Positions 1-64,000 of a stretch of DNA of 64,000 nt are shown here, one piece after another (within the stretch, counting starts at the first letter, position 1; the number at the start of each line of letters is the position of its first letter). The notes below the pieces were generated by a model. It was not told the origin of the DNA and ran no database searches. It saw nothing but the letters and a program-made list of their open reading frames with translations. The DNA is taken from IMG/VR virus record IMGVR_UViG_3300017917_001434, positions 1-64,000 of that record, one strand, 5' to 3'. The translations under genes were made by a program, and so were the position numbers. This DNA is from a virus.

Positions 1-1
1 C

Positions 2-106
2 TTGACTAACCCAACAGACGCTTTAGGTGCTGCTGGTGGTTACGCTGAATTGACTAAGTACAACGCTGCTCCTGGCGGCGGTGCACTGAACGTGTTCAGT
101 TTGTAA
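2..106 (+). CDS. C-terminal end of an unknown protein (partial)
   Basis: An open frame enters from the left edge and stops with TAA at 104-106. The 34 visible residues are rich in Gly, Ala and Asn and end in ALNVFSL. A strong hairpin terminator follows at 123-144, so this is the true end of a gene. Composition would suit a structural protein, but too little is visible to name it. Confidence 0.6.
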   Translation: MTNPTDALGAAGGYAELTKYNAAPGGGALNVFSL

Positions 107-122
107 TCTGTAGTTGATCTAA

Positions 123-144
123 AAAGCCCACTTCGGTGGGCTTT
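123..144 (+). terminator. Rho-independent terminator
   Basis: Stem AAAGCCCAC / GTGGGCTTT with a TTCG loop, right after the partial gene and before the cytochrome gene. The stem starts with A and ends with T runs, so it could work in both directions. Confidence 0.85.
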
Positions 145-185
145 ATCTATTAAATAGTATTGTAAGTTAACTAAAGGATAGTAAA

Positions 186-485
186 ATGAAATACATTTTA
201 GCAATCGTTTTAGCAACAAGTATCAACAGTGCTATAGCTAATGAGTCTCTTGCTCAAAAGAGTGGTTGTTTAGCCTGCCATAACGTAAATGTTAAGGTTC
301 TCGGTCCAGCATATAAAGACGTAGCAGCTAAGTATCGCGGACAAGCAGGTGCTGAAGACAAATTAGTAGCTAAGGTCAAAGCAGGTGGTAGTGGTGTTTG
401 GGGTGCTATTCCAATGCCGCCGCATCCGCAGATTAAAGAAGAAGACATTAGAACTATAGTAAAATGGGTATTAACCCTTAAGTAA
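186..485 (+). CDS. Small periplasmic class I cytochrome c (c551/c552-like)
   Basis: 99 residues. A signal peptide (about residues 1-18, cleavage after AIA) is followed by a CLACH haem c motif at 28-32 and a Met in IPMPP (M77) as likely sixth ligand, the layout of cytochrome c551/c552. The SD AAAGGA lies just upstream of the ATG. The gene is monocistronic, with hairpin terminators on both sides. It would be exported and would need the host haem c maturation system. Inference: an auxiliary metabolic gene that shuttles electrons to a host terminal oxidase or reductase during infection. The partner cannot be told from sequence. Confidence 0.9.
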   Translation: MKYILAIVLATSINSAIANESLAQKSGCLACHNVNVKVLGPAYKDVAAKYRGQAGAEDKLVAKVKAGGSGVWGAIPMPPHPQIKEEDIRTIVKWVLTLK

Positions 486-487
486 TA

Positions 488-510
488 AAAGCCCACTTTA
501 GGTGGGCTTT
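488..510 (+). terminator. Rho-independent terminator after cytochrome c
   Basis: Stem AAAGCCCAC / GTGGGCTTT with loop TTTAG. The stem is identical in sequence to the terminator at 123-144, so the cytochrome gene is bracketed by two copies of the same hairpin, as in a cassette. Confidence 0.85.
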
Positions 511-513
511 CTC

Positions 514-542
514 TTGACTTTAATAAATATTGATAGTATAAT
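514..542 (+). promoter_or_regulatory. Sigma70-type promoter
   Basis: TTGACT at 514-519, 17-bp spacer, TATAAT at 537-542. It sits directly after the cytochrome terminator and reads towards the small protein and desaturase genes. Confidence 0.8.
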
Positions 543-602
543 ACAAGTATACTAGTCCAATTACCGTTGGAAATTTTATTAATTATCCCAAAAGGAAGAA
601 AT

Positions 603-758
603 ATGGAAGTTGTACAGAACAAATCCGAAGTTGAAGTAAAAGAGACGGCTGAACAAATTTATCGTCCTCATCAGAGTCAAAATCTAAATGTCTGCGCCGA
701 TGGCGATAAAGAATGCCTAGCTAGATGGATAGCCGCGTCAAGCGATTGCACAGATTAA
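603..758 (+). CDS. Small acidic protein, unknown
   Basis: 51 residues if started at the ATG at 603, which has the SD AAAAGGAAG at good spacing; an upstream in-frame ATG at 567 lacks one. The protein is hydrophilic and acidic, with three Cys in the C-terminal third. No family is recognised. It is the first gene behind the promoter at 514-542, so probably early. Confidence 0.55.
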   Translation: MEVVQNKSEVEVKETAEQIYRPHQSQNLNVCADGDKECLARWIAASSDCTD

Positions 759-814
759 TTTAAAGAGTCAAATTACAAATATTAAATATTAGTTTAGGCT
801 ATAAAGGTCATTCA

Positions 815-1642
815 ATGAGTATTCTCAAAAAAATCAGTTCCGACACAAAAGTTAAAATGCTACAGGGATCAGTATATCTAATACTGGCGGTTACTTTAAT
901 TGGATTTTGGGATACAAAATTATTTCTAATTGGCCTGGGACTAGGTTGGTTTTTATGGTTAACTGGTATTCACGGCAGCCTACACAAATATTCAAGTCAC
1001 AAATGTTTTACTGCCCGTAATAAATTAGCAGAAGTTTTTATTCTATTAATGGGAACATTAACAAGTTTAGGCAGTAATATCAGCTGGGCCGCTACGCATC
1101 GCAAACATCATCAACACAGTGACCAAGAAGGTGATCCGCACAGTATACACACAGGTAGTGGTAGTTTTTGGCGAGCTGTAAAAATTTACTTTTACTATTT
1201 TCCAACCTACCTAATCAACCCACGTACTATTAAAGATCTAACTAATGATCCTATGCACCGTTGGTTCCATAAGCATTATTATAAAATTATTTTTGCCTAT
1301 GTTGCTGTGCTTGCTCTAATAGATCCATTGTATGTAGGTTATTTTTACGCACTACCTGTGTTTTATGTCTACACTGGTATTAGTTACATTACTGTGCTAG
1401 CACACAATATTACACTGAACAAATTTGTTGGTTATCGCAATTATGAAATCACTGATCATACATTTAATTGGTCAGTGGCAAGTATACTATTGCCTGGGGA
1501 AGGAAATCATAACAATCATCATGCCCTACCTGGCGCCGCAACTAATAAAATGTCCCGACGAGACATCGACCTAGGTTACTGGTATTTAAAAGTAATAGGA
1601 CACGTAAACGATCAAGACTACCATCAGAAATTTATCACCTAA
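815..1642 (+). CDS. Membrane fatty-acid desaturase (acyl-CoA delta-9 type)
   Basis: 275 residues with the three histidine boxes of the membrane di-iron desaturases: HKYSSH (57-62), HRKHH (95-99) and HNNHH (near 230), separated by hydrophobic segments. Family members insert a cis double bond into acyl chains, using O2 and an electron donor. The stop overlaps the start of a second, related desaturase (TAATG). Inference: the pair remodels host membrane lipids during infection. A small cytochrome c lies just upstream, but desaturases normally use cytochrome b5, ferredoxin or rubredoxin, so no link is claimed. Confidence 0.88.
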   Translation: MSILKKISSDTKVKMLQGSVYLILAVTLIGFWDTKLFLIGLGLGWFLWLTGIHGSLHKYSSHKCFTARNKLAEVFILLMGTLTSLGSNISWAATHRKHHQHSDQEGDPHSIHTGSGSFWRAVKIYFYYFPTYLINPRTIKDLTNDPMHRWFHKHYYKIIFAYVAVLALIDPLYVGYFYALPVFYVYTGISYITVLAHNITLNKFVGYRNYEITDHTFNWSVASILLPGEGNHNNHHALPGAATNKMSRRDIDLGYWYLKVIGHVNDQDYHQKFIT

Positions 1643-2406
1643 TGAATAACTACGACAAAATTAAATTAGCACAGGCAGTGGCAATGATCAGCACAGTATT
1701 AACACTGTGCTTTGCCTTTGATGCGGCACTATTAATTGCTGGCCTTGTTGTTAGTTGGCTGTTCTGGTGTTTTGGATTAACTATTGCTCTGCACAAATAC
1801 GCGAGCCACAAAACATTCGACCCACGCAATCGTTTTGTAAAATATTTCCTACTCTGGGCAGGTACAGTAATTACCATGGGTAGTACTATTAACTTTGCTG
1901 CAGGGCATAGACAGCATCATGTTCACGCCGATACTCCGCAGGATCCTTATTGTCTAGATGGATCGATTTGGCATCGAATTAAATTATTCTTTTATTGGTT
2001 TCCTACTTATAAAATAAATCCAATGATTATTAAGGACCTATTGCGTGATAGAGATCACGTGTTGTTTAATAATCATTATTGGAAAATACTTCTGGTATAT
2101 CCAGCAATTCTATTGTTAATTGACCCAGTTTGGTTTGGGTATTTTTACGCATTGCCAGTAACATATATTATCTTAGGTATGGGATACGTTACAGTACTTG
2201 CACATTTGCCTATGCTAGAAAAATTTGGCACGAAACCTTATAAAACCAACGACAGCAGTTGGAACAGTCAGTTGTTCGCAGTGCTGTTAGCCGGCGAAGG
2301 ATATCACAACACACATCATGCTTGCCCAGGAAGGTATGACTATTCTACAGGACGCGGTGAATGGGATATCTCAGGTAAGATCATTAAATATTTAAAGCAT
2401 GATTAA
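1642..2406 (+). CDS. Second membrane fatty-acid desaturase
   Basis: 254 residues, a diverged paralogue of the upstream gene with the same layout: HKYASH, HRQHH and HNTHH boxes and about four hydrophobic segments. All eight core His are present, so it looks active. The 1-nt overlap with the gene before and the 8-nt overlap with the lipoprotein gene after suggest translational coupling. A tandem pair may give different regiospecificity or a heteromeric enzyme; sequence cannot decide. Confidence 0.87.
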   Translation: MNNYDKIKLAQAVAMISTVLTLCFAFDAALLIAGLVVSWLFWCFGLTIALHKYASHKTFDPRNRFVKYFLLWAGTVITMGSTINFAAGHRQHHVHADTPQDPYCLDGSIWHRIKLFFYWFPTYKINPMIIKDLLRDRDHVLFNNHYWKILLVYPAILLLIDPVWFGYFYALPVTYIILGMGYVTVLAHLPMLEKFGTKPYKTNDSSWNSQLFAVLLAGEGYHNTHHACPGRYDYSTGRGEWDISGKIIKYLKHD

Positions 2407-2587
2407 AATCTTATTAATTGGTTTACTACTAGTAGGGTGTGCTACACCGCCTAAGTCTACTGTAGTAGTACCTAAGAATGATAAGAAGATGTTTTACGTA
2501 CCACCAGAAGAACTTTGGCCCGAGGATTTCCCTCCGGCGCCAAAAAGTTGCGGTAGCCCATTTACAGGAAGGTTAATATCAAGATGA
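2399..2587 (+). CDS. Small lipoprotein
   Basis: 62 residues. A short hydrophobic signal ends in the lipobox LLVGC (Cys 14), predicting lipidation and anchoring. The mature part is Pro-rich, with one further Cys. It overlaps the desaturase before and the cyclase after. It could be an outer-membrane spanin-like or anchoring partner, but no spanin coiled coil is seen and the spot is not next to the endolysin. Confidence 0.75.
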   Translation: MIKILLIGLLLVGCATPPKSTVVVPKNDKKMFYVPPEELWPEDFPPAPKSCGSPFTGRLISR

Positions 2588-4602
2588 AAAAACTTAAAAA
2601 GATTTTAGTAAGTCCATGGACAGCATTAATAACTTTAGCTGTCATTGTAGCAGTAGTATTTCAAGGTCCTACATTTGTTGAAAGTGTTAGGTTAAGATAC
2701 TTTGATACACTAGTTACCAGTGCGGAACCTACTCAAAATAATATCTATACTGTAAACATTGACGAAGCTACACTAGACAAATACGGGCAGTGGCCATTTA
2801 ACCGTGGTGTATATGCTAAGATTATACACGAACTATACAGTCACAATGCTGGCATTGTAGTTTGGAACGTAATGATGCCAGAAGCCGACAGACAAGGCGG
2901 TGATAGTGTACTGGCAGATATGCTTACACATCATCCTGTAATTCTATCAAACACTGTAGCAGAAAAGACTAAGAATATTCCACGTAAGCCAGGCTCGGCT
3001 GTTATTGGCGCAGAAAACTTAGGTACTATCTATAACTATCCTGGTATTATTGCTAACATTCCTGAGCTAGAACGTAATGCCACAGGTGTTGGCCTAACCT
3101 ATACCATGCCAGAAGTTGACGGTGTTAACCGCCGCTTGCCATTGTTCGCTGGCTATGATGGCAATGTATATCCAAGTTTACCTTTAGAAGTGCTACGTGT
3201 TCTAAGTCAAAACTCGACATTCCAAGTTAAGTTAAATGAGAATGGTGTTGAGAAAATGCGTATTCCGGGCTATCCTCCAATCAGTACAGACAGCTATGGG
3301 CAAATATGGGTAGACTGGAGTCAAAAATCTACAGCAGTATCCGCAGTAAACTTACCATCTGACTTTGCCAATGCTGTGGTTATTGTAGGCACAACAGCCG
3401 CAGGTATTGCTAATCCAGTACCAACTAGTTTAGGTAGCATTTGGCCTCAGGACATGCAGGCCGCTGTTATTGGCACACTGGCCAACGGTGTAAACATACA
3501 ACGTCCAGACTGGGCACCCGGTGCTGAACTGTTAGCTCTAGTTGCTATTAGTTTGTTAATTCTGTTCCTAAGTCGTTGGGTATATGTTGGCCTGGGTGTT
3601 GGTGTAGTGTTGGCCGCTAGTTTAACTCCGGTAAGCATGTATGTCTACAGTGAATACAAGTTCCTGATAGATGCTATTGTGCCCACAGCTGGTGTAGTCC
3701 TAGTTATGCTACATGCTTATGGTGTTAAGTTTATCAGTGAGTTCTTACAGAAACAACAAATCAAGAAACAGTTTGGCAGTTATGTAAGTCCTGTGATCGT
3801 TGAACGCTTACAAAAGAACCCAGACTTAATCAAACTTGGTGGTGAAGAAAAAATGCTGACCGCTGTTATGACAGACATGCGTAACTTTACTGGCTTAGGT
3901 GAGAAGTATGGCGCAGATGTAGAAGGCTTTACTGCTATCATGAACGCTTACATGACTGCTATCAGTAAACCTGTGTTTGCCAATGACGGCTGTTTAATTA
4001 AGTTCATTGGTGATGCGAGCTTACATATTCATGGTGCGCCCTTAGATGACGATCGCCATGCCTATCATGCTGTAAAGACTACACTTGAAATGATACAGGC
4101 AGTAGAGGAATTTAACAAACACTTAGAGTCAATTGGTAAACCGCCAGTAGGCATGGGTGCAGGTGTTAACACAGGTAAGATACTTGTAGGTAACATTGGT
4201 AGTGAAGGCAAGATGGGCTATGACGTATTAGGTGACCCAGTGTCAGTGGCCAGCCGATTAGAAGGACAGACCAAAGGATACGGAGTGCTAATGATCATTG
4301 GCCCCGATACTGCCGAAGCAGTTAAAGATGACTTTGAACTAGTATGGTTAGACAACATCGCAGTTAAAGGTAAAGAAGTTGGTCTAGACATCTACACTGT
4401 AGGTAAGACTGTTAAGTACAAGCACGAAGAATTTAAGAAAGAATACTTACGTGGTGATTGGAAAACTGCTAAAAAATGGGCAGAAAGTTTATTAGCAGAA
4501 CCGGGAGTAGAGATCAAAGACTACTACAAGAAAATGATTGAACGTTTAGATCAAGGCGTTCCTGCTAACTGGGATGGAACGTATCATGCTACGAGCAAGT
4601 AG
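2584..4602 (+). CDS. CHASE2-domain class III adenylate/guanylate cyclase
   Basis: 672 residues. One N-terminal membrane helix (about 8-28), a large extracytoplasmic CHASE2 sensor (about 35-310), three hydrophobic segments (about 315-385), then a cytoplasmic class III cyclase domain (about 425-600). Metal-binding Asp are present in MTDMRNF (D431) and KFIGD (D477), with K473, and R558 is in VASRLEG. The usual transition-state Asn of the VNxASR motif is Ser here (S554), and the usual MAFWGAP stretch reads LHIHGAP. The protein should turn an envelope signal into cAMP or cGMP, possibly with reduced activity. The start overlaps the lipoprotein stop. Confidence 0.9.
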   Translation: MKKLKKILVSPWTALITLAVIVAVVFQGPTFVESVRLRYFDTLVTSAEPTQNNIYTVNIDEATLDKYGQWPFNRGVYAKIIHELYSHNAGIVVWNVMMPEADRQGGDSVLADMLTHHPVILSNTVAEKTKNIPRKPGSAVIGAENLGTIYNYPGIIANIPELERNATGVGLTYTMPEVDGVNRRLPLFAGYDGNVYPSLPLEVLRVLSQNSTFQVKLNENGVEKMRIPGYPPISTDSYGQIWVDWSQKSTAVSAVNLPSDFANAVVIVGTTAAGIANPVPTSLGSIWPQDMQAAVIGTLANGVNIQRPDWAPGAELLALVAISLLILFLSRWVYVGLGVGVVLAASLTPVSMYVYSEYKFLIDAIVPTAGVVLVMLHAYGVKFISEFLQKQQIKKQFGSYVSPVIVERLQKNPDLIKLGGEEKMLTAVMTDMRNFTGLGEKYGADVEGFTAIMNAYMTAISKPVFANDGCLIKFIGDASLHIHGAPLDDDRHAYHAVKTTLEMIQAVEEFNKHLESIGKPPVGMGAGVNTGKILVGNIGSEGKMGYDVLGDPVSVASRLEGQTKGYGVLMIIGPDTAEAVKDDFELVWLDNIAVKGKEVGLDIYTVGKTVKYKHEEFKKEYLRGDWKTAKKWAESLLAEPGVEIKDYYKKMIERLDQGVPANWDGTYHATSK

Positions 4603-5353
4603 TTTTATAGCATTATTATTAGTTACTTCGCTAGCCTGGGCCGGTCAAGTAAACATCACTGCTAAAAGTTATTTGGTAACAGATACCCATGGGCAAGTCT
4701 TACAAGAATACGAAGCAGATAGTCCACGCCCTATTGCTAGCATTACTAAATTAATGACAGTAATGGTAGTACTGGATACTAAATTGCCTTTAGATGAAGC
4801 TGTGCCATTGAATTTTAAACTAGCTAAAAGATACCACACACACTTACCACGCAGACTTAAAACTCTAACACGTAGTGAGTTAATTGATCTAGCGATGGTT
4901 AAAAGTGATAATTTTGCTGCTTATCATTTGTGTGCAAGTTACCCAGGTGGTGTTGACGATTGTATACGTGCTATGAATCTAAAAGCACACAACCTTAGCA
5001 TGACCAGTACTGTGTACACTGACCCAACTGGATTAGACGCTACTAACATAAGTACTGCCCGTGATCTAATTAAGTTAATGATTATGGCAAGAACTTATCC
5101 TGAAATTGTAGGATCAACTAAACCTAAAGTTGATGTGCAGGTCAAAAAACGTTGGTGGCAATTTTGGAACACAAATCCATTGGTGCGTAAAGGTGATGAT
5201 ATAATTGTAAGTAAAACTGGATATATTTCGCAGAGTGGCGGGTGTCTAGTTATGCTAATGAATACAGAATTTGGTCAGCGTATTGTAGCTGTGTTAGGAA
5301 GTCGTAATACACGCACACGTTTTCCGGAAGCACTAGAGCTTGCTAAGAATTAA
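4586..5353 (+). CDS. D-alanyl-D-alanine carboxypeptidase/endopeptidase (PBP5/PBP7-like)
   Basis: 255 residues from the ATG at 4586 (an ATG at 4574 adds four). An N-terminal signal peptide ending in AWA is followed by the penicilloyl-serine transferase motifs SITK (S52, K55), SDN (107-109) and KTG (210-212). The length fits PBP7/PbpG-type endopeptidases without the long C-terminal anchor of PBP5. It would trim or cleave peptidoglycan cross-links in the periplasm. The start lies inside the end of the cyclase gene. A phage use in envelope remodelling or lysis is inferred. Confidence 0.9.
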   Translation: MLRASSFIALLLVTSLAWAGQVNITAKSYLVTDTHGQVLQEYEADSPRPIASITKLMTVMVVLDTKLPLDEAVPLNFKLAKRYHTHLPRRLKTLTRSELIDLAMVKSDNFAAYHLCASYPGGVDDCIRAMNLKAHNLSMTSTVYTDPTGLDATNISTARDLIKLMIMARTYPEIVGSTKPKVDVQVKKRWWQFWNTNPLVRKGDDIIVSKTGYISQSGGCLVMLMNTEFGQRIVAVLGSRNTRTRFPEALELAKN

Positions 5354-5996
5354 AATAAGTCCAAATAATAATTGCTTCTTTGCCCGGAATACCATTCTTA
5401 ATGTAGTTGTCGCTGGTATGAAATTTGCTTCTACTGGCAGCAAATAAAGATCCTTTGGTCCAGGGAAATATTGCCTCAATGCTCATGTATTCCAAATCAT
5501 CTTTTGGAAGATGACTAAAATATTTTTCAACTTGTTCTGGTGTAATTGCGTTTAATTTCTGAGCACCGGTTGTAGATGCCCACTCTGATACTGTTTTAAT
5601 ATCAGGACTGATCTGTTCAAACACAATGGTGTTTGAATTATAGTTTTCCATTGGAATAATAAATGTCCATGCTGGCGTAGTTGTTACAAAGTTTTCCCAG
5701 TCGCCGCTTAGTACATCGCTGTGTATTCCGTAAGGTTCGGAACTATATAACATATGAATATCTTGAATTTTTAGCTTAGGGCTAAATTCTTTGTAGATAC
5801 GTGGCAGTAAGATATTTGTAACTTCAGGATGTTGTTCTGAAAATATGTTTTTTGTGTAACACACATAGTTGCCAGTCTTAGGATGATAATCGTCGTACCG
5901 CATAAAATCAATGTCGGTACGATTCATATAATTTTTAATAAAATTTATTTCTTCGTCGGAAACAAAGTGATGTATTGTTCTGGTATCTATATTCAT
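5343..5996 (-). CDS. 2-oxoglutarate/Fe(II) oxygenase-like protein
   Basis: 217 residues. A jelly-roll-like pattern carries HSD (metal H and D) in YGIHSDV and a distal His in SKFHTSDNY, fitting the HxD...H triad of phage 2OG-Fe(II) dioxygenases. The 2OG-binding Arg is not obvious. The substrate is unknown. The start lacks an SD: on the minus strand AATAAATA lies exactly 5 nt before the ATG, placing it at the expected +1 (see findings). The stop overlaps that of the convergent carboxypeptidase gene by 11 nt. Confidence 0.7.
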   Translation of the reverse strand: MNIDTRTIHHFVSDEEINFIKNYMNRTDIDFMRYDDYHPKTGNYVCYTKNIFSEQHPEVTNILLPRIYKEFSPKLKIQDIHMLYSSEPYGIHSDVLSGDWENFVTTTPAWTFIIPMENYNSNTIVFEQISPDIKTVSEWASTTGAQKLNAITPEQVEKYFSHLPKDDLEYMSIEAIFPWTKGSLFAASRSKFHTSDNYIKNGIPGKEAIIIWTYFNS

Positions 5997-6001
5997 ATAG
6001 A

Positions 6002-6009
6002 TATTTATT
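6002..6009 (-). promoter_or_regulatory. T4-type late promoter box, candidate
   Basis: Minus strand AATAAATA, one mismatch to TATAAATA, followed by 5 nt and the ATG of the oxygenase gene at 5996. Confidence 0.5.
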
Positions 6010-6034
6010 GACCAGTTTTACACCCAGTGATATT

Positions 6035-6400
6035 TTAGCCTTCGCCGCTTGCAGCAGTGTTGTCGTCTTCTGATTTTGCTTTCTTTTTATCTAGAGATAC
6101 TGCTTCGTTAAACTTCTCAGCGGCTTCGCGTTCAACTTTAACACTTTCCATAACACGTTCACTTTCAATCATTTTACCACGTAAGTGTAAGACAGTGTTT
6201 ACTTTTTGATTCAAACGTATTAGGTCATTGTCTAACATACGTATACGATCGATAAGCGCAATCAGCACAGTGTTAGCTTCGGATATAACAGGTTTAACTT
6301 CTTTAGTTGACCATTCCCATACATACTTGATAATAAAACCCATACCGACAGCAAACACTATCGGAAAACCATACTTACTAATTAAACCTACTACATCCAT
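6035..6400 (-). CDS. Holin-like single-helix membrane protein with charged tail
   Basis: 121 residues. A short start MDVVGLISKYGFP leads into one membrane helix (about 12-32), then a long amphipathic, probably coiled-coil region (about 35-95) and an acidic/Lys-rich disordered tail. The N-terminus resembles the product of 8226-8507 (both have GFPI before the helix), so the two look like paralogues at opposite ends of one operon. The GFP-helix layout is typical of small YvrJ/BlyA-like phage membrane proteins. Holin function is a guess. Confidence 0.6.
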   Translation of the reverse strand: MDVVGLISKYGFPIVFAVGMGFIIKYVWEWSTKEVKPVISEANTVLIALIDRIRMLDNDLIRLNQKVNTVLHLRGKMIESERVMESVKVEREAAEKFNEAVSLDKKKAKSEDDNTAASGEG

Positions 6401-6401
6401 G

Positions 6402-6536
6402 TTAATCCCCCGACAGTGGTGTTACAACGATTGTTGGCGCAACTGTGTGTTTTTCAGCGTAATTATATTCTACAACTGCCCAGATTACTAAAGTAACCCA
6501 TACAGCAAACAAAAATAATTTTCTAAGTTCTATCAT
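6402..6536 (-). CDS. 44-residue membrane protein
   Basis: A short gene: MIELRK, a membrane helix (about 7-24), then a polar tail ending LSGD. Its ATG overlaps the stop of the DUF4337 gene (ATGA) and its TAA is 1 nt before the next start, so it fits the operon exactly. No family recognised. Confidence 0.65.
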   Translation of the reverse strand: MIELRKLFLFAVWVTLVIWAVVEYNYAEKHTVAPTIVVTPLSGD

Positions 6537-7087
6537 AAGAATAATAAAAATCCCTGTAGCATTAAAAATATGCCAGCACCTGCCATGACAAAACTACCCC
6601 AGAATAGGGCCATACTAACTGACAGAATACTTGCTGATAATAATACAATACTTAGTTGATATGCTGTTGAGGCATAACCAATCCAGGGTAGTTGACGCTT
6701 GTAGTGATCACGCTGTTCTTCAAGCGCCTTGGCCTGTGCCATTAGTGCTGGCTTGCCTTCATCACCTAAGTCGTAACTCTTAGCCTTTTCTGCCCAGGCC
6801 TTAGCTTTGGCAGGATCTGTGGATTGCTGTGCGGCAAGTTCATACTGTGTTTGTTTAATGCTTTTTGCTTGATAGAACGCCCACAGGTCGTTAGCCTGGA
6901 TAGTATTGTTCATTACTTTACTATTTAAGCTACCTTGAAACCACATATTAAAAGCTAGAAGAGCGGCAAAGATGTTAATAACTAATCCTGCTTTACTCTT
7001 AATGCGACTACTGCGTTCTTCGTTTGGTGTGCCTTTTTCTTCGTTACGACGAAGTAATTTTACTACTGAATCTGTTACTAGTGCCAT
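6533..7087 (-). CDS. DUF4337-like membrane protein
   Basis: 184 residues. A helix at about 33-51, a soluble helical stretch with the DUF4337-like signature NDLWAFYQAKSIKQ (about 65-78), and two C-terminal helices (about 135-184). In bacteria the family is a membrane protein of unknown function. The start abuts the lipase stop (shared position 7087) and the end overlaps the 44-residue gene, so the genes are probably coupled. Confidence 0.7.
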   Translation of the reverse strand: MALVTDSVVKLLRRNEEKGTPNEERSSRIKSKAGLVINIFAALLAFNMWFQGSLNSKVMNNTIQANDLWAFYQAKSIKQTQYELAAQQSTDPAKAKAWAEKAKSYDLGDEGKPALMAQAKALEEQRDHYKRQLPWIGYASTAYQLSIVLLSASILSVSMALFWGSFVMAGAGIFLMLQGFLLFL

Positions 7088-7863
7088 TATCCGTTATCTC
7101 CATCTGCCCAACGTCTTAAATTTTCTGCATAACGTGTTATGCTGTGATTTGTAAAGAAATTAATATTCTTTTTCTTAAGGCCTACTAAGAATCCACGCCA
7201 CACATCTTTGGTAACTTGCCAAAATGTTAAAGCACGTAGATGTCCATAGTGATTCATATAGTACATACCACCAAAGTGATAGAATGGCCACAAAGGAACA
7301 CGTGCTACAATATCAGCATTGTTTACAAAACGGAAGTGTAGTACACCTGTCGCTTCAATACCTTTAACGTAGGCTTTGTTGCCAACACGCGGACTTCCAA
7401 AAGTAAACAAAGCCATTGGATTGGGTGTATCTTCTGTACGCTGTAATCTAAATGCTATTAATGTTGCCATAGCAGCACCTAGGCTGTGTCCAGTACACCA
7501 AACTTGACGTGTTTTACCGTAGTCGTTGGCTAATTCATGTAAGGTGGGCCAAATATCATCTACTGATTCTCTAAACCCTGCGTGTACCTTACCAACACCT
7601 GTTACACTCGGTACAGGAATTGCTTTTAAGTCCGCGGCAATGTCTTTAAACTCTGTAGGTTCGGTACCACGACATACAATAACTAAATCTTCATCGTTAA
7701 CTAACCAGTACGCCTGACTACCATCATGATCAATAAACGTAGCATCAAATCCTAGGTCCGCGTAGGCATTTACACCATCTCTAGGTTCCAAATAGGCTAT
7801 TTCACTACACTTAGCCATCAACCAAGCACGTTCTGGGAACGGCAACATATTAATCGCTGTCAT
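7087..7863 (-). CDS. Class 3 lipase (alpha/beta hydrolase)
   Basis: 258 residues. The nucleophile elbow GHSLGA places the catalytic Ser at 127. The lipase_3 signature FTFGSPRVGN follows at about 154-163, then an Asp-containing segment (NNADIVARVP) and a late His (YHFGG or NHYGH), the expected catalytic order. There is no signal peptide, so it would be cytoplasmic unless released by the holin-like neighbours. It may hydrolyse acylglycerols or phospholipids, as an early lipid-remodelling or late lysis factor. It sits amid small membrane proteins. Confidence 0.88.
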   Translation of the reverse strand: MTAINMLPFPERAWLMAKCSEIAYLEPRDGVNAYADLGFDATFIDHDGSQAYWLVNDEDLVIVCRGTEPTEFKDIAADLKAIPVPSVTGVGKVHAGFRESVDDIWPTLHELANDYGKTRQVWCTGHSLGAAMATLIAFRLQRTEDTPNPMALFTFGSPRVGNKAYVKGIEATGVLHFRFVNNADIVARVPLWPFYHFGGMYYMNHYGHLRALTFWQVTKDVWRGFLVGLKKKNINFFTNHSITRYAENLRRWADGDNG

Positions 7864-8024
7864 AATGAAATCCCCAAAAGAAATCCTACCATAAGTCCTG
7901 CTAAACTACCGTAGACAAAAAATAACCATAAATCTCGGTCGTGCCATACAGGCTGTTTCTTCATCCATTCCTGAGTCCATTTTGGCTGACTCTCAAACCA
8001 ACGTTGAAATTCACTTTTATACAT
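7860..8024 (-). CDS. 54-residue tail-anchored membrane protein
   Basis: The start at 8024 is chosen because GGGGAG lies 8 nt upstream; an ATG at 8066 would extend it further into the preceding gene. A Trp-rich soluble N-terminus (WFESQPKWTQEW) is followed by one C-terminal membrane helix (about 32-54). The stop overlaps the lipase start by 4 nt. No known family. Confidence 0.6.
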   Translation of the reverse strand: MYKSEFQRWFESQPKWTQEWMKKQPVWHDRDLWLFFVYGSLAGLMVGFLLGISL

Positions 8025-8223
8025 TGTCTGTCTCCCCTGCTGTTGCTCTGGCATAATCCCAAGCAAATTGTTCTTCTGTTGTTAAGGTGTAAACTTTAGT
8101 CACTCGAGCAACACGATCGGCTAGATCACGCAATTCACTGCCAAGTACAGCAGTTTTTTTACTGTTTTCTAACGCTCGAGCAATACTATGTAAATCTATA
8201 ACTATTTGACTATATTCGTTCAT
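8017..8223 (-). CDS. Small helical soluble protein
   Basis: 68 residues, mostly predicted helix, acidic C-terminus. It lies in the minus-strand operon, 2 nt after the holin-like gene and overlapping the next start by 8 nt. No family recognised. Confidence 0.55.
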   Translation of the reverse strand: MNEYSQIVIDLHSIARALENSKKTAVLGSELRDLADRVARVTKVYTLTTEEQFAWDYARATAGETDNV

Positions 8224-8225
8224 GA

Positions 8226-8507
8226 TTAATCTCTACGTGCGTCATTTTTACCGTCGGCACGTGCTATACGGTCTACATCAGGTTTTAAACCTAGTGCATT
8301 ACTTACAATAGTGTCAATGCGTACTACATCATGATTCATAGTCTTAACACGGTTATCTAGCGCCGTGATAATACCAGCCATGCCTTTAATACTGCCTAAC
8401 ACGCCTTGTAATAGTAATTTGATTGTGAGATAAACGAAATAGCCGCCAGCTAGGGCAACTGCGATAGGAAATCCAAGATCTCCAATGAGTTTGAATACTT
8501 GATCCAT
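8226..8507 (-). CDS. Holin-like single-helix membrane protein
   Basis: 93 residues from the ATG at 8507, which has AAGGAG at good spacing. MDQVFKLIGDLGFPI leads into a membrane helix (about 12-35), then a helical heptad-like segment and a basic tail. It is paralogous in layout to the product of 6035-6400 and heads the minus-strand operon. The late-type box CATAAATAC lies 37 nt upstream. Confidence 0.6.
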   Translation of the reverse strand: MDQVFKLIGDLGFPIAVALAGGYFVYLTIKLLLQGVLGSIKGMAGIITALDNRVKTMNHDVVRIDTIVSNALGLKPDVDRIARADGKNDARRD

Positions 8508-8544
8508 GTCTTGCTCCTTGATTTTACTTCTTTTTATTATAAAA

Positions 8545-8553
8545 GTATTTATG
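8545..8553 (-). promoter_or_regulatory. T4-type late promoter box, candidate
   Basis: Minus strand CATAAATAC, 37 nt before the start of the minus-strand membrane-protein and lipase operon. The same 9-mer precedes structural genes at 30281 and 51223. Confidence 0.6.
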
Positions 8554-8561
8554 GATTCTGC

Positions 8562-8590
8562 TTGACTTTTTAGGTTCGGGGCAGTATAAT
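8562..8590 (+). promoter_or_regulatory. Sigma70-type promoter
   Basis: TTGACT, 17-bp spacer beginning TTTTAGG, TATAAT. It drives the secreted protein gene at 8619 and lies back to back with the late box of the minus operon. Confidence 0.8.
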
Positions 8591-8618
8591 ATAAATACTC
8601 GCACAAGGAGAGTCTAAA

Positions 8619-8897
8619 ATGAAAAAGGTTCTTTTAGCATTACTGCTGACAATAGCCAGCAACACAGCACTAGCACATGGCCCTGGTTACGGATATGGAT
8701 ATTACCGTACAGGCAACGATTGGATTGTACCGTTGGTTGTTGGTGGAGCAGTTGGATATCTGTTGGCACAACCTCGTGTAGTCTATGTACAGCCTCCACC
8801 ACGTGTTATTACCGTAGAACCAGTATATCAATACATGTGGATTACCGACCCACAGTGTGGTTGTCAAAAACAAGTTTTAATACAAGTTACTAATTAG
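8619..8897 (+). CDS. Small exported Gly/Tyr/Pro-rich protein
   Basis: 92 residues. Signal peptide MKKVLLALLLTIASNTALA, then a Gly-Tyr repeat (GYGYGYY), a hydrophobic glycine-zipper-like stretch (about 40-52), and a Pro/Val-rich tail with two Cys (CGC). The SD AAGGAG is present. It resembles small periplasmic or outer-membrane glycine-zipper proteins. Its stop overlaps that of the convergent gene by 8 nt, with no terminator between. Confidence 0.7.
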   Translation: MKKVLLALLLTIASNTALAHGPGYGYGYYRTGNDWIVPLVVGGAVGYLLAQPRVVYVQPPPRVITVEPVYQYMWITDPQCGCQKQVLIQVTN

Positions 8898-10131
8898 TTA
8901 GTACACGGTATATTTGATCATAGGCTATGTTGCTGTCATCATAGCCTATTTCTTTGAATAAGGTACAACAATTATTCAGCAATTCTTTGGTAATAATGTG
9001 CTTAAATGCACCATAAAAGTGATGAAAATTGTACTCTACAATTGGCGCTAGGCGTTCAATTACGCGACTTTTTTCTTCTGCAGATAAGTTACAGTACCAA
9101 CGTAATTGTTCCGCAACAGCGTCTATTCTAGCATCATTATCCACAATCTTGTCATAACTTTCGTCAATAATACCATCAAAAGTTTTAAATCCATAACTGC
9201 GTAAGTACTCTAAATTACCCGGCGCGGCTATGAGCATAAATGGTTGTTTGCTGACTATGGGCTTAAATATTTTCTCTGTTAAGTGTAGTTTATTGTAGTA
9301 AAATACTGTTTCAGTAACTACGTTCCAAAGTGCATCTGCTTCGCGTAAAATGTTGGCACTGATACTGCCTGGTAATTCTGCACGATCAATTACCAGTTTA
9401 GAAATATCAGTTAAGTAACGTTCACTGTGTTGTCGAGCATGCTCGCTTAGTTTAGTATTAGGATCTGCAACTTCGTCACGCCAATCATCGAACACATTAT
9501 CAGTTACATTAAAACTAATTTGCCCTTTAGCCAGTAATTTAAGTTCTGCTAATTTGCTGGCCCAATATATTCTATAACTACGGTCGTGTGTAATGATACG
9601 ATTAAAACTGATAAAGTCGTGATTATAGGGTTTAATTACTGTTTTATCGTAGTTTAGAGCATAGTAACCGCGGTACCAATCCAGCGCAGCAAATCCGTGG
9701 AAAAAATAATATAGTTTCTTGGCGTTATATTTTTCTGCGTAATAATCAAATTGCTTGGAATGTTCGCTGGTAACAATTATTTTTTCTCTGTATATTCTAC
9801 GAGTATCTTCAATGAGATATTCAACTATGTCATCTGGTATTTTTTTAATTTTGTAAGGTGGTGAAAAATTCTTATCAAGTAGTTCTTCTAAGGTATATGA
9901 ATCAGGAAAAGCAAAAACGTCAAGATAGCGGTTGGCGATATTTTCCAGCATTGGCTCTTGATCGTAAAACATTATTTTTCTTATAACATCCGGGCTTGGA
10001 TTAAATACATTTAAATCATCAATGGTTATATCTTTGTTTTCTTGCACTACCCCATTGGGACAAAAAAAGACTTCAAAATCTTTAAACAAAGTTGATGATA
10101 AAAATTCGTAAACGTGATCAATTTGGAGCAT
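8890..10131 (-). CDS. Glycosyltransferase-like protein
   Basis: 413 residues. The C-terminal half (about 265-340) holds TEKIFKPIVSKQPF and a following GNLEYLRSYGFKTF and DESYD, a pattern of phage and bacterial fucosyltransferase/exostosin-like GT-B enzymes in which the TEK/KP segment contacts the sugar nucleotide. The N-terminal half is unassigned. Its start codon is 1 nt from the divergent dehydrogenase start and it has no SD. The neighbouring sugar-nucleotide dehydrogenase suggests it uses a uronic-type sugar donor, on cell surface or virion protein. Confidence 0.55.
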   Translation of the reverse strand: MLQIDHVYEFLSSTLFKDFEVFFCPNGVVQENKDITIDDLNVFNPSPDVIRKIMFYDQEPMLENIANRYLDVFAFPDSYTLEELLDKNFSPPYKIKKIPDDIVEYLIEDTRRIYREKIIVTSEHSKQFDYYAEKYNAKKLYYFFHGFAALDWYRGYYALNYDKTVIKPYNHDFISFNRIITHDRSYRIYWASKLAELKLLAKGQISFNVTDNVFDDWRDEVADPNTKLSEHARQHSERYLTDISKLVIDRAELPGSISANILREADALWNVVTETVFYYNKLHLTEKIFKPIVSKQPFMLIAAPGNLEYLRSYGFKTFDGIIDESYDKIVDNDARIDAVAEQLRWYCNLSAEEKSRVIERLAPIVEYNFHHFYGAFKHIITKELLNNCCTLFKEIGYDDSNIAYDQIYRVLTN

Positions 10132-10132
10132 T

Positions 10133-11359
10133 ATGTCAATTCAAAATGTAGGATTTATCGGTATCGGTAAATTAGGTCTTCCCTGTGCCGAAGTCATGGC
10201 ACGCAAATACTCAGTAACCGGCTATGATATTTACCCACGCACTAGCGATAAGATCGCAATATCTGATACCCTAGAAGACGCTTGTCGAAATAAGGATATT
10301 ATTTTTGTAGCAGTACAAACGCCACATGATCCTGCATATGACGGTAGTCGTCCAATTACACATTTAGAAAACAAAGATTTTGATTACACTATAGTTAATA
10401 ACGTGTTAGCAGATATTAATCAATATGTTACACAGGATCAGTTAGTAGTTTTAATCAGTACAGTTTTGCCAGGCACTACCCGACGTGAACTACGTAAAAA
10501 TATTACCAATGCTCGATTCATTTATAATCCCTACCTAATTGCCATGGGCAGTGTAGAATGGGATATGGTTAATCCCGAAATGGTAATTATTGGCACAGAA
10601 GATGGTAGCGAAACAGGCGATGCTAAACTACTGCGTGATTTTTATGCTCCACTGATGCAGAACAATCCGCGCTATGCCATCGGTACCTGGGACGAAGCAG
10701 AAGCAATTAAGATTTTCTATAACACATTTATCAGTGCTAAAGTAGGTCTGGTTAATATGATACAAGACGTTGCTATGAAGAATGGCAACATGAACGTAGA
10801 TGTAGTTACAGATGCACTAATCAATTCAACCATACGTATTGTCAGTGGCAAGTATATGAAAGCGGGCATGGGTGACGCAGGTCCTTGTCATCCACGCGAC
10901 AATATTGCTCTGCGCTGGCTAGCCGAAGAATTAAACTTGGGCTATGATATATTTAATACTATCATGCACGCTCGTGAAATGCAGGCCAACAATATTGCCT
11001 GTTACCTAGTTGACCTACAAGAACGCTACGATCTGCCTATCATTATTCACGGTATGGCTTATAAACCAGATATTGACATGCTAGATGGTAGCTACAGTTT
11101 ATTAATTGGCAGTTATCTAACAGTACACGGTGCGACGTTTGATTTCTGTGATCCGTTGTTAGGTAGAACTGTTGAAGATAACTATAACGCGGTTGTTCTA
11201 CTAGCACACAACCGTCAGGTTACTTACGGATATACTGGAGAGTTGCCCGAACAGCAACTATATTTTAAACCTGGTCCAGACAGCGTTATAGTTGACCCTT
11301 GGCGTACATTTAAATCTGACGAGTGGGAGGTTATACACTATGGCAATACTCGTGTCTAG
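10133..11359 (+). CDS. Nucleotide-sugar dehydrogenase (UDP-Glc/GDP-Man dehydrogenase family)
   Basis: 408 residues. N-terminal NAD-binding GxGxxG (GIGKLG), the central helical domain with EAEAIKIFYNT, the catalytic Cys in GPCHPRD (C252) and the C-terminal NAD-like domain with GMAYKPD. The family oxidises the C6 alcohol of a nucleotide sugar to a uronate using 2 NAD+. The SD GGAG lies inside the first codons of the divergent gene. It is the first gene of a plus-strand run up to 16639. Which sugar is oxidised cannot be read from sequence. Confidence 0.88.
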   Translation: MSIQNVGFIGIGKLGLPCAEVMARKYSVTGYDIYPRTSDKIAISDTLEDACRNKDIIFVAVQTPHDPAYDGSRPITHLENKDFDYTIVNNVLADINQYVTQDQLVVLISTVLPGTTRRELRKNITNARFIYNPYLIAMGSVEWDMVNPEMVIIGTEDGSETGDAKLLRDFYAPLMQNNPRYAIGTWDEAEAIKIFYNTFISAKVGLVNMIQDVAMKNGNMNVDVVTDALINSTIRIVSGKYMKAGMGDAGPCHPRDNIALRWLAEELNLGYDIFNTIMHAREMQANNIACYLVDLQERYDLPIIIHGMAYKPDIDMLDGSYSLLIGSYLTVHGATFDFCDPLLGRTVEDNYNAVVLLAHNRQVTYGYTGELPEQQLYFKPGPDSVIVDPWRTFKSDEWEVIHYGNTRV

Positions 11360-11858
11360 GTTTAATATAGAGCCTTTCTGGGATGATGCTTACCGTCATT
11401 TAGACTACGCTAAAGAACCATTCAATAATCCCAACGATTCACAGCGTTGGTTAGACATAGGCTTTGCTGATAACTTTGTCGGTGCTATGTGTGATATGCG
11501 TAAATCGCAGCCTGTATGGACTGCTGATATTATGGCAAGATTTGAAGTTCAATTGAATTGGAAAGATATTGGGGCTAGCTATTACCGTATGGACCCGGGC
11601 ACAATATTGCCACTCCATCGGGATACATATAAACGCTACATTGAAATATTTGAATTGGAAAATGATCCTCAGAGTGTATACCGTGCGATTGTATTCTTAG
11701 AAGATTGGGCTAGCGGGCATTATCTAGAAGTAGACGGTGAACCTATAACTAAATGGTCGGCAGGTGATGTAGTCACCTGGTGGTATGATACACCACATCT
11801 TGCGGCAAACATGGGCACTACACCAAGATACACATTACAAATAACAGGACACATATGA
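11340..11858 (+). CDS. Aspartyl/asparaginyl beta-hydroxylase-like 2OG oxygenase
   Basis: 172 residues from the ATG at 11340, which follows a GGGAGG SD; a longer start at 11292 lies deep inside the dehydrogenase. The jelly-roll motif LHRDTYKR supplies the HxD metal ligands, a second His lies in TPHLAANMG, and the 2OG-contacting Arg in PRYTLQ. The pattern fits the Asp/Asn beta-hydroxylase cupins that oxidise free or peptide-bound amino acids. Overlap with the amidinotransferase gene (ATGA) suggests a shared pathway. Confidence 0.75.
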   Translation: MAILVSRFNIEPFWDDAYRHLDYAKEPFNNPNDSQRWLDIGFADNFVGAMCDMRKSQPVWTADIMARFEVQLNWKDIGASYYRMDPGTILPLHRDTYKRYIEIFELENDPQSVYRAIVFLEDWASGHYLEVDGEPITKWSAGDVVTWWYDTPHLAANMGTTPRYTLQITGHI

Positions 11859-12769
11859 TAATAAACAGTAATAACGAATGGGGCAAATTAAGAAGTGTAG
11901 TAGTAGGATCAGCAACTCATGCAAACTGGCCCAGCACAGATCCAGTATTTGCGCTTGAAAGTGAAAAAACCCTTTGGAAAGAAACGCCTGTACCCAGTGG
12001 GCCTGTGCCACAATGGATAGTTGACGAAGCTAACGAGGACCTAGAAGATTTAGCCAACGTTTTACGTGATCTAGGAGTGGCTGTTTACCGTCCGCACGAA
12101 ATGAATTTTGTTGAGAAAAGCGGCATGTATAACTACTGCCCGCGTGATAGATTATTAATAGCTGGTAGTCGTGTTGTTGATCCGGTGATGATGTATCCTT
12201 GCCGTGACCAAGAAGTATACGCTTTAGATTTTGTCTACCAGTCTGCCAGTGAAGTTTTACACATGCCACGTAACGGAACTATGGTTATGGATGCGGCTAA
12301 TGTTTGCCGTATGAATGATCGTTGGTTATATCTAGAGAGCCCTAGTGGTAATCGTGCGGCCTATGATTGGCTGTGTCGCCAACTACCTGAAATAGATATT
12401 GAACTAGTAAACTTTTATAGTGGTGTACACATTGACAGCACTATTTGCCCACTGCGCGAAGGCTTCGTTGTACTGAATGCTAGCCGCGTTAATCCCAATA
12501 ACTGTCCTCGAGCATTTGAAGGTTGGACTAAACTTTGGGTACAAGACGTTGTAGCACAGGACTTCTATAAATATCCTTACGCTAGCAAATGGATTGGTAT
12601 GAATATGTTAAGTATTGATCCGAACACGGTAATTGTAGATCGCGATCAGCATCAATTGATTGAAGACTTAGAACGTGCTCGATTTACAGTAATACCCTTG
12701 CAAATGCGTCATGCACGCACATTAGGTGGTGGCTTCCACTGTGTGACCCTTGATTTAGTTAGGGATTAA
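11855..12769 (+). CDS. Amidinotransferase (AGAT-like, arginine amidino donor)
   Basis: 304 residues. The glycine/inosamine amidinotransferase catalytic set is visible: Asp in MDAANVC (D146), the His and Asp of VHIDS (H192, D194) and the nucleophilic Cys in GGGFHC (C296). Such enzymes move the amidino group from Arg to an amine, giving a guanidino compound and ornithine, or hydrolyse it. It sits between a 2OG hydroxylase and an MTase-like protein; a second, diverged amidinotransferase lies at 15512. The acceptor is unknown. Confidence 0.88.
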   Translation: MIINSNNEWGKLRSVVVGSATHANWPSTDPVFALESEKTLWKETPVPSGPVPQWIVDEANEDLEDLANVLRDLGVAVYRPHEMNFVEKSGMYNYCPRDRLLIAGSRVVDPVMMYPCRDQEVYALDFVYQSASEVLHMPRNGTMVMDAANVCRMNDRWLYLESPSGNRAAYDWLCRQLPEIDIELVNFYSGVHIDSTICPLREGFVVLNASRVNPNNCPRAFEGWTKLWVQDVVAQDFYKYPYASKWIGMNMLSIDPNTVIVDRDQHQLIEDLERARFTVIPLQMRHARTLGGGFHCVTLDLVRD

Positions 12770-12796
12770 TAAATAAAATAAAAACATGGAAGTCTT

Positions 12797-13528
12797 ATGC
12801 CGCATAGTTACGCGACCTACACAAACGCATCTGTAAATGCTCTGAAATTTAATCCTAAGAGTCAAGAAGCCATTGATAAAAAACAAGAGATTCTTTCAGG
12901 TATAGCACAGCACTATCAATCTAATCCCACTAGTATACTATTTGTGGGCTTTAGTCCCTTGATAATGGGCGTAACCTACAAACAAGTTTATGTCACGGAC
13001 ATAACCGAAGAAACAAAAAAATTCCTCGATTCTAGCGACATTAAATACACATATATTGAGGATAAAGAATTACCAAATTATCGTAAACAATTTAGTTGGG
13101 TAGTAGCCGGCGACGAGTATTTTACTTTTGCTAAAACTGAAGAAGAACAGCGTAACAGTGTTGTTGCCATGGCTAGTCTGGCTAAAAATTTAATTGTAAC
13201 AACCTTGCGTGACTATAAAAATCAGAACTTTAAAGAGCGCGAATTTAGTCAGCCCTTGGCAGTTTACAATCATAAAGATAGTTTGTTATTCTTAGAATAT
13301 CACCACTATGACTACAGTGATAAAAATGCCTGGGAAACTGTGGTGTATGAATTAAATGGACCTAACGCAACTATGTATGGACCGTTCGCTAGACGTAGTA
13401 TGTTTTTCAAGCAAATGGCAAAATTTAGTTTGGATGCCGGTGCTAAAGAGTTTTACGTACATAAGAATTTAATGTACAAAAGTCTCATAAAGAAGAATTA
13501 TGAGCATGTAATATCAATTAGTTTGTAG
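12797..13528 (+). CDS. Unknown protein, possible degenerate methyltransferase fold
   Basis: 243 residues. A segment ILFVGFSPL...VYVTDIT (about 47-70) has the beta-alpha-beta rhythm of a Rossmann-type SAM-binding site, and WVVAGDEYF (about 101-109) could be motif IV. The glycine-rich loop is incomplete, so activity is doubtful. It lies in the modification cluster just before the fibre-like gene. A weak SD (GGAAG) precedes the ATG. Confidence 0.4.
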   Translation: MPHSYATYTNASVNALKFNPKSQEAIDKKQEILSGIAQHYQSNPTSILFVGFSPLIMGVTYKQVYVTDITEETKKFLDSSDIKYTYIEDKELPNYRKQFSWVVAGDEYFTFAKTEEEQRNSVVAMASLAKNLIVTTLRDYKNQNFKEREFSQPLAVYNHKDSLLFLEYHHYDYSDKNAWETVVYELNGPNATMYGPFARRSMFFKQMAKFSLDAGAKEFYVHKNLMYKSLIKKNYEHVISISL

Positions 13529-13555
13529 TATAACATTTAGTTTTTCGATGAAAAT

Positions 13556-14605
13556 ATGGATATCAATCAACAATTACAACCCGTAATCTCTACGCTTATT
13601 GCCGGTGTTAATCAGGTAATCGAAGCAGAAATAAAAAAACGTTTGCATGAACTGGATATTAACGGCATAGTTAATACCATAGTCAAACAGAACCTCAGCG
13701 AACTAATCAAAATACAAGACTTTCCAGAACATAGCATTCCGCATTCTAGTATTATCTTTGATAACTTTATCTTAACTGGTAACAGCATCAAGGGTGGTAT
13801 CATTGAAAACTTTGGTAGTACAGGTATTGAGGACCGCGCTACTCGAGTGCAAATGACTATCATGGATCGCGGCATAGCATTTGAAAATACACTGTATGCA
13901 CCCAGCGGCGAATTCAAAGGAACAGTTACCGTTGATGGTGATCTTATAGTCAAAGGCGAAGTGCCAACTAACAGTAATTTATTTGTAAAACTAGTTGAAC
14001 ATAGCACGGCCAAAGTCAAAGACTCAATCAATGAATCCTTATTTGAAGGTTTCAGTACAGTTATTCACAAGACAATAGTTGACAATGGAATAGACCTTGG
14101 TCGGATTACCATGAACGGCAAAGAGGTAATCACAGGTAATCAACTAGGATATCATATTGTTGATAGTAATCTACAACGTGTTGGTGTGTTAAACGATCTA
14201 CAGACGTCCGGAGAAAATCTACTCAGCGAAACGCTATATGTAACACAAAGACGTGTTGGTGTGAATACTATAGACCCAAGCAGTGCTTTTGTAGTCTGGG
14301 ACGAAGAAGTTGAAATGATAGTAGCCAAACGTAAATCCGACACAGGCTACATTGGCACTACGAGACATCAACCAGTGGTAATTGGTAGTAACAACAAAGA
14401 AAATATCTATCTTAACACTGACGGCGGTGTTGAAATTGAAAATCTAAGTGTTGGTAATGTACCAATGAGTTCTGCCGCAGTCGTGCCTAACTATGAAGGT
14501 ATAACTGGGGAGATAGTCTGGAACGAAGCTCCGGCACCTGGTAGTAATATTGGCTGGGTCTGCGTAGGCGGTACACGTTGGGCAGAGTTTGGCGCAATTA
14601 AATGA
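13556..14605 (+). CDS. Tail fibre-like structural protein
   Basis: 349 residues. A helical N-terminus (about 1-60) is followed by beta-rich segments with fibre-like repeats (FDNFILTGNSIKGGIIENF, GTVTVDGDLIVKGEV) and a C-terminal GWVCVGGTRWAEFG motif seen at the ends of many phage fibre proteins. It lies inside the enzyme cluster at 8890-16639 and overlaps the next gene by ATGA, so it could be the substrate that the cluster modifies (inference). Confidence 0.65.
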   Translation: MDINQQLQPVISTLIAGVNQVIEAEIKKRLHELDINGIVNTIVKQNLSELIKIQDFPEHSIPHSSIIFDNFILTGNSIKGGIIENFGSTGIEDRATRVQMTIMDRGIAFENTLYAPSGEFKGTVTVDGDLIVKGEVPTNSNLFVKLVEHSTAKVKDSINESLFEGFSTVIHKTIVDNGIDLGRITMNGKEVITGNQLGYHIVDSNLQRVGVLNDLQTSGENLLSETLYVTQRRVGVNTIDPSSAFVVWDEEVEMIVAKRKSDTGYIGTTRHQPVVIGSNNKENIYLNTDGGVEIENLSVGNVPMSSAAVVPNYEGITGEIVWNEAPAPGSNIGWVCVGGTRWAEFGAIK

Positions 14606-15087
14606 TAACCCAAGAATCTGTAACTCACAAACTATTGACATGGATGGAAGAGTTTGTTGAACAACCTCATCCAAGTCTTGGCGGTTGGCCCCCTTGTCCA
14701 TATGCACGCCAAGCAAGACTAAGCAATAACATATTAATTAAACAAGGCACAGATCCATACTATGATGGTATGAGCCTACTAACCTATGATTGGTCTAAAG
14801 AAGCAGTGGTATTTTGGTATGAATCTTTTGACCCTAACATATTTGTAACTATGGTTAACAATGCCAATGAAAAATTGTTACCTAAAAACATTGTCATACT
14901 TGAAGACCATCCCAACACAGAAGAAATTACCAGTGGTGTACGTATGAACTTTGGCTACTGTCCTATTATAGTTTGTCAACAGTTAGACAAACTTAACGCA
15001 GCCGGTGAACAATTAAAAGCCAAAGGATACTACGATACCTGGAGCCAGGAAGATTTGGATAAGATTGTAACATGGCGACACAAATGA
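14602..15087 (+). CDS. Unknown protein of the amidinotransferase cluster
   Basis: 161 residues, soluble. A conserved-looking GGWPPCPYARQARL stretch (residues 27-40) has a Cys in a Pro-rich turn. The start overlaps the fibre gene stop (ATGA) and the end overlaps the next start. No family named. Confidence 0.6.
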   Translation: MITQESVTHKLLTWMEEFVEQPHPSLGGWPPCPYARQARLSNNILIKQGTDPYYDGMSLLTYDWSKEAVVFWYESFDPNIFVTMVNNANEKLLPKNIVILEDHPNTEEITSGVRMNFGYCPIIVCQQLDKLNAAGEQLKAKGYYDTWSQEDLDKIVTWRHK

Positions 15088-15515
15088 AATTTGCTAGGAT
15101 AAATCTTAGTGAAACCAATTATAGTATTAAAGATAATTGGTCATACGTTCGCGGCATCGATCTATATCCAACTCTCCATCAAATTTATAGACAGTACTGC
15201 AACTATAAAAAGTTTGACAGTGTAATGCCATTATTTGATAATCAATTTCACGATCCATTAACTGACATTATTGGCTATTATTTTAATAGTCAACTTGTGG
15301 CATTTAGTCTTGTTAAAACTTATGATAAAGAAAATGCCGAAGCACTACAGTTTGCCTGGGACTATGTTGACCCTGAACTGCGACTAGGAATCGAAAGTTT
15401 AAAAAACGAATGTGCTGTATACAAAGCTCGAGGTTTTCGTTATTTGTATCTGGGATCAGCTGACGAGTATAAAAGTGAATTAGATGGATACGAAATATTA
15501 GGACCACTACAATGA
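15072..15515 (+). CDS. GNAT / arginyl-transferase C-domain-like protein
   Basis: 147 residues; starts at 15072 or at the in-frame ATG 15084. The segment IIGYYFNSQLVAFSLV and a downstream YLYLG resemble the C-terminal acyltransferase fold of arginyl-tRNA-protein transferases and related GNAT proteins; QFAWDYVDPELRLGIESL matches the same region. It may transfer an acyl or aminoacyl group. It overlaps both neighbours, including the second amidinotransferase. Confidence 0.45.
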   Translation: MATQMKFARINLSETNYSIKDNWSYVRGIDLYPTLHQIYRQYCNYKKFDSVMPLFDNQFHDPLTDIIGYYFNSQLVAFSLVKTYDKENAEALQFAWDYVDPELRLGIESLKNECAVYKARGFRYLYLGSADEYKSELDGYEILGPLQ

Positions 15516-16639
15516 AATTAAGTGTACATCAACCGTGGGATCCGTTAAAACTCTGTATTGTCGGTCGTACCTACAGTCCTGAATTTTATCAGTTTATTAC
15601 AGATCCGCGTGCTAGATCTGTTATGGAACGTATAGCTAGCGAATGTGAAGAAGACTATCAAAAATTAATTTCTTTGCTTGAGTCGTTTAATGTTGAAGTG
15701 GTACGTCCTGAATTATCCGATGATTACACACAGTACCAAAATCCTAATGGACAACTAGCACCGCCACCAATGTGCCCAAGAGATTACCTGGCAATGATCG
15801 GGGAAGATTTTTATGTCGAAACTAATCAGATTCTGGTTTCTTGGGATTATCTTAAAGGGTGGACCTGGCCAGATAAACCAACGTTGGCCAAAGATATACC
15901 ATTAGAAATACAGCAAGACTGTGCTACGTTGAACGTACACGATCTACACGATCGCAGACAAGAATATCAAACAATTATTGATCGAGTATCTGCATCCAAC
16001 CGTGTAATTTTTAACAAGGATAAAAATCTAAATACCGCAATGATTGCACGTGTAGGAAAAGATCTTTATTTTGGTACCGAGTCTTTAAAAGATAACCTAG
16101 TCGAACTTCAAAAGAAATACCAAGGATACTTCCCTGACTATCGTTGTCACATGGTTAATACCGGAGGACACCTCGATGGAACTTTTGCTGTGGTCGCTCC
16201 AGGCCTAGTAATAAGTTCTCAGGAAATACATAATTTTCATGAATTATTTCCGGACTGGGAAATTGTATATGTTCCTTATAGCCAATTAGGGACGGTACAG
16301 GGATTTAGTCGCATTAAACAGCAAAATGCTGGCAAGTGGTGGGTGCCTGGCGAAGAAGAGAACACAGCATTTACAGAATTTGTCAGCTGCTGGATTAACA
16401 ACTGGGTAGGCTACGTTGAAGAAACATTATTTGATGTAAACTTGTTGGTAATTGATCCTAAAAATGTAGCAGTAAGTGGACACAACGAAACGGTATTTCG
16501 CGCACTAGACCGTTATGGAATCACTCCACATATAGTCAACTTTAGGCATAGATTTTTCTGGGATGGCGGTCTGCACTGTATAACCAGCGACCTGCATCGA
16601 GAAGGTACACTAAACAACTACTTTCCAAAACGAGGTTGA
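15512..16639 (+). CDS. Second amidinotransferase-family enzyme
   Basis: 375 residues. HLDG (H220, D222) and the nucleophile region GGLHC (C356) give the amidinotransferase/arginine deiminase-like catalytic layout; CPRDYLAMIG near 90 is a substrate-side motif also present as CPRDRLLIAG in the first enzyme. It is longer than that enzyme by about 70 residues. Overlap ATGA with the gene before. The -35 of the uvdE promoter overlaps its stop. Confidence 0.83.
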   Translation: MKLSVHQPWDPLKLCIVGRTYSPEFYQFITDPRARSVMERIASECEEDYQKLISLLESFNVEVVRPELSDDYTQYQNPNGQLAPPPMCPRDYLAMIGEDFYVETNQILVSWDYLKGWTWPDKPTLAKDIPLEIQQDCATLNVHDLHDRRQEYQTIIDRVSASNRVIFNKDKNLNTAMIARVGKDLYFGTESLKDNLVELQKKYQGYFPDYRCHMVNTGGHLDGTFAVVAPGLVISSQEIHNFHELFPDWEIVYVPYSQLGTVQGFSRIKQQNAGKWWVPGEEENTAFTEFVSCWINNWVGYVEETLFDVNLLVIDPKNVAVSGHNETVFRALDRYGITPHIVNFRHRFFWDGGLHCITSDLHREGTLNNYFPKRG

Positions 16640-16664
16640 CACAATCATAATATGCTGTTATAAT
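16636..16664 (+). promoter_or_regulatory. Sigma70-type promoter, predicted leaderless start
   Basis: TTGACA at 16636-16641, 17-bp spacer, TATAAT at 16659-16664. The seventh base after TATAAT is the A of the uvdE ATG (16671). Confidence 0.8.
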
Positions 16665-16670
16665 TACAGC

Positions 16671-17714
16671 ATGACTTATACATCTCAACTACAACGCATC
16701 GGTTTTGCCTGCAAGTGGATTGACACCCCTGAACAGGTCAATGGTATCAAACCTAAAGATCCAGCTAAAGTCTATAATACTGGTGCCACCACGGTGGCCT
16801 GGTTAAATAGACAGACACGTGATGTTGCTGAACAAAAACTATGGGACCTAATGGTTGAGAACATAGAAGCCACACGTAAACTTATTGAAAGAGTCGGTGC
16901 CTTAGATGAATCCCTTAGAATGGTTCGCTTATCAAGCGATATACTACCAGTTTATACAGAACGTACTTGGAGTTACTTTTGGCGTCAGCCTGACGTTATT
17001 GTTTATCTTGAACGTCACTTGGGCGAGGTGGGTCAGCTTTGTCGTAGCCTTGGCGTCCGCGTATCTTTTCATCCTGGTCAATTCACAGTTCTTGCAAGCG
17101 ATAACCCGGATATTGTTCACAGAAGTATAGAAGAGTTTGAGTATCATGCCGATATGATACGCTATATGGGATTTGGTCAACAGTTCCAAGACTTCAAGTG
17201 TAATGTACACATCGCAGGCCGTAGAGGCGCACAGGGCATACGTGATGTCTATCCACTACTATCACCCGAAGCACGTAATACTATTACTATCGAAAACGAG
17301 GAAATGAAACATGGACTTGTGGATTGCCTTGAGCTTTACGACATTTTGCCTATTGTTCTTGATATACACCATCATTGGGTCCGAGAAGGAGAATATATCA
17401 GCTGTGTTGACGACAGAGTTAAGAAAGTTATTGAAAGTTGGCGTGGCGTGCGTCCTGTTTGTCATTACAGCGTATCTCGTGAAGACGTATTGGTTGGGCA
17501 CGATACTAACACTGCTCCTAACTACGCCCAGCTCTTAGAGTCAGGTCATAAAAAATCACACCTAAGAGCACACAGTGACTTTTACTGGAATGATGCCGTT
17601 AACGACTGGGCATTGACCTTTAGCAAGAACTTTGACATCATGTGCGAGAGCAAGGCTAAGAATCTTGCTAGTTTTGCCTTGTATGAGCGAGCCAAAGCCA
17701 CGGGGGTATTATGA
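16671..17714 (+). CDS. uvsE: UV damage endonuclease (UvdE/UvsE family)
   Basis: 347 residues, a TIM-barrel repair nuclease. Recognisable family stretches: QRIGFACKW at the start, VSFHPGQFTVL (about 127-137), NVHIAGRRG, ITIENEE and LDIHHHW, which carry the His/Glu/Asp metal ligands. It nicks DNA 5' to UV photoproducts. No SD is present; the start is fixed by the family N-terminus and falls at the expected transcription start of the promoter at 16636-16664, so the mRNA is probably leaderless. Confidence 0.92.
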   Translation: MTYTSQLQRIGFACKWIDTPEQVNGIKPKDPAKVYNTGATTVAWLNRQTRDVAEQKLWDLMVENIEATRKLIERVGALDESLRMVRLSSDILPVYTERTWSYFWRQPDVIVYLERHLGEVGQLCRSLGVRVSFHPGQFTVLASDNPDIVHRSIEEFEYHADMIRYMGFGQQFQDFKCNVHIAGRRGAQGIRDVYPLLSPEARNTITIENEEMKHGLVDCLELYDILPIVLDIHHHWVREGEYISCVDDRVKKVIESWRGVRPVCHYSVSREDVLVGHDTNTAPNYAQLLESGHKKSHLRAHSDFYWNDAVNDWALTFSKNFDIMCESKAKNLASFALYERAKATGVL

Positions 17715-17950
17715 TGGGCGCAAGTTACGCCGGAGCACCGTTTACTATTGTCAAAGACAATAGAATGGTTTGGACAGAACGATTCACTTGGACACCAAAA
17801 CGTAGTTTTATGTCCAACGATCGCATATGGTTTACCAAAGCCTGGTACGGATATAGATATGTATATGGTCCAGCTGGCGAAAGCCCTGTAAAAATTGAGC
17901 AGTGGCTAACTGACGAAGAATATATGTGGTACTGTTTAAGTGGACAATAA
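17711..17950 (+). CDS. Small aromatic-rich protein, unknown
   Basis: 79 residues, rich in Trp and Tyr, probably one beta-sheet domain. ATGA overlap with the endonuclease stop. Followed at once by a bidirectional terminator. No family recognised. Confidence 0.6.
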   Translation: MMGASYAGAPFTIVKDNRMVWTERFTWTPKRSFMSNDRIWFTKAWYGYRYVYGPAGESPVKIEQWLTDEEYMWYCLSGQ

Positions 17951-17974
17951 AAAAGCACCCTAAGGTGCTTTTTT
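17949..17974. terminator. Bidirectional rho-independent terminator
   Basis: Stem AAAAAAGCACC / GGTGCTTTTTT with loop CTAA, lying between two convergent genes and usable from both sides. Confidence 0.9.
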
Positions 17975-17975
17975 G

Positions 17976-18332
17976 TTACTTCTTAGTTTTAGCTTTAGGT
18001 TTAGCTTTTGGTTTTGCCGCAGGAGGTGCTGGCGGCTTTTTACTATTAGGATTAGGCTTCTTAACATTTGCACGTTGTTTGCCTTCTGTTACAGCAGGTT
18101 TAGCTTTTTTGGCTGGAGCCTTACCATCCTTCCATGCTTCGTTTACATTTGGAGTTGACGGATCGTCGGCTACAAATTTACCTTTAGCATCTTTAGCACG
18201 CTCTGGTTTAGTTTCCGCCACCGGAGCAGGTGCTGTTGGTGGTTCAATTTTGTAAGGTGCCTGCGGTGTTAAGATTTCTTGAACAGTTTCTTTAGCACCA
18301 AATCCTAATAAGTTTTTGAAAAAATTAAACAT
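17976..18332 (-). CDS. Small protein with histone H1-like basic tail
   Basis: 118 residues from the ATG at 18332 (GGAG spaced 6 nt). A short amphipathic or membrane-touching start (MFNFFKNLLGFG) is followed by a disordered Pro/Ala/Lys tail whose last 20 residues are alternating Lys, Pro and Ala, like histone H1 tails or AlgP/HU-like DNA-binding tails. It could bind nucleic acid or the virion interior; no enzymatic motif. Confidence 0.65.
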   Translation of the reverse strand: MFNFFKNLLGFGAKETVQEILTPQAPYKIEPPTAPAPVAETKPERAKDAKGKFVADDPSTPNVNEAWKDGKAPAKKAKPAVTEGKQRANVKKPNPNSKKPPAPPAAKPKAKPKAKTKK

Positions 18333-18390
18333 TGAAAATCTCCTTAACACATATATTTAACGGACGCAATTTAGACATAAAAATTTTTAC

Positions 18391-18419
18391 TTGACATTTT
18401 GGTAAAATTTGTGTATAAT
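18391..18419 (+). promoter_or_regulatory. Sigma70-type promoter with conserved spacer
   Basis: TTGACA, 17-bp spacer starting TTTTGGTAAAAT, TATAAT. Founding member of the spacer-conserved group (also 19673, 23770, 48046). Confidence 0.88.
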
Positions 18420-18452
18420 GCTACTCATAAACTGTTAAACAAGGAGCCAATT

Positions 18453-18880
18453 ATGGGTTTAGATATGTATGCTTATGTTGCCGCACGTACGGGACAATAT
18501 GGCGAATTTTGGGAAGGCGGTGACTTTGACAAAGAGTCTGGTGATTACACTAACCCGAAAGTAACTAAACCTATCGAAATTGCCTACTGGCGCAAGCACC
18601 CAAACCTACACGGTTGGATGGAACAACTATGGGTAGAGAAGGGCAAGCCTATGCTTAAGGATGATTATCCAGAGTTTAACGGTGTGGAACTTGAATTGAC
18701 ACGTGAGGACATTGACAGTTAGAACAGGATCTTCTAGCACAAGATTTGCCCTACACTACCGGCTTCTTCTTTGGTGATCCTAGCGACGAATATTATCGTC
18801 AGCAAGACTTAGAGTTTGTTAAAGAAGCACGTGCTCAACTGTTCTTAGGATTAAAGGTATTTTATAATAGTTCATGGTAA
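18453..18880 (+). pseudogene. Frameshifted gene of a common phage/bacterial MGLDMY protein family
   Basis: The start at 18453 has AAGGAG. The first frame gives MGLDMYAYV...IAYWRKHPNLHGW and stops at 18722. The -1 frame from 18716 continues as QLEQDLLAQDLPYTTGFFFG and ends KVFYNSSW at 18880. GFFFG...YYxxDL...FYNSSW is the usual C-terminus of this family (often mislabelled phosphoglycerate kinase), so one gene of about 143 codons is split. A TGA at 18713-18715 in the second frame pins the shift to about 18716-18719. No slippery heptamer is seen, so a lost base (mutation or assembly error) is most likely. Confidence 0.8.
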
Positions 18881-19113
18881 AAATAGACATCAACACGCCC
18901 AATAATATTATCCTGTTCAAACGTATGAACCAAAGGATCATTGACAATTATAGACTCCACTTGGGCAATGATATACCTGATATGCAGCAACATAGGGAAT
19001 TGTTTGAGAAGGCATATGATGTTAAAATACATCATGAAAATTGGGGTAGTTGGACTCATATGGAGTTTACCAGTCAAGAAGCATACACAATGGCATTACT
19101 AAAATGGATGTAA
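18874..19113 (+). CDS. Small unknown protein
   Basis: 79 residues, hydrophilic. Its ATG overlaps the stop of the frameshifted gene (ATGGTAA), which supports that frame being translated. No SD is obvious; a TATAAT-like element at 18863-18868 is close to the start but has no -35 partner. No family recognised. Confidence 0.55.
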   Translation: MVKIDINTPNNIILFKRMNQRIIDNYRLHLGNDIPDMQQHRELFEKAYDVKIHHENWGSWTHMEFTSQEAYTMALLKWM

Positions 19114-19117
19114 AATA

Positions 19118-19438
19118 ATGTTAACTGATTTTGAAGTAAGAAATATTGCGTGGGTACGTGCTAATCGTGGAAGACGAGTATTCCATGCCAACGTTACTAA
19201 CAGTAAAAAGATTGGGCGTTACATCAAGGACTTTCCTGTAGTGCTTGAGTTAGAACGTGGTACTAAAACTGCGGTTATGAATGCTTGCCGCAAGTACCTA
19301 GGCCGCAGTTACTTGTATATGGTAGACTATAGAATCTACGTACACAAAGAGGGTACCTGGATTTATTATGATGGTAAATTGTACTTGAAAAACCCAGCAG
19401 ATGAAGGTATTATTACCATGGCTTTATTAAGCAAATAA
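19118..19438 (+). CDS. Small basic protein, unknown
   Basis: 106 residues, basic, with alternating strands (SYLYMVDYRIYVHKEGTW). Four nt after the previous gene. No family recognised. Confidence 0.55.
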   Translation: MLTDFEVRNIAWVRANRGRRVFHANVTNSKKIGRYIKDFPVVLELERGTKTAVMNACRKYLGRSYLYMVDYRIYVHKEGTWIYYDGKLYLKNPADEGIITMALLSK

Positions 19439-19448
19439 AGGAGAAACA

Positions 19449-19676
19449 ATGCTATACACCAATGAAGATATGCCCGCACTTATTGAAGAAGTAAAGGGCT
19501 ATATTATAGCCGCAGGGCAAGACCCGGACAAATTTGAATTTGACATTATCGAAGACCCAAAGTATCCAGCCTTACGTGTAGCAGTCTACACAGACAACGG
19601 TGGTTTTATGGTACGCTTGTATGGCACTAACGATATGGCTACATTCCATAAGAGCATGAAGGAACTTTTTGGTTGA
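19449..19676 (+). CDS. Small acidic protein, unknown
   Basis: 75 residues with AAGGAG before the ATG. Acidic helix-strand pattern. The end of the gene overlaps the -35 of the next promoter. Confidence 0.6.
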   Translation: MLYTNEDMPALIEEVKGYIIAAGQDPDKFEFDIIEDPKYPALRVAVYTDNGGFMVRLYGTNDMATFHKSMKELFG

Positions 19677-19701
19677 CATTTTGGTTAGATTGTGCTATAA
19701 T
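19673..19701 (+). promoter_or_regulatory. Sigma70-type promoter with conserved spacer, predicted leaderless start
   Basis: TTGACA, 17-bp spacer beginning TTTTGGTTAGAT, TATAAT at 19696-19701. The seventh base after TATAAT is the A of the ATG at 19708. Confidence 0.88.
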
Positions 19702-19707
19702 AGACCT

Positions 19708-19941
19708 ATGAAAAATGATAAATTGAATTGGTATTTGGAATGGACGGCTACGGCAATCCTTATTTTTGGTACAGCAGTTAACAGTCTAGGCTACTACCCA
19801 GCGGGACCAATCTTGTTATGTTTGGGCGGTGTTGTTTGGTTTGTAGTAGCCCTACGCTGGCGCAAACTTAGCCTAATGGTAGTTAATGGTGTTATGCTGT
19901 TAACTGGTGTAAGCGGCCTACTATGGAAGTATTTCTCATGA
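19708..19941 (+). CDS. Small polytopic membrane protein
   Basis: 77 residues with about three membrane helices (about 10-27, 30-48, 53-72). The start at 19708 is chosen because the upstream frame runs through the promoter; it has no SD and coincides with the predicted +1. ATGA overlap with the next gene at 19938. No family recognised. Confidence 0.6.
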   Translation: MKNDKLNWYLEWTATAILIFGTAVNSLGYYPAGPILLCLGGVVWFVVALRWRKLSLMVVNGVMLLTGVSGLLWKYFS

Positions 19942-20144
19942 CAGAATTAGAAATGATACGTGCGGCTCTATCAGAAGCACATGAACTCGGACGTATTCTA
20001 GCATTAAATCCGCAGTTGTCTGACGAGTACAAGACTCGCAGTGAAAAAAGTGTGCGCACCCTGCTAAGTCTGCTATATACTAGACTACAGGAAGTGGACA
20101 CACCACAGGAAAAATTACCCGCAAACATAAAGAGTGATTACTAA
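19938..20144 (+). CDS. Small helical protein
   Basis: 68 residues, all helical (MTELEMIRAALSEA...), starting in an ATGA overlap; an in-frame ATG at 19923 also exists. It overlaps the next start by 1 nt. Unknown function. Confidence 0.55.
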   Translation: MTELEMIRAALSEAHELGRILALNPQLSDEYKTRSEKSVRTLLSLLYTRLQEVDTPQEKLPANIKSDY

Positions 20145-20395
20145 TGAAAGAACTTGTATTAAACGACGATTGGCAGTATAACAATGAAGAAGAGGCTGAA
20201 ATGGGCCAACTTCATGCTATCCATAACAACATGAATGCTGTAGCTGACGTGCGCCGTAAGTTACTGGAACAAGCTGCACAACCTAGCGCAGAGTTCTGTG
20301 AAGAGTGCGGTGATGAAATCCCAGAAGCTAGACGCAAGGCTGTACCAGGTGTACAGTTCTGCGTATTCTGTCAAGAAAAACATGAGCGTAGATAA
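20144..20395 (+). CDS. DksA/TraR-type C4 zinc-finger protein
   Basis: 83 residues. A helical N-terminal part is followed by CEECGDEIPEARR and CVFCQ, the four-Cys zinc finger of the DksA/TraR/YbiI family. Short phage members such as TraR bind RNA polymerase in the secondary channel and retune host transcription without ppGpp. The same role is plausible here. TAATG junction with the gene before. Confidence 0.85.
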   Translation: MKELVLNDDWQYNNEEEAEMGQLHAIHNNMNAVADVRRKLLEQAAQPSAEFCEECGDEIPEARRKAVPGVQFCVFCQEKHERR

Positions 20396-21506
20396 TATTT
20401 GTTTTCATCCATGGGTAGGATTAGATATTGGTCCCCAAGGTGAGTTTAAGCCTTGTTGTAAATATCAAAACAGTATTGCCAATAACATTGATGATTACTA
20501 CAACAGCAAAGAATTAGCTGATCTTAAAGATGCTTTCTCACGAGGAGAACGGCCAACTGGTTGTCAGCGTTGTTGGAGTGATGAGGATGCCGGTCATCCT
20601 AGCAAACGTTTAGATGACTGGAAATATATTTTTAATGAAACAGTTCCTAACACAGACAAACTAAAAGTTTTAATGTTTGCCTTTGGTAATAGTTGTAATT
20701 TAGCCTGTCGAACCTGTAACAGTTATTCGTCGTCAACTTGGATCATTGAATCGAGAAAAGTTATCGATTTATTCCCAGACTCTAAGATATATAAGCACCA
20801 GAGATTTTATCAAGACATCTATTTACTCGATCGTTTAAAGTCTTTAGGATCAGACATCACCGAGCTGTATTTTCATGGTGGCGAACCATTCATTGCTGGC
20901 ACTGCTGAACACTTAGATTTTTTAAAATATTTCCTTACTCAACGGCCTGAAAATATAACTTTGCATTACATGACAAATGTCACAATATTTCCTCAGCAAG
21001 AATTTTGGGATATTTGGAAACAATTTAAAAAAGTTAACATACAGTTGAGCATTGACGGTATTGGTTCACATTTTGAATATACTCGTTGGCCTGCGAAATG
21101 GACCGACGTTGAATTAAATATCAATCAATATAAACAGTATTCAGGCGACAATATAAAATTATCAGTGGGACACGTGATTAGTATTTTTACAGTCTACTAT
21201 CTGCCAGAATTTTATAAATGGCTATTACAAAATAAATTTGTTGATCCGTTTATTAGTCTGCTAGCAGACCCTGAAATCTATAATATTAAAACTTTACCCA
21301 AAGATGTTAAAGATCGTGTTGCTGAAAAATTGACAAAATATAAGTTTGACACTATAATACAGTATATGTATTCTGAAGATTTAAGCGGTACATTTGGTCA
21401 AACCGCAGAGTATACAAGAATATTGGATCAACAGAGAAATCAAAATTTTGAAAACACTTTTCCAGAATTTAATCAATTATTAAAGGAATCAGGATGCCAA
21501 ATTTAG
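20382..21506 (+). CDS. Radical SAM protein with N-terminal Cys-rich (twitch/SPASM-like) part
   Basis: 374 residues from the ATG at 20382, which overlaps the zinc-finger gene. An N-terminal CCKYQ...CQRCW cluster suggests an auxiliary Fe-S site; the radical SAM motif CNLACRTC gives C105, C109 and C112; a GGEPF SAM-binding motif follows. Twitch/SPASM radical SAM enzymes often modify peptides or sugars. Its stop lies inside the start of clpP and a second radical SAM follows clpP. Substrate unknown. Confidence 0.83.
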
Positions 21507-22114
21507 TACCAATGGTTTTAGAGCGTACATCAGAAGGTGAACGCAGTTATGATATCTACAGTCGATTGCTCAAAGACCGTATTGTCATGCTAGACACTGA
21601 AGTTAGTGAACATTCAGCCAGTCTGCTAGTAGCACAGTTGCTATTTTTAGAAGCAGAAAATCCAGAACAGGATATTTTGTTTTACATTAACAGCCCAGGC
21701 GGTAGTGTTACTGCTGGTCTAGCAATTTATGACACTATGCAGTTTATCAAACCAGACGTGCGTACTATTGTAATTGGACAGGCTGCCAGTATGGGCAGTT
21801 TTCTAGCACAAGCCGGTGCACCAGGTAAACGTTATGTGTTACCCGAATCGCGTACAATGATTCACCGTGTGAGCTCGGGCACACGCGGCACAGGCGGTAG
21901 CGTGTATGTACAGGAATTAGAGTTTGAAGATGCACGTCGACACTTAGAAGAAAGCAAACGTTTAAATCAACGTCTGACAGAGTTGTATGTTAAGCACAAC
22001 TCTAAAGGCAAGGCCTATGATGAACTTGCCGAGGCAATGAAGTTTGATACCTTTTTATCAGCTGAACAGGCAGTTGAATATGGCCTAGCGGATGAAATCA
22101 TTACCAAACGCTAA
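21494..22114 (+). CDS. clpP: ClpP-type ATP-dependent protease subunit
   Basis: 206 residues. Catalytic triad Ser99 (QAASMGSF), His124 (MIHRV) and Asp185 (FDTFLSA), plus the substrate motif INSPGGSV. Ser-His spacing is as in E. coli ClpP, but about 12 extra residues follow His124 ([14 protein letters not shown]) in the handle region, so the barrel contacts may differ. No Clp ATPase is in the window, so it would pair with host ClpX or ClpA, or act alone in a maturation step. Sandwiched between two radical SAM genes with overlaps on both sides. Confidence 0.93.
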
Positions 22115-23378
22115 CGTCTTTTGTAATACACCATGGTACGAGGCTCACATCTATTGGGATGGGAGTCTCGGTATCTGCTGTCAGGAAAGTTTTAAACTCA
22201 GCGAAGATCCTCAATATAATATCCGAAACATGACTCTAGCCGAGTGGTTTAACAGCGAGCCTGTTAGAAAGCTTCGGTTGGGTATTTTAGGCAACGACGG
22301 CTTACCTATTTGTAATCGTTGTTACCAAGAAGAAACACACAGTGGCACTAGCCGTAGACACCGTAGCAATCAAAAAAGTGTAATCTTTACCAAGCAGGCA
22401 TTTGCGGAAAGTTTTGATCAAAGCCCAGGTTACGAACACTTTATGTTCAGCAAAGGTATGGATGGACTTACTACAACCATGCCCATTGATCTGCATATTG
22501 ATTTAGGTAATCACTGTAATTTAGCCTGCAAGATGTGTTGGCCAGGTGCTAGCACACGTATTGCTAGCCAATGGGTTAAATGGGGACTTCCTGCTGAACA
22601 ATATCTTGGCGTAGACTGGACCAAAGATGAACAGGTCTGGCGCAGGTTTATGGGCGAACTGGTTGCCATACCTAAACTTAAGAACATACATTTTATGGGC
22701 GGCGAAACACTGTTAAGTCCTAGACTAGAGCAACTAATAGATCACATGATCACGCATAAAAGATTTGATGTTTGTTTTAGTTTTGTCACTAACGGAACAG
22801 TGTATAAGCCGGACTTAATTGAAAAGCTCAAACTGTTTGGGCGGGTAGGCATTGAAATCAGTATAGAAACAACTACTCGGCACAATGATTATATACGGCA
22901 AGGATCTCGGGTTGAAGAAGTCATTGAAAATATCCAACGTTATAAACAGCTATGCGACGGGTCCAAGGTTAGTCTTACTCTACGTCCTGCTATCAGCGCA
23001 TTATCTATTGGATACTATCATACACTACTACAATTTTGTTTAGATGAACAACTATTAATCAAGAGCTTGATAGTGAGAGATCCGCGGTATCTAGAACCAT
23101 CAGTACTGTCGCATAAAATACGCGAGCATTACATACTACCTTACTTAAAAATGTTAAATTCTCTAGGCGATGTTGATACTATTACAGATTACAACGAAAG
23201 TGACCCAAACAATTATCTTCGGGTAGTTAAACAACAGGTAGAACAGGTAATAAATCTACTTAGAGAAAGTCCCAAATCTTACGCTACCGCGGAACTATTA
23301 CATTGGTGTCAGCGTTGGGACAAAGAGTTTGGTTTTGACATGTTTGAACTCTATCCAGAATTTAAGGATCTAAAATGA
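22092..23378 (+). CDS. Second radical SAM protein
   Basis: 428 residues. An N-terminal auxiliary cluster (FCNTPWY...GICCQ...CNRCY) precedes the radical SAM motif CNLACKMC (C142, C146, C149) and a GGE motif. The start overlaps the end of clpP by 23 nt. Same layout as the product of 20382-21506, so a paralogous pair. Product and substrate are unknown. Confidence 0.83.
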
Positions 23379-23764
23379 GAACCTATGCTGTTAGAGTAAG
23401 TGTCTTATTAGAGCCTGTAGGAACTCCTGACGTTGCAATTACCTGTGGAGGCGAGATTGTCGAAGTTATACTTTCTGAACCAACTTGGTTTGACTTTTCC
23501 TACACGCAGGATGCAGGGCCTAGTCAGTTGACTGTTGAACATAGAAATCGTCAGGATTATGTTACTGCTGTAATAGTCAAGACAGTTAAACTAAATGACA
23601 TAGAGAATTCTCAGAACATCTATCAGGGCATGTATTATCCTAATAACATGGATGCAAAATCCACAAACTATGTAGATTGGAATGGCACTTGGGTGTTAGA
23701 TTTTACTGTGCCAGTGTATACCTGGCTACACAAAACACAAAATCTAGGCTGGATTTATGACTAA
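23375..23764 (+). CDS. Unknown beta-rich protein
   Basis: 129 residues, strand-rich, one Cys. ATGA overlap with the radical SAM gene. It could be a carrier or substrate protein for the upstream enzymes; nothing in the sequence proves this. Confidence 0.55.
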   Translation: MRTYAVRVSVLLEPVGTPDVAITCGGEIVEVILSEPTWFDFSYTQDAGPSQLTVEHRNRQDYVTAVIVKTVKLNDIENSQNIYQGMYYPNNMDAKSTNYVDWNGTWVLDFTVPVYTWLHKTQNLGWIYD

Positions 23765-23769
23765 ATTGG

Positions 23770-23798
23770 TTGACATTTTGGTTAAATGGCTGTATAAT
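23770..23798 (+). promoter_or_regulatory. Sigma70-type promoter with conserved spacer
   Basis: TTGACA, 17-bp spacer starting TTTTGGTTAAAT, TATAAT. Member of the spacer-conserved group. Confidence 0.88.
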
Positions 23799-23841
23799 TG
23801 TTTTTGTAATTTAGTATTTTTAACACAACTCGGAGAGCATT

Positions 23842-24030
23842 ATGGCACAATTAGGCAAACTGGTAAAAGTAAACGATTCATTTAGTGTCTATCGTTATGA
23901 CAACGGCTGGATGGTTGAAGTCAGTGGTAACGATAAAAAGGACGATTGGAAAACTGTTAAAGTTGTCTGTAACACAGAAGATGACTTAATAGCTCTAATC
24001 AAAGAATATAACTCAATGGATTTAAATTAA
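23842..24030 (+). CDS. Small protein, unknown
   Basis: 62 residues, compact alpha/beta pattern, GGAG SD. First gene after the promoter at 23770, so probably early. Confidence 0.6.
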   Translation: MAQLGKLVKVNDSFSVYRYDNGWMVEVSGNDKKDDWKTVKVVCNTEDDLIALIKEYNSMDLN

Positions 24031-24041
24031 TAGGAGACAAC

Positions 24042-24353
24042 ATGGACTTGTTTAAGGTAGGTGGTGTATCAACTCACAATGGCAAAACTAAAGTTCGATT
24101 TGCTAACGATTTAGTCAGTCGTGTTAAGATGCTGGTCAAAGGCAATCACCAAGACATTAATTTAATGGAGTTGCCTGCGGCAATGACCAAGGGCGAAGTA
24201 GTTAAACATCTTAAGACCACAGATCTTATGAATACACCTAAGTTTGCTGATGCTATTACCACAGCAGATGAAAAGTACAATACAGTTAAGTTCTCTAAGA
24301 AGCCTGAAATTAGCCTTGATGCTATCAAGGCTAGAGCCGGTATAGAAGCCTAA
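24042..24353 (+). CDS. Small basic protein, unknown
   Basis: 103 residues, basic, with AGGAG. Ends with a terminator. No family recognised; co-transcribed with the gene before. Confidence 0.6.
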   Translation: MDLFKVGGVSTHNGKTKVRFANDLVSRVKMLVKGNHQDINLMELPAAMTKGEVVKHLKTTDLMNTPKFADAITTADEKYNTVKFSKKPEISLDAIKARAGIEA

Positions 24354-24356
24354 CGC

Positions 24357-24379
24357 AAAGCCCCGCAAGGGGCTTTTTT
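24357..24379 (+). terminator. Rho-independent terminator
   Basis: Stem AAAGCCCC / GGGGCTTT, loop GCAA, followed by T residues. Confidence 0.9.
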
Positions 24380-24509
24380 GTTATATAGATATAAAAACAA
24401 AATATTAAACTGTTACAAATTATTTACAAATCAATAGTTAAATACTATTAGCGATCCCGATATCTGATCTTGTCTCTTATCCCGACCGCTACTAACTAAG
24501 GAAAAACAT

Positions 24510-24878
24510 ATGAAATTGATCCTAGCTTTAGTAGCAGCGTTACTCTCTTTAACTGCTACCGCGGCAGACTACAGCGAACACAAAGAGTTATTCATGGCTA
24601 ATCAAGCCGGTGGTGATGTTGTCTTGACATTAGAACCCTGTGCTATAGAAGAAGCTAAAAAATTAGGCTTTGAAAACAGAACCTATGCCACAGTGGCAGG
24701 CGGTAAAATTATTGAAGAAGGTTGCTGGATCGCACCCAGCGTTAATGGCGCACCTAATGTACCCGGCGTGACAATTATACCTCTAGTCAATGTTTGGTAT
24801 AGCGGTATCATCCTGCCGTTTGAACAGAATATGTTTGAACCACAGGCGCATACTGTAGCACTTAAGGACCCGATTTAA
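24510..24878 (+). CDS. Exported protein with a Cys pair
   Basis: 122 residues. Signal peptide ending in TATAA, then a beta-rich domain with two Cys (EPCAI, EGCWI) that likely form a disulphide in the periplasm. AAGGAA upstream. The following gene codes for a protein of the same pattern. The upstream 155-bp gap holds the 24357 terminator and a TTAAATAC late-like box inside a small inverted repeat. Confidence 0.65.
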   Translation: MKLILALVAALLSLTATAADYSEHKELFMANQAGGDVVLTLEPCAIEEAKKLGFENRTYATVAGGKIIEEGCWIAPSVNGAPNVPGVTIIPLVNVWYSGIILPFEQNMFEPQAHTVALKDPI

Positions 24879-24879
24879 A

Positions 24880-25179
24880 ATGAGAACGTTATTGTTTATT
24901 GCTGCCCTAGCTCTCTCAACTGCGGCACAGGCAGAAACATATCTTGTCTATCATGTTAGTCAACATGCTCGTATAGTCCTAAGCAAACGGGCCTGTGTAG
25001 TTCCAACGCTACAAGGTCTTGCGGCTTCTATACAAAACACCAAGGGGCAGTATATCCAAGGCTGTTGGCATGTTGATCGTAACAATAGCGATCACATACG
25101 TATCGATTGGAACAATCCTGCGGCACCTGGCGACTTTAGTGTAATTGAAGCAAACAAGTTTACTCCAGTTGACCAATAA
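24880..25179 (+). CDS. Exported protein with a Cys pair, related to its neighbour
   Basis: 99 residues. Signal peptide ending in AQA, then two Cys (RACVV, GCWHV) spaced much as in the upstream protein; both have GCW after the second strand. Probably a duplicated pair. Function unknown. Confidence 0.65.
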   Translation: MRTLLFIAALALSTAAQAETYLVYHVSQHARIVLSKRACVVPTLQGLAASIQNTKGQYIQGCWHVDRNNSDHIRIDWNNPAAPGDFSVIEANKFTPVDQ

Positions 25180-25234
25180 TTAGTTCTGCTATAAGCTAAA
25201 TAAAAAGATTTAGGTCTTTACATTAGGAGAGCTT

Positions 25235-25417
25235 ATGACAGAATCGCACAAAAGAACCATAGTAAGAGCCATTAGCTGGCGCATTGTGGCCACACTGGTC
25301 ACAGCCGCATACACAGGCATTAGTGGCGCAATCATTATCAACGTATGGATGACCCTAGCACACTACATTCACGAGCGTGCTTGGCTTCGTTGTGATTGGG
25401 GTAAAGTAGCAAAATAA
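25235..25417 (+). CDS. DUF2061 membrane protein
   Basis: 60 residues. R-ISWR-VAT-T start, two membrane helices (about 15-32 and 35-50) and the conserved HYxHERAW end of DUF2061. The family is found in bacteria and phages without an assigned function. AGGAG SD. Confidence 0.8.
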   Translation: MTESHKRTIVRAISWRIVATLVTAAYTGISGAIIINVWMTLAHYIHERAWLRCDWGKVAK

Positions 25418-25418
25418 G

Positions 25419-25467
25419 GTATGCTGATCAGTATATACTGACCTACATACTCCAGCATACGATTTTT
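25419..25467 (+). terminator. Hairpin terminator with nested palindrome
   Basis: Outer arms GTATGCTG (25419-25426) and CAGCATAC (25453-25460), followed by GATTTTT. Inside lies a 14-nt perfect palindrome TCAGTATATACTGA (25428-25441). It starts right after the DUF2061 stop. Confidence 0.65.
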
Positions 25468-25524
25468 GGCCTCAATCGTGTATAATTATTAGTAAGCAAA
25501 GTGTTTTTTAAGAGGAGAAATTAA

Positions 25525-25794
25525 ATGAAAGCACAAAGTTTACTATTAGCCGTTCTATTTACATCCGGTCTTGCTCTAGCAGATCATCATGACACAGCAA
25601 AACAAGATGGCGTGGCAAATCCTAAGAACGTTAGTCAACATAATCTATCACGCCGCCCATACTCAGCACCGGTGGCTAATAAAGCAGATCAAGCTGAAGA
25701 CAGTGTAGACGATATGGTTGAATCTGAATCAGAAAAAACCTACAAAAAAATTCAACTACATAACTTAGGCCGTAGACCCTACGCTGAAAAATAA
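25525..25794 (+). CDS. Exported protein with repeated HNLxRRPY motif
   Basis: 89 residues with signal peptide ending in ALA. The mature part is acidic and disordered, and carries HNLSRRPYS and HNLGRRPYA, one near the middle and one at the C-terminus. Such twin short motifs suggest two binding sites for the same partner in the periplasm. AGAGGAG SD, with a TATAAT at 25471-25476 upstream. Unknown family. Confidence 0.65.
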   Translation: MKAQSLLLAVLFTSGLALADHHDTAKQDGVANPKNVSQHNLSRRPYSAPVANKADQAEDSVDDMVESESEKTYKKIQLHNLGRRPYAEK

Positions 25795-25797
25795 CGG

Positions 25798-25826
25798 TTG
25801 ACCGATAAACTGTTATGTAGTACAAT
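25798..25826 (+). promoter_or_regulatory. Promoter of the tmRNA mini-operon
   Basis: TTGACC at 25798-25803, 17-bp spacer, TACAAT at 25821-25826. The next terminator is at 26429, so one transcript would span the small ORFs and both tmRNA pieces. Confidence 0.65.
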
Positions 25827-25843
25827 TAGCAATAAATATTCAC

Positions 25844-25918
25844 ATGAACGGTGAATATAGATTAAACAATTTAGGTGAATTGGAGGTGTATCGTGAAGGT
25901 TATTGGCAACCAGCATAA
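25844..25918 (+). CDS. 24-codon ORF at the head of the mini-operon
   Basis: ATG to TAA, 24 residues (MNGEYRLNNLGELEVYREGY...). No SD, but only about 11 nt from the expected transcript start. It overlaps the next ORF in another frame, so at most one may be a real product, or it acts as a leader. Confidence 0.3.
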   Translation: MNGEYRLNNLGELEVYREGYWQPA

Positions 25919-25970
25919 CATATTTTGGTACCATAAACTTGGCTGTACCTGCCCAATTTGTAGTGTATGA
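25893..25970 (+). CDS. 25-residue Cys-motif peptide (GTG start)
   Basis: GTG start with GGAGG 6 nt upstream. The product ends KLGCTCPICSV, three Cys in a CxCPxC pattern that could bind a metal. The TGA overlaps the ATG of the next ORF (ATGA), a coupling pattern used across this genome. Confidence 0.5.
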   Translation: MKVIGNQHNIFWYHKLGCTCPICSV

Positions 25971-26050
25971 TTAAGTTTATTAAACGATTATTTCAAGGTA
26001 AGGACTATGTAGGTTATAGACCTTATTGGTTTAAACAGCGTAAACACTAA
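25967..26050 (+). CDS. 27-residue basic peptide abutting the tmRNA acceptor piece
   Basis: MIKFIKRLFQGKDY...; basic and amphipathic. Coupled to the ORF before by ATGA. Its TAA ends at 26050, directly before the tmRNA acceptor piece, and its coding sequence contains AAGGTAAGGACT (25995-26006), repeated exactly at 26049-26060 where that piece begins. Confidence 0.45.
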   Translation: MIKFIKRLFQGKDYVGYRPYWFKQRKH

Positions 26051-26095
26051 GGTAAGGACTTCAAGACGGCGGTTCGATTCCGCCCAGGTCCACCA
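26051..26095 (+). ncRNA. ssrA: Permuted tmRNA, acceptor (3') piece
   Basis: tRNA-like 3' half. T-stem GGCGG (26068-26072) / CCGCC (26080-26084) with loop TTCGATT, then the acceptor strand CAGGTCC (26085-26091), discriminator A and an encoded CCA (26093-26095). CAGGTCC pairs over all 7 positions, one of them G-U, with GGGCCTG at 26213-26219, the start of the coding piece lying downstream. The 5' boundary is approximate. The order acceptor first, coding second is that of the two-piece tmRNAs of alphaproteobacteria, some cyanobacteria and some betaproteobacteria. Confidence 0.85.
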
Positions 26096-26106
26096 AAAGG
26101 TATCTT

Positions 26107-26211
26107 ATGGAATATATTTGGATAACAGTATTTGTTTCAATTCATATTTGGGCATTATTAAAATATGAATCAGATGAAAAAATAGACCAAATGTGGCAAG
26201 ATAATTTTTGA
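26107..26211 (+). CDS. 34-residue membrane peptide inside the tmRNA intervening segment
   Basis: ATG with AAAAGG 6 nt upstream; TGA ends 1 nt before the coding piece of the tmRNA. The product has one membrane helix (about 3-18, MEYIWITVFVSIHIW) and an acidic tail. The ORF fills almost all of the 117-nt segment (26096-26212) that must be removed to make mature tmRNA. If translated, it would be read from the precursor or the excised piece. Confidence 0.5.
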   Translation: MEYIWITVFVSIHIWALLKYESDEKIDQMWQDNF

Positions 26212-26212
26212 T

Positions 26213-26428
26213 GGGCCTGACCAGGTTTCGATTGGGGTAGATAGAATAAGTGCGCTCGAGAGTCGACTGACGTAATCAGCGAAAAACTAGTAAATGCAAA
26301 AGCAAATACTTCTAACGTAGTCAAAGTATCTATGGGCCGTGGCTTCCGCTTCGGTACTCGTAATACTGAGGCTTTAGCAGCTTAGTACTGCCGTTCGGGG
26401 CAGTTATGCCTTGTTACCCAAAATAACC
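26213..26428 (+). ncRNA. ssrA: Permuted tmRNA, coding (5') piece with a long tag
   Basis: Starts GGGCCTGACCAGG with the tmRNA D-loop-like GGTTTCGATTGGGG (26224-26237). An open tag frame runs from GCA at 26296 to TAG at 26383-26385: 29 residues beginning AKANTSN and ending RNTEALAA (27 if the second GCA is the resume codon). The ALAA end is the ClpXP/ClpAP degradation signal. A hairpin ACTGCC / GGCAGT after the stop fits a tmRNA pseudoknot or helix. The exact 3' end is not known; the terminator stem begins at 26429. No smpB is in the window. Confidence 0.85.
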
Positions 26429-26448
26429 AAACCCGCTTCGGCGGGTTT
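26429..26448 (+). terminator. Rho-independent terminator of the tmRNA operon
   Basis: Stem AAACCCGC / GCGGGTTT with TTCG loop, just after the tmRNA coding piece. Confidence 0.85.
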
Positions 26449-26466
26449 GCTACCTTTATAAAGAGG

Positions 26467-26494
26467 TTGACAAATACACTAAATCGTGTATAAT
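26467..26494 (+). promoter_or_regulatory. Sigma70-type promoter
   Basis: TTGACA, 16-bp spacer, TATAAT; reads into the ParB-like gene through a 74-nt leader holding a small inverted repeat (GTAGA / TCTAC). Confidence 0.8.
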
Positions 26495-26567
26495 TATAAT
26501 TGTAGATGAAACATTCTACACTTTATTGACGGTGCATTGTGCATCATTTAACATAAGGAGAAGTAAT

Positions 26568-27623
26568 ATGGCTAAACGCCTCACACGTAAACTTACGGAC
26601 GTTGTCGCTGAAGTTGAACAACAACTTAAGGCACACTACAACGTAACTCAAAAAGAATTAGACAGTTGGCGCAAACGTGCTATGTCTAGCCCACATCAAT
26701 TCCCAGAAAGTAAAATGGTTGCTATTGAAGAGCTTTATATTGACTATGAAGTTCAACGTGATGTTTTACACAAACACATTATCAATATTATGAAGAAGTG
26801 GGATCCTCGTATTTGTAGTCCTGTTAGTGCTTGTCGTCTTACAGGCAAAGAGCACAGTGATACATATGATGGGCAACACAGAACTATCAGCGCCGCTATA
26901 CTAGGCTATGTAGAAATTCCTGGTGCAGTTGTAAACACCGATGATCCAAACTTTGCTAGTTATGCGTTTGAACAGTTAAATGACACAGGTGTTAAACGTT
27001 TGAATCCAGGTGACCTACATCGTAACGCCTTGGTACGTTATAAGAATGGTAGCCGTGATATTAAAAACGTTCGTGCTCGCACTTTACAGGATCAATTTGA
27101 CGCACTGGAAATTGACCTACAAGATAAAAATGCACGTGGCAGTGATACCCTGTGTGGTGACAATGAGTATTTCTTTAGTCACTTTAAGTATGCTCAAAAA
27201 GGTGTAGAAATTGATGAGTCGGGCAAAGTTCTCTATAATATCCTAAAGGCAATTAGAGATACTTTCCCAAAACAAGAAGAAATTGATCAAGGTGTTTTTA
27301 TTGGACTTTGGGAACTACAACGTTTAGCCAGTACTAATCCAAATGTTAAGTTGCCCGATGGTTGGATGGAATCTGTGCTTAAAACAATTAAGACAGTTTT
27401 CAAAGGTTCGCACCTAGTACACTCTAAAGCCAAAATACAATGGGAACATAGTCATCCAGGTGCAGGCTGGACTGCTCCAACAGCAATGAGTAACTTTATA
27501 CGTGAAATTTATATGTATGCCGGTGGTGATATCAACTTGCCATATCATGGTGATGGTAGTAAGGTTGGTATTATTGATAACAATCCAGCACCAGGATTAT
27601 TTCCTGAGAAAGTTGAGTCATAA
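26568..27623 (+). CDS. ParB/Srx-fold nuclease-like protein
   Basis: 351 residues from the ATG at 26568 (AAGGAG). After a helical N-terminus comes YDGQHRTISAAILGY (about 105-119), the conserved core of ParB/sulfiredoxin-fold proteins in which G-Q-H-R contacts nucleotide. A long C-terminal helical domain follows. Phage members of this fold are often called ParB-like nucleases, but function varies. It is probably early and is coupled to the next gene by TAATG. Confidence 0.7.
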   Translation: MAKRLTRKLTDVVAEVEQQLKAHYNVTQKELDSWRKRAMSSPHQFPESKMVAIEELYIDYEVQRDVLHKHIINIMKKWDPRICSPVSACRLTGKEHSDTYDGQHRTISAAILGYVEIPGAVVNTDDPNFASYAFEQLNDTGVKRLNPGDLHRNALVRYKNGSRDIKNVRARTLQDQFDALEIDLQDKNARGSDTLCGDNEYFFSHFKYAQKGVEIDESGKVLYNILKAIRDTFPKQEEIDQGVFIGLWELQRLASTNPNVKLPDGWMESVLKTIKTVFKGSHLVHSKAKIQWEHSHPGAGWTAPTAMSNFIREIYMYAGGDINLPYHGDGSKVGIIDNNPAPGLFPEKVES

Positions 27624-28180
27624 TGTTGCAAGAATCTTTAGAAAAGTTTATTGCACCAATCTATGGTAAAACACAGCGCAGTACTGATACTTACAAAACT
27701 GTAGCAGCACACTGTTCTCGTCATATCCAGCGTTTAGTTGAAGAGTATTCACAGGTTGAAAACGATCAACAGTTGTTACGTGAAATACGTAACGACATTG
27801 ACTACTACCTACGTAGATATCACGAGTACTGTATTCAACAGCGTGATGGTATGAAAGCACACTACCACGAAGTTGGTGCCGATGAAGACTGTGACTTTGA
27901 GCATTTGATTCCAGCGGCACGTATTCGTGACCTACTGTTAGCTGATGCTATTACTGTAGAGCAGGCACTCAATGCTCCTACTGTACGTTTGAGTCGCAGT
28001 AAACATCACGCATTAAAAGACGCCGGCTGGGCTAGTAAGACACCAGACATGTGGAGACCATTCCGCCGTTACACTAACGTGTTTACAGCAGAATATCAAA
28101 CACACGATGGTACAGCAATAGACCCTGAAACCTGGACCTTGGAACAGCATTATAATTATTTTAAACATTTGGTTATCTAA
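27623..28180 (+). CDS. Unknown protein with HNH-like DxEHLIP segment
   Basis: 185 residues. A helical N-terminal half, then DCDFEHLIPAARIRDLL (about 93-109), which recalls the D-H-x-x-P core of HNH nucleases but lacks the zinc Cys pairs. Overlaps the ParB-like gene, so they may act together. Alternative: a structural adaptor with chance similarity. Confidence 0.5.
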   Translation: MLQESLEKFIAPIYGKTQRSTDTYKTVAAHCSRHIQRLVEEYSQVENDQQLLREIRNDIDYYLRRYHEYCIQQRDGMKAHYHEVGADEDCDFEHLIPAARIRDLLLADAITVEQALNAPTVRLSRSKHHALKDAGWASKTPDMWRPFRRYTNVFTAEYQTHDGTAIDPETWTLEQHYNYFKHLVI

Positions 28181-28183
28181 TCG

Positions 28184-28212
28184 TTGACTAAATAATTCTG
28201 CTAGCTTATACT
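28184..28212 (+). promoter_or_regulatory. groESL promoter, candidate
   Basis: TTGACT at 28184-28189, 17-bp spacer, TATACT at 28207-28212. The -10 lies inside the left arm of the hairpin at 28198-28241. Confidence 0.65.
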
Positions 28213-28241
28213 ATATTATTGAGTATAGGCTAGCAGTTTTT
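28198..28241 (+). terminator. 15-bp hairpin with T-run upstream of groES
   Basis: Left arm 28198-28212, 9-nt loop, right arm 28222-28236, 15 pairs with one G-U, then TTTTT. It reads as a strong terminator for the operon before it. Because the left arm contains the -10, transcripts from the groESL promoter would start within the loop and not form it. Confidence 0.8.
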
Positions 28242-28295
28242 CGTGCCTATCGGGCGAAATATAAAAATTTTATTTGCTTAACTAAGGAGTAAAAA

Positions 28296-28589
28296 ATGAA
28301 GTTAAATCCCATACATGACCGTGTGGTCATTCGACGTATCGAAGCCGATACACAATCTGCTGGGGGTATCATAATCCCAGATACAGCCACAGAAAAACCC
28401 GATCAAGGAATCGTCTTAGCAGTAGGACAAGGTCGCCGTACCGAAGATGGTGTACTGGTGCCTATGACTCTTAAAGTTGACGATCGAGTATTGTTTGGCA
28501 AGTTTGCAGGACAACAAGTTAAGATTCAAGGTGAAGAACTACTGATTCTTCGCGAAGAAGATATTTTTGCAGTAATTGAGGAGGTTTAA
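28296..28589 (+). CDS. groES: GroES co-chaperonin
   Basis: 97 residues, full length for bacterial Gro[14 protein letters not shown] start, mobile loop with [10 protein letters not shown], roof-hairpin region and a FAVIEEV end. It forms the heptameric lid of GroEL and lies 3 nt before groEL with an AAGGAG start. A second, gp31-like co-chaperonin is at 58024. Confidence 0.96.
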
Positions 28590-30213
<1,624 letters not shown>

Positions 30214-30215
<2 letters not shown>

Positions 30216-30233
30216 TTAACTACGTAGTTAATT
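30214..30233. repeat. 20-nt perfect palindrome at the groEL stop
   Basis: AATTAACTACGTAGTTAATT begins within the groEL TAA. It may be an mRNA-end hairpin or protein-binding site; the true terminator follows at 30245. Confidence 0.7.
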
Positions 30234-30244
30234 CCATATCTTAC

Positions 30245-30274
30245 AATAGCAGGACTAAGTCCTGCTATTTTTTT
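30245..30274 (+). terminator. Rho-independent terminator after groEL
   Basis: Stem AATAGCAGGA / TCCTGCTATT with loop CTAAG, then a T-run to 30274. Confidence 0.9.
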
Positions 30275-30280
30275 GGCCTG

Positions 30281-30289
30281 CATAAATAC
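30281..30289 (+). promoter_or_regulatory. T4-type late promoter box
   Basis: CATAAATAC, 28 nt before the first structural gene of the fibre block. Same 9-mer as at 51223 and, on the minus strand, 8545. Confidence 0.7.
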
Positions 30290-30317
30290 AATAAAGCTAT
30301 TAGGGAGATATGGAACA

Positions 30318-31232
30318 ATGGCTAACAAAAACTTTGTAGTCCATAATGGACTTACAGTCGGCCTTTTAACAATCGACGCCACAACCGGCGACATCAATAC
30401 CCCAGGTAACGTTAATATATCAGGTAGCGTTGGCGTAAGTCAAATTGCTAAGAATGATAGCAGTATTGCTATCAATGATAGCGGTCTAGGTTCATCTGTC
30501 GTAATTAAAATTGATAACAGTACAGAACACACAGTTGATGCTGATGGTGTAAATCTTGCCTCTGGTAACAGATTTGCTATTGCAGGTGTTGAAGTTTTAA
30601 ATGGAACTGGACTTGGTAGTGCTGTAGTAAACAGCAGTTTGACCACAGTTGGTAATTTAACAGCATTAAGCGTAGCCGGCGATACTAATATATACGGCAA
30701 CCTAACAGTACAAGGGTTAAGTACACTAAATGGTGGTACATTAACCATTGGTGATGCAAACACTGACAATGTTGTATTTGGCGCAGAAATTAACAGTAAT
30801 GTAGTACCAAATACCGATAACGCCTACAGTTTAGGCAGTTCATCTCAAAAATGGGCTAACGTTATTGCAACAAATTTAACTGGCACGTTACAAACTGCAA
30901 GCCAAACAAACATCACTACAGTTGGTAATTTAACAGCATTAAGTGTAGCCGGTAGTGCTACCGTATTTGGTAATTTAACTGTACAAGGATTAAGCACACT
31001 AAACGGTGGTACATTAACCTTAGGTGATGCAAACACTGATAACGTTGTGTTTGGTGCAGATGTTAATAGTAATGTTCGACCAAACACAGATAATACATAC
31101 GGTTTAGGAACTGGTAGTAATCGTTGGGCAGATTTATATTCTGTCAAGGTTACTGCTAACGTGGTTACTATTGCTGGTGCAACAGCGGCCACTACAGATG
31201 ACGCAACAGCTTTAGCAATAGCATTAGGATAA
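30318..31232 (+). CDS. Tail fibre protein with 91-residue tandem repeat
   Basis: 304 residues from the ATG at 30318. Strand-rich, Gly/Thr/Asn/Val-rich, with a duplicated unit (DNA from 30645 and again from 30918) that contains TVGNLTALSVAG, LTVQGLSTLNGG and a VxPNTDNxYxLG element typical of phage fibre shafts. The same modules recur in the genes at 31571 and 38265. First gene behind the late box at 30281. Confidence 0.75.
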   Translation: MANKNFVVHNGLTVGLLTIDATTGDINTPGNVNISGSVGVSQIAKNDSSIAINDSGLGSSVVIKIDNSTEHTVDADGVNLASGNRFAIAGVEVLNGTGLGSAVVNSSLTTVGNLTALSVAGDTNIYGNLTVQGLSTLNGGTLTIGDANTDNVVFGAEINSNVVPNTDNAYSLGSSSQKWANVIATNLTGTLQTASQTNITTVGNLTALSVAGSATVFGNLTVQGLSTLNGGTLTLGDANTDNVVFGADVNSNVRPNTDNTYGLGTGSNRWADLYSVKVTANVVTIAGATAATTDDATALAIALG

Positions 31233-31236
31233 TTAT

Positions 31237-31569
31237 ATGGCAAATACATTTTATAGAAAGTTAAGTGCAAACGTTGGTACAACATCAGAGGCAGTGGGTA
31301 GTTACACTGTAGGTGCAAGTACTACCACAGTGGTCGTGGGCCTAACAATATGTAACGTATCAGGTAGTACTATTAACGTTGACGTTTCATTGAATAATGG
31401 TTCAACTGATCACTACATTGTTAAAGGCGCTCCAGTCTCTGCTGGCGGTGCGTTGGTTCCAATCGGTGGCGAACAAAAAGTTATTATGACTACAGGTGAC
31501 AGTATCAAAGTAAAAAGTGATAGTGCAACGTCAGCTGATGTTATTTTGAGTATCATGGAGATAACATAA
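31237..31569 (+). CDS. Small virion or fibre-associated protein
   Basis: 110 residues, beta-sandwich pattern (GLTICNVSGSTINVDVSL), resembling small phage proteins next to fibre genes. Four nt after the gene before. No catalytic motif. Confidence 0.6.
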   Translation: MANTFYRKLSANVGTTSEAVGSYTVGASTTTVVVGLTICNVSGSTINVDVSLNNGSTDHYIVKGAPVSAGGALVPIGGEQKVIMTTGDSIKVKSDSATSADVILSIMEIT

Positions 31570-31570
31570 T

Positions 31571-33745
31571 ATGGCATATATTGGTTTACAACCTCAGACT
31601 AAAACGGTTGCTACCAGTACCCAGACACTAACAGGTAATGGCGTTGATCTTGAATACTCGCTTAATCGCGCAGTAAGTAAAGCTGCTGACATTCTTGTAT
31701 TTGTTGGTAATACTGTACAGGTACCCGAAAGCGATTATACAGCATTTGATAATACTCTGTTATTTGCATCAGGTAAAACACCTGCTAACGCCGCAGTAAT
31801 TAGTATTAACTACAAAGCTGGTGCGTTAACCACTACATTTGTATCATCAAACAGCTATCCTGTGGGCACTACAGTTAACCCAAGTATTCGTTCAGTTGAT
31901 GCTGCATCAACTGGTATTTACTTCCCTACTACAACTAGTGTAGGTATAACAGTAGCTGGTAATACTCGTCTTAAAGTAACTAACCAAGTTTCTGCAATTG
32001 ACACAGCATCAGGTGCACTACAGGTAGTTGGTGGCGTTGGTATTAGTGATAACATGGTTGTTGGCGGTCCAGTGGCATTTGTAGACAGTAGCTCTTCAGG
32101 AGACACTACAACTGGGGCACTAACCGTAAACGGTGGTGTTGGTGTAGCAGAAAACTTAAACGTTGGCGGTGACTTAAATGTAGCCGGTGACTTTACAGTT
32201 GCTGGTCAATTTACCACAACAGGCGCAGACAGCTTGGCTGTTAACGACCCGTTCATTTTCTTAGCTAATGCTAACCCAGGCGATAACTTAGATACTGGTT
32301 TTATTTCTAGTTATAACGATGGAAGCGATCAACGTTATACTGGTATTTTCCGCGATATCACAGATGGAAACTATAAATTATTTGATAATCTTTTAACCCA
32401 ACCATCTACTGTAGTTGATACAGCTAACGTAAGTTACAGAGCCGCTAATCTGGTAGTTGGAAACATCATTGCTACTAACTTGTTTGGTACTGTGCAAGGT
32501 GCTACAACTATTACTACAGTGGGTAACTTATCTAGTTTAAGTGTCGCTGGTACAAGTAGTTTATACAATATCACCTACATTTATAGTACACAGGCTGCTA
32601 GTTCCACAACCACTGGCGCACTGCAAGTTAGTGGAGGTGTCGGTATTAGTGGTAATGTGTTTACTGGTGGTATTGTTGATATCTCCAGCACTGCCGCAAG
32701 TACAAGTACATCAACTGGCGCACTGATTGTTGATGGTGGTGCCGGTATTGCTGGTAACTTAAATGTCGGCGATAGATTAATCATCGGCGATACTACTCCT
32801 CTAGCTGGTGTAACTACAACAGGTCAAATTATTACCAGCACTGTCACTGCTGCTACCCCTGTACTAAGCCTAAGAGTATCATCTTCGGCTGGTAATCCAA
32901 TTTTTGGACAATTTACTTCATCCGGCACACCATCGGCGCCTACTATTGTAGCAGACGGCAGGGGTCTTGGGCGTAATAACTGGTACGGCTATGATGGCTC
33001 TAATTATATAATCGCAGCATCTATGATAGTATCTGTTGATGGTACTCCAGGACTTAACGACATGCCCGGTCGTATAACATTCGCTACCACAGCAGATGGC
33101 GCATCTAGTCCTACAGAACGTGTGCGTATTAACAATGCAGGTAACGTAGGTATTGGTAATACAAATCCCCTGCATACCCTATCAGTGGGGGGAGACTTGT
33201 TTGGTGTTAATATAACGTCCACTGCAAACGTTGTAGTAGCTCATCAATTAAGAGTAAATAGCAGTAACTTTGCTACAGCGATAGTCAATAGCGGCACAGC
33301 CGGAGTAGGCAACATTGGTGCTAGCGGTCAAGGATTCAACACTGTATTTGCTCGTGCTACATCAGCACAGTACGCTGACGTTGCTGAGAGATATTTAGCA
33401 GATGCTGACTATGCTCCTGGTACAGTTTTACACTTTGGCGGATCTGCTGAAGTAAGTCAATGTAATGTGGATCACTGCTCACGTATTGCTGGTGTTGTTT
33501 CTACTAATCCAGCTTATATCATGAACGACAGTTTAACCGGTGAGCATGTAGTCGATCTAGCCTTGCTAGGTCGTGTACCTTGTCAAGTGCAAGGTCCAGT
33601 ACGTCGTGGCGACATGATGGTATCGGCAGGCAACGGCCGAGCACGTGCCGAAGCTAATCCACGTTTAGGTGCTGTAATTGGTAAAGCATTACAAGACTTT
33701 GATGGCACAGAAGGTGTTATTGAAGTAGTAGTTGGAAGAGTCTAG
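31571..33745 (+). CDS. Tail fibre protein with shared C-terminal head domain
   Basis: 724 residues. N-terminal part similar to the product of 33754 (MAYIGLQP / MAYLGKSP start), repeated STTTGALQVxGGVGI shaft modules, then a C-terminal domain of about 125 residues beginning FARATSAQYADVAE and ending EVVVGRV, which also caps the protein at 38265. The FARATSAQYAD stretch resembles the start of intramolecular chaperone ends of fibres, but no S74 protease Ser/Lys dyad is evident. Late gene. Confidence 0.8.
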   Translation: MAYIGLQPQTKTVATSTQTLTGNGVDLEYSLNRAVSKAADILVFVGNTVQVPESDYTAFDNTLLFASGKTPANAAVISINYKAGALTTTFVSSNSYPVGTTVNPSIRSVDAASTGIYFPTTTSVGITVAGNTRLKVTNQVSAIDTASGALQVVGGVGISDNMVVGGPVAFVDSSSSGDTTTGALTVNGGVGVAENLNVGGDLNVAGDFTVAGQFTTTGADSLAVNDPFIFLANANPGDNLDTGFISSYNDGSDQRYTGIFRDITDGNYKLFDNLLTQPSTVVDTANVSYRAANLVVGNIIATNLFGTVQGATTITTVGNLSSLSVAGTSSLYNITYIYSTQAASSTTTGALQVSGGVGISGNVFTGGIVDISSTAASTSTSTGALIVDGGAGIAGNLNVGDRLIIGDTTPLAGVTTTGQIITSTVTAATPVLSLRVSSSAGNPIFGQFTSSGTPSAPTIVADGRGLGRNNWYGYDGSNYIIAASMIVSVDGTPGLNDMPGRITFATTADGASSPTERVRINNAGNVGIGNTNPLHTLSVGGDLFGVNITSTANVVVAHQLRVNSSNFATAIVNSGTAGVGNIGASGQGFNTVFARATSAQYADVAERYLADADYAPGTVLHFGGSAEVSQCNVDHCSRIAGVVSTNPAYIMNDSLTGEHVVDLALLGRVPCQVQGPVRRGDMMVSAGNGRARAEANPRLGAVIGKALQDFDGTEGVIEVVVGRV

Positions 33746-33753
33746 GAGAACGT

Positions 33754-34158
33754 ATGGCTTATTTAGGTAAATCCCCAGTAGCGGGTAATTTTGTTAAACT
33801 TGATGACATCAGCACGCAGTTTGATGGTAATACTAGCGTGTTTAACACGTTAGTATCAGGAACCGCTTATACTGTAAGCAATCCTTTTGCTACACTGGTA
33901 GTTGCTGGTGGTAATGTTCTAGAACCAGAAGTGGATTACAACTTTAACAATGACACAATCACATTTAGCACAGCACCTACAAGTGCTTGGTTAAATAATT
34001 TTCATGTAATAGCATACGGAGATGTACTAGACACTGGTATTCCTAGTGATGGTACAATTACAAATGCTAAAGTAACTAATGGTACGCTATCGTACAGTAA
34101 ATTCTCAGCAGTTTTGAAGGCAAGACTGTTGGCTAACTCTATTATTTTCGGGGCATAA
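33754..34158 (+). CDS. Fibre-adaptor-like structural protein
   Basis: 134 residues. The N-terminal MAYLGKSPVAGNFVKLDDIS is the usual start of a family of small phage structural proteins near fibres, followed by a beta domain. Abuts the large structural gene 1 nt later. Confidence 0.6.
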   Translation: MAYLGKSPVAGNFVKLDDISTQFDGNTSVFNTLVSGTAYTVSNPFATLVVAGGNVLEPEVDYNFNNDTITFSTAPTSAWLNNFHVIAYGDVLDTGIPSDGTITNAKVTNGTLSYSKFSAVLKARLLANSIIFGA

Positions 34159-34159
34159 A

Positions 34160-37100
34160 ATGGCAAGACAACAACAGAAAGATTATAAATTTACACCTGG
34201 CGGTGCTGGTGTAGGTACTGTTAAGATCCCAGGCAACTATGAGATCGCAGATATTTTAACGATCTTAAATGCTACAGATCAAACATTTATCTATAACTTT
34301 GCTGATCCAGATCTGGGTGCTTCAGTAACATTTAGCAAAGAATACGACAGCGATTTTCCGCAGGCACAGGATGGTGTAACTACAATTACACTGGTGACCA
34401 GCACCAGTTCAATGAATGCCAGCGATAGTCTTGCTATTTACATTGAAACTGAATCGCAATACATTCGTCCTTGGCCGTTTGGCACTGATGCTGTTGAACG
34501 TATGCGTACATCAAATCCACAGTCACTAATTGACGCTGACTTTGAATACGGTTTACAAAATACCAAATGGCAATCATTGTCATTGAACAATGACATTCCA
34601 AGTTTGTACGAATTGCCTGGCAGTGAACTAACTATTAATACTTCAGGATATGCTACATTCATTGGCGCAAATACAATCGCTAGCAATTCAGATACCAGTA
34701 TTGAAGTTACTAACCAGTCCGGAACAGCAACACCAAACTGGGCTACAGATGACTATGCTCTTGTAGTTAACCCATACGTGGCTAATCCTCCACCGACAAC
34801 ATATATTACAGCTAACGTAGTTAACAGTAACCAACGTGCTATTACAGTGGCTAATGCGCAACCATACAGTGCCAATGATGAATTAATTATGGTACAGTTG
34901 CCTGGTACAAATACAACTACAGTGGCCACAGGTATTACCAGTGGTGCTACTACTTCTTTAGTGTTAACTAGTGGAGCTGGCTTTGCTATTGACCAACAAA
35001 TTTTAGTACAGACTAACACTACCAATCTTTGGGAATTGATGACCGTAACTAATGTAGCAACAAATACTCTAACAGTTGTGCGTCGTAGATTAAACACTAA
35101 CAGCGGTAACGTAAACATTGACGCAGGTCGAGGTGTACGTATTGTCAGCAACGTTGAAATTGCTCAGGTCGTTACAGTTGACAGCGCAACACAATTTAGT
35201 TTGAACCGTGGTTGGATGAATACTACCCCAGTTAAAAACATGTTAGCTGGTAGTGTAATACAAAAACTTAACAAAGATCCAGGTACAGCCAGTGGTGCTA
35301 ACGTTGAAATTATTAAACTTACCACAATTGGAACTGGTACTGGTAACTTAGCTACTATTGCTCGTGGACAAGTGGGTACTACCGCAATTAGCGCAGCACC
35401 AGAAGGCAGTCCAATTATTCGTTTAACAGGATTATTCCAAGCAGGCAATAGTGAAGTTCCACTAGTAGGTGCTTATATCACTGACAACGGGCATACAGCC
35501 AATAACTTTATCAGTACAGCACAGCACAATAACAGTAACACTGAAGGTTTATATCAAATTTACCAAGCTGATACAAATTACATATTCTGGTATCCACGTA
35601 GATTGACAGGTCTACAACTTGGTTATCCTCTAAACAAATTTGACACTCAGTTACGTAAAGCAGAAACCTACACTGGTGCACTGATTCCTGTAAGCTCAAT
35701 TAGCAGTGATGGCTTAAATCCAAGCACAATTACAGTTACTACACCTTATGCTCACGGTCTAAGTCCAGGTACACCATTAATTGTTGACATTACCAGTGCA
35801 GCAGGTAACTTAACCTATGGTGAAGGTTCATTTACTACACTAAGTATTCCTTCAACAACAACATTTACATACCAAGCCAAGACTGGACGTCCAGTAACTG
35901 GTAGTATCACTGCTAACGTGTATGTACGTCCAAGTGCGTTCTTTGTACACAGACCGTTTGACGGCGGTGTGTTAATTGGATCAGGAACTCCACACCGTGG
36001 CGCTATGGCAGCACGCCAAAGTAAGAAATACTTCCGTTACCAATCTGGTAAGGGTCTAGTATGGACAAGTGGTACATTATTAAGTACAAACTTTGACGTA
36101 GCTAACGTAAGTGCTACAGGTACAGCAGTAAGTGGTAATACTATTAGCATCACTACAGAAGTTGAACACTATCTACAAATTGGTGCAAACGTAAAATTAA
36201 GCGGTGTGACCACTAGCGGCTACAACGGCTTCTACCGTGTGGCAGGTATTACCGGCGATAGCACATTTACAGTAGGATTAAACGGTACATTAGGTAATGT
36301 TACTCCAGTGCTAGACACACAACCAAAACTTAACCTAATGGGTTGGCACGGTGGTGCTGTACGTGCTGGTATTTTTGATGAACAAAACGGTGCGTTCTGG
36401 GAAAACAACGGTACTAACATTAACGTAGTACTACGTTCAGCAACGTTCCAATTGGCAGGTACATTAAACATGGAAACTGACAGTAACTATGTAACCGGCG
36501 ACGGTAACTGTCGTTTCTTGGAACAATTAAAAATGTACGATCGCATTGTAGTTCGTGGTATGAGTCACACTGTGACCAGTATCATTGATAACAATACAAT
36601 GACTGTGAGTCCGCCATGGCGTGGCATACGTAATCAAACACGTGTTAAAGCAAGTCGTGTTATTGACCGTCGTGTTCCACAGAGTGAATTTAATATTGAT
36701 CGAGTAGATGGCACAGGTCCAAGTGGTTATGTGTTAGATGCAAGTAAGATGCAGATGTTGTTAATTCAGTACACATGGTACGGTGCCGGTTTCGTTGACT
36801 TTGGCCTACGTGGCCCATTGGGCAATTACATTATGTGTCATCGTTTCCAAAACAATAACGTGAACGACGAAGCATACTTCCGCTCAGGTAACTTACCAGT
36901 ACGTTATTCAGCTAACAATGAAGGTCCTACAGCTAAACTAGCTAATGCTATTACTGCCGGTGATACAGTGTTATATGTTGATAATGATAAACAATTCCCG
37001 CAGGCAAACGTAGCCTACCCATTCTATGTACAAGTAGACAACGAAGTTATTAAGGTAAGTGGCCATACTCCTGGTACTAAGCAGTTTACTAACCTAACAC

Positions 37101-38188
37101 GTGCTGCTACCTACACATTGTGGCAAGATGGTTCAAGTAAATCATTTACCATGGGTAATGCCGCAAGTCACAGCGGTAATGTTTCAGTAGCACTGTTAGA
37201 TGCTACGTCAAGCCCAACATTGAACCACTGGGGTTCTGCGGTAATCATGGACGGTGGGTTTGACCAAGACCGTGGTTATGCGTTTACCTATGCACGTAAC
37301 AACATGGCGTTACCAACAGCTGCTGACCAAAAATCTACAGTGTTCTTGATGCGTCTAGCACCAAGTGTAAGTAACACCATCATTGGTGACCTAGGCGACC
37401 GCGATCTAATTAATCGTGCGCAGTTGATTCTAGAAAATATGTTTGTTAACGTAACCGGTGGCCGTTACTTAGTTGAAGGTATTTTGAATCCAACTAACAT
37501 CGATGGTAGAACTATTCAATGGATTGATTTGAATGTAGAAAACACTGGTAACCAACCAAGCTTCACACAGTTTGCTACAGCGTTTAGTTTCAATGCTGGT
37601 CAAACTGGTGGTATAGTTCCGGCAGCACAGGGACAAGCAGGTGGTGTTGACCGCACTGGTACTTCAACTAGTATCTCTGGTTTCCGTTATATTAACTATG
37701 CTAAACTTGGCTCGACTGTTGGTATGATAACCAGTGGTGCTGGTACAGGCGCTAACATCAGTGTTTGGGAACTAAGTACATCCAGTGCTGCTGTTAACCA
37801 AACAACTAGTGCGGTTATTGTACACGAACAAGGGTCGGGATTTGCAGTAGGTGACACTATATTGATTCCAGGTAACCTATGGGCCAACAGTACAACATCT
37901 GGTTCAACATTTGGTAGTAACGCAGCTAACTTTGTGTTATTAACTGTTACCAGTGTTGCATCTGGTGTAGCAGGCGGCGAACGCTTATTTGGTATTCCAG
38001 TAAGTACAACCAACTCAGGCTTCTTAGACTTGACCAAAGTTAAACAGATTGGTACTAGTGCTATTCCAGGTACAGAAGTTTATCCAGATGGTCCAGAAGT
38101 ATTGGCTATTAACGTAACAGCAATTACTCCTACATCGGGTACTCCAACTGGTGACTTCCAAATTACGTTCTCAGAAACACAAGCGTAG
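34160..38188 (+). CDS. Very large tail structural protein
   Basis: 1342 residues, strand-rich, Gly/Asn/Thr-rich, without signal peptide or membrane segment. Ordered domains appear at 1-160 (a KDYKFTPGG... start), a repeated VTVxSxTQF/VxNSNQxAITV module region (about 200-420), and a GWHGG/WENNGTN segment near 730-760. It resembles large T4-like marine phage structural proteins of uncertain place (tail or baseplate). The terminator at 38203 follows. Confidence 0.7.
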   Translation: MARQQQKDYKFTPGGAGVGTVKIPGNYEIADILTILNATDQTFIYNFADPDLGASVTFSKEYDSDFPQAQDGVTTITLVTSTSSMNASDSLAIYIETESQYIRPWPFGTDAVERMRTSNPQSLIDADFEYGLQNTKWQSLSLNNDIPSLYELPGSELTINTSGYATFIGANTIASNSDTSIEVTNQSGTATPNWATDDYALVVNPYVANPPPTTYITANVVNSNQRAITVANAQPYSANDELIMVQLPGTNTTTVATGITSGATTSLVLTSGAGFAIDQQILVQTNTTNLWELMTVTNVATNTLTVVRRRLNTNSGNVNIDAGRGVRIVSNVEIAQVVTVDSATQFSLNRGWMNTTPVKNMLAGSVIQKLNKDPGTASGANVEIIKLTTIGTGTGNLATIARGQVGTTAISAAPEGSPIIRLTGLFQAGNSEVPLVGAYITDNGHTANNFISTAQHNNSNTEGLYQIYQADTNYIFWYPRRLTGLQLGYPLNKFDTQLRKAETYTGALIPVSSISSDGLNPSTITVTTPYAHGLSPGTPLIVDITSAAGNLTYGEGSFTTLSIPSTTTFTYQAKTGRPVTGSITANVYVRPSAFFVHRPFDGGVLIGSGTPHRGAMAARQSKKYFRYQSGKGLVWTSGTLLSTNFDVANVSATGTAVSGNTISITTEVEHYLQIGANVKLSGVTTSGYNGFYRVAGITGDSTFTVGLNGTLGNVTPVLDTQPKLNLMGWHGGAVRAGIFDEQNGAFWENNGTNINVVLRSATFQLAGTLNMETDSNYVTGDGNCRFLEQLKMYDRIVVRGMSHTVTSIIDNNTMTVSPPWRGIRNQTRVKASRVIDRRVPQSEFNIDRVDGTGPSGYVLDASKMQMLLIQYTWYGAGFVDFGLRGPLGNYIMCHRFQNNNVNDEAYFRSGNLPVRYSANNEGPTAKLANAITAGDTVLYVDNDKQFPQANVAYPFYVQVDNEVIKVSGHTPGTKQFTNLTRAATYTLWQDGSSKSFTMGNAASHSGNVSVALLDATSSPTLNHWGSAVIMDGGFDQDRGYAFTYARNNMALPTAADQKSTVFLMRLAPSVSNTIIGDLGDRDLINRAQLILENMFVNVTGGRYLVEGILNPTNIDGRTIQWIDLNVENTGNQPSFTQFATAFSFNAGQTGGIVPAAQGQAGGVDRTGTSTSISGFRYINYAKLGSTVGMITSGAGTGANISVWELSTSSAAVNQTTSAVIVHEQGSGFAVGDTILIPGNLWANSTTSGSTFGSNAANFVLLTVTSVASGVAGGERLFGIPVSTTNSGFLDLTKVKQIGTSAIPGTEVYPDGPEVLAINVTAITPTSGTPTGDFQITFSETQA

Positions 38189-38202
38189 TTGCGGTAATAA
38201 CA

Positions 38203-38229
38203 AAAATAGGACCTCCGGGTCCTATTTTT
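38203..38229 (+). terminator. Rho-independent terminator
   Basis: Stem AAAATAGGACC / GGTCCTATTTT with TCCG loop and a continuing T-run. Confidence 0.9.
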
Positions 38230-38233
38230 TTTG

Positions 38234-38241
38234 CTAAATAC
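38234..38241 (+). promoter_or_regulatory. T4-type late promoter box
   Basis: CTAAATAC right after the terminator and 24 nt before the giant fibre gene; one mismatch to the ATAAATA core. Confidence 0.55.
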
Positions 38242-38264
38242 TAAAACAGATATGAGCTAAAAAG

Positions 38265-41200
38265 ATGTCCTTAATTAGACCACGTTTTTCACAACTTAAT
38301 ACAGTCGTAACAACTATCGACGATCCAATGACCGTGCTGAATAAAAGCGGCACATCAGCTAACATTGACGTTGGATTTATTATAAACAGAGATGGCGGCG
38401 CTAGTTCAAACCTAGCAATGATCTGGGACCAGACCGCTAACAACTTTGCTTTTGGTTTTACTACAGCCAGTGGACTTACCAATGCTAACATATCCATTGG
38501 TACATACGCTAATCTGCGTGCTGGAAGTTTCATTGGTGACGGTAGTCAACTAACTGGAATCAATACCAGCACTGATAAAATATTTTCAGGCAATAGTAAT
38601 GTCGTAGCAACATCAAATTATGTAAACATAGCAATAAACAACAGTAACGTAATATCGATACTAGACGATCTAGACACTCCAGGATATAACGACACCACCA
38701 AAGGTGATGTACGAATAAATGGTACGGTTAATATCACTGGTCAGGCCTATGCTAATTCAGGATTAGCTGTTAGAGGTGGAGTTGAAGCTAGAGAAAACAA
38801 TGCAGGAAGTTGGTCAACTCTAAGCAGTACTATACCACTGGTAGCAAGAAATACTGGTAGTGACACAGTAGCGTTTGGTTTGTATAACAGCGCAGGTGAT
38901 AATGAAAATATACTTCTGGTTAATTACCGCGGAAATTTACACATCAACAGTGGATCCAGCGATTTTGTTATAGTTAGCAATCGCGGAACTATAGTAAATG
39001 TTGAGACTGTATCAACTTCTACCAGCACAGGTGCTTTACAGGTCAAGGGCGGCGCAGGTATTGCTGGCAACTTATATGCCGCAACACTCTACGGCAATAT
39101 TGGCGGTGGTAGTACTCTTTCAAATGTCTATGTAACCGGCAGTTTAATTCCTACAGCAAACATAACCTATGATTTGGGTAGTCCAACGCAACGCTGGCGT
39201 GATGGTTGGTTTAGCGGCACTACTATCTACATTGGCTCTGAAGCAATGAGTGTAGATGAAAACGGTAAATGGTCATTTACCTCCAAAGGTGCTACAGTTG
39301 AATTAGGTAAAGAAGCAGATTTTAATCCTCCAAGTGCTAACATTTCTGGTAATGTGACCGCATCAGCATTTAATTTTGCCAATGGTGTATCAATGATGTC
39401 TGTAATTTCCAGTGCTATCACAGATACAAACACCGCTATGAAAGGTTATGTTGACGGGCATGTTAACAGTTTATCTTCAAATGCAGCGGTACAGGCCGGC
39501 GAGTTGGCTAATCTGTGGGCTAATGCAGGTGCACAATCGTCAACTATAACCACAGCCAATACTAACATGAAAGGTTATGTTGACAGCACTATTACTACAG
39601 CCAATACCAATTTAAAAGGTTATGTTGATGGACAGATTACAAATTTAGTCAATGGCGCACCAGCGACCCTGGACACATTAAAAGAGTTAGCTGCCGCATT
39701 AGGTAACGATGCTAATTTAAGTGTAACTATAACCAATCAGATTGCAAACGTAAACAGTAATATTACCACAGCTAATACTAATATGAAGGGTTACATTGAT
39801 GGACAACTATCATCAGTAACCGCTAACACTGGTGTACAAGCAGGTCTTATATCATCAGCAGAAGCAAATATAACACTAGCCAATACCAATATGAAGGGCT
39901 ATGTTGATGGGCAAATATCTACCGCTACTTCAGCAATAACCACAGCTAATACTAACTTAAAAGGTTATGTTGATGCAGCTAACACAATACAGTCAAATCA
40001 AATCTCAGGTGCTAACTCAGCAATAACCGCAGCTAATACCAATATGAAAGGTTATGTTGATGGCGAAATAACCACAATAGTTAGTAGAATAGATGCCGCA
40101 AACTCAGCAATAACCACAGCTAATACTAACTTAAAAGGTTACGTTGATTCTGCCAACACTATACAATCAAATCAGATCGCAGGCGCTAATTCAGCAATAA
40201 CCACAGCTAATACCAACATGAAGGGTTATGTTGATGGGCAGATATCAACTACCACCTCAGCAATAACCACAGCTAATACCAATATGAAGGGTTATGTTGA
40301 TGCGCAGGTGTCAGGTGCGAGCGGATATGGTAATGCTAATGTAGCCGCATACTTACCAACCTACAACGGTAACTTAACTACTGCTGGTATCTATACTGAT
40401 GGATATTTCTATGCCAATGGCACTGCTGTAAGTTTTAGTGGTGGCAGCAGTTCTTATGGTGATAGTAATGTAGCTGCGTACTTGACTACAAACCAATATG
40501 CAGTTATAGGTAACATCACTACAGCCAATACCAATATGAAAGGCTATGTTGATGCGGCTAACACAATACAGTCAAATCAGATCTCAGGTGCTAACTCAGC
40601 AATAACCACAGCTAATACCAACATGAAGGGGTATGTGGACGCACAGATCACAAACTTAGTTAACGGTGCTCCGGCTACTCTTGATACCCTAAATGAATTA
40701 GCCGCAGCTCTGGGCAACGATGCCAATTTAAGTGTGACTATAACCAATCAAATTGCAAATGTTAACAGCAACATTGGTACTGCTAATACCAATATGAAGG
40801 GTTATGTTGATAGTATTGCTTACAGTAACTCTAGTGTGGCAAGTTATCTGCCCTCATACTCTGGTAACGTAGCGTCATTAACTGTTGCTGGTAACATAAA
40901 TGTTGTAGGTAACTTATTGGCCAAAGGACTCAAAGGTAGTGATGGTCAATTACTATCTGCTACAGAAACTGGTCTAGCCTGGGTAAGTTTAGGCAACAGC
41001 CCACTGATTACCGACGACAATGGGACTACTGTTCAGACCAATGGACTGTTTGTTAATGTTGAAATTGACAGCAGTAATGTTGCTCGTTTTGAACCCAGCA
41101 AATTAACAGTATTTGGCAATGTCTATGCTGGCACCTTCTACGGTGATGGTAGTCAATTAACTGGTATAGCCGGTGAATATGGCAACGTTGATGTGGGCAC

Positions 41201-42857
41201 ATACCTGCCGACTTATAACGGCAACATAGGTAACTTAACATTAAACAGTTCGGCTACGATATTTGCTGGCAATACCACAGCAAATATTACCATTGGGGCA
41301 ACTACTTGGGGAGCCGAAGCCGTAAATAGAAAAATAACCATTGGCGGCATCGGGCAAAAGATTTACTTTGATGGTAACAGTAGCCAATACAGTTACATGG
41401 ATGATGATGAATTCTACATCTATGACGGTAAAAATAATGCCACAGCTTACTACAAAGCTAATCAGTTTGCACTTAATCGCAATGACTATACTGGTTATTT
41501 TGATGCTGGCCCAGGTACTCTAACTATTGGAGCCTATGTAGGCAACGATCGATCCTTTGTAGCCAACCTAAATATGGTTACTTGGGGTAATAGTACCGTC
41601 AGAACTACGATCGGTAACACTGGTATTACAACCACCGGAAATGTTACCGCGGGTAATGTAAGTGCCACTAACTTAACTGGTACACTACTAACAGCCGCAC
41701 AAACTAATATTACATCAGTTGGTAACTTGTCAAGTTTATCAACCAGTGGCACCGTTAGTGCTATTGGTCAAGTGCGTGCTAATAGTGGAATTGCTTCCAC
41801 TAGTACAACCACTGGAGCATTAACAGTTATCGGTGGTATCGGTGTTAGTGGTAACGTATACACCGGCGGTATTGTTGATATTACCAGCACTGCCGCAAGT
41901 ACAAGTACGTCAACTGGCGCACTGATTGTTGATGGTGGTGCCGGTATTGCTGGCAATGTTAACGCAGGTAACGTAAGTGCTACTAACTTAACTGGTACAC
42001 TACAAACAGCTGCACAGCCAAGTGTCACCAGCGTAGGTACGTTGACTAGTTTAGCTGTAAGTAACGGTCTAGCGGCTACTTTTGCTGTAACCGCCAACTC
42101 GTCAACATTTACAGATACTGTAAATGTTTCTACAACAAATAAAGTTATACGAGTAGTAAACAATCTACAAGATATTCATTTTAATGCTAATTTGGGTACC
42201 GGTAGCTACAACAATCTTGTTCAAGCCCGAGATGGCGGCATTATATTCTCTAACGGTACCCAAGGACAAGGTAACTTAACTATCGGTCCATGGATTTCAG
42301 GAACATCAGGAATTAGAATTGTTGGAAATACCGGACAAGTTACTGTTCCTGGTTTCTTAAATATCAACAGTAACAATAATGCTACTGCTATTGTGAACGG
42401 TGGTACCAACGGTGTTGGTAACATTGGTGCCAGTGGTGCTGGATTTAACACAGTATTTGCTCGTGCTACATCAGCACAGTACGCTGACTTAGCCGAGATC
42501 TATACCAGCGATCGCGACTATGTTCCGGGCACTGTACTAATATTTGGTGGTGAGCAAGAAGTTACTGTCAGCACGGAGTCACATGATCCGCGTGTAGCAG
42601 GTGTTGTATCCACTAACCCAGCCTACATCATGAACAACTCCTGTGATGGTGTAGAAGTTGCTCTACAAGGTCGTGTGCCAACTAAGGTACAGGGTCCTGT
42701 AAACAAAGGTGATAGACTTGTGACCAGTAGTACACAAGGTGCTGCAGAACGCTTAGACATGACCAAATATCAACCAGGTTGTATCATTGGTAAAGCACTA
42801 GAAGCTATTGCCGATGATAGTATACAAACTATCGAAGTTGTGGTTGGTCGCGTCTAA
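38265..42857 (+). CDS. Giant tail fibre with 13 KGYVD-type repeats
   Basis: 1530 residues. Order: N-terminal virion-attachment part (about 1-110), shaft modules, a long repeat zone (about 385-870) with 13 copies of a KGYVD-type motif, most within TANTNMKGYVD, interspersed with two copies of a VNGAPATLDTL...NQIANVNSN block, further shaft modules shared with the gene at 31571, and the same C-terminal head domain (FARATSAQYAD...EVVVGRV). The heptad-like repeats suggest a trimeric coiled shaft. Receptor binding by the tip is inferred. Confidence 0.85.
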   Translation: MSLIRPRFSQLNTVVTTIDDPMTVLNKSGTSANIDVGFIINRDGGASSNLAMIWDQTANNFAFGFTTASGLTNANISIGTYANLRAGSFIGDGSQLTGINTSTDKIFSGNSNVVATSNYVNIAINNSNVISILDDLDTPGYNDTTKGDVRINGTVNITGQAYANSGLAVRGGVEARENNAGSWSTLSSTIPLVARNTGSDTVAFGLYNSAGDNENILLVNYRGNLHINSGSSDFVIVSNRGTIVNVETVSTSTSTGALQVKGGAGIAGNLYAATLYGNIGGGSTLSNVYVTGSLIPTANITYDLGSPTQRWRDGWFSGTTIYIGSEAMSVDENGKWSFTSKGATVELGKEADFNPPSANISGNVTASAFNFANGVSMMSVISSAITDTNTAMKGYVDGHVNSLSSNAAVQAGELANLWANAGAQSSTITTANTNMKGYVDSTITTANTNLKGYVDGQITNLVNGAPATLDTLKELAAALGNDANLSVTITNQIANVNSNITTANTNMKGYIDGQLSSVTANTGVQAGLISSAEANITLANTNMKGYVDGQISTATSAITTANTNLKGYVDAANTIQSNQISGANSAITAANTNMKGYVDGEITTIVSRIDAANSAITTANTNLKGYVDSANTIQSNQIAGANSAITTANTNMKGYVDGQISTTTSAITTANTNMKGYVDAQVSGASGYGNANVAAYLPTYNGNLTTAGIYTDGYFYANGTAVSFSGGSSSYGDSNVAAYLTTNQYAVIGNITTANTNMKGYVDAANTIQSNQISGANSAITTANTNMKGYVDAQITNLVNGAPATLDTLNELAAALGNDANLSVTITNQIANVNSNIGTANTNMKGYVDSIAYSNSSVASYLPSYSGNVASLTVAGNINVVGNLLAKGLKGSDGQLLSATETGLAWVSLGNSPLITDDNGTTVQTNGLFVNVEIDSSNVARFEPSKLTVFGNVYAGTFYGDGSQLTGIAGEYGNVDVGTYLPTYNGNIGNLTLNSSATIFAGNTTANITIGATTWGAEAVNRKITIGGIGQKIYFDGNSSQYSYMDDDEFYIYDGKNNATAYYKANQFALNRNDYTGYFDAGPGTLTIGAYVGNDRSFVANLNMVTWGNSTVRTTIGNTGITTTGNVTAGNVSATNLTGTLLTAAQTNITSVGNLSSLSTSGTVSAIGQVRANSGIASTSTTTGALTVIGGIGVSGNVYTGGIVDITSTAASTSTSTGALIVDGGAGIAGNVNAGNVSATNLTGTLQTAAQPSVTSVGTLTSLAVSNGLAATFAVTANSSTFTDTVNVSTTNKVIRVVNNLQDIHFNANLGTGSYNNLVQARDGGIIFSNGTQGQGNLTIGPWISGTSGIRIVGNTGQVTVPGFLNINSNNNATAIVNGGTNGVGNIGASGAGFNTVFARATSAQYADLAEIYTSDRDYVPGTVLIFGGEQEVTVSTESHDPRVAGVVSTNPAYIMNNSCDGVEVALQGRVPTKVQGPVNKGDRLVTSSTQGAAERLDMTKYQPGCIIGKALEAIADDSIQTIEVVVGRV
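39438..40815 (+). repeat. Coding repeat array, 13 units of about 30-130 bp
   Basis: Nucleotide repeats around AATATGAAGGGTTATGTTGA and variants inside the giant fibre gene. Some neighbours are near identical, so unequal recombination could change fibre length. Confidence 0.8.
41870..41953 (+). repeat. 84-bp module shared with the fibre gene at 32671-32754
   Basis: 81 of 84 bases match between the two fibre genes, including synonymous positions. A second shared stretch of 36 identical bases marks the start of the C-terminal domains (33344-33379 and 42453-42488). Confidence 0.85.
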
Positions 42858-42864
42858 AAACCTC

Positions 42865-42893
42865 TTGACTTTTACTCAAAAAGGCTGTACAAT
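42865..42893 (+). promoter_or_regulatory. Sigma70-type promoter for DNA ligase
   Basis: TTGACT, 17-bp spacer, TACAAT at 42888-42893. Confidence 0.75.
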
Positions 42894-42923
42894 ACGCTTA
42901 TACTTAATTAATAGGCGTATTCT

Positions 42924-44255
42924 ATGGACTTTCCTTGGCAGGTAATCAGCGCACTAGAAACACACAATCTGCGCACTAACAAAGAACAAATTATTGAAGC
43001 GCAAGTCAGTGAAAAGAATACAGAATTCTTTGCAGGCTGTAGACTTGCTCTTGATCCTATGATTACATTTGGGGTTCGGCAAATTGATGAAAAAACCAAT
43101 GAACCTCCTAAACCCGGTACTGGCACAGGACTCAGCTGGGCAGGATTCCAACAACTAGCCGACCGACTGTCTAGTCGCGCCCTAACAGGCAACGAAGCAC
43201 AAATAGCACTTACACATGCACGTCAAAAAGCCACAGTAGAACAGTGGAACCTGTGGTATCGCCGCATTTTAATTAAAGATCTACGCTGCGGTGTAACAGA
43301 AAAAACAATTAACAAAGTAGTGGAGAAACATAATGCTAAAGATTACGCTATTCCTGTGTTTACTTGTCAACTTGCTCACGACAGCGCCAATCATGAAACT
43401 AAGGTTACGGGACAGCGACTCATCGAAGTCAAACTTGATGGAGTACGTGTTATTGCTATTGTCTATCCAAATGGCACTGTTAGTCTTTTTAGCCGGAACG
43501 GTAAACAGCTAACAAACTTCCCATTGGTTGAACAACAACTGAGCAAACACGCTATATTTTTTGCTGAACCCATAGTACTTGATGGCGAAATTATGAGTGC
43601 TAGTTTTCAGGATTTAATGAAACAAGTACACCGTAAAAGTGATGTACAGAGCGAAGATGCCGTACTAAATTTGTTCGACATCATAACATTACGCGAGTTT
43701 CAAGCTGGTCGCAGTGAACACAGGCAAATTGACCGTAGTGTAAGTTTAGCACATTGGTACAATCAATTTGCTGATCATATGCCCAATGTTACAGTAGTAG
43801 GGCAAGAGCTAGTTGACTTAAATACAGATGAAGGGCAACAGCGTTTTAAACAAATTAACGCGGAAGCCATTGCTGGTGGGTACGAAGGTATTATGATCAA
43901 AGACCCAGAAGCAGTGTACGAATGTAAACGTACAGTTAATTGGCTTAAACTCAAGCCATTTATTGAAGTTAGTTTGGAGGTTAAACATGTGGAAGAAGGT
44001 ACTGGAAGGAATGAAGGACGACTTGGCGCCCTTGTTTGCGAAGGAATCGACGATGGGCGACAGATATCTGTCAATGTTGGTAGCGGTTTCAGTGACAGTG
44101 ATCGTAGCCTGTTTTGGAGCGATCGTAGTAGAATTATTGGAAATATTGTGGAAGTGAGAGCAGATGCTGTTACGCAAAATCAAGACGGCACTTACTCGCT
44201 ACGTTTTCCTAGGTTCTTGCGTTTTAGAGGCTTTGAAATTGGCGAAAAACTATAA
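42924..44255 (+). CDS. ATP-dependent DNA ligase (T4 gp30-like)
   Basis: 443 residues. N-terminal DNA-binding region, nucleotidyltransferase motif I KLDGVR with Lys170 as AMP acceptor, SRNG (motif III region), LDGEI, GIMIKDP and the motif V LKLKPF, then an OB-fold. Seals nicks in phage replication and repair. The C-terminal part overlaps the next gene. A weak SD and own promoter make it an early gene. Confidence 0.93.
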   Translation: MDFPWQVISALETHNLRTNKEQIIEAQVSEKNTEFFAGCRLALDPMITFGVRQIDEKTNEPPKPGTGTGLSWAGFQQLADRLSSRALTGNEAQIALTHARQKATVEQWNLWYRRILIKDLRCGVTEKTINKVVEKHNAKDYAIPVFTCQLAHDSANHETKVTGQRLIEVKLDGVRVIAIVYPNGTVSLFSRNGKQLTNFPLVEQQLSKHAIFFAEPIVLDGEIMSASFQDLMKQVHRKSDVQSEDAVLNLFDIITLREFQAGRSEHRQIDRSVSLAHWYNQFADHMPNVTVVGQELVDLNTDEGQQRFKQINAEAIAGGYEGIMIKDPEAVYECKRTVNWLKLKPFIEVSLEVKHVEEGTGRNEGRLGALVCEGIDDGRQISVNVGSGFSDSDRSLFWSDRSRIIGNIVEVRADAVTQNQDGTYSLRFPRFLRFRGFEIGEKL

Positions 44256-44496
44256 ACTAATACAAGAAGCAGACAAAGATCGGGTTTACGGTGCGCTCAA
44301 AGAGTTTACTCATAATAGTAAACTCTGGCGGCACAGTGATGTTGGCCGCGAATACTGCTATCTGACTGAAGAAGGACGTGAAGTTATAGCGGACTTTATG
44401 GAAGATATCTTGCGCACTGTTGACGTACTAGACCGCAAGGCCTTAGAACAACGGGCTAAAGAAGTTGTTTGGTCCGAACTTAAAGGAAAAGATTAA
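44164..44496 (+). CDS. Small winged-helix-like protein
   Basis: 110 residues if started at the ATG, overlapping the ligase by 92 nt. A TTG at 44239 with AGAGG upstream gives a more economical 85-residue product. The sequence VGREYCYLTEEGREVIADFM looks like a winged-helix wing and C-helix. Possible DNA-binding regulator. Confidence 0.5.
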   Translation: MLLRKIKTALTRYVFLGSCVLEALKLAKNYKLIQEADKDRVYGALKEFTHNSKLWRHSDVGREYCYLTEEGREVIADFMEDILRTVDVLDRKALEQRAKEVVWSELKGKD

Positions 44497-44549
44497 TGTT
44501 ATTAGGTTGGGGTAGTGACGCATTTACACTGGCAAAGGAAAGGAATCGT

Positions 44550-44819
44550 ATGATATTGACACGCACAGAACTTATTGAAGCATTATCCGCACATAAATGT
44601 GTAGTAAAGTTTACTAAAGTAAATGGTGAAGTAAGAGAAATGCCCTGTACTCTGCGTGAAGATATTGTGCCCAAATATGAGCACAAAACTGAACGGTCCA
44701 AACAACCAAATGAAAAGGTCCTAAGTGTTTGGTGCTTGGATAAGCAGGAATGGCGCAGTTTTCGAGTGGACAGCGTACTAGAACTACGCTTAGACTTGGG
44801 CATGCCTGTAGTTGTATAA
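44550..44819 (+). CDS. DUF2693-like SH3-barrel phage protein
   Basis: 89 residues from the ATG at 44550 (AAGGAAAGGA SD); an in-frame ATG at 44496 exists. The pattern TRTELIEAL...VVKFTKVNGEVREMPCTL...WRSFRVDSV matches the widespread phage DUF2693 family of small beta-barrel proteins. Function unknown. Confidence 0.75.
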   Translation: MILTRTELIEALSAHKCVVKFTKVNGEVREMPCTLREDIVPKYEHKTERSKQPNEKVLSVWCLDKQEWRSFRVDSVLELRLDLGMPVVV

Positions 44820-44846
44820 TTTTGGTAAAAAAGAGGCAAAAAGTGG

Positions 44847-44875
44847 TTGACAATAATACCAAATGAGTGTATTAT
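44847..44875 (+). promoter_or_regulatory. Sigma70-type promoter
   Basis: TTGACA, 17-bp spacer, TATTAT at 44870-44875; long 67-nt leader before the helix-turn-helix gene. Confidence 0.7.
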
Positions 44876-44942
44876 ATACACATGCTTAGATATTAAGCAG
44901 TTGTTGTTTTTCTTTCTTTTAATTTAAATGGAGATGTAACAC

Positions 44943-45191
44943 ATGGCTAATTTGGCTAAAGTATCAAATCAAAAGGCATTTTTAGAGAAGTATTTGCGCG
45001 GTACAGGTCGTACATTGTCAGTAGCACAAGCTAAGGCAAACTACGGTATTGAAAAGTTGTCAGCTCGTATTAGCGAAATGCGTGATGCAGGTTTAGTTGT
45101 TTACACAGATGTAAACTCAAAAGGTAACACAACTTACCGTATCGTAGCTCGTGACGTAAACGGTTCACGTGCTGCTAAGTTTGCTGAGTAA
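44943..45191 (+). CDS. Small winged-helix DNA-binding protein
   Basis: 82 residues. LSVAQAKANYGIEKLSARISEMRDAGLVVY is a clear winged-helix with recognition helix, followed by a wing (SKGNTTYRIV). Monocistronic between its own promoter and a strong terminator, with GGAG SD: the pattern of an abundant phage regulator. Target unknown. Confidence 0.75.
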   Translation: MANLAKVSNQKAFLEKYLRGTGRTLSVAQAKANYGIEKLSARISEMRDAGLVVYTDVNSKGNTTYRIVARDVNGSRAAKFAE

Positions 45192-45214
45192 TATTAGCTA
45201 AAATTGTAGTGATA

Positions 45215-45240
45215 AAAAAGCCCGCTTTGGCGGGCTTTTT
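45215..45240. terminator. Bidirectional rho-independent terminator
   Basis: Stem AAAAAGCCCGC / GCGGGCTTTTT, loop TTTG, between convergent genes. Confidence 0.9.
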
Positions 45241-45246
45241 AATGAA

Positions 45247-45624
45247 TTATAAAACTCGTTGCGATGGTCTATCGATAGTTAAACGTTCCCACCCAGTATG
45301 GTCGGGGTTGGCTACTTCTGTAATAGGACTGGTGATATTATTATCGTTTTGATACAAATCTACTTCGTCGGCATTAGCTGAAGTTTTCCACAGTGGAATA
45401 TACTGTAATGCTGTATCTTTATAGCTAGCAAAAAAAGCATCATCATTAAAATGATGATCTACGGTAATAACTAAATCTCTATCTTCGTGCCCTTGTATAT
45501 AACTTTCAACACCAGCGGCCTCAAGTGCATTAAAATTTGATTCAAGTACCATTGGCCAAATATCAAACGGCCAAACAGTGCTAATATTTGGTCTTGTCAT
45601 TACTACTCTTAGAGAAACTGACAT
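45247..45624 (-). CDS. Small unknown protein, probably virion or early factor
   Basis: 125 residues with GAGGAG SD. Starts MSVSLRVVMTRPN, carries a VDHHFND segment and is acidic. No family recognised. It lies on the minus strand among plus-strand genes, with CTAAATAC about 25 nt upstream as a possible late box. Confidence 0.55.
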   Translation of the reverse strand: MSVSLRVVMTRPNISTVWPFDIWPMVLESNFNALEAAGVESYIQGHEDRDLVITVDHHFNDDAFFASYKDTALQYIPLWKTSANADEVDLYQNDNNITSPITEVANPDHTGWERLTIDRPSQRVL

Positions 45625-45670
45625 GTAAAACTCCTCAATAATAACTGTATTTAGCTAAGATATATTTAGA

Positions 45671-45699
45671 TTGACTTTTTAGTTAAATGAGTGTATAAT
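45671..45699 (+). promoter_or_regulatory. Sigma70-type promoter with conserved spacer
   Basis: TTGACT, 17-bp spacer starting TTTTAGTTAAAT, TATAAT. Member of the spacer-conserved group. Confidence 0.85.
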
Positions 45700-45731
45700 G
45701 TTTTTGTAATTAACAATTATGGCTCACTATT

Positions 45732-46316
45732 ATGGCATCTACTAGAACTTATTTGGCCTTAGGCGCGGCAGTTTTTGCAGGTAATGTAGCATATCACGCT
45801 GTTAATTCAGATAGCAATCGTATTTCTAGTGTAGAATCACAGGTAGCAGAAATACGTGAAGAAGTTGAGGAAATTAAAGAGGTTGTACTAGCCTATCAAT
45901 CTATACAGATTAAGTACAATCAAAAAGACGTAGAATGTTTGGCTCGTAATATCTATTGGGAAGCAGGAGTTGAGCCAATGACAGGCAAACTTGCTGTAGG
46001 TATTATTACCCTAAATCGTGTTAAAACTAAGCACTGGGGGCGTAATATCTGTGACGTAGTTTATAGTCCGGCACAGTTTTCCTGGACCCAAAAACGCAAA
46101 CGTGCTTGGGTCAAACTCGAAGGCAAGGCATGGAAAGAAAGTCAAACAGCTGCTCGAGCAGTGTTAGACGGCATTACAGTTAAACAGTTAAACAAGGCAC
46201 TATTTTATCACGCAGATTATGTACAGCCTAAATGGCGTGATCGCAGTAAACAGGTAACAAAAATTGGTCGGCATATTTTTTACACACAGGCAAAGGATAC
46301 AAACATTAAGTTATGA
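45732..46316 (+). CDS. SleB/CwlJ-type cell wall hydrolase
   Basis: 194 residues. N-terminal membrane anchor or uncleaved signal (about 5-22), coiled coil (about 30-55), then a hydrolase_2 domain with CLARNIYWEAG (catalytic Glu in YWEA), AVGIITLNRV and SPAQFSW. The family cleaves peptidoglycan. Together with the GH19 endolysin at 63052 the phage has two wall enzymes. Its early-type promoter suggests a use other than final lysis, but late read-through cannot be excluded. Confidence 0.87.
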   Translation: MASTRTYLALGAAVFAGNVAYHAVNSDSNRISSVESQVAEIREEVEEIKEVVLAYQSIQIKYNQKDVECLARNIYWEAGVEPMTGKLAVGIITLNRVKTKHWGRNICDVVYSPAQFSWTQKRKRAWVKLEGKAWKESQTAARAVLDGITVKQLNKALFYHADYVQPKWRDRSKQVTKIGRHIFYTQAKDTNIKL

Positions 46317-46777
46317 AATATTTTAGTTATGGTATGAACACTAATTTAGGCAGTATGGCCATGCGTTGTCCTAAAGCTCGTAGTCTAGGTGCCGCTGTGT
46401 TGCCGCACTACAAGTTTGAATTTAAATCGTTTGCTACAGTTACTCCCAAGATGGATGAAAACGCACACGGAGTTTTGTGGGAAATTACACCGGATTGTGA
46501 GCGCAGTCTGGACATGTTAGAGGGCTATCCTGTTTACTACGGTAAGATTAATGTATGGGTGGAACACGAAGGTATTATGGTTCCTTGTATGACCTATTTA
46601 ATGTATCCCGAAGAAGAGTATAATTACCCCAGCGATAGCTATGTACGTATGTTAGAAGAAGGGTATCGAGCGCACGGTATCAGCACGCTACAAATTGACG
46701 AAGCATTAAGAGACATAGATTACAAATTTGGATTGACAGAACCCAATCATTACTCTAAAATGTATACTACAGCATAG
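46313..46777 (+). CDS. Gamma-glutamylcyclotransferase/AIG2-like protein
   Basis: 154 residues. The glycine-loop start YFSYGMNTN and the catalytic Glu in LDMLEGYP are those of the GGCT fold, followed by a Tyr-rich (YYGK) strand. Family members cyclise gamma-glutamylamines to 5-oxoproline; phage copies lack a known substrate. ATGA overlap with the hydrolase. Confidence 0.83.
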   Translation: MKYFSYGMNTNLGSMAMRCPKARSLGAAVLPHYKFEFKSFATVTPKMDENAHGVLWEITPDCERSLDMLEGYPVYYGKINVWVEHEGIMVPCMTYLMYPEEEYNYPSDSYVRMLEEGYRAHGISTLQIDEALRDIDYKFGLTEPNHYSKMYTTA

Positions 46778-46786
46778 GAAAAAATT

Positions 46787-47494
46787 ATGGCAACAGATCA
46801 GGAAAAAGAGCAGTTAATGCAGACACTTCGATTTACACCACGCAAATATAAAGTTGAGATTTTTGGTTATGGTGGTGAGATTTATTGGGGCAGTGTTGAC
46901 CGTAAAATTTACGATTTCTTTAAAGATAAAGAAATTGACATCAGCCAGTACGCCAGCGACTGGGACGATGACAAATGGGCAGATATTCCCGAGGACCTGC
47001 GCCCATTTCCGCCAGGAGCACCCTATGAATGCGACCACGGGTGTCATCAATCAGGTGCAACATTCGACAGTGGCAGTACTATCGTAGTCTACGACGAACA
47101 CGGCGAAGAAGTTTGGCGAAGTGACTTAGATGGGCGATCGCTAAACGATCAAGAGATTCCTGCAGAAGAAACAGAAGAACTCTACATCAATGAGTACGAC
47201 GAAGGCACTGTGGTATTTTTTGGTGCACAAGGTGAAAAAGGTCTATTCTTTGGCAATGATTTTGAACTTCGCGCACCATTTGACCCTAAAAAACTTTTTA
47301 TCAGCTACGGCGACTACGATGGTTGGCTTATAGTAAACGGTGTACAGTACGATGGCGAAGACATCGACGGTAGTGATTATGATACATCAGGTAAATGGGG
47401 CGAGGCTAAATGGCTTATCGTCGGCGAGACTGAGGAAGTCTACGAAGGTGTAGAACGTGATGATGATTTTGGTAGTGAAGAGGACGAAGATTAA
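46787..47494 (+). CDS. Acidic protein, unknown
   Basis: 235 residues, strongly acidic, ending in a run of Asp/Glu (EEDED). A CDHGCH motif near residues 83-88 could bind a metal. Could be a DNA mimic, given the charge, but this is a guess. Overlaps the next start by 1 nt. Confidence 0.55.
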   Translation: MATDQEKEQLMQTLRFTPRKYKVEIFGYGGEIYWGSVDRKIYDFFKDKEIDISQYASDWDDDKWADIPEDLRPFPPGAPYECDHGCHQSGATFDSGSTIVVYDEHGEEVWRSDLDGRSLNDQEIPAEETEELYINEYDEGTVVFFGAQGEKGLFFGNDFELRAPFDPKKLFISYGDYDGWLIVNGVQYDGEDIDGSDYDTSGKWGEAKWLIVGETEEVYEGVERDDDFGSEEDED

Positions 47495-47877
47495 TGGCTG
47501 CAGTATATCCAGGATACGGCGCTGTGCCTCCAGGTAAAACGGCCAATCTGACAGTAGGCGGAGGCGCTGGGGGTGCTACGTCAGGGCAAGTGCTGACCAT
47601 TAGTAATGGCACTGGCACTACCTATGCTACCGCTAATACTACCTGGAGTGCTAGTGCTAAAACCACAGCCAAGGGTGAACTACACCTAGAAGGCGAAAAT
47701 GCTGACTTAGTCATCAACGGTGTTAGACTAAGCGAAACGCTGAAAGCTATTACTGATAGACTAGCAGTCTTACAGCCCAAACCAGAATTACTCAGCAAGT
47801 ATGACAACCTACGTCAAGCCTACGAACACTATAAAACACTCGAAGCACTACTACATGAAGAAACATCAGATAAGTGA
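47494..47877 (+). CDS. Structural-like protein with Gly-rich start and coiled C-terminus
   Basis: 127 residues. A Gly/Thr-rich N-terminus of fibre type (TSGQVLTISNGTGTTY) and a helical C-terminus. No SD of note. It overlaps the next gene by 23 nt. Confidence 0.55.
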   Translation: MAAVYPGYGAVPPGKTANLTVGGGAGGATSGQVLTISNGTGTTYATANTTWSASAKTTAKGELHLEGENADLVINGVRLSETLKAITDRLAVLQPKPELLSKYDNLRQAYEHYKTLEALLHEETSDK

Positions 47878-48049
47878 TACTGTAGTAGACATTAGGGACA
47901 ACAGTCAAATTGCTAGGATGGCTGACTGGTGTAAAAGTAATCTTGCTACAGAAGAGTGGGATTATACCGTAATAACTATGTTTCCTTTGTGGATTAGATT
48001 CCGTTTTCACTGCCCAAAAACCAAACTTTTAGCCATACTTAGCTCTTGA
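47855..48049 (+). CDS. Small unknown protein
   Basis: 64 residues from the ATG at 47855, with a charged N-terminus and an FPLWIRFRF-type C-terminal strand. Overlaps the preceding gene; stops where the next promoter begins. Weak support. Confidence 0.45.
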   Translation: MKKHQISDTVVDIRDNSQIARMADWCKSNLATEEWDYTVITMFPLWIRFRFHCPKTKLLAILSS

Positions 48050-48074
48050 CATTTTGGTAAAATTGTAGTATAAT
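48046..48074 (+). promoter_or_regulatory. Sigma70-type promoter with conserved spacer
   Basis: TTGACA, 17-bp spacer starting TTTTGGTAAAAT, TATAAT. Member of the spacer-conserved group. Confidence 0.88.
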
Positions 48075-48106
48075 ACTGTTAAATAATGTTAATACAGGAG
48101 CAGACT

Positions 48107-48442
48107 ATGTCAATTTTACTTAATATTTTAATATTTTATGCGGTAATTTGTACGGTATTGTGTACACTGTTTTTCTTTGGACTAGCTAAACATGTACGTA
48201 AAGCTCTAAAAAAAGAAGACTCGGTTGAACAAATTCGTAAATCAATTAAGCTGGTTTATATAGAAAAAGTTGATGATATTAACTATATGTATGACGGGCT
48301 AACACACAATTTTATCACACAAGCAGACACAGAAGAACAAATGTGGACAAATGCCAAGTTGCGTTTTCCTGACAAAGAGTTTATAATTAGAGGTGAAAGT
48401 GGCAATGCCACTGTGGTTAGTGTAAACGTGAAAGGCGCATAA
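48107..48442 (+). CDS. Small membrane-anchored protein
   Basis: 111 residues from the ATG at 48107 (AGGAG SD). N-terminal helix (about 3-25), then a soluble domain. TAATG junction with the next gene. Unknown. Confidence 0.6.
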   Translation: MSILLNILIFYAVICTVLCTLFFFGLAKHVRKALKKEDSVEQIRKSIKLVYIEKVDDINYMYDGLTHNFITQADTEEQMWTNAKLRFPDKEFIIRGESGNATVVSVNVKGA

Positions 48443-48864
48443 TGAGCATGCACATGGAAGGGCCGTGGCTTAGTACCACAGGCAAGTACAAAAGCAAACG
48501 TAAGCACCGTACAGCAGCCGCTGCTGACAAAGCTCGCCGTAACGCAGAAGCATGGCAACAACTCCTGGAGAAGTATGATGTTAAAACTGATAAAGTGGTG
48601 GTGGCGAAATCTAAGTCCCATAGAACAGACACTAGTAAAACTGTGGCTAGTCCTAGGTATGATTGGCGAAGCCGTATTGATCCTAGCCGTCTTACTGACC
48701 ATATTAGTAGTGTGGACACGGGTGCCGGGGTAGCCGCTAAACCCGCAGACAAAGTCTACACTGGTGATGCTATGATTGGTATTGGACAACTACACAAGTC
48801 CAACGGCATTCCGATCTTTAAGTCAGAAGATGCTGTGGATATTGCTAAGATGCGTAGAGGCTAA
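48442..48864 (+). CDS. Basic phage protein, unknown
   Basis: 140 residues, Lys/Arg-rich N-terminal half (KYKSKRKHRTAAAADKARRN), then a Ser/Thr-rich linker. Overlaps both neighbours by 1 nt. A nucleic-acid binding role would fit the charge. Confidence 0.55.
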   Translation: MSMHMEGPWLSTTGKYKSKRKHRTAAAADKARRNAEAWQQLLEKYDVKTDKVVVAKSKSHRTDTSKTVASPRYDWRSRIDPSRLTDHISSVDTGAGVAAKPADKVYTGDAMIGIGQLHKSNGIPIFKSEDAVDIAKMRRG

Positions 48865-49121
48865 TGCCATATACTCCACTAAAACGTGATTATCAAATGC
48901 GCAGTGCGATGGGCGGCTGGCGCTTTACTCTAAAGCATAGATTTAAAAATGGTCCTTGTCCTTATTGGAGGGGACATGCTGGAATTAAACGCAGACTTCT
49001 AAACAATTTACTATTTGAAAAATGGCTTAAACGTCCACAGAGTGCGTATAAACTATACTGGCGTCTTCACCCGGAAGAATTCAAAGCAGCGAACGAATGG
49101 TACAAAACAAGGAAAATGTAA
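48864..49121 (+). CDS. Small basic protein, unknown
   Basis: 85 residues, rich in Arg, Trp and Tyr (YWRLHPEEF). TAATG junction on both sides. No family recognised. Confidence 0.55.
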   Translation: MPYTPLKRDYQMRSAMGGWRFTLKHRFKNGPCPYWRGHAGIKRRLLNNLLFEKWLKRPQSAYKLYWRLHPEEFKAANEWYKTRKM

Positions 49122-49483
49122 TGGAATATAAAGATATACCCTGGAAAGATAAGATTAGCGAAGACGATAATATTGCTGTGTACAAGGACCGGTATCCTGT
49201 AACTGAAGGGCATATCCTTGTAGTACCAAAATATGATACCCTAACATGTCAAGCAGAAGCGTTTAAGTATGCTGTGAGTATTGGCCGTCATCAAGTGGCT
49301 ATTAAACAATGGGACGGTTTTAACATTGGTATGAACTTAGGTGAAGCCGCAGGACAGACAGTTATGTGGCCACACATACATGTTATACCTCGACGCTACG
49401 GTGATGTTGAGGATCCGGTGGGTGGTGTGCGTAACACTATTCCTGGTAAGGGCAATTACAAGAAAAATGCGACACAGAACTAG
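49121..49483 (+). CDS. HIT-family nucleotide hydrolase-like protein
   Basis: 120 residues from the ATG at 49121. The HIT fold is clear (GHILVVPK, NIGMNLGEAAGQTV), and the histidine-triad loop reads VMWPHIHVIPR. The first His of the usual HxHxH is Trp, but the central nucleophile His and the last His are kept. Members hydrolyse or transfer nucleotides (Ap4A, AMP-lysine). Activity is plausible but altered. Confidence 0.8.
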   Translation: MEYKDIPWKDKISEDDNIAVYKDRYPVTEGHILVVPKYDTLTCQAEAFKYAVSIGRHQVAIKQWDGFNIGMNLGEAAGQTVMWPHIHVIPRRYGDVEDPVGGVRNTIPGKGNYKKNATQN

Positions 49484-49775
49484 CACTAAAATCTACGGGC
49501 AATGGTTAAAGTTAGTTAAGAAAACTAACCCTAAAACAGGACGCAAACATTATTCGGTGATTGCAGATGTTTATCAATATCTTGCTCAACCAGGCGAGTA
49601 TGGACATGTATTCACCGGAACACCAAAAGATGTATTACAGGCCTGGCGTGATCATTTTGACCCTGCGGGCAATCGTGGCATGAAAAGTGCTACAAGTTGG
49701 AAGTTTAGTAATCGTGAAGAAGCAGAAAAACTAGTGACCTTAGCGTTGCTGAAGTGGGGACATAGATATGGGTGA
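49467..49775 (+). CDS. Small basic protein, unknown
   Basis: 102 residues from the ATG at 49467, basic, alpha/beta. It overlaps the HIT gene by 17 nt and the next gene by 8 nt. No family recognised. Confidence 0.55.
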   Translation: MRHRTSTKIYGQWLKLVKKTNPKTGRKHYSVIADVYQYLAQPGEYGHVFTGTPKDVLQAWRDHFDPAGNRGMKSATSWKFSNREEAEKLVTLALLKWGHRYG

Positions 49776-50115
49776 TGAGAAAAAAGATTGGGACTTTTGG
49801 TTAGACGAATACAACAATACCATGGCCGATTCTGGACTTACTGTAGGCGATGTTACTATTGATCTAAGTGATTACTACAGCGGTGCTGACGATGTAATCA
49901 CCGTAGGTAACTATGACGAGTGGTTTAAAGATCTTAATACTCATGACAATATTACCCTAACAGGTGGCGGTGAAGAAATGTTGCGTGTTGCCGAAGATGG
50001 TTTTTATGTTCGTGGCATTAAGGTAGAAGCAGACGCTAAAGAAGCAGAGCAAGTGTATAAGGCTTTTAAACAATGGCTAACTTGGGCAACTTTATCTAAG
50101 AACCCAGATGAATAG
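49768..50115 (+). CDS. Acidic protein, unknown
   Basis: 115 residues, acidic (start MGDEKKDWDFW), with no SD of note. Overlaps the preceding gene. A possible small late or early factor before IF-1. Confidence 0.55.
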   Translation: MGDEKKDWDFWLDEYNNTMADSGLTVGDVTIDLSDYYSGADDVITVGNYDEWFKDLNTHDNITLTGGGEEMLRVAEDGFYVRGIKVEADAKEAEQVYKAFKQWLTWATLSKNPDE

Positions 50116-50146
50116 GCTTAAATAGTATATTATTAAGGAAAGGTAA

Positions 50147-50362
50147 TTGGCAAAAGAAGACGTATTAAAATTTACCGGCACAGTTGAAGAAGTATTGGGC
50201 AACAGCATGTTCCGTGTAACTCTAGAAAATGGACACTCTGTTGTAGCATATATTGGCGGTAAAATGCGTATGCACACTATTAAAATTATCATGGGTGACA
50301 CCGTAGAAGTTGAAATGACGCCTTATGATTTATCTAAAGCTCGTATTGTATATAGGAAATAA
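50147..50362 (+). CDS. infA: Translation initiation factor IF-1
   Basis: 71 residues (bacterial IF-1 is about 72). [22 protein letters not shown], then [22 protein letters not shown] and [12 protein letters not shown] follow host IF-1 in order with no gaps; the S1-like OB fold is intact. TTG start with AAGGAAAGG at good spacing. IF-1 binds the 30S A site and helps start selection. It is 2 nt before the erpA-like gene. Its presence with tmRNA and chaperonins points to control of translation. Confidence 0.93.
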
Positions 50363-50364
50363 CT

Positions 50365-50688
50365 ATGGTAACAATGAATCCAGGCGCGATAACTAAAATT
50401 AAAGAATTACTTGCTGAAGAAAATAACCCAAATTTAAAACTACGTATGTTTGTGCAGGGCGGAGGTTGTTCGGGTTTTCAGTATGGTTTTACCTTTGACG
50501 AAGATGTTAACGAAGATGATTTTGACTTTGAATTTGATGGCGTACATTTGCTAATTGACAGTATGAGCAGTCAGTATCTGCAAGGTGCCGAAATTGACTA
50601 CACAGAAAGTCTAAGTGGTAGTCAATTTAACATTAAAAATCCACAGGCTACAACTACCTGTGGATGTGGATCAAGTTTTGGCGTGTAG
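50365..50688 (+). CDS. erpA: A-type Fe-S carrier (IscA/ErpA)
   Basis: 107 residues. Cys35 in GGGCSGFQY and Cys99/Cys101 in TTCGCG are placed exactly as in IscA/ErpA, so the Fe-S binding site is intact. It would insert clusters into apo-proteins; the three radical SAM enzymes in this window are obvious clients (inference). Lies 2 nt after IF-1. Confidence 0.92.
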
Positions 50689-50689
50689 T

Positions 50690-51052
50690 TTATCCTGCGT
50701 GACGTGTTAAGAAGTTAATTCTAACGTTTTCAGGCTCAAAGTATTCTTCAACAGTTTGTTTTACTGTAGCAATTTCAAAATCTTTGCAGCTGAACACATC
50801 TAAGTAGATGTCGCCGGTGCTGTCAATAAAGTGTGCTACAATACTTGAAGTAACAATGATTTGAACTGCGGTAAATCCTGCTTTATCTTCAAACTCACCA
50901 GCAGTGTATTCAATCCAAGGTTCACCAATTGGTTCCATGTCAATGCGTTTAACTAAATCACGAATGAAACGGTCAACGTGGTCACGATCCTTAATTAAGA
51001 TACGATTTGCGTTATGACAGTCTAATGTTACGTGATAACCCCAAAAACTCAT
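50690..51052 (-). CDS. speD: S-adenosylmethionine decarboxylase proenzyme
   Basis: 120 residues, length of the bacterial SpeH/class 1B enzyme. The catalytic set is Ser69 (self-cleavage to pyruvoyl), His74 (+5) and Cys89 (+20), the spacing of Thermotoga SpeH (63/68/83). It makes decarboxylated SAM for spermidine, so the phage may raise polyamines. SD AAGGAG. It converges on the erpA stop with a 1-nt gap. Confidence 0.87.
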   Translation of the reverse strand: MSFWGYHVTLDCHNANRILIKDRDHVDRFIRDLVKRIDMEPIGEPWIEYTAGEFEDKAGFTAVQIIVTSSIVAHFIDSTGDIYLDVFSCKDFEIATVKQTVEEYFEPENVRINFLTRHAG

Positions 51053-51080
51053 TGATATTCTCCTTGAACAATTAAATAAC

Positions 51081-51088
51081 TATTTATA
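51081..51088 (-). promoter_or_regulatory. T4-type late promoter box (TATAAATA)
   Basis: Minus strand TATAAATA, 28 nt before the decarboxylase start. Confidence 0.7.
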
Positions 51089-51091
51089 TAA

Positions 51092-51200
51092 CAGAACCGG
51101 TCCTCTTTTACTTCTTAGTGAAGAGCAAAATGATAAGCTGAATTTACAGCTAAAACTTGAGGACGCTCAAGGCTTCGGTCATCCGGGAGGATAACTCCCA
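51092..51200. other. Structured region between divergent genes
   Basis: Several short hairpins in a row: CTTC-N5-GAAG, AGCTG-N6-CAGCT, CTTGAG-N4-CTCAAG and GGGAG-N5-CTCCC. A longer pairing GTCCTC (51094-51099) / GAGGAC encloses the first two and competes with the third. No known riboswitch class was recognised. A 52-codon open frame crosses it but has no usual start. Confidence 0.4.
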
Positions 51201-51222
51201 ACTCCCCTAATCATAATTTTGC

Positions 51223-51231
51223 CATAAATAC
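51223..51231 (+). promoter_or_regulatory. T4-type late promoter box
   Basis: CATAAATAC, 23 nt before the structural gene at 51255; identical to the box at 30281. Confidence 0.7.
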
Positions 51232-51254
51232 TTAACAAGTATTAGAGTAAAATT

Positions 51255-51554
51255 ATGACTATATCAACAGAACAATTTATCCCAGTATTAGTAGGTACAG
51301 TAGCTAACGATGGTACCGGCGACAGTCTTCGTGAAGCCTTTATTAAAGTCAATGATAACTTTTCAAATATCAGTGACATTGGCTTTGATGCTGCCAACGT
51401 AAATGTTACTAGGGCTTTGGTATTGAATGACTACGGAGTGCCAACTGCGGCAGGCGATCCCGGTACCGCCGGACAGATCGTTTGGGATACTAATCATATC
51501 TATGTATGCGTTGCCGCAAATACTTGGAAACGTGCTAATATTAGCACCTGGTAA
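51255..51554 (+). CDS. Small structural protein
   Basis: 99 residues. N-terminal GTVANDGTGDSLREAFIKVNDNF is the common start of phage fibre/adaptor proteins, also seen in variant form (NFTNIRNN) in the gene at 55426. C-terminal IYVCVAANTWKRA resembles fibre ends. First gene behind the late box. Confidence 0.65.
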   Translation: MTISTEQFIPVLVGTVANDGTGDSLREAFIKVNDNFSNISDIGFDAANVNVTRALVLNDYGVPTAAGDPGTAGQIVWDTNHIYVCVAANTWKRANISTW

Positions 51555-51565
51555 TAGGACAGATA

Positions 51566-54500
51566 ATGGCTCTACCTAAGTGGATAACCCCAGCTGGTAA
51601 TTTAGGAATAATACCTGAACTAGAGTATTATCAGTTCAATCTTGACGCTTATGATGCCAGTGGCGGAACATTAGTTTACAGTCGTGTAAGCGGACGTTTA
51701 CCATTAGGTATTCAGCTGGTTAACTCCAATGGTGCAGGTAGATTACAAGGTATTCCTGTCAGTGAGTTAGGTGGGGACCAAAACGTAGAGTACCGTTTTA
51801 CTATACGTGTTAAAAACTCCAGTACCAACGAAGTTGCTGATCGAACATTTACACTAACAGTTAGCAATATTATTCCGCCAATTATTACACCAAGAAATGT
51901 TGATCTTGGAATTTTCCTTGACGGTACCATAGTAAATCAACAGCTAGTAGCCGTAGAATCTACTCCAGGTGCAGTTTTGCAATGGCGTGTTAAAAGTGGC
52001 GAACTGCCACCAGGATTGTTTTTAAGCGATACTGGGTTACTCTACGGATATATTAAACCTATTCCCGAGCCCGGTCCGGGTTCCGTTCCTGGGTGGGACT
52101 TAACTCCCTGGGATTTTGACAGTGATTTAACTGACCAATCAGTCGAAGGTGGCGACCCTACACCAGGATTAGGTTGGGACTTTTCGCTACGAGCTATTAA
52201 TAAAACGTTTAATTTTACTGTTGAAGTTACTGATGGTGTAAACGTTGATAATTCTACATACAGAATAGAAGTATTTCCTCGCAGTGCATTAACCGCAGAC
52301 AATGACATATTAACTGTTGATACTGGCGACTTGTCCACTGGTGAGGGATTAGCCGATGTTGATGGTGAACGCCACGACCCAATTATTATTACTACTCAAG
52401 AAGATCTACCGCCAATACGTCAAGGCAGTTACTTTAGTTTTAACGTTGACGCTATTGATATTGACGGCGATGTACTACAATACAGTATTCCAAGTTCTGC
52501 ATCTGGTGCGTTTGATGAACAATCTCTAGTAGGACCAAGTTTACCTTACGTAGCTGCAACGCCCGTTGGTACTACATTGTTTGGTGGTGCCAACAATCTA
52601 ATAGATCCAACTACTGCTGGTTTATTTGCCGGCGATAATATCAAAGTATTTTTTAACGGTGGATGGTATGAAGCCAGTGTTGACCGTGGAACCACAGTAA
52701 GACTTTTTGGTACTACTATAGTATCTGCAAACGTAGGCAATATTGTTACACAAACTGGAACAGCAGTTAATGCCACAGTAACTGGTATAACTGTTACTTC
52801 AGGATTTATTGAATTTGTTGGTAATTTAGTTACAGCCAACGTTGGTGACTTTATAACACAGACTGTTTCGGGTGCTAATGCAACTGTAACATCTAATGTT
52901 ATATCGCAGTCAAGAGTACCTGTTACCTTTACGTCAGGAACATTTACTGTAGGGTCTGGCAACATTAGCATTAACAGCACAGCCGTTGACTCTTATCCAG
53001 CAAATGTTCAATGTTTCACTGATTTGTCTGTAGAATATAACATTGGTTACACTGATACATTTAATCTAAACAATTCATTATTCCCTGTGTTAATTGGTAA
53101 CGGCACAGTACAAACCTCTACACTTAGCTATCCTATACAAACTGTTAGTGTCGAGATCGCTCTTGGATCATTAGCCACCGAAGGCACAGTTGGATTTGAT
53201 GAATCTCGATTTGATCAGGGCACGTTGGCATTGCCATTAATTATTCCAAGTACTCAATTAAGTCAAATTGATGCGAACACTGGTTGGATTACTGGTACTG
53301 TTCCGGCACAGACTATTAGTTCTGTAGAATATCAATTTGAATTAGTGGTATTTAAACGTGACTATCCAACTTATAGTGCATCAAGACTGTATACCATAAC
53401 CGTATTAGGTGACTTAAATGACACAGTTGAGTGGATTACTCCTACTGATTTGGGCACCATAGAAAACGGTCGTGTCAGTGATCTATTTGTTAGAGCTGAA
53501 TCAACCAAAGGCAAGCCATTGGTATACAGTCTAAAATCCAATGGCAGTCATAGATTGCCACAGGGTCTGTTATTAACCAGTGAAGGATTAATCACAGGAC
53601 GTGTCAGTTTTGAAATTTTTACTCTAGACGCATCCTCTACTACTATCGATGGCGGTAGCACAACCTTTGACAATACATACTCATTTACAGTTACAGCACG
53701 CGATTACCAAGGTACTATTAGCAACGATCGTACCTTTACTCTTAGAGTGCTAGTAAGAAACACAAGACCCTACGAAGATCTATATCTACAGGCATTGTTA
53801 TCGCTGGATCAAAGAGTTACATTTAACCAATTAATGTCTGATCGCAGTATATTCCCACTGGAATCAATATATAGATTATCAGATCCATTCTTTGGTATTG
53901 CAGAAAATATACGTACATTATTTTTAGCAGGATTGAGTCCTAGTACCTTAGAAGAATATGCGCTGTCTTTGGCTAATAATCATTTTATTAAGCGTGTGCA
54001 GTTTGGCGATGTAAAAACTGCTGTAGTTCTAGACTCTAATTTTGATGTTAAGTACGAAGTTGTATATGTTGAGATCTTTGATGAAAATACCAGCGTAGCC
54101 GGCGAAGCTCCTGCAAATACCATTGACTTAACAGAAGTAATTGATACACCATATTACGATTTAGAAAATAATCCCTACACCATTGCATATCCAAATGCTT
54201 TTGAAAATATGAGTTCAACTGTTATTGAGGATATTGGCTACGAAGACAAAGGTGCTCTGCCAGATTGGATGACCAGCAGACAACCTAACGGACGTGTACT
54301 AGGATTTACTCGAGCTGTAGTATTGGCCTACACTGTTCCTGGTGCCAGTGAAAAAATCGCCTATAGATTAAAAGACAGCAATTTTAATTTCAATCAACTT
54401 GACTTTACCGTTGATCGTTACATGCTGGATAATAGCTATAGTCAAAACTATAATATCACAGGAAATTCTTTCAATACCGCCGAAGAAACTACATTTGATA

Positions 54501-55423
54501 GATACCCAAGTCTATCAAGTGCATTCACTGAACAAGGCACTGTTAATTATGCACTTAGCGTTGCCTATGAAGATATTGACAATAGACTTGTATCAGAAAT
54601 ACAAGAACTTTGGAATGGAATGGACGGTATTAAAAATTTCCGTGACGGCGATACTGTTGTCTTTGCTACTCAAGAATTCTTCCGCGGACAATTTGACATT
54701 GGTGAATACAATCAAGGTTGGACTGATGTACAGACCATCTGGGACGGCGATGATTGGGATTACGACAGCGATTTAACTGATAATCCTTATACCGAGGCAC
54801 TACCTTGGACTGCTAACACTATATTCCAACCAGGATTCACAGTGGTGTACAACGATGTTCCTTATAGAGTAAATGCGCGATTCCAGTCCGGCACTAGTTT
54901 TGCTATCTTTAATGTATTCAATGGTCAATTTGATGAAAATGGCGGCGGATATGATGCAACAGGTCTTGAAGGAGAAATCATTGTACCAAACATGACACAG
55001 ATTCCAATCAGTTCAGGCATTAATTTAACTGATGGACTTGGTTGGGATGCAGCTACCTATGTTCCCGGATACGACGAAAATCTATTAGACCCAACGGTAC
55101 CCAACAAGCGTGCTGGTATTTGGCGTGTGAACATCAGTGACACGGATGTAGTAACCTTGACCTTTATACAGTCTGTGCCAATTAACGGTACTTTATACGT
55201 TAAAAACGGTTTCACCTATGGCGGAACTACTATCTACTATGATCCTGTTGTGAAACCCGGACTATTGTATCCAAACTACAGTATTATTCCTCAACAGATT
55301 GAAACTACCTACACAACCTTTGATGGCAACGGAACACGCTTCTTTAGTGATCGAGATGTGTACACTGTTCCAGGAAGCAATGATAAATATATTAAATTTG
55401 GTAAACTCGGAGTTTTTAATTAA
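51566..55423 (+). CDS. Very large structural protein with Ig-like domains
   Basis: 1285 residues. Three copies of the putative-Ig (He_PIG) signature LPxGL...GxLxG occur at about residues 45, 147 and 664 (LPLGI, LPPGL, LPQGL). The C-terminal half is acidic, Tyr/Asp-rich, with no repeats. Such proteins are usually exposed on the virion and bind sugars or neighbours. No enzymatic motif seen. Confidence 0.75.
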   Translation: MALPKWITPAGNLGIIPELEYYQFNLDAYDASGGTLVYSRVSGRLPLGIQLVNSNGAGRLQGIPVSELGGDQNVEYRFTIRVKNSSTNEVADRTFTLTVSNIIPPIITPRNVDLGIFLDGTIVNQQLVAVESTPGAVLQWRVKSGELPPGLFLSDTGLLYGYIKPIPEPGPGSVPGWDLTPWDFDSDLTDQSVEGGDPTPGLGWDFSLRAINKTFNFTVEVTDGVNVDNSTYRIEVFPRSALTADNDILTVDTGDLSTGEGLADVDGERHDPIIITTQEDLPPIRQGSYFSFNVDAIDIDGDVLQYSIPSSASGAFDEQSLVGPSLPYVAATPVGTTLFGGANNLIDPTTAGLFAGDNIKVFFNGGWYEASVDRGTTVRLFGTTIVSANVGNIVTQTGTAVNATVTGITVTSGFIEFVGNLVTANVGDFITQTVSGANATVTSNVISQSRVPVTFTSGTFTVGSGNISINSTAVDSYPANVQCFTDLSVEYNIGYTDTFNLNNSLFPVLIGNGTVQTSTLSYPIQTVSVEIALGSLATEGTVGFDESRFDQGTLALPLIIPSTQLSQIDANTGWITGTVPAQTISSVEYQFELVVFKRDYPTYSASRLYTITVLGDLNDTVEWITPTDLGTIENGRVSDLFVRAESTKGKPLVYSLKSNGSHRLPQGLLLTSEGLITGRVSFEIFTLDASSTTIDGGSTTFDNTYSFTVTARDYQGTISNDRTFTLRVLVRNTRPYEDLYLQALLSLDQRVTFNQLMSDRSIFPLESIYRLSDPFFGIAENIRTLFLAGLSPSTLEEYALSLANNHFIKRVQFGDVKTAVVLDSNFDVKYEVVYVEIFDENTSVAGEAPANTIDLTEVIDTPYYDLENNPYTIAYPNAFENMSSTVIEDIGYEDKGALPDWMTSRQPNGRVLGFTRAVVLAYTVPGASEKIAYRLKDSNFNFNQLDFTVDRYMLDNSYSQNYNITGNSFNTAEETTFDRYPSLSSAFTEQGTVNYALSVAYEDIDNRLVSEIQELWNGMDGIKNFRDGDTVVFATQEFFRGQFDIGEYNQGWTDVQTIWDGDDWDYDSDLTDNPYTEALPWTANTIFQPGFTVVYNDVPYRVNARFQSGTSFAIFNVFNGQFDENGGGYDATGLEGEIIVPNMTQIPISSGINLTDGLGWDAATYVPGYDENLLDPTVPNKRAGIWRVNISDTDVVTLTFIQSVPINGTLYVKNGFTYGGTTIYYDPVVKPGLLYPNYSIIPQQIETTYTTFDGNGTRFFSDRDVYTVPGSNDKYIKFGKLGVFN

Positions 55424-55425
55424 CC

Positions 55426-56325
55426 ATGACATCATCAATTAACCCAAACAATATTGACGGCCAGTATCCTGTTGCCGGTCAAGATAATGACAGTCAGGGA
55501 TTTCGTGATAATTTCACTAATATCAGAAATAACCTAACTTTTGCAAAAACAGAGATTGAAGACCTACAACAAAACGTGCTGTTAAAAGGTGCATTGTCAG
55601 GTGCTACACTAGACAACGAAATGAGTAACACACAGCTAAAAGGTGTTCAGTGCTTACGTTTTACAGAAACCATTGACGAACTAGGCCCTCTCAGCGGAAC
55701 AGTTACAATAGATTGGCAACAAGCACACTTTCATGTTTTAGAAACCAGTGGAAGTGTAGAATTAGATTTCATTGGTTGGCCAACTAGTGGATTTTTTACT
55801 AAACTACGTTTAGAGGTTGACGTTACTAGCACAGCACATACATTAACATTGCCAACTGAAGTTACTCAAGGTGCACGTTTTATACGTGGTGCAGCCCTTG
55901 ACAGTGTAACTGGTAAATGGACTATTACGTTTACACAAATTGGTGTTTATCAATTTGAATTTAGTAGCTACAACAACGGTACTACTATAACAATGTTTGA
56001 TTTAACACGCAACAGTAACCCAGCATTAACTGATTATCAATATCTAACTCCAACAGCAGGCGGCTTTGCTAATATCAGCGCATACGCATCAACTGTTATT
56101 GTTAATCCAGCTGGTACTATTGCTAGTGCTAATATTAATTTTCCTGCAAATACCAGTGTATTAGATGGACAAACTATAAGTTTTGCCTTTGGAAATACCA
56201 TTACTACATCAACGTTATTTGGTAATGGTGCTACAATCAGTGGTACGTTAACCACTGCTGGTGCTACAACACCTGCAAAATTCATTTACAAGCAATCAAC
56301 AAACACTTGGTATAGATTAGGTTAA
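55426..56325 (+). CDS. Structural/fibre-like protein
   Basis: 299 residues. N-terminus SINPNNIDGQYPVAGQDN is a fibre/adaptor start with QGFRDNFTNIRNN, followed by strand-rich domains and a NTWYRLG end. Adjacent (2 nt) to the large Ig-like gene, so one late operon 51255-56325. Confidence 0.7.
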   Translation: MTSSINPNNIDGQYPVAGQDNDSQGFRDNFTNIRNNLTFAKTEIEDLQQNVLLKGALSGATLDNEMSNTQLKGVQCLRFTETIDELGPLSGTVTIDWQQAHFHVLETSGSVELDFIGWPTSGFFTKLRLEVDVTSTAHTLTLPTEVTQGARFIRGAALDSVTGKWTITFTQIGVYQFEFSSYNNGTTITMFDLTRNSNPALTDYQYLTPTAGGFANISAYASTVIVNPAGTIASANINFPANTSVLDGQTISFAFGNTITTSTLFGNGATISGTLTTAGATTPAKFIYKQSTNTWYRLG

Positions 56326-56339
56326 TATACCAAAAATCA

Positions 56340-56368
56340 TTGACTCCTTATAGTTTATGCTGTATAGT
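56340..56368 (+). promoter_or_regulatory. Sigma70-type promoter for mazG
   Basis: TTGACT, 17-bp spacer, TATAGT at 56363-56368. The expected start is near 56375. Confidence 0.65.
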
Positions 56369-56382
56369 ATAGCTATAAGGAG
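56344..56382 (+). promoter_or_regulatory. Inverted repeat hiding the mazG ribosome-binding site
   Basis: CTCCTTATAG (56344-56353) pairs perfectly with CTATAAGGAG (56373-56382), which contains the SD AAGGAG of the gene at 56392. The left arm lies upstream of the expected +1, so only read-through transcripts can form it. Confidence 0.75.
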
Positions 56383-56391
56383 TTTTCTTTT

Positions 56392-56805
56392 ATGAGCAAT
56401 CAAATCGATCTAAACAAATATCAAGAGTTTGTTGAAGCTGTGACATCAGCAGAATCAAACTACTGCGGACAATTTGTAAGCCAACTACAGTATCTTAAAA
56501 GCAATTCAGATGTTAATTTTAGTCTACTGCTTACCGCAGTTATTGGCCTAAGTGCTGAAACAGGTGAGTTTGCTGAAATACCCAAAAAGATCTTGTTTCA
56601 AGGTAAACCATTGAATGAAGAAAGTCTATTTCATATGAAACGTGAACTAGGTGATATCATGTGGTATTGGGTAAATGCTTGCCGTGCTCTTAACCTAGAT
56701 CCTAATGATGTTATTGCTGAAAACGTAAATAAACTACAGAGTCGCTATCCTGGCGGCACGTTTGACGCTTACTACAGCGAGAATAGGAAACAAGGAGACT
56801 TGTAA
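56392..56805 (+). CDS. mazG: MazG-like nucleotide pyrophosphohydrolase
   Basis: 137 residues. The all-alpha NTP pyrophosphohydrolase pattern: ETGEFAEIPKK and ELGDIMWYW supply the ExxE and ExxD metal ligands. Phage MazG enzymes hydrolyse dNTPs or (p)ppGpp-type signals; which is unclear here. Ends in a TAATG junction. Confidence 0.85.
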   Translation: MSNQIDLNKYQEFVEAVTSAESNYCGQFVSQLQYLKSNSDVNFSLLLTAVIGLSAETGEFAEIPKKILFQGKPLNEESLFHMKRELGDIMWYWVNACRALNLDPNDVIAENVNKLQSRYPGGTFDAYYSENRKQGDL

Positions 56806-57041
56806 TGCACCCATTGACCCCTGATTTATCTAAACTGACCGACGACGAACTACATAAAAAACGTGGCGAGTTGATGAATCGATTGACGTTTGCTTATCGT
56901 ATGGGTCACTCTGATATAGTTGGACAAGCTCAATTAATTCTAGGCGATTACGAAGCAGAAATATCGCGTCGTAATCAAAAAATGCTAGAAGAAATGCAAA
57001 AAACTAATCCCGGCTTTAAAGACAAGATTGATATTAAATGA
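56805..57041 (+). CDS. Small helical phage protein
   Basis: 78 residues, helical, acidic. The pattern LTDDELHKKRGELMNRL...YEAEISRR is common in T4-like marine phages without known function. ATGA overlap with the next gene. Confidence 0.6.
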   Translation: MHPLTPDLSKLTDDELHKKRGELMNRLTFAYRMGHSDIVGQAQLILGDYEAEISRRNQKMLEEMQKTNPGFKDKIDIK

Positions 57042-57550
57042 AATACGACCGCTACGGTAGAACTTATACAACTAGTAATGAGCTATGCGAATTACTATAT
57101 AAAAATCCCGATTTAGATCTAAGTCTGTTTCAAGTTGAAGATCCGCAGGAGTTCAACAAAAGCCGACATGAGTTACACGCAGAAGTTCCTAACTTATCTG
57201 GATATGTTGAACTAGCAGAAAGTGTGGATGTGTTTGATCAACGCTGGCAAGCTAAATGGCACATGCCCAACGAATACAAAGAACTAGATATTGCTGAATA
57301 TGTATTAGGGCTGTGCAAAGAAGATTACGAACTACAACGTGTAGGTCAAGAGTTACTGTTATTTCAAGAACGTGATGCGTTCGATCTATTACGCTATATG
57401 AAATATCTAGTAGATACTTTACGTAAACATAATATTGTTTGGGGTGTAGGTCGTGGTAGTAGTGTAGCAAGTTATGTGCTGTTTTTATTAGGAGTACATA
57501 AAATTGACAGCCTATACTATAATTTAGATATCGAAGAATTCCTCAAATAA
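57038..57550 (+). CDS. DnaE-like fragment (palm motif without catalytic Asp)
   Basis: 170 residues. The C-terminus GVGRGSSVASYVLFLLGVHKID...EEFLK (136-170) matches the start of the DNA polymerase III alpha palm (GPGRGS...LGITDIDPL...FERFL). The gene ends there, before the DxD catalytic residues, so it cannot polymerise. It may be a dNTP- or polymerase-binding protein, or a relic. No broken downstream frame is seen, so it appears stably short. Confidence 0.7.
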   Translation: MKYDRYGRTYTTSNELCELLYKNPDLDLSLFQVEDPQEFNKSRHELHAEVPNLSGYVELAESVDVFDQRWQAKWHMPNEYKELDIAEYVLGLCKEDYELQRVGQELLLFQERDAFDLLRYMKYLVDTLRKHNIVWGVGRGSSVASYVLFLLGVHKIDSLYYNLDIEEFLK

Positions 57551-57577
57551 ATACGCATATATTAGGAGAAATAAACT

Positions 57578-58012
57578 ATGGCTAAACAATACAGATCAGC
57601 TATGGGCAAGATTGTTGATATTGACGCACTGCGTCTTGCTAATGAAAGTGCCATTGCTCTGGGTAACATGAAAGTTAATGCCCGCGGTGATGAATTAGGT
57701 CCCGGTGGTAAGGTACTAAAAACTCGCGCTCAACTAATGCGAGAATATCACAAAATTAATACCCCAATGATGAACGATGATGTTGTTCTAGATACCGATG
57801 CACCTATAGTTAACAAACCCACCGGTAAGTTGACTACACCAATGGTAAAAGATACACCAATTTCAGACACTTCCGATGATGCCGCAACAGCTAACAAACC
57901 TCGTGGAAGTTTTGCAGAAGCTGTAGCTAATGAAACTGAAGTAAACACAGAACTGTTAGAACCAAAATCATTGTTAGGCAGTAACAAGCCTACCGGTGTA
58001 CAACGTATTTAG
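57578..58012 (+). CDS. Unknown protein, low complexity C-terminus
   Basis: 144 residues; AGGAG SD and an AAATAAATAC late-like box at 57545. MAKQYRSAMGKIVDIDALRLANE start with a disordered, acidic Thr/Pro-rich rest including twin NKPTG/NKPRG motifs. Found near late genes in T4-like phages; function unknown. Confidence 0.6.
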   Translation: MAKQYRSAMGKIVDIDALRLANESAIALGNMKVNARGDELGPGGKVLKTRAQLMREYHKINTPMMNDDVVLDTDAPIVNKPTGKLTTPMVKDTPISDTSDDAATANKPRGSFAEAVANETEVNTELLEPKSLLGSNKPTGVQRI

Positions 58013-58023
58013 AAAGGTGTAAT

Positions 58024-58380
58024 ATGACCAGCGTTTTTGAGCCAGATAGAATTAAATCTATTAGAGCACTAAGAGATCACGTCATTGTATGTGATATGAA
58101 CTTTGATCAAAAAATCAGCCACGGCGGTATTATTATCCCCAGCGGCGATGGCAAACTAGAAGGCGTACATGCTCGTTGGGGTCGTGTGTACGCTATCGGA
58201 CCTAAACAACGAGACATACAGGTAGGGCAGTATGTCTTAGTCAAACACGGTCGCTGGACCAGAGGTATTGATATTGTTGACGATGCAGGCGAAAAAACTA
58301 TTCGTCGAATAGACAATGCTGATATTTTAATGGTAAGCGACGAACCAATGGTTGACGAAACCATTGGAGATGGGTTATAA
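58024..58380 (+). CDS. gp31-like co-chaperonin (second GroES)
   Basis: 118 residues. GroES fold with IRALRDHVIVCDMNF start, a mobile-loop region NFDQKISHGGIIIPS, and ILMVSDEP end. The longer, less GroES-like sequence fits T4 gp31, which replaces GroES to enlarge the GroEL cage for major capsid folding. Coexists with the orthodox GroES at 28296, so two lids for one or two chaperonins. Confidence 0.85.
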   Translation: MTSVFEPDRIKSIRALRDHVIVCDMNFDQKISHGGIIIPSGDGKLEGVHARWGRVYAIGPKQRDIQVGQYVLVKHGRWTRGIDIVDDAGEKTIRRIDNADILMVSDEPMVDETIGDGL

Positions 58381-58410
58381 TATTAACAACTCAACTACAA
58401 AAGGCGTTCA

Positions 58411-59331
58411 ATGAAACAATTATGGGTAGAACAGTATCGCCCTCGCGATATTGAGGGCTATGTCTTTCGCGATGAAGCACAGCGAGATCAAGTAAAGTCC
58501 TGGATCAAAGATGGTAGTATTCCGCATTTGCTGTTCAGTGGTGCTGCAGGCATTGGCAAAACAACCTTAGCTAAAATTCTTATAAATGCGTTAGGTATCG
58601 ATGAATACGATGTATTGGAACTAAATGCTTCACGTACCAACAGTGTCGACGATGTGCGAGAAAAAATTACTAATTTTGTTAGCACTATGCCTTTTGGCAG
58701 TTTTAAGATTGTTTTGTTAGATGAAGCAGACTATTTGAGTCCAAATGCACAGGCTGCCTTACGTGGTGTTATGGAAGAGTATAGTCAAACTGCTCGTTTT
58801 ATTTTAACCTGTAACTATCCGCATAAGATTATTCCGGCACTACACAGTCGTTGTCAGGGTTTTCATATTGAAAAAGTTGATCACACTGAATTCACTGCTC
58901 GTGCCGCAACTGTACTAGTAACCGAAGGGGTAGAGTTTGATTTAGATACCCTTGATAGTTATGTTAAAGCTACCTACCCTGATCTGCGTAAATGTTTAAA
59001 TTTGTTACAGATGAACAGTACAGGCGGCAAATTAATTGCTCCTAGCGAAAGTAACAACAGCACCGCTGACTATAAACTTGCTATGGTAGATCTGTTCAAA
59101 CATGGGAAAATTAAAGAAGCACGACAACTGTTATGCAGTCAAGCCCGCCCAGAAGAAATGGATGATGTTTTCCGCTGGCTATACGATAATCTACAGTTAT
59201 TTGCAAAAACAGAAGAACAGGAAGACGAAGCAATTCTTATTATTCGCAAAGGGCTAGTCAACCATACTATGTGTGCAGACGCCGAGATTAATCTGTCAGC
59301 TACACTTGTTGAATTAAGTCAAATAGGATAA
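58411..59331 (+). CDS. Clamp-loader ATPase (T4 gp44/RFC small subunit-like)
   Basis: 306 residues. Walker A GAAGIGKT (44-51), Walker B LLDEADYL, sensor LTCN and the SRC motif (HSRCQG). AAA+ subunit that opens the sliding clamp; in T4 the clamp also activates late transcription, consistent with the late boxes here. No sliding clamp gene is in the window. Confidence 0.93.
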   Translation: MKQLWVEQYRPRDIEGYVFRDEAQRDQVKSWIKDGSIPHLLFSGAAGIGKTTLAKILINALGIDEYDVLELNASRTNSVDDVREKITNFVSTMPFGSFKIVLLDEADYLSPNAQAALRGVMEEYSQTARFILTCNYPHKIIPALHSRCQGFHIEKVDHTEFTARAATVLVTEGVEFDLDTLDSYVKATYPDLRKCLNLLQMNSTGGKLIAPSESNNSTADYKLAMVDLFKHGKIKEARQLLCSQARPEEMDDVFRWLYDNLQLFAKTEEQEDEAILIIRKGLVNHTMCADAEINLSATLVELSQIG

Positions 59332-59335
59332 CACT

Positions 59336-59650
59336 GTGAAAAATCTAAACATTTATCTAGTGGCAAATTACATAGGACGGCCAAAAGATCCTAGACGTAC
59401 CTTTGAAAAAGGTTACGTAAATAATCCCGACAATATGATATATGATGAACACATATACCTATGTCGAGGATTACGCAACAAAGATCACCAAAACAGTGTT
59501 GTTTTGGATCTAACTGAACAAAAAATTATTAAAAATACCTTCAAAACAGGCGCTAGTTTTGAAGAAGCGTTTACTCACTACTATGAGGGTTACGGTGACT
59601 ACATTGATGACTGTGTAAACAAATTAAATGAAGCGTTACAAGTTAAATGA
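59336..59650 (+). CDS. Unknown protein (GTG start)
   Basis: 104 residues. GTG start with a weak SD (AGGA). The position after gp44 is that of T4 gp62, but the sequence is not recognisably gp62. Alpha/beta composition. Confidence 0.55.
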   Translation: MKNLNIYLVANYIGRPKDPRRTFEKGYVNNPDNMIYDEHIYLCRGLRNKDHQNSVVLDLTEQKIIKNTFKTGASFEEAFTHYYEGYGDYIDDCVNKLNEALQVK

Positions 59651-59948
59651 GTGCGGAGCCCGTGGCTGGTTCTTGGGCGATTTTTCCGGTAGTGTACTAC
59701 CCACAAAAGACTTTGAAGTATGCTACCAAAAGAATCCTCGCAGTCAGACAGCCAGTCATATTCATAAGGTTGCCCACGAAATTACATTAGTAATCAGTGG
59801 GCGTCAGATATGTAACGGACAAATGTTTGAAGCTGGGGATATTTGTGTACTAGAGCCAGGCGATATAAGTCAGATTGAATACCTAGAAGAAACCGAAGTA
59901 GTCACTATTAAAGTTCCAAGTGTACCTGGCGACAAATATCTTCTCTAA
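59628..59948 (+). CDS. Cupin-fold protein
   Basis: 106 residues. HIHKVAHEITLVISG supplies the cupin-1 His/Glu motif and GDICVLEPGD the second. Small single-domain cupin, maybe a metal-dependent isomerase or sensor. Overlaps the gene before by 23 nt; its stop overlaps the convergent radical SAM gene. Confidence 0.78.
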   Translation: MKRYKLNECGARGWFLGDFSGSVLPTKDFEVCYQKNPRSQTASHIHKVAHEITLVISGRQICNGQMFEAGDICVLEPGDISQIEYLEETEVVTIKVPSVPGDKYLL

Positions 59949-60958
59949 GAATCTTTAACACCGCAAGTTTGATTACAACGCCAAAGTCTGCCTTCCTTGT
60001 AGCTATTTTTACTCCAGGATTCTTCGACCCGATTGAACCATTCCATACACTCTCGTAATGGTCTTTTTAGAGCATTAATTTCTTCATTGCCTATCAGTTC
60101 TTTAATCTGTTCTAGTCCGTAGACATACGCAGGCGAATAAGTCTTTGGCATGATTCCTAGATAACAACAAGGGCTTACATCTCCATTGGCACTAATGTAG
60201 ATTGTTCTGTCTCTAATTGTTTCGCAGTCAATTTTTTTATGCACCGGATCTGTATATTTTCTAGTTTTAGAAAACTGTATAATATCTTCTAAATGTTTGT
60301 GATATGTTTTATATTTGCCTACATCTTTGGAGCCAATGGAATGAGTATAGTTTCCATCTCTGTCATAGGCAGCACCCTGATTTCTACCATGGTCTACTGG
60401 AGTGAAATCACTAAAGCCTAATTCTTTAGCTAGTTTACGACATTGTTCAATTTGATGTCTATTATGATCAAACTCAATCATTTTCCATATGGCCGTTCCG
60501 CCAGCATTCATAAAAATTTTTGCATTTTTAATAACAGTATGCCAGTCGGTGTCTGCCCTATATAAACTATGGGTGTCTTCAAGACCATCGAGGGCAAATA
60601 TGATTTCAATATTGCCTAATTTGCCCAAGGCGGTCCAAAATTCACGATCTCTGGCACTACCATTGGTACCAATGGACACAAAAAGTGACGGGTTGTGTTG
60701 TCTAAAATAACTAATAATTTCTAAGGATTCAGGGGCTAACATAAAGTCCCCAAAATTGCCATTGATGTACAATCTTTTTAACCTACCAATAAAGTCTGGT
60801 TCGAATATTTTTTTGATGTCATCTAAGGATAAAGAGGTTTCAGGATACCCTAAATTTATAGGGTATCCGTGAAAGTTTCTTGGACAAAGAATGCAACGTG
60901 CGTTACATTTCGTTGAAAGTTCAAGATGTATTACTCTTACATCTTCATATTTTATCAT
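59945..60958 (-). CDS. Radical SAM protein with SPASM-like C-terminus
   Basis: 337 residues. CNARCILC (C18, C22, C25) near the N-terminus, SAM-binding strands, then Cys clusters DVSPCCYLG and CNQTC that look like a SPASM auxiliary cluster. Third radical SAM of the window. No SD; TATAAATA lies exactly 5 nt before the ATG. Confidence 0.85.
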   Translation of the reverse strand: MIKYEDVRVIHLELSTKCNARCILCPRNFHGYPINLGYPETSLSLDDIKKIFEPDFIGRLKRLYINGNFGDFMLAPESLEIISYFRQHNPSLFVSIGTNGSARDREFWTALGKLGNIEIIFALDGLEDTHSLYRADTDWHTVIKNAKIFMNAGGTAIWKMIEFDHNRHQIEQCRKLAKELGFSDFTPVDHGRNQGAAYDRDGNYTHSIGSKDVGKYKTYHKHLEDIIQFSKTRKYTDPVHKKIDCETIRDRTIYISANGDVSPCCYLGIMPKTYSPAYVYGLEQIKELIGNEEINALKRPLRECMEWFNRVEESWSKNSYKEGRLWRCNQTCGVKDS

Positions 60959-60963
60959 GCTAC

Positions 60964-60971
60964 TATTTATA
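60964..60971 (-). promoter_or_regulatory. T4-type late promoter (TATAAATA), predicted leaderless start
   Basis: Minus strand TATAAATA, 5 nt before the ATG at 60958. In T4 this octamer covers -13 to -6, so +1 falls on the A of ATG. Confidence 0.72.
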
Positions 60972-60974
60972 GCA

Positions 60975-61718
60975 TTAGAATTCTTTATAGATCTTTAACA
61001 CCTCCGCAACCGCCGGATGGCGCATGATATCTTTGCTTATAAATTCAACACCGGCTACGTACTTACTCTGTTGGTACGCAGCAACAAGACTCTTGAAGTC
61101 TAGTAACCCGTTGTTACTTTCACTACGGTCTGCCTGACGTGTATCACCTGTAACAACTATCTTGGAGCCTTCGCCGAGTCGCGTTAGGAGCATCTTCATC
61201 TGTCCAGGAGTGGCGTTCTGCATTTCATCTGCAACGATCCAACTATCCTTAAAAGTGCGACCTCTCATGTATGCTAGTGGAGCTATCTCTATTGTTTGTT
61301 CGTCTATCATACGAGCGATGTCTCTTGAACTATAATACTCTGCAAATACATCAAACAGAGGTCTAGTCCAGGGTTCCATTTTAGCGTTAATATCACCTGG
61401 TAGGAATCCGTGCTGTTCATCATCCACTCCTACCGCTGGACGAGTCATTACAATTTTCTTCACCTCCCCTTCTTTAAGTGCTTTAATTCCGGCTAACACG
61501 GCTAGCATAGTTTTACCAGTACCAGCAGGACCTGTGGCAAATACTATGTACTTGCTAGTATCTTCTAATAGGCTGATATATTCTTCTTGGTTCAAACTTT
61601 TTGGAATTAGATGTACTGCTTTACGTTGTTGAACATATTGGTTAAAATTTACTACGGTGTTATCTACTACAAATGCTTGTGCGTTGTTGCTACGACTGCT
61701 TCTGCGGTGTCTTGACAT
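60975..61718 (-). CDS. phoH: PhoH-like ATPase
   Basis: 247 residues. Walker A GPAGTGKT (63-70), Walker B/WIVADEMQNA and a VTGDTRQ motif, the order of the PhoH P-loop NTPase/helicase domain. Basic, Arg/Ser-rich N-terminus (MSRHRRSSRS). Very common in phages; role unclear (RNA helicase or nuclease-linked). Start with GGGAG SD. A strong hairpin lies in the leader. Confidence 0.93.
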   Translation of the reverse strand: MSRHRRSSRSNNAQAFVVDNTVVNFNQYVQQRKAVHLIPKSLNQEEYISLLEDTSKYIVFATGPAGTGKTMLAVLAGIKALKEGEVKKIVMTRPAVGVDDEQHGFLPGDINAKMEPWTRPLFDVFAEYYSSRDIARMIDEQTIEIAPLAYMRGRTFKDSWIVADEMQNATPGQMKMLLTRLGEGSKIVVTGDTRQADRSESNNGLLDFKSLVAAYQQSKYVAGVEFISKDIMRHPAVAEVLKIYKEF

Positions 61719-61740
61719 ACTGCTCCCTTATTTCTGAATG

Positions 61741-61766
61741 TTGTGTGGACGACAGTATCCACACAA
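61741..61766 (-). promoter_or_regulatory. 9-bp hairpin in the phoH leader
   Basis: TTGTGTGGA / TCCACACAA with an 8-nt loop, in the 5' leader of phoH just downstream (minus) of GTAAATATT. No T-run; could be an operator or a mRNA-stabilising hairpin. Confidence 0.55.
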
Positions 61767-61877
61767 ATATTTACAAGGTAATTTTAATGACAAAGTAAGC
61801 AGTTAAATCAGAATCTTCCAAACTAAATATTAAGCTGTCCTAGCAACCCACCTTTAAAACCTTTACTTGCTTAAATT

Positions 61878-61886
61878 CATAAATAA
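61878..61886 (+). promoter_or_regulatory. T4-type late promoter box
   Basis: CATAAATAA, 19 nt before the gene at 61906. Confidence 0.55.
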
Positions 61887-61905
61887 CATAAAGAGCGCAA
61901 TTACT

Positions 61906-62460
61906 ATGGCTAAAATTATTGTTGAAAATAAACCAATATCTGATGTAATCGAAAACACCAAAGAGCTGTACATGACAGATTCTGCAACAGAAACACTCAT
62001 GGACTTCGAACGTGTACTCGATGAATTAGATTTATATGTTTTTAAACACTGGAAACAAGGTGAGTTAGTTGAAGGACCAACCTACGAAAAATACTTTGTG
62101 ACCTGTACATTTATGTGGCCTTATAAATTAATGCCAGATCCACGTGGCGCAGAACGTTTGCTTGACTACGACTGCGAAGTAAGCTATCGTAAAGATCTAT
62201 TAGAATACCCAGTTAAAATTGAAAGTCCAGATGACTTTCAAGATGGCGGTAAAATGCCTAAGATGGCGCAAACACCAATTTGGCTAGTAACTATCACTAT
62301 GCCTAAACAATTGATGCAGGAAATTAATCAAGGTAGCCTAGAACTAGAAAGTGCTACTTTAGATATGGAAGACATTGAGCAGGCCTATGAAGAAGGCACT
62401 GACGATGCAACAAATTTTGATCAAGAAGACGAGTTGGACAATGCACAAACCACTGCTTAG
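61906..62460 (+). CDS. Acidic protein, unknown
   Basis: 184 residues from the ATG at 61906; the frame is open further upstream but the late box and SD-like AAAGAG support this start. An alpha/beta N-terminal domain followed by an Asp/Glu-rich tail (ATNFDQEDELDN). Acidic tails are common in phage DNA-binding or scaffold proteins. No family named. Next gene overlaps by 20 nt. Confidence 0.55.
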   Translation: MAKIIVENKPISDVIENTKELYMTDSATETLMDFERVLDELDLYVFKHWKQGELVEGPTYEKYFVTCTFMWPYKLMPDPRGAERLLDYDCEVSYRKDLLEYPVKIESPDDFQDGGKMPKMAQTPIWLVTITMPKQLMQEINQGSLELESATLDMEDIEQAYEEGTDDATNFDQEDELDNAQTTA

Positions 62461-63031
62461 AGAAAATTTAGAGTACGGCGACTTAAAAAGACTAGTACAC
62501 AACGAACTACACATCGACGAATATAAATCTAAGATGGGCAGTGACAGCGAAGTTTGTGTTGTAAGTTTTAAAGTCAGTGGTAAACAGCCCAGTGCAGATT
62601 TGGTTGCTTTTATAGAAAAGAGCTATGATTTTGTTCTAGATGCTGATGTAAGCTCTGGAGAAAAAGAAGACGGCGACTACCTGGTCTTTGTTGAAATTCC
62701 ACGCAGTCCTGATACAGCATCTCAGATTGTTGAGATGATCAAGGACGTATTAAATCTAACCGAACAAACTGAAGAAGAATGGCGTGTTAGATATTATAAA
62801 TCAACTGAAGATCATCCACTAGATGCAGACAAACTTCGTGAAGTTATTCCGAGTACACCAGAAGAATACGCCAGTCGATTTGGCGACAGCGAAGCTGAGG
62901 ACGAGGAAGATGCCGAAGATATTACTAAAGATTTAGACGCATTGAAATCAGCTGCAGGTGTTAAAGTTAACACAGTAGCACCAAAGAACGAATACACAGA
63001 AAGTTTGAGGGTCGCAGCAGGAATAAAATAA
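62441..63031 (+). CDS. Acidic protein, unknown
   Basis: 196 residues from the ATG at 62441. Alpha/beta, acidic, ending with a linker (SEAEDEEDAEDITKDLDAL) and a C-terminal helix-turn of fibre/scaffold type. Overlaps the acidic protein before it. Late gene by position, just before the endolysin. Confidence 0.5.
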   Translation: MHKPLLRENLEYGDLKRLVHNELHIDEYKSKMGSDSEVCVVSFKVSGKQPSADLVAFIEKSYDFVLDADVSSGEKEDGDYLVFVEIPRSPDTASQIVEMIKDVLNLTEQTEEEWRVRYYKSTEDHPLDADKLREVIPSTPEEYASRFGDSEAEDEEDAEDITKDLDALKSAAGVKVNTVAPKNEYTESLRVAAGIK

Positions 63032-63051
63032 TAATTTAGGAGTTATCAACG

Positions 63052-63885
63052 ATGCAAATTACAGCAGGACATATTCGAGCACTTTTCCCAAAATACAAAT
63101 ACCCAGAAGATCTAGCAGAAGCCTTAACAGAATCCTTTGACAAATACGAAATCAACACTGTTAACCGTGCTGCTGGTTTCTTAGCACAATGCGGACATGA
63201 AAGTGCCGGATTCACAATCTTACAAGAAAACTTAAACTATTCGGCCGAAGGTTTGAATAAGATATTTAAGAAATACTTCCCAACAGTAGCAGACGCACAA
63301 CCGTATGCTCGCAATCCAGAAAAGATTGCTAACAAGGTCTACGGTGGACGTATGGGCAACGGCCCAGAGTCTAGCGGTGATGGTTACAAATTCCGTGGCC
63401 GTGGTGCTATCCAATTAACTGGCCGTGACAACTACACACAGTTTGCCAAAGCAGTTGGGCTTACAGTAGACGAAGCAGTGGCAGACTTAGAAACACTTGA
63501 CGGTGCTATCGAGTCAGCCTGCTGGTTCTGGAAGAAAAATGGTCTAAACGGTATATGTGATAAAGATGATATCGTTCTAATGACTAAACGTATCAACGGT
63601 GGTACCATTGGCTTAGATGATCGTAAGAAACATTATGAACATGCTAAACATGTATTAAGTGGACATGTTGAAGAATCACACGGTGTCAACGTGGTTAATT
63701 ACGAAACAGTACGTCTAGGTAGCAATAACGACACAGTCAAAGCAGTACAGGCTAAACTAGGACTTGCCGCAGATGGTAAGTTTGGACCAGGAACAGAAAA
63801 GGCAGTTAAAGCATGGCAAACAGCTAATGGCTTAACCGCAGATGGTATCATGGGACCTAAGAGCCTTGCTAAACTATTAGGATAA
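63052..63885 (+). CDS. GH19 endolysin with peptidoglycan-binding domain
   Basis: 277 residues. Chitinase/lysozyme GH19 domain (about 1-205) with catalytic Glu50 in CGHESAGF and FRGRGAIQLTGRDNY, then a C-terminal PG_binding_1 repeat (about 220-277, LKxGSNND-type VRLGSNNDTVKAVQAKLG). Cuts the host wall for lysis. No signal peptide, so a holin is needed; the next gene begins with a membrane helix. Confidence 0.92.
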   Translation: MQITAGHIRALFPKYKYPEDLAEALTESFDKYEINTVNRAAGFLAQCGHESAGFTILQENLNYSAEGLNKIFKKYFPTVADAQPYARNPEKIANKVYGGRMGNGPESSGDGYKFRGRGAIQLTGRDNYTQFAKAVGLTVDEAVADLETLDGAIESACWFWKKNGLNGICDKDDIVLMTKRINGGTIGLDDRKKHYEHAKHVLSGHVEESHGVNVVNYETVRLGSNNDTVKAVQAKLGLAADGKFGPGTEKAVKAWQTANGLTADGIMGPKSLAKLLG

Positions 63886-63888
63886 TCA

Positions 63889-64000
63889 ATGTTTTTACTA
63901 CACTTTTTACCAGACAGTTTTCTTCATACTATAATTAATCTTGTGTTGTTTGCAGGCCTAGGTTTAACTGTCGTTGGCTTTTTCTTAGTAGGTTGGATAC
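63889..64000 (+). CDS. Start of a membrane protein (partial)
   Basis: ATG at 63889; the 37 visible residues are hydrophobic with a helix from about 16 to 37. The gene runs off the window. Its position directly after the endolysin would suit a holin or spanin. Confidence 0.55.
   Translation, partial: MFLLHFLPDSFLHTIINLVLFAGLGLTVVGFFLVGWI

Follow-up and report, generated by a model that had tools for sequence, protein, structure and literature searches.

An uncultured aquatic phage of large size shares with dozens of relatives a compact gene cluster. In a reading to which we give about an even chance, the products of this cluster synthesize a sugar that bears a guanidino group and is probably hydroxylated, and then transfer it. 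The guanidine group is a nitrogen-rich, arginine-like group found on streptomycin. Sugar-decorating genes are already known in phages; we found no description of guanidine chemistry in them. To our knowledge, the decorations annotated so far in phage glycan clusters are mostly sugars, methyl groups, and carbamoyl groups.

Two modules in one cluster

The cluster lies within the 64,000 nucleotides analyzed here (the window; positions 1 to 64,000 of IMG/VR record IMGVR_UViG_3300017917_001434). All the ORFs named in an initial annotation of this DNA were found where it had placed them, although it had overlooked the gene for D6875 (Table 1). The cluster is genuine, since the order of the core genes is kept in tens of distinct contigs, which rules out chance. 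Instead of the single modification cluster first proposed, it comprises two modules, a core of GT, UGDH, AspH, and AMT1, to which MT and then FIB are added in closer relatives, and an accessory module of D6875, ATE, and AMT2. As described before, most plus-strand genes are joined by overlaps: the run from UGDH to AMT2 has five (20, 4, 4, 16, and 4 bases) and two gaps of 27 bases, and a single base separates the divergently oriented GT from the start of UGDH. A perfect promoter-like site precedes the UvdE gene, suggesting that the latter is a separate unit. T4-type late promoters (TATAAATA) were fewer than expected by chance.

Table 1. Genes and promoter-like site of the cluster (window coordinates)
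Feature	Position	Strand	Description
GT	8890..10131	-	413 aa, GT-B-fold glycosyltransferase-like, divergent from the other genes
UGDH	10133..11359	+	408 aa, UDP-glucose 6-dehydrogenase-type NDP-sugar dehydrogenase
AspH	11340..11858	+	172 aa, Asp_Arg_Hydrox-type 2OG-Fe(II) oxygenase
AMT1	11855..12769	+	304 aa, StrB1-like amidinotransferase
MT	12797..13528	+	243 aa, without Pfam family; FIB is next wherever MT is found
FIB	13556..14605	+	349 aa, fiber-like (weak); 420-423 aa in many relatives
D6875	14602..15087	+	161 aa, DUF6875-like, probable thiolate-heme oxygenase
ATE	15072..15515	+	147 aa, minimal ATE_C/GNAT-like
AMT2	15512..16639	+	375 aa, divergent amidinotransferase
Sigma-70-type promoter-like site	16636..16664	+	12/12 consensus matches, extended -10; after AMT2, before the UvdE gene
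UvdE gene	16671..17714		Past the promoter-like site

Relatives were gathered by similarity to AMT1 and clustered at 95%, giving 53 distinct loci with the window counted in, so that the counts tell what accompanies AMT1 and not the converse. AspH lies directly upstream of AMT1 in 47 of the 53 clusters. Among the 46 loci testable for each gene, GT is near AMT1 in 42 and UGDH in 34, leaving 12 (about a quarter) with no UGDH nearby. The core thus does not show the scattering in relatives that would have counted against the initial reading; UGDH, AspH, and AMT1 remain together with GT. In one locus, the ORF between AspH and AMT1 is a NUMOD3 homing-endonuclease-type gene (L022), and in another, the amidinotransferase is preceded by a PF13640 2OG oxygenase (L098). 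The AspH-AMT1 pair was also detected in one Bdellovibrionota contig. Scanning bacterial genomes with AMT1 retrieved only six loci, of which three were actinobacterial, of the StrB type, and without AspH or GT. MT homologs occur in 20 of 40 testable AMT1 clusters, and FIB is missing near about a third of AMT1 loci. As for the second amidinotransferase, listed before as a member of the same cluster, AMT2 was present in only two other AMT1 loci (2/40 with enough flank) and belongs to the accessory module. Genes for an SDR (dehydratase/epimerase) and a DegT sugar aminotransferase accompany AMT1 in 8 of 13 AMT1-bearing records, including all eight phage records longer than 190 kb; neither was found in the window's own 89.6-kb record, which may be incomplete.

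Enzymes of the core

GT had no Pfam or PHROG match, none of its 31 homologs gave a credible Pfam family, and nothing was retrieved from the PDB by sequence. The leading PDB fold matches of its AlphaFold2 model (31 homologs; pLDDT, 87.5) were the GT-B enzymes SdgB, trehalose-6-P synthase, LmbT, and WaaG, with probabilities of 0.9-1.0 and E values of 3e-4 to 1e-2 at a TM score of only about 0.33. Hence, GT shows a GT-B fold outside the known CAZy/Pfam sequence families, and its glycosyltransferase-like label holds through the predicted fold only. Among viral proteins, one of 788 aa bearing the name UDP-glucose/GDP-mannose dehydrogenase also matches the GT fold. UGDH is a nucleotide-sugar dehydrogenase, as annotated: PF03721 (E = 5e-17, 62.4 bits) and PF00984 (E = 5e-14, 52.5 bits) are above cut-off, phrog_9148 matches with an E value of 1e-96, the closest solved family is UDP-glucose 6-dehydrogenase, and the catalytic Cys252 is invariant in 18 homologs. 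Its C-terminal domain and the NCBIfam subfamily model scored below cut-off. The hydroxylase-like oxygenase AspH falls just short of the PF05118 cut-off (E = 2e-4, 21.6 bits versus 22.6), with all its metal and 2OG ligands invariant in 17 homologs, namely, the iron ligands H93-x-D95 and H153 and the 2OG-binding R163.

The profile of AMT1 matched StrB1, the streptomycin inosamine-phosphate amidinotransferase (1bwd), with an E value of 1e-88 and human GATM with 1e-51. The equivalents of Asp170, Asp254, His303, Asp305, Arg322, Ser355, and Cys407 are invariant in 20 of 20 homologs, and these comprise the Cys-His-Asp triad, the second Asp pair, and the Arg322 carboxylate anchor. AMT1 therefore keeps all the catalytic and arginine-binding positions compared with StrB1 and GATM, and its flap is short, as in StrB1; from this likeness, arginine is the expected donor. 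The difference lies in the setting, since AMT1 adjoins a 2OG oxygenase, an NDP-sugar dehydrogenase, and a glycosyltransferase, and does so in a phage.

The two genes that follow the core in closer relatives are less well defined. MT had been labeled MTase-like, but no credible Pfam or methyltransferase match was found among 21 homologs, nor any match in sequenced phages, and we rejected its assignment as a SAM methyltransferase. FIB had been called a fiber gene, a label that is plausible but weak: in an alignment of 23 homologs, the N-terminal stalk is variable, and the resulting profile matches a neighboring tail-fiber-like ORF at 30273 (E = 1.5e-8).

The accessory module

AMT2 matched GATM with an E value of 1e-27, which supports the family fold, so that two amidinotransferases are indeed predicted. 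However, AMT2 forms a clade of its own (support, 100/100) with a changed active site. The equivalents of Asp170, His303, Asp305, and Cys407 are kept in 20 of 20 homologs, whereas Asp254 (N, S, T, H, or C in 19) and Arg322 are each kept in only one, so two active-site residues of StrB1 and GATM are lost. Given these losses, arginine may not be a substrate of AMT2, or the enzyme may be something other than an amidinotransferase.

D6875 scored below the cut-off of PF21780 (E = 0.0012). A Cys32-Pro33 pair is invariant in 11 aligned members and in two more (L036 and L084/L085), 13 in total. The AlphaFold2 model (pLDDT, 93.8) is a sandwich of four strands with helices on both faces, and its only whole-length structural matches were to AglA (TM, 0.52; probability, 0.9; E = 0.05), values that support this fold only moderately. 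AglA is a heme guanidine N-hydroxylase whose fold and Cys ligand, Cys44, have been described (PMC12866846), and known DUF6875 members hydroxylate tryptophan (PMC13307353). The model shares with AglA, a member of the YqcI/YcgG heme guanidine N-hydroxylases (AglA, GntA, ChmN, and DcsA), the order of helices and strands and the overall fold, and the invariant Cys is placed as a candidate thiolate ligand. Unlike these enzymes, D6875 is smaller, nearer to DUF6875 by Pfam, and gave no YqcI/YcgG match at the sequence level (only subthreshold DUF6875 and DUF1415 matches). From the model, D6875 is probably a heme-dependent oxygenase with Cys32 at the likely heme-ligand position.

ATE was described as ATE/GNAT-like, and a weak likeness is all that stands: PF04377 gave an E value of 0.0014, its best homolog reached 5.7e-5 (24.2 bits versus a cut-off of 25), every ATE_C score was below cut-off, and the match to a solved arginyltransferase was poor (E = 0.36). 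Furthermore, no N-terminal domain of arginyl-tRNA-protein transferases was found in its 147 aa. D6875 accompanies ATE in every locus that has ATE.

The accessory module recurs without the core in other phages, usually with a DUF6614 gene. DUF6614 was not found in the window's genome, but this is weak evidence because the family control gave no signal anywhere; tblastn with a DUF6614 protein from a phage as the query likewise returned nothing from the window. It is conceivable, though rather unlikely, that this module performs guanidine N-oxygenation in phages, with AMT2 installing or accepting the amidino group, the thiolate-heme enzyme of AglA-like fold hydroxylating it, and the ATE-like and DUF6614 proteins as partners, yielding glycans or proteins of the phage or the host decorated with N-hydroxyguanidine. 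We found no description of such a decoration in any virus. The AspH-AMT1 pair and the module of AMT2, DUF6875, ATE, and DUF6614 would be two new enzyme partnerships.

A proposed guanidino sugar and its alternatives

The initial annotation had these genes make a guanidino- or hydroxyl-modified sugar or amino acid. The sugar remains the best reading, with the core staying together, while we infer its substrates, products, and target. UGDH, by its family and catalytic Cys, would oxidize a UDP-sugar to a UDP-uronic acid, and the dehydratase/epimerase and DegT aminotransferase of the large relatives could supply an amino sugar. AMT1, with its conserved active site, would take an amidino group, presumably that of arginine, and place it on an amine of the sugar or of an attached small unit, as StrB1 does on an aminocyclitol. 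AspH, given its metal site and its linkage to AMT1, would hydroxylate this building block itself or a residue joined to it, and the GT-B protein would transfer the finished product. AMT2 might place a second amidino group and the D6875 heme protein might hydroxylate the AMT2 product, with the ATE-like protein perhaps attaching an aminoacyl or acyl group.

The acceptor would be either a glycan on the host surface, so that competing phages are excluded, or the fiber encoded next to these genes. Placement on the fiber, proposed before, is one option, but many AMT1 loci have no MT or FIB nearby, and the literature reads the related glycan clusters of cultured marine phages as host-surface modification. 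The usual view of phage glycan clusters is that they alter the surface of the host or the proteins of the virion. Guanidino groups are strongly basic, and adding one would change the surface charge; this could shield fibers or keep rival phages out, and a specific mass shift that is easy to see should result.

Glycan or LPS gene clusters are known from cyanophages and pelagimyophages (S-SCSM1, S-SCSM2R, Bellamy, and HTVC008M; PMC9602691, PMC7029224), and they share with this one an NDP-sugar dehydrogenase, glycosyltransferases, 2OG oxygenases, and group-transfer decorators, arranged in overlapping operons. Relatives of UGDH occur in Synechococcus phage Bellamy and in pelagiphage HTVC008M within glycan operons that also encode a carbamoyltransferase, a methyltransferase, and glycosyltransferases, whereas the decorator in the window is an amidinotransferase, together with the DUF6875-like heme protein. 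The searchable literature on phage amidinotransferase pathways describes no such gene set, in agreement with the initial annotation; yet the annotation of cyanophage S-SCSM2R shows an oxygenase/amidinotransferase (AspH-AMT1) pair within a glycosyltransferase operon that also includes an AHBA-synthase-type gene. In Firehammervirus (Campylobacter phages F379 and CP220), a glycine/inosamine-phosphate amidinotransferase of about 20 to 26% identity adjoins a nucleotide-diphospho-sugar transferase and radical SAM genes, but no AspH, UGDH, or DUF6875-like neighbor is annotated.

Possible substrates of AMT1 and AMT2 also include free amino acids and polyamines. An unlikely alternative is that the amidinotransferases, AspH, and ATE build or attach a nonprotein amino acid, such as a hydroxylated homoarginine-type residue, on the fiber or another protein, with GT and UGDH serving a separate purpose. 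The name of PF05118 refers to Asp/Asn beta-hydroxylases, ATE_C denotes the family of arginyl-tRNA protein transferases, and lysine is the acceptor of AmtA (PMC4887976). MT and FIB lie downstream of AMT1 in many loci, and a quarter of the AMT1 loci have no UGDH nearby. However, MT is missing near half of these loci and FIB near a third, a GT-family gene nearly always stays with AMT1, and the nearest relative of AMT1, StrB1, is an aminocyclitol enzyme. In support of the sugar, AMT2 itself overlaps a GT-family gene in one locus (L068); in another (L110), it lies in a same-strand set with SDR, DegT aminotransferase, and two GT-family genes, an amino-sugar setting that also argues against the amino acid.

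We consider it improbable that, instead of decorating a polymer, the product diffuses as a guanidino metabolite, be it an inhibitor directed at the host or a modulator of metabolism. StrB1, SxtG, CyrA, and AmtA, as well as the heme enzymes AglA, GntA, and ChmN, do serve small-molecule pathways, and the accessory module recurs apart from the core, but the cluster has no recognizable synthetase, carrier protein, or transporter, its best-conserved neighbor is a glycosyltransferase, and cultured relatives of these genes are located in glycan operons.

The DNA of phage T4 is glucosylated by GT-B enzymes. Sugar modification of phage DNA has been described (PMC12838424), and a Thymidylat_synt-family gene lies beside the sugar genes in five large relatives, which could suggest that the sugar is placed on phage DNA as a hypermodified base. 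We rejected this very unlikely alternative: the one such gene sampled scored above the NCBIfam cut-off as a plain thymidylate synthase, the FNIASY motif of that enzyme is kept in both relatives' sequences inspected, another relative has ThyX at that place instead, and the window's own record has no thymidylate-synthase-family gene. Least probable is that AMT1 and AMT2 are arginine hydrolases draining host arginine next to unrelated neighbors, since, despite a shared pentein superfamily and a Pfam match named arginine deiminase, the best relative of AMT1 is a transferase (E = 1e-88, versus 1e-5 for DDAH) and its linkage to AspH and GT is conserved.

Proposed pathway and layout of the cluster

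The simplest account of this cluster is a guanidino-sugar pathway supplying a glycosyltransferase: a guanidino sugar would be made by the cluster and then transferred by that enzyme. This reading is built on the identities of the genes, on their linkage and on active sites that are intact; substrate, product and acceptor are putative. Marine myophage glycan clusters hold related glycan genes that have been read as modifying the host surface, possibly against co-infection (PMC7029224; PMC9602691). We found no description of a phage pathway of this kind in the open-access literature, which is not proof of novelty.

The plus-strand run (10133-16639) comprises eight genes, and their initial annotation as mostly joined by overlaps is borne out, with five overlaps (20, 4, 4, 16, and 4 bases) and two gaps of 27 bases. 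GT is divergent from UGDH, a single base separating it from the UGDH start. The location of the adjoining UvdE gene varies between relatives; this shifting position and the promoter-like site suggest that UvdE lies outside the unit of the cluster.

The source IMG/VR virus record is 89,592 bases long, the window being its bases 1-64000, where genes for a clamp loader, DNA ligase, PhoH, GroEL, endolysin, and tail fibres point to a large tailed phage. Since relatives carrying the same core are as long as 357 kb, the record is probably a fragment of a longer genome.

Features of the cluster and its surroundings in the window
Feature	Coordinates	Remarks
GT, glycosyltransferase-like	8890-10131 (-)	core
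UGDH, dehydrogenase	10133-11359 (+)	core
AspH, 2OG-Fe(II) oxygenase	11340-11858 (+)	core
AMT1, StrB1-like amidinotransferase	11855-12769 (+)	core
MT, 243 aa	12797-13528 (+)	
FIB, fibre-like	13556-14605 (+)	
D6875, DUF6875-like	14602-15087 (+)	accessory
ATE, ATE_C/GNAT-like	15072-15515 (+)	accessory
AMT2, divergent amidinotransferase	15512-16639 (+)	accessory
Sigma-70-like promoter	16636-16664	12/12 consensus matches
UvdE-type UV-damage endonuclease gene	16671-17714	adjoins cluster
Radical SAM domain proteins, several	20298-23378; 59945-60958	
206-aa ORF, conserved	21494-22114	flanked by two radical SAM genes; trails cluster in many relatives
Predicted permuted-type tmRNA gene	26003-26476	tag AKANTSNVVKVSMGRGFRFGTRNTEALAA (ARAGORN)
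Phage GroEL chaperonin	28593-30215	phrog_5725, E 7e-174

Core enzymes and their linkage in relatives

The proposed nucleotide-sugar dehydrogenase is solid at the sequence level, given its family match, its closest solved relatives (UDP-glucose 6-dehydrogenases), and a Cys252 invariant among homologues. AspH scored one bit short of the Pfam cut-off and retains the HxD motif, distal His, and 2OG Arg across 17 sequences. AMT1 matched StrB1 at 1e-88 versus 1e-51 for human GATM, and the equivalents of Asp170, Asp254, His303, Asp305, Arg322, Ser355, and Cys407 are kept in 20/20 aligned sequences. In the literature, catalysis by human AGAT is ascribed to Asp254, His303, and Cys407, and the 300-flap is described as helping to set specificity (PMC3684758; PMC4887976). 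A sequence family search with the GT protein gave none; its confident model (pLDDT 87.5) had GT-B enzymes as top PDB matches, and because the TM-scores are low, support for a putative GT-B enzyme is limited to the fold level. The same fold was matched by a 788-aa viral protein bearing the dehydrogenase name, which suggests a possible dehydrogenase-transferase fusion.

The loci compared were viral contigs collected with AMT1, six bacterial-genome contigs, and phage records; AMT1 was the bait, so the counts describe what accompanies it. At 95% identity there were 53 distinct AMT1 clusters, the window's own included. AspH was directly upstream of AMT1 in 47/53 clusters and, among the 46 with flank, 42 had GT and 34 had UGDH within 9 kb; AMT2 was that near to AMT1 in 2/40 clusters (excluding the window's own, a locus short of flank). 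MT was equally near in 20/40 and FIB in 26/40. The fibre is a possible alternative target, as FIB adjoins the cluster, but about a third of AMT1 loci have no FIB near them.

The AspH-AMT1 pair also lies within a glycosyltransferase operon of cyanophage S-SCSM2R and in a Bdellovibrionota contig, and at one related locus (L098) a PF13640 2OG oxygenase occupies the AspH position. At another (L022), a NUMOD3 (homing-endonuclease-type) gene (1901-2431) is wedged between AspH and AMT1; locus L009 has the same AspH-AMT1 spacing.

The accessory module

D6875, ATE, and AMT2 are linked through short overlaps, and genes of this module occur in 22 distinct locus groups. ATE is accompanied by D6875 wherever it occurs, AMT2 is frequently tandem, and DUF6614 joins in most loci, the window being without it. 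Tandem AMT2 pairs were seen in unrelated phage backgrounds (L073-L075 and L078, all followed by DUF6614; L085, followed by a D6875-like gene). Locus L094 carries an ATE-DUF6614-D6875 set ~5 kb from an AMT1 core, with no AMT2 seen there, and a short divergent D6875-like ORF directly after FIB in L036 may be a relic.

AMT2 homologues form a separate, fully supported clade in the tree. The nucleophile is retained in them, as are two Asp residues and the His. The Asp254 equivalent is replaced in 19/20 and that of Arg322 kept in 1/20; from these losses, AMT2 substrate binding and base chemistry must, judging by sequence, differ from those of the canonical enzyme.

Against Pfam, D6875 gave no more than a below-threshold DUF6875 match; DUF6875 proteins are reported to be heme-binding tryptophan hydroxylases (PMC13307353). 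The first-ranked fold matches of its model (pLDDT 93.8) were partial and SpoVS/Alba-like, and the whole-length ones were AglA structures only (TM 0.52, prob 0.9, E 0.05). AglA is the prototype for heme guanidine N-hydroxylases of the YqcI/YcgG family, in which a Cys serves as thiolate ligand and the fold is a four-strand sandwich (PMC12866846; also PMC10849742). The D6875 model shares its order of elements. A Cys-Pro is invariant in D6875 and was also read in the L036 and L084/L085 members. A predicted guanidine-type oxygenase fold adjoining an amidinotransferase is suggestive, and its target could be either a guanidine or an aromatic ring.

Possible amino-sugar supply in large relatives

Amino-sugar genes were searched for in 13 AMT1-bearing records, and an SDR dehydratase/epimerase adjoining a DegT aminotransferase was found in eight, exactly those larger than 190 kb. 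The SDR looks like an NDP-sugar 4,6-dehydratase or a related enzyme, and the aminotransferase resembles NDP-sugar aminotransferases (e.g., PseC) and scyllo-inositol transaminase. In L110, the record of locus L060, the SDR, DegT, two GT-family genes, and AMT2 are all on the same strand. Neither an SDR nor an aminotransferase was found in the 89,592 bases of the window's own record, which may reflect missing sequence or the use of host amino sugars. By DegT in AMT1-bearing large phages (L105-L110) lie large ORFs of 442-872 aa with no Pfam family, which run on the other strand from the sugar genes.
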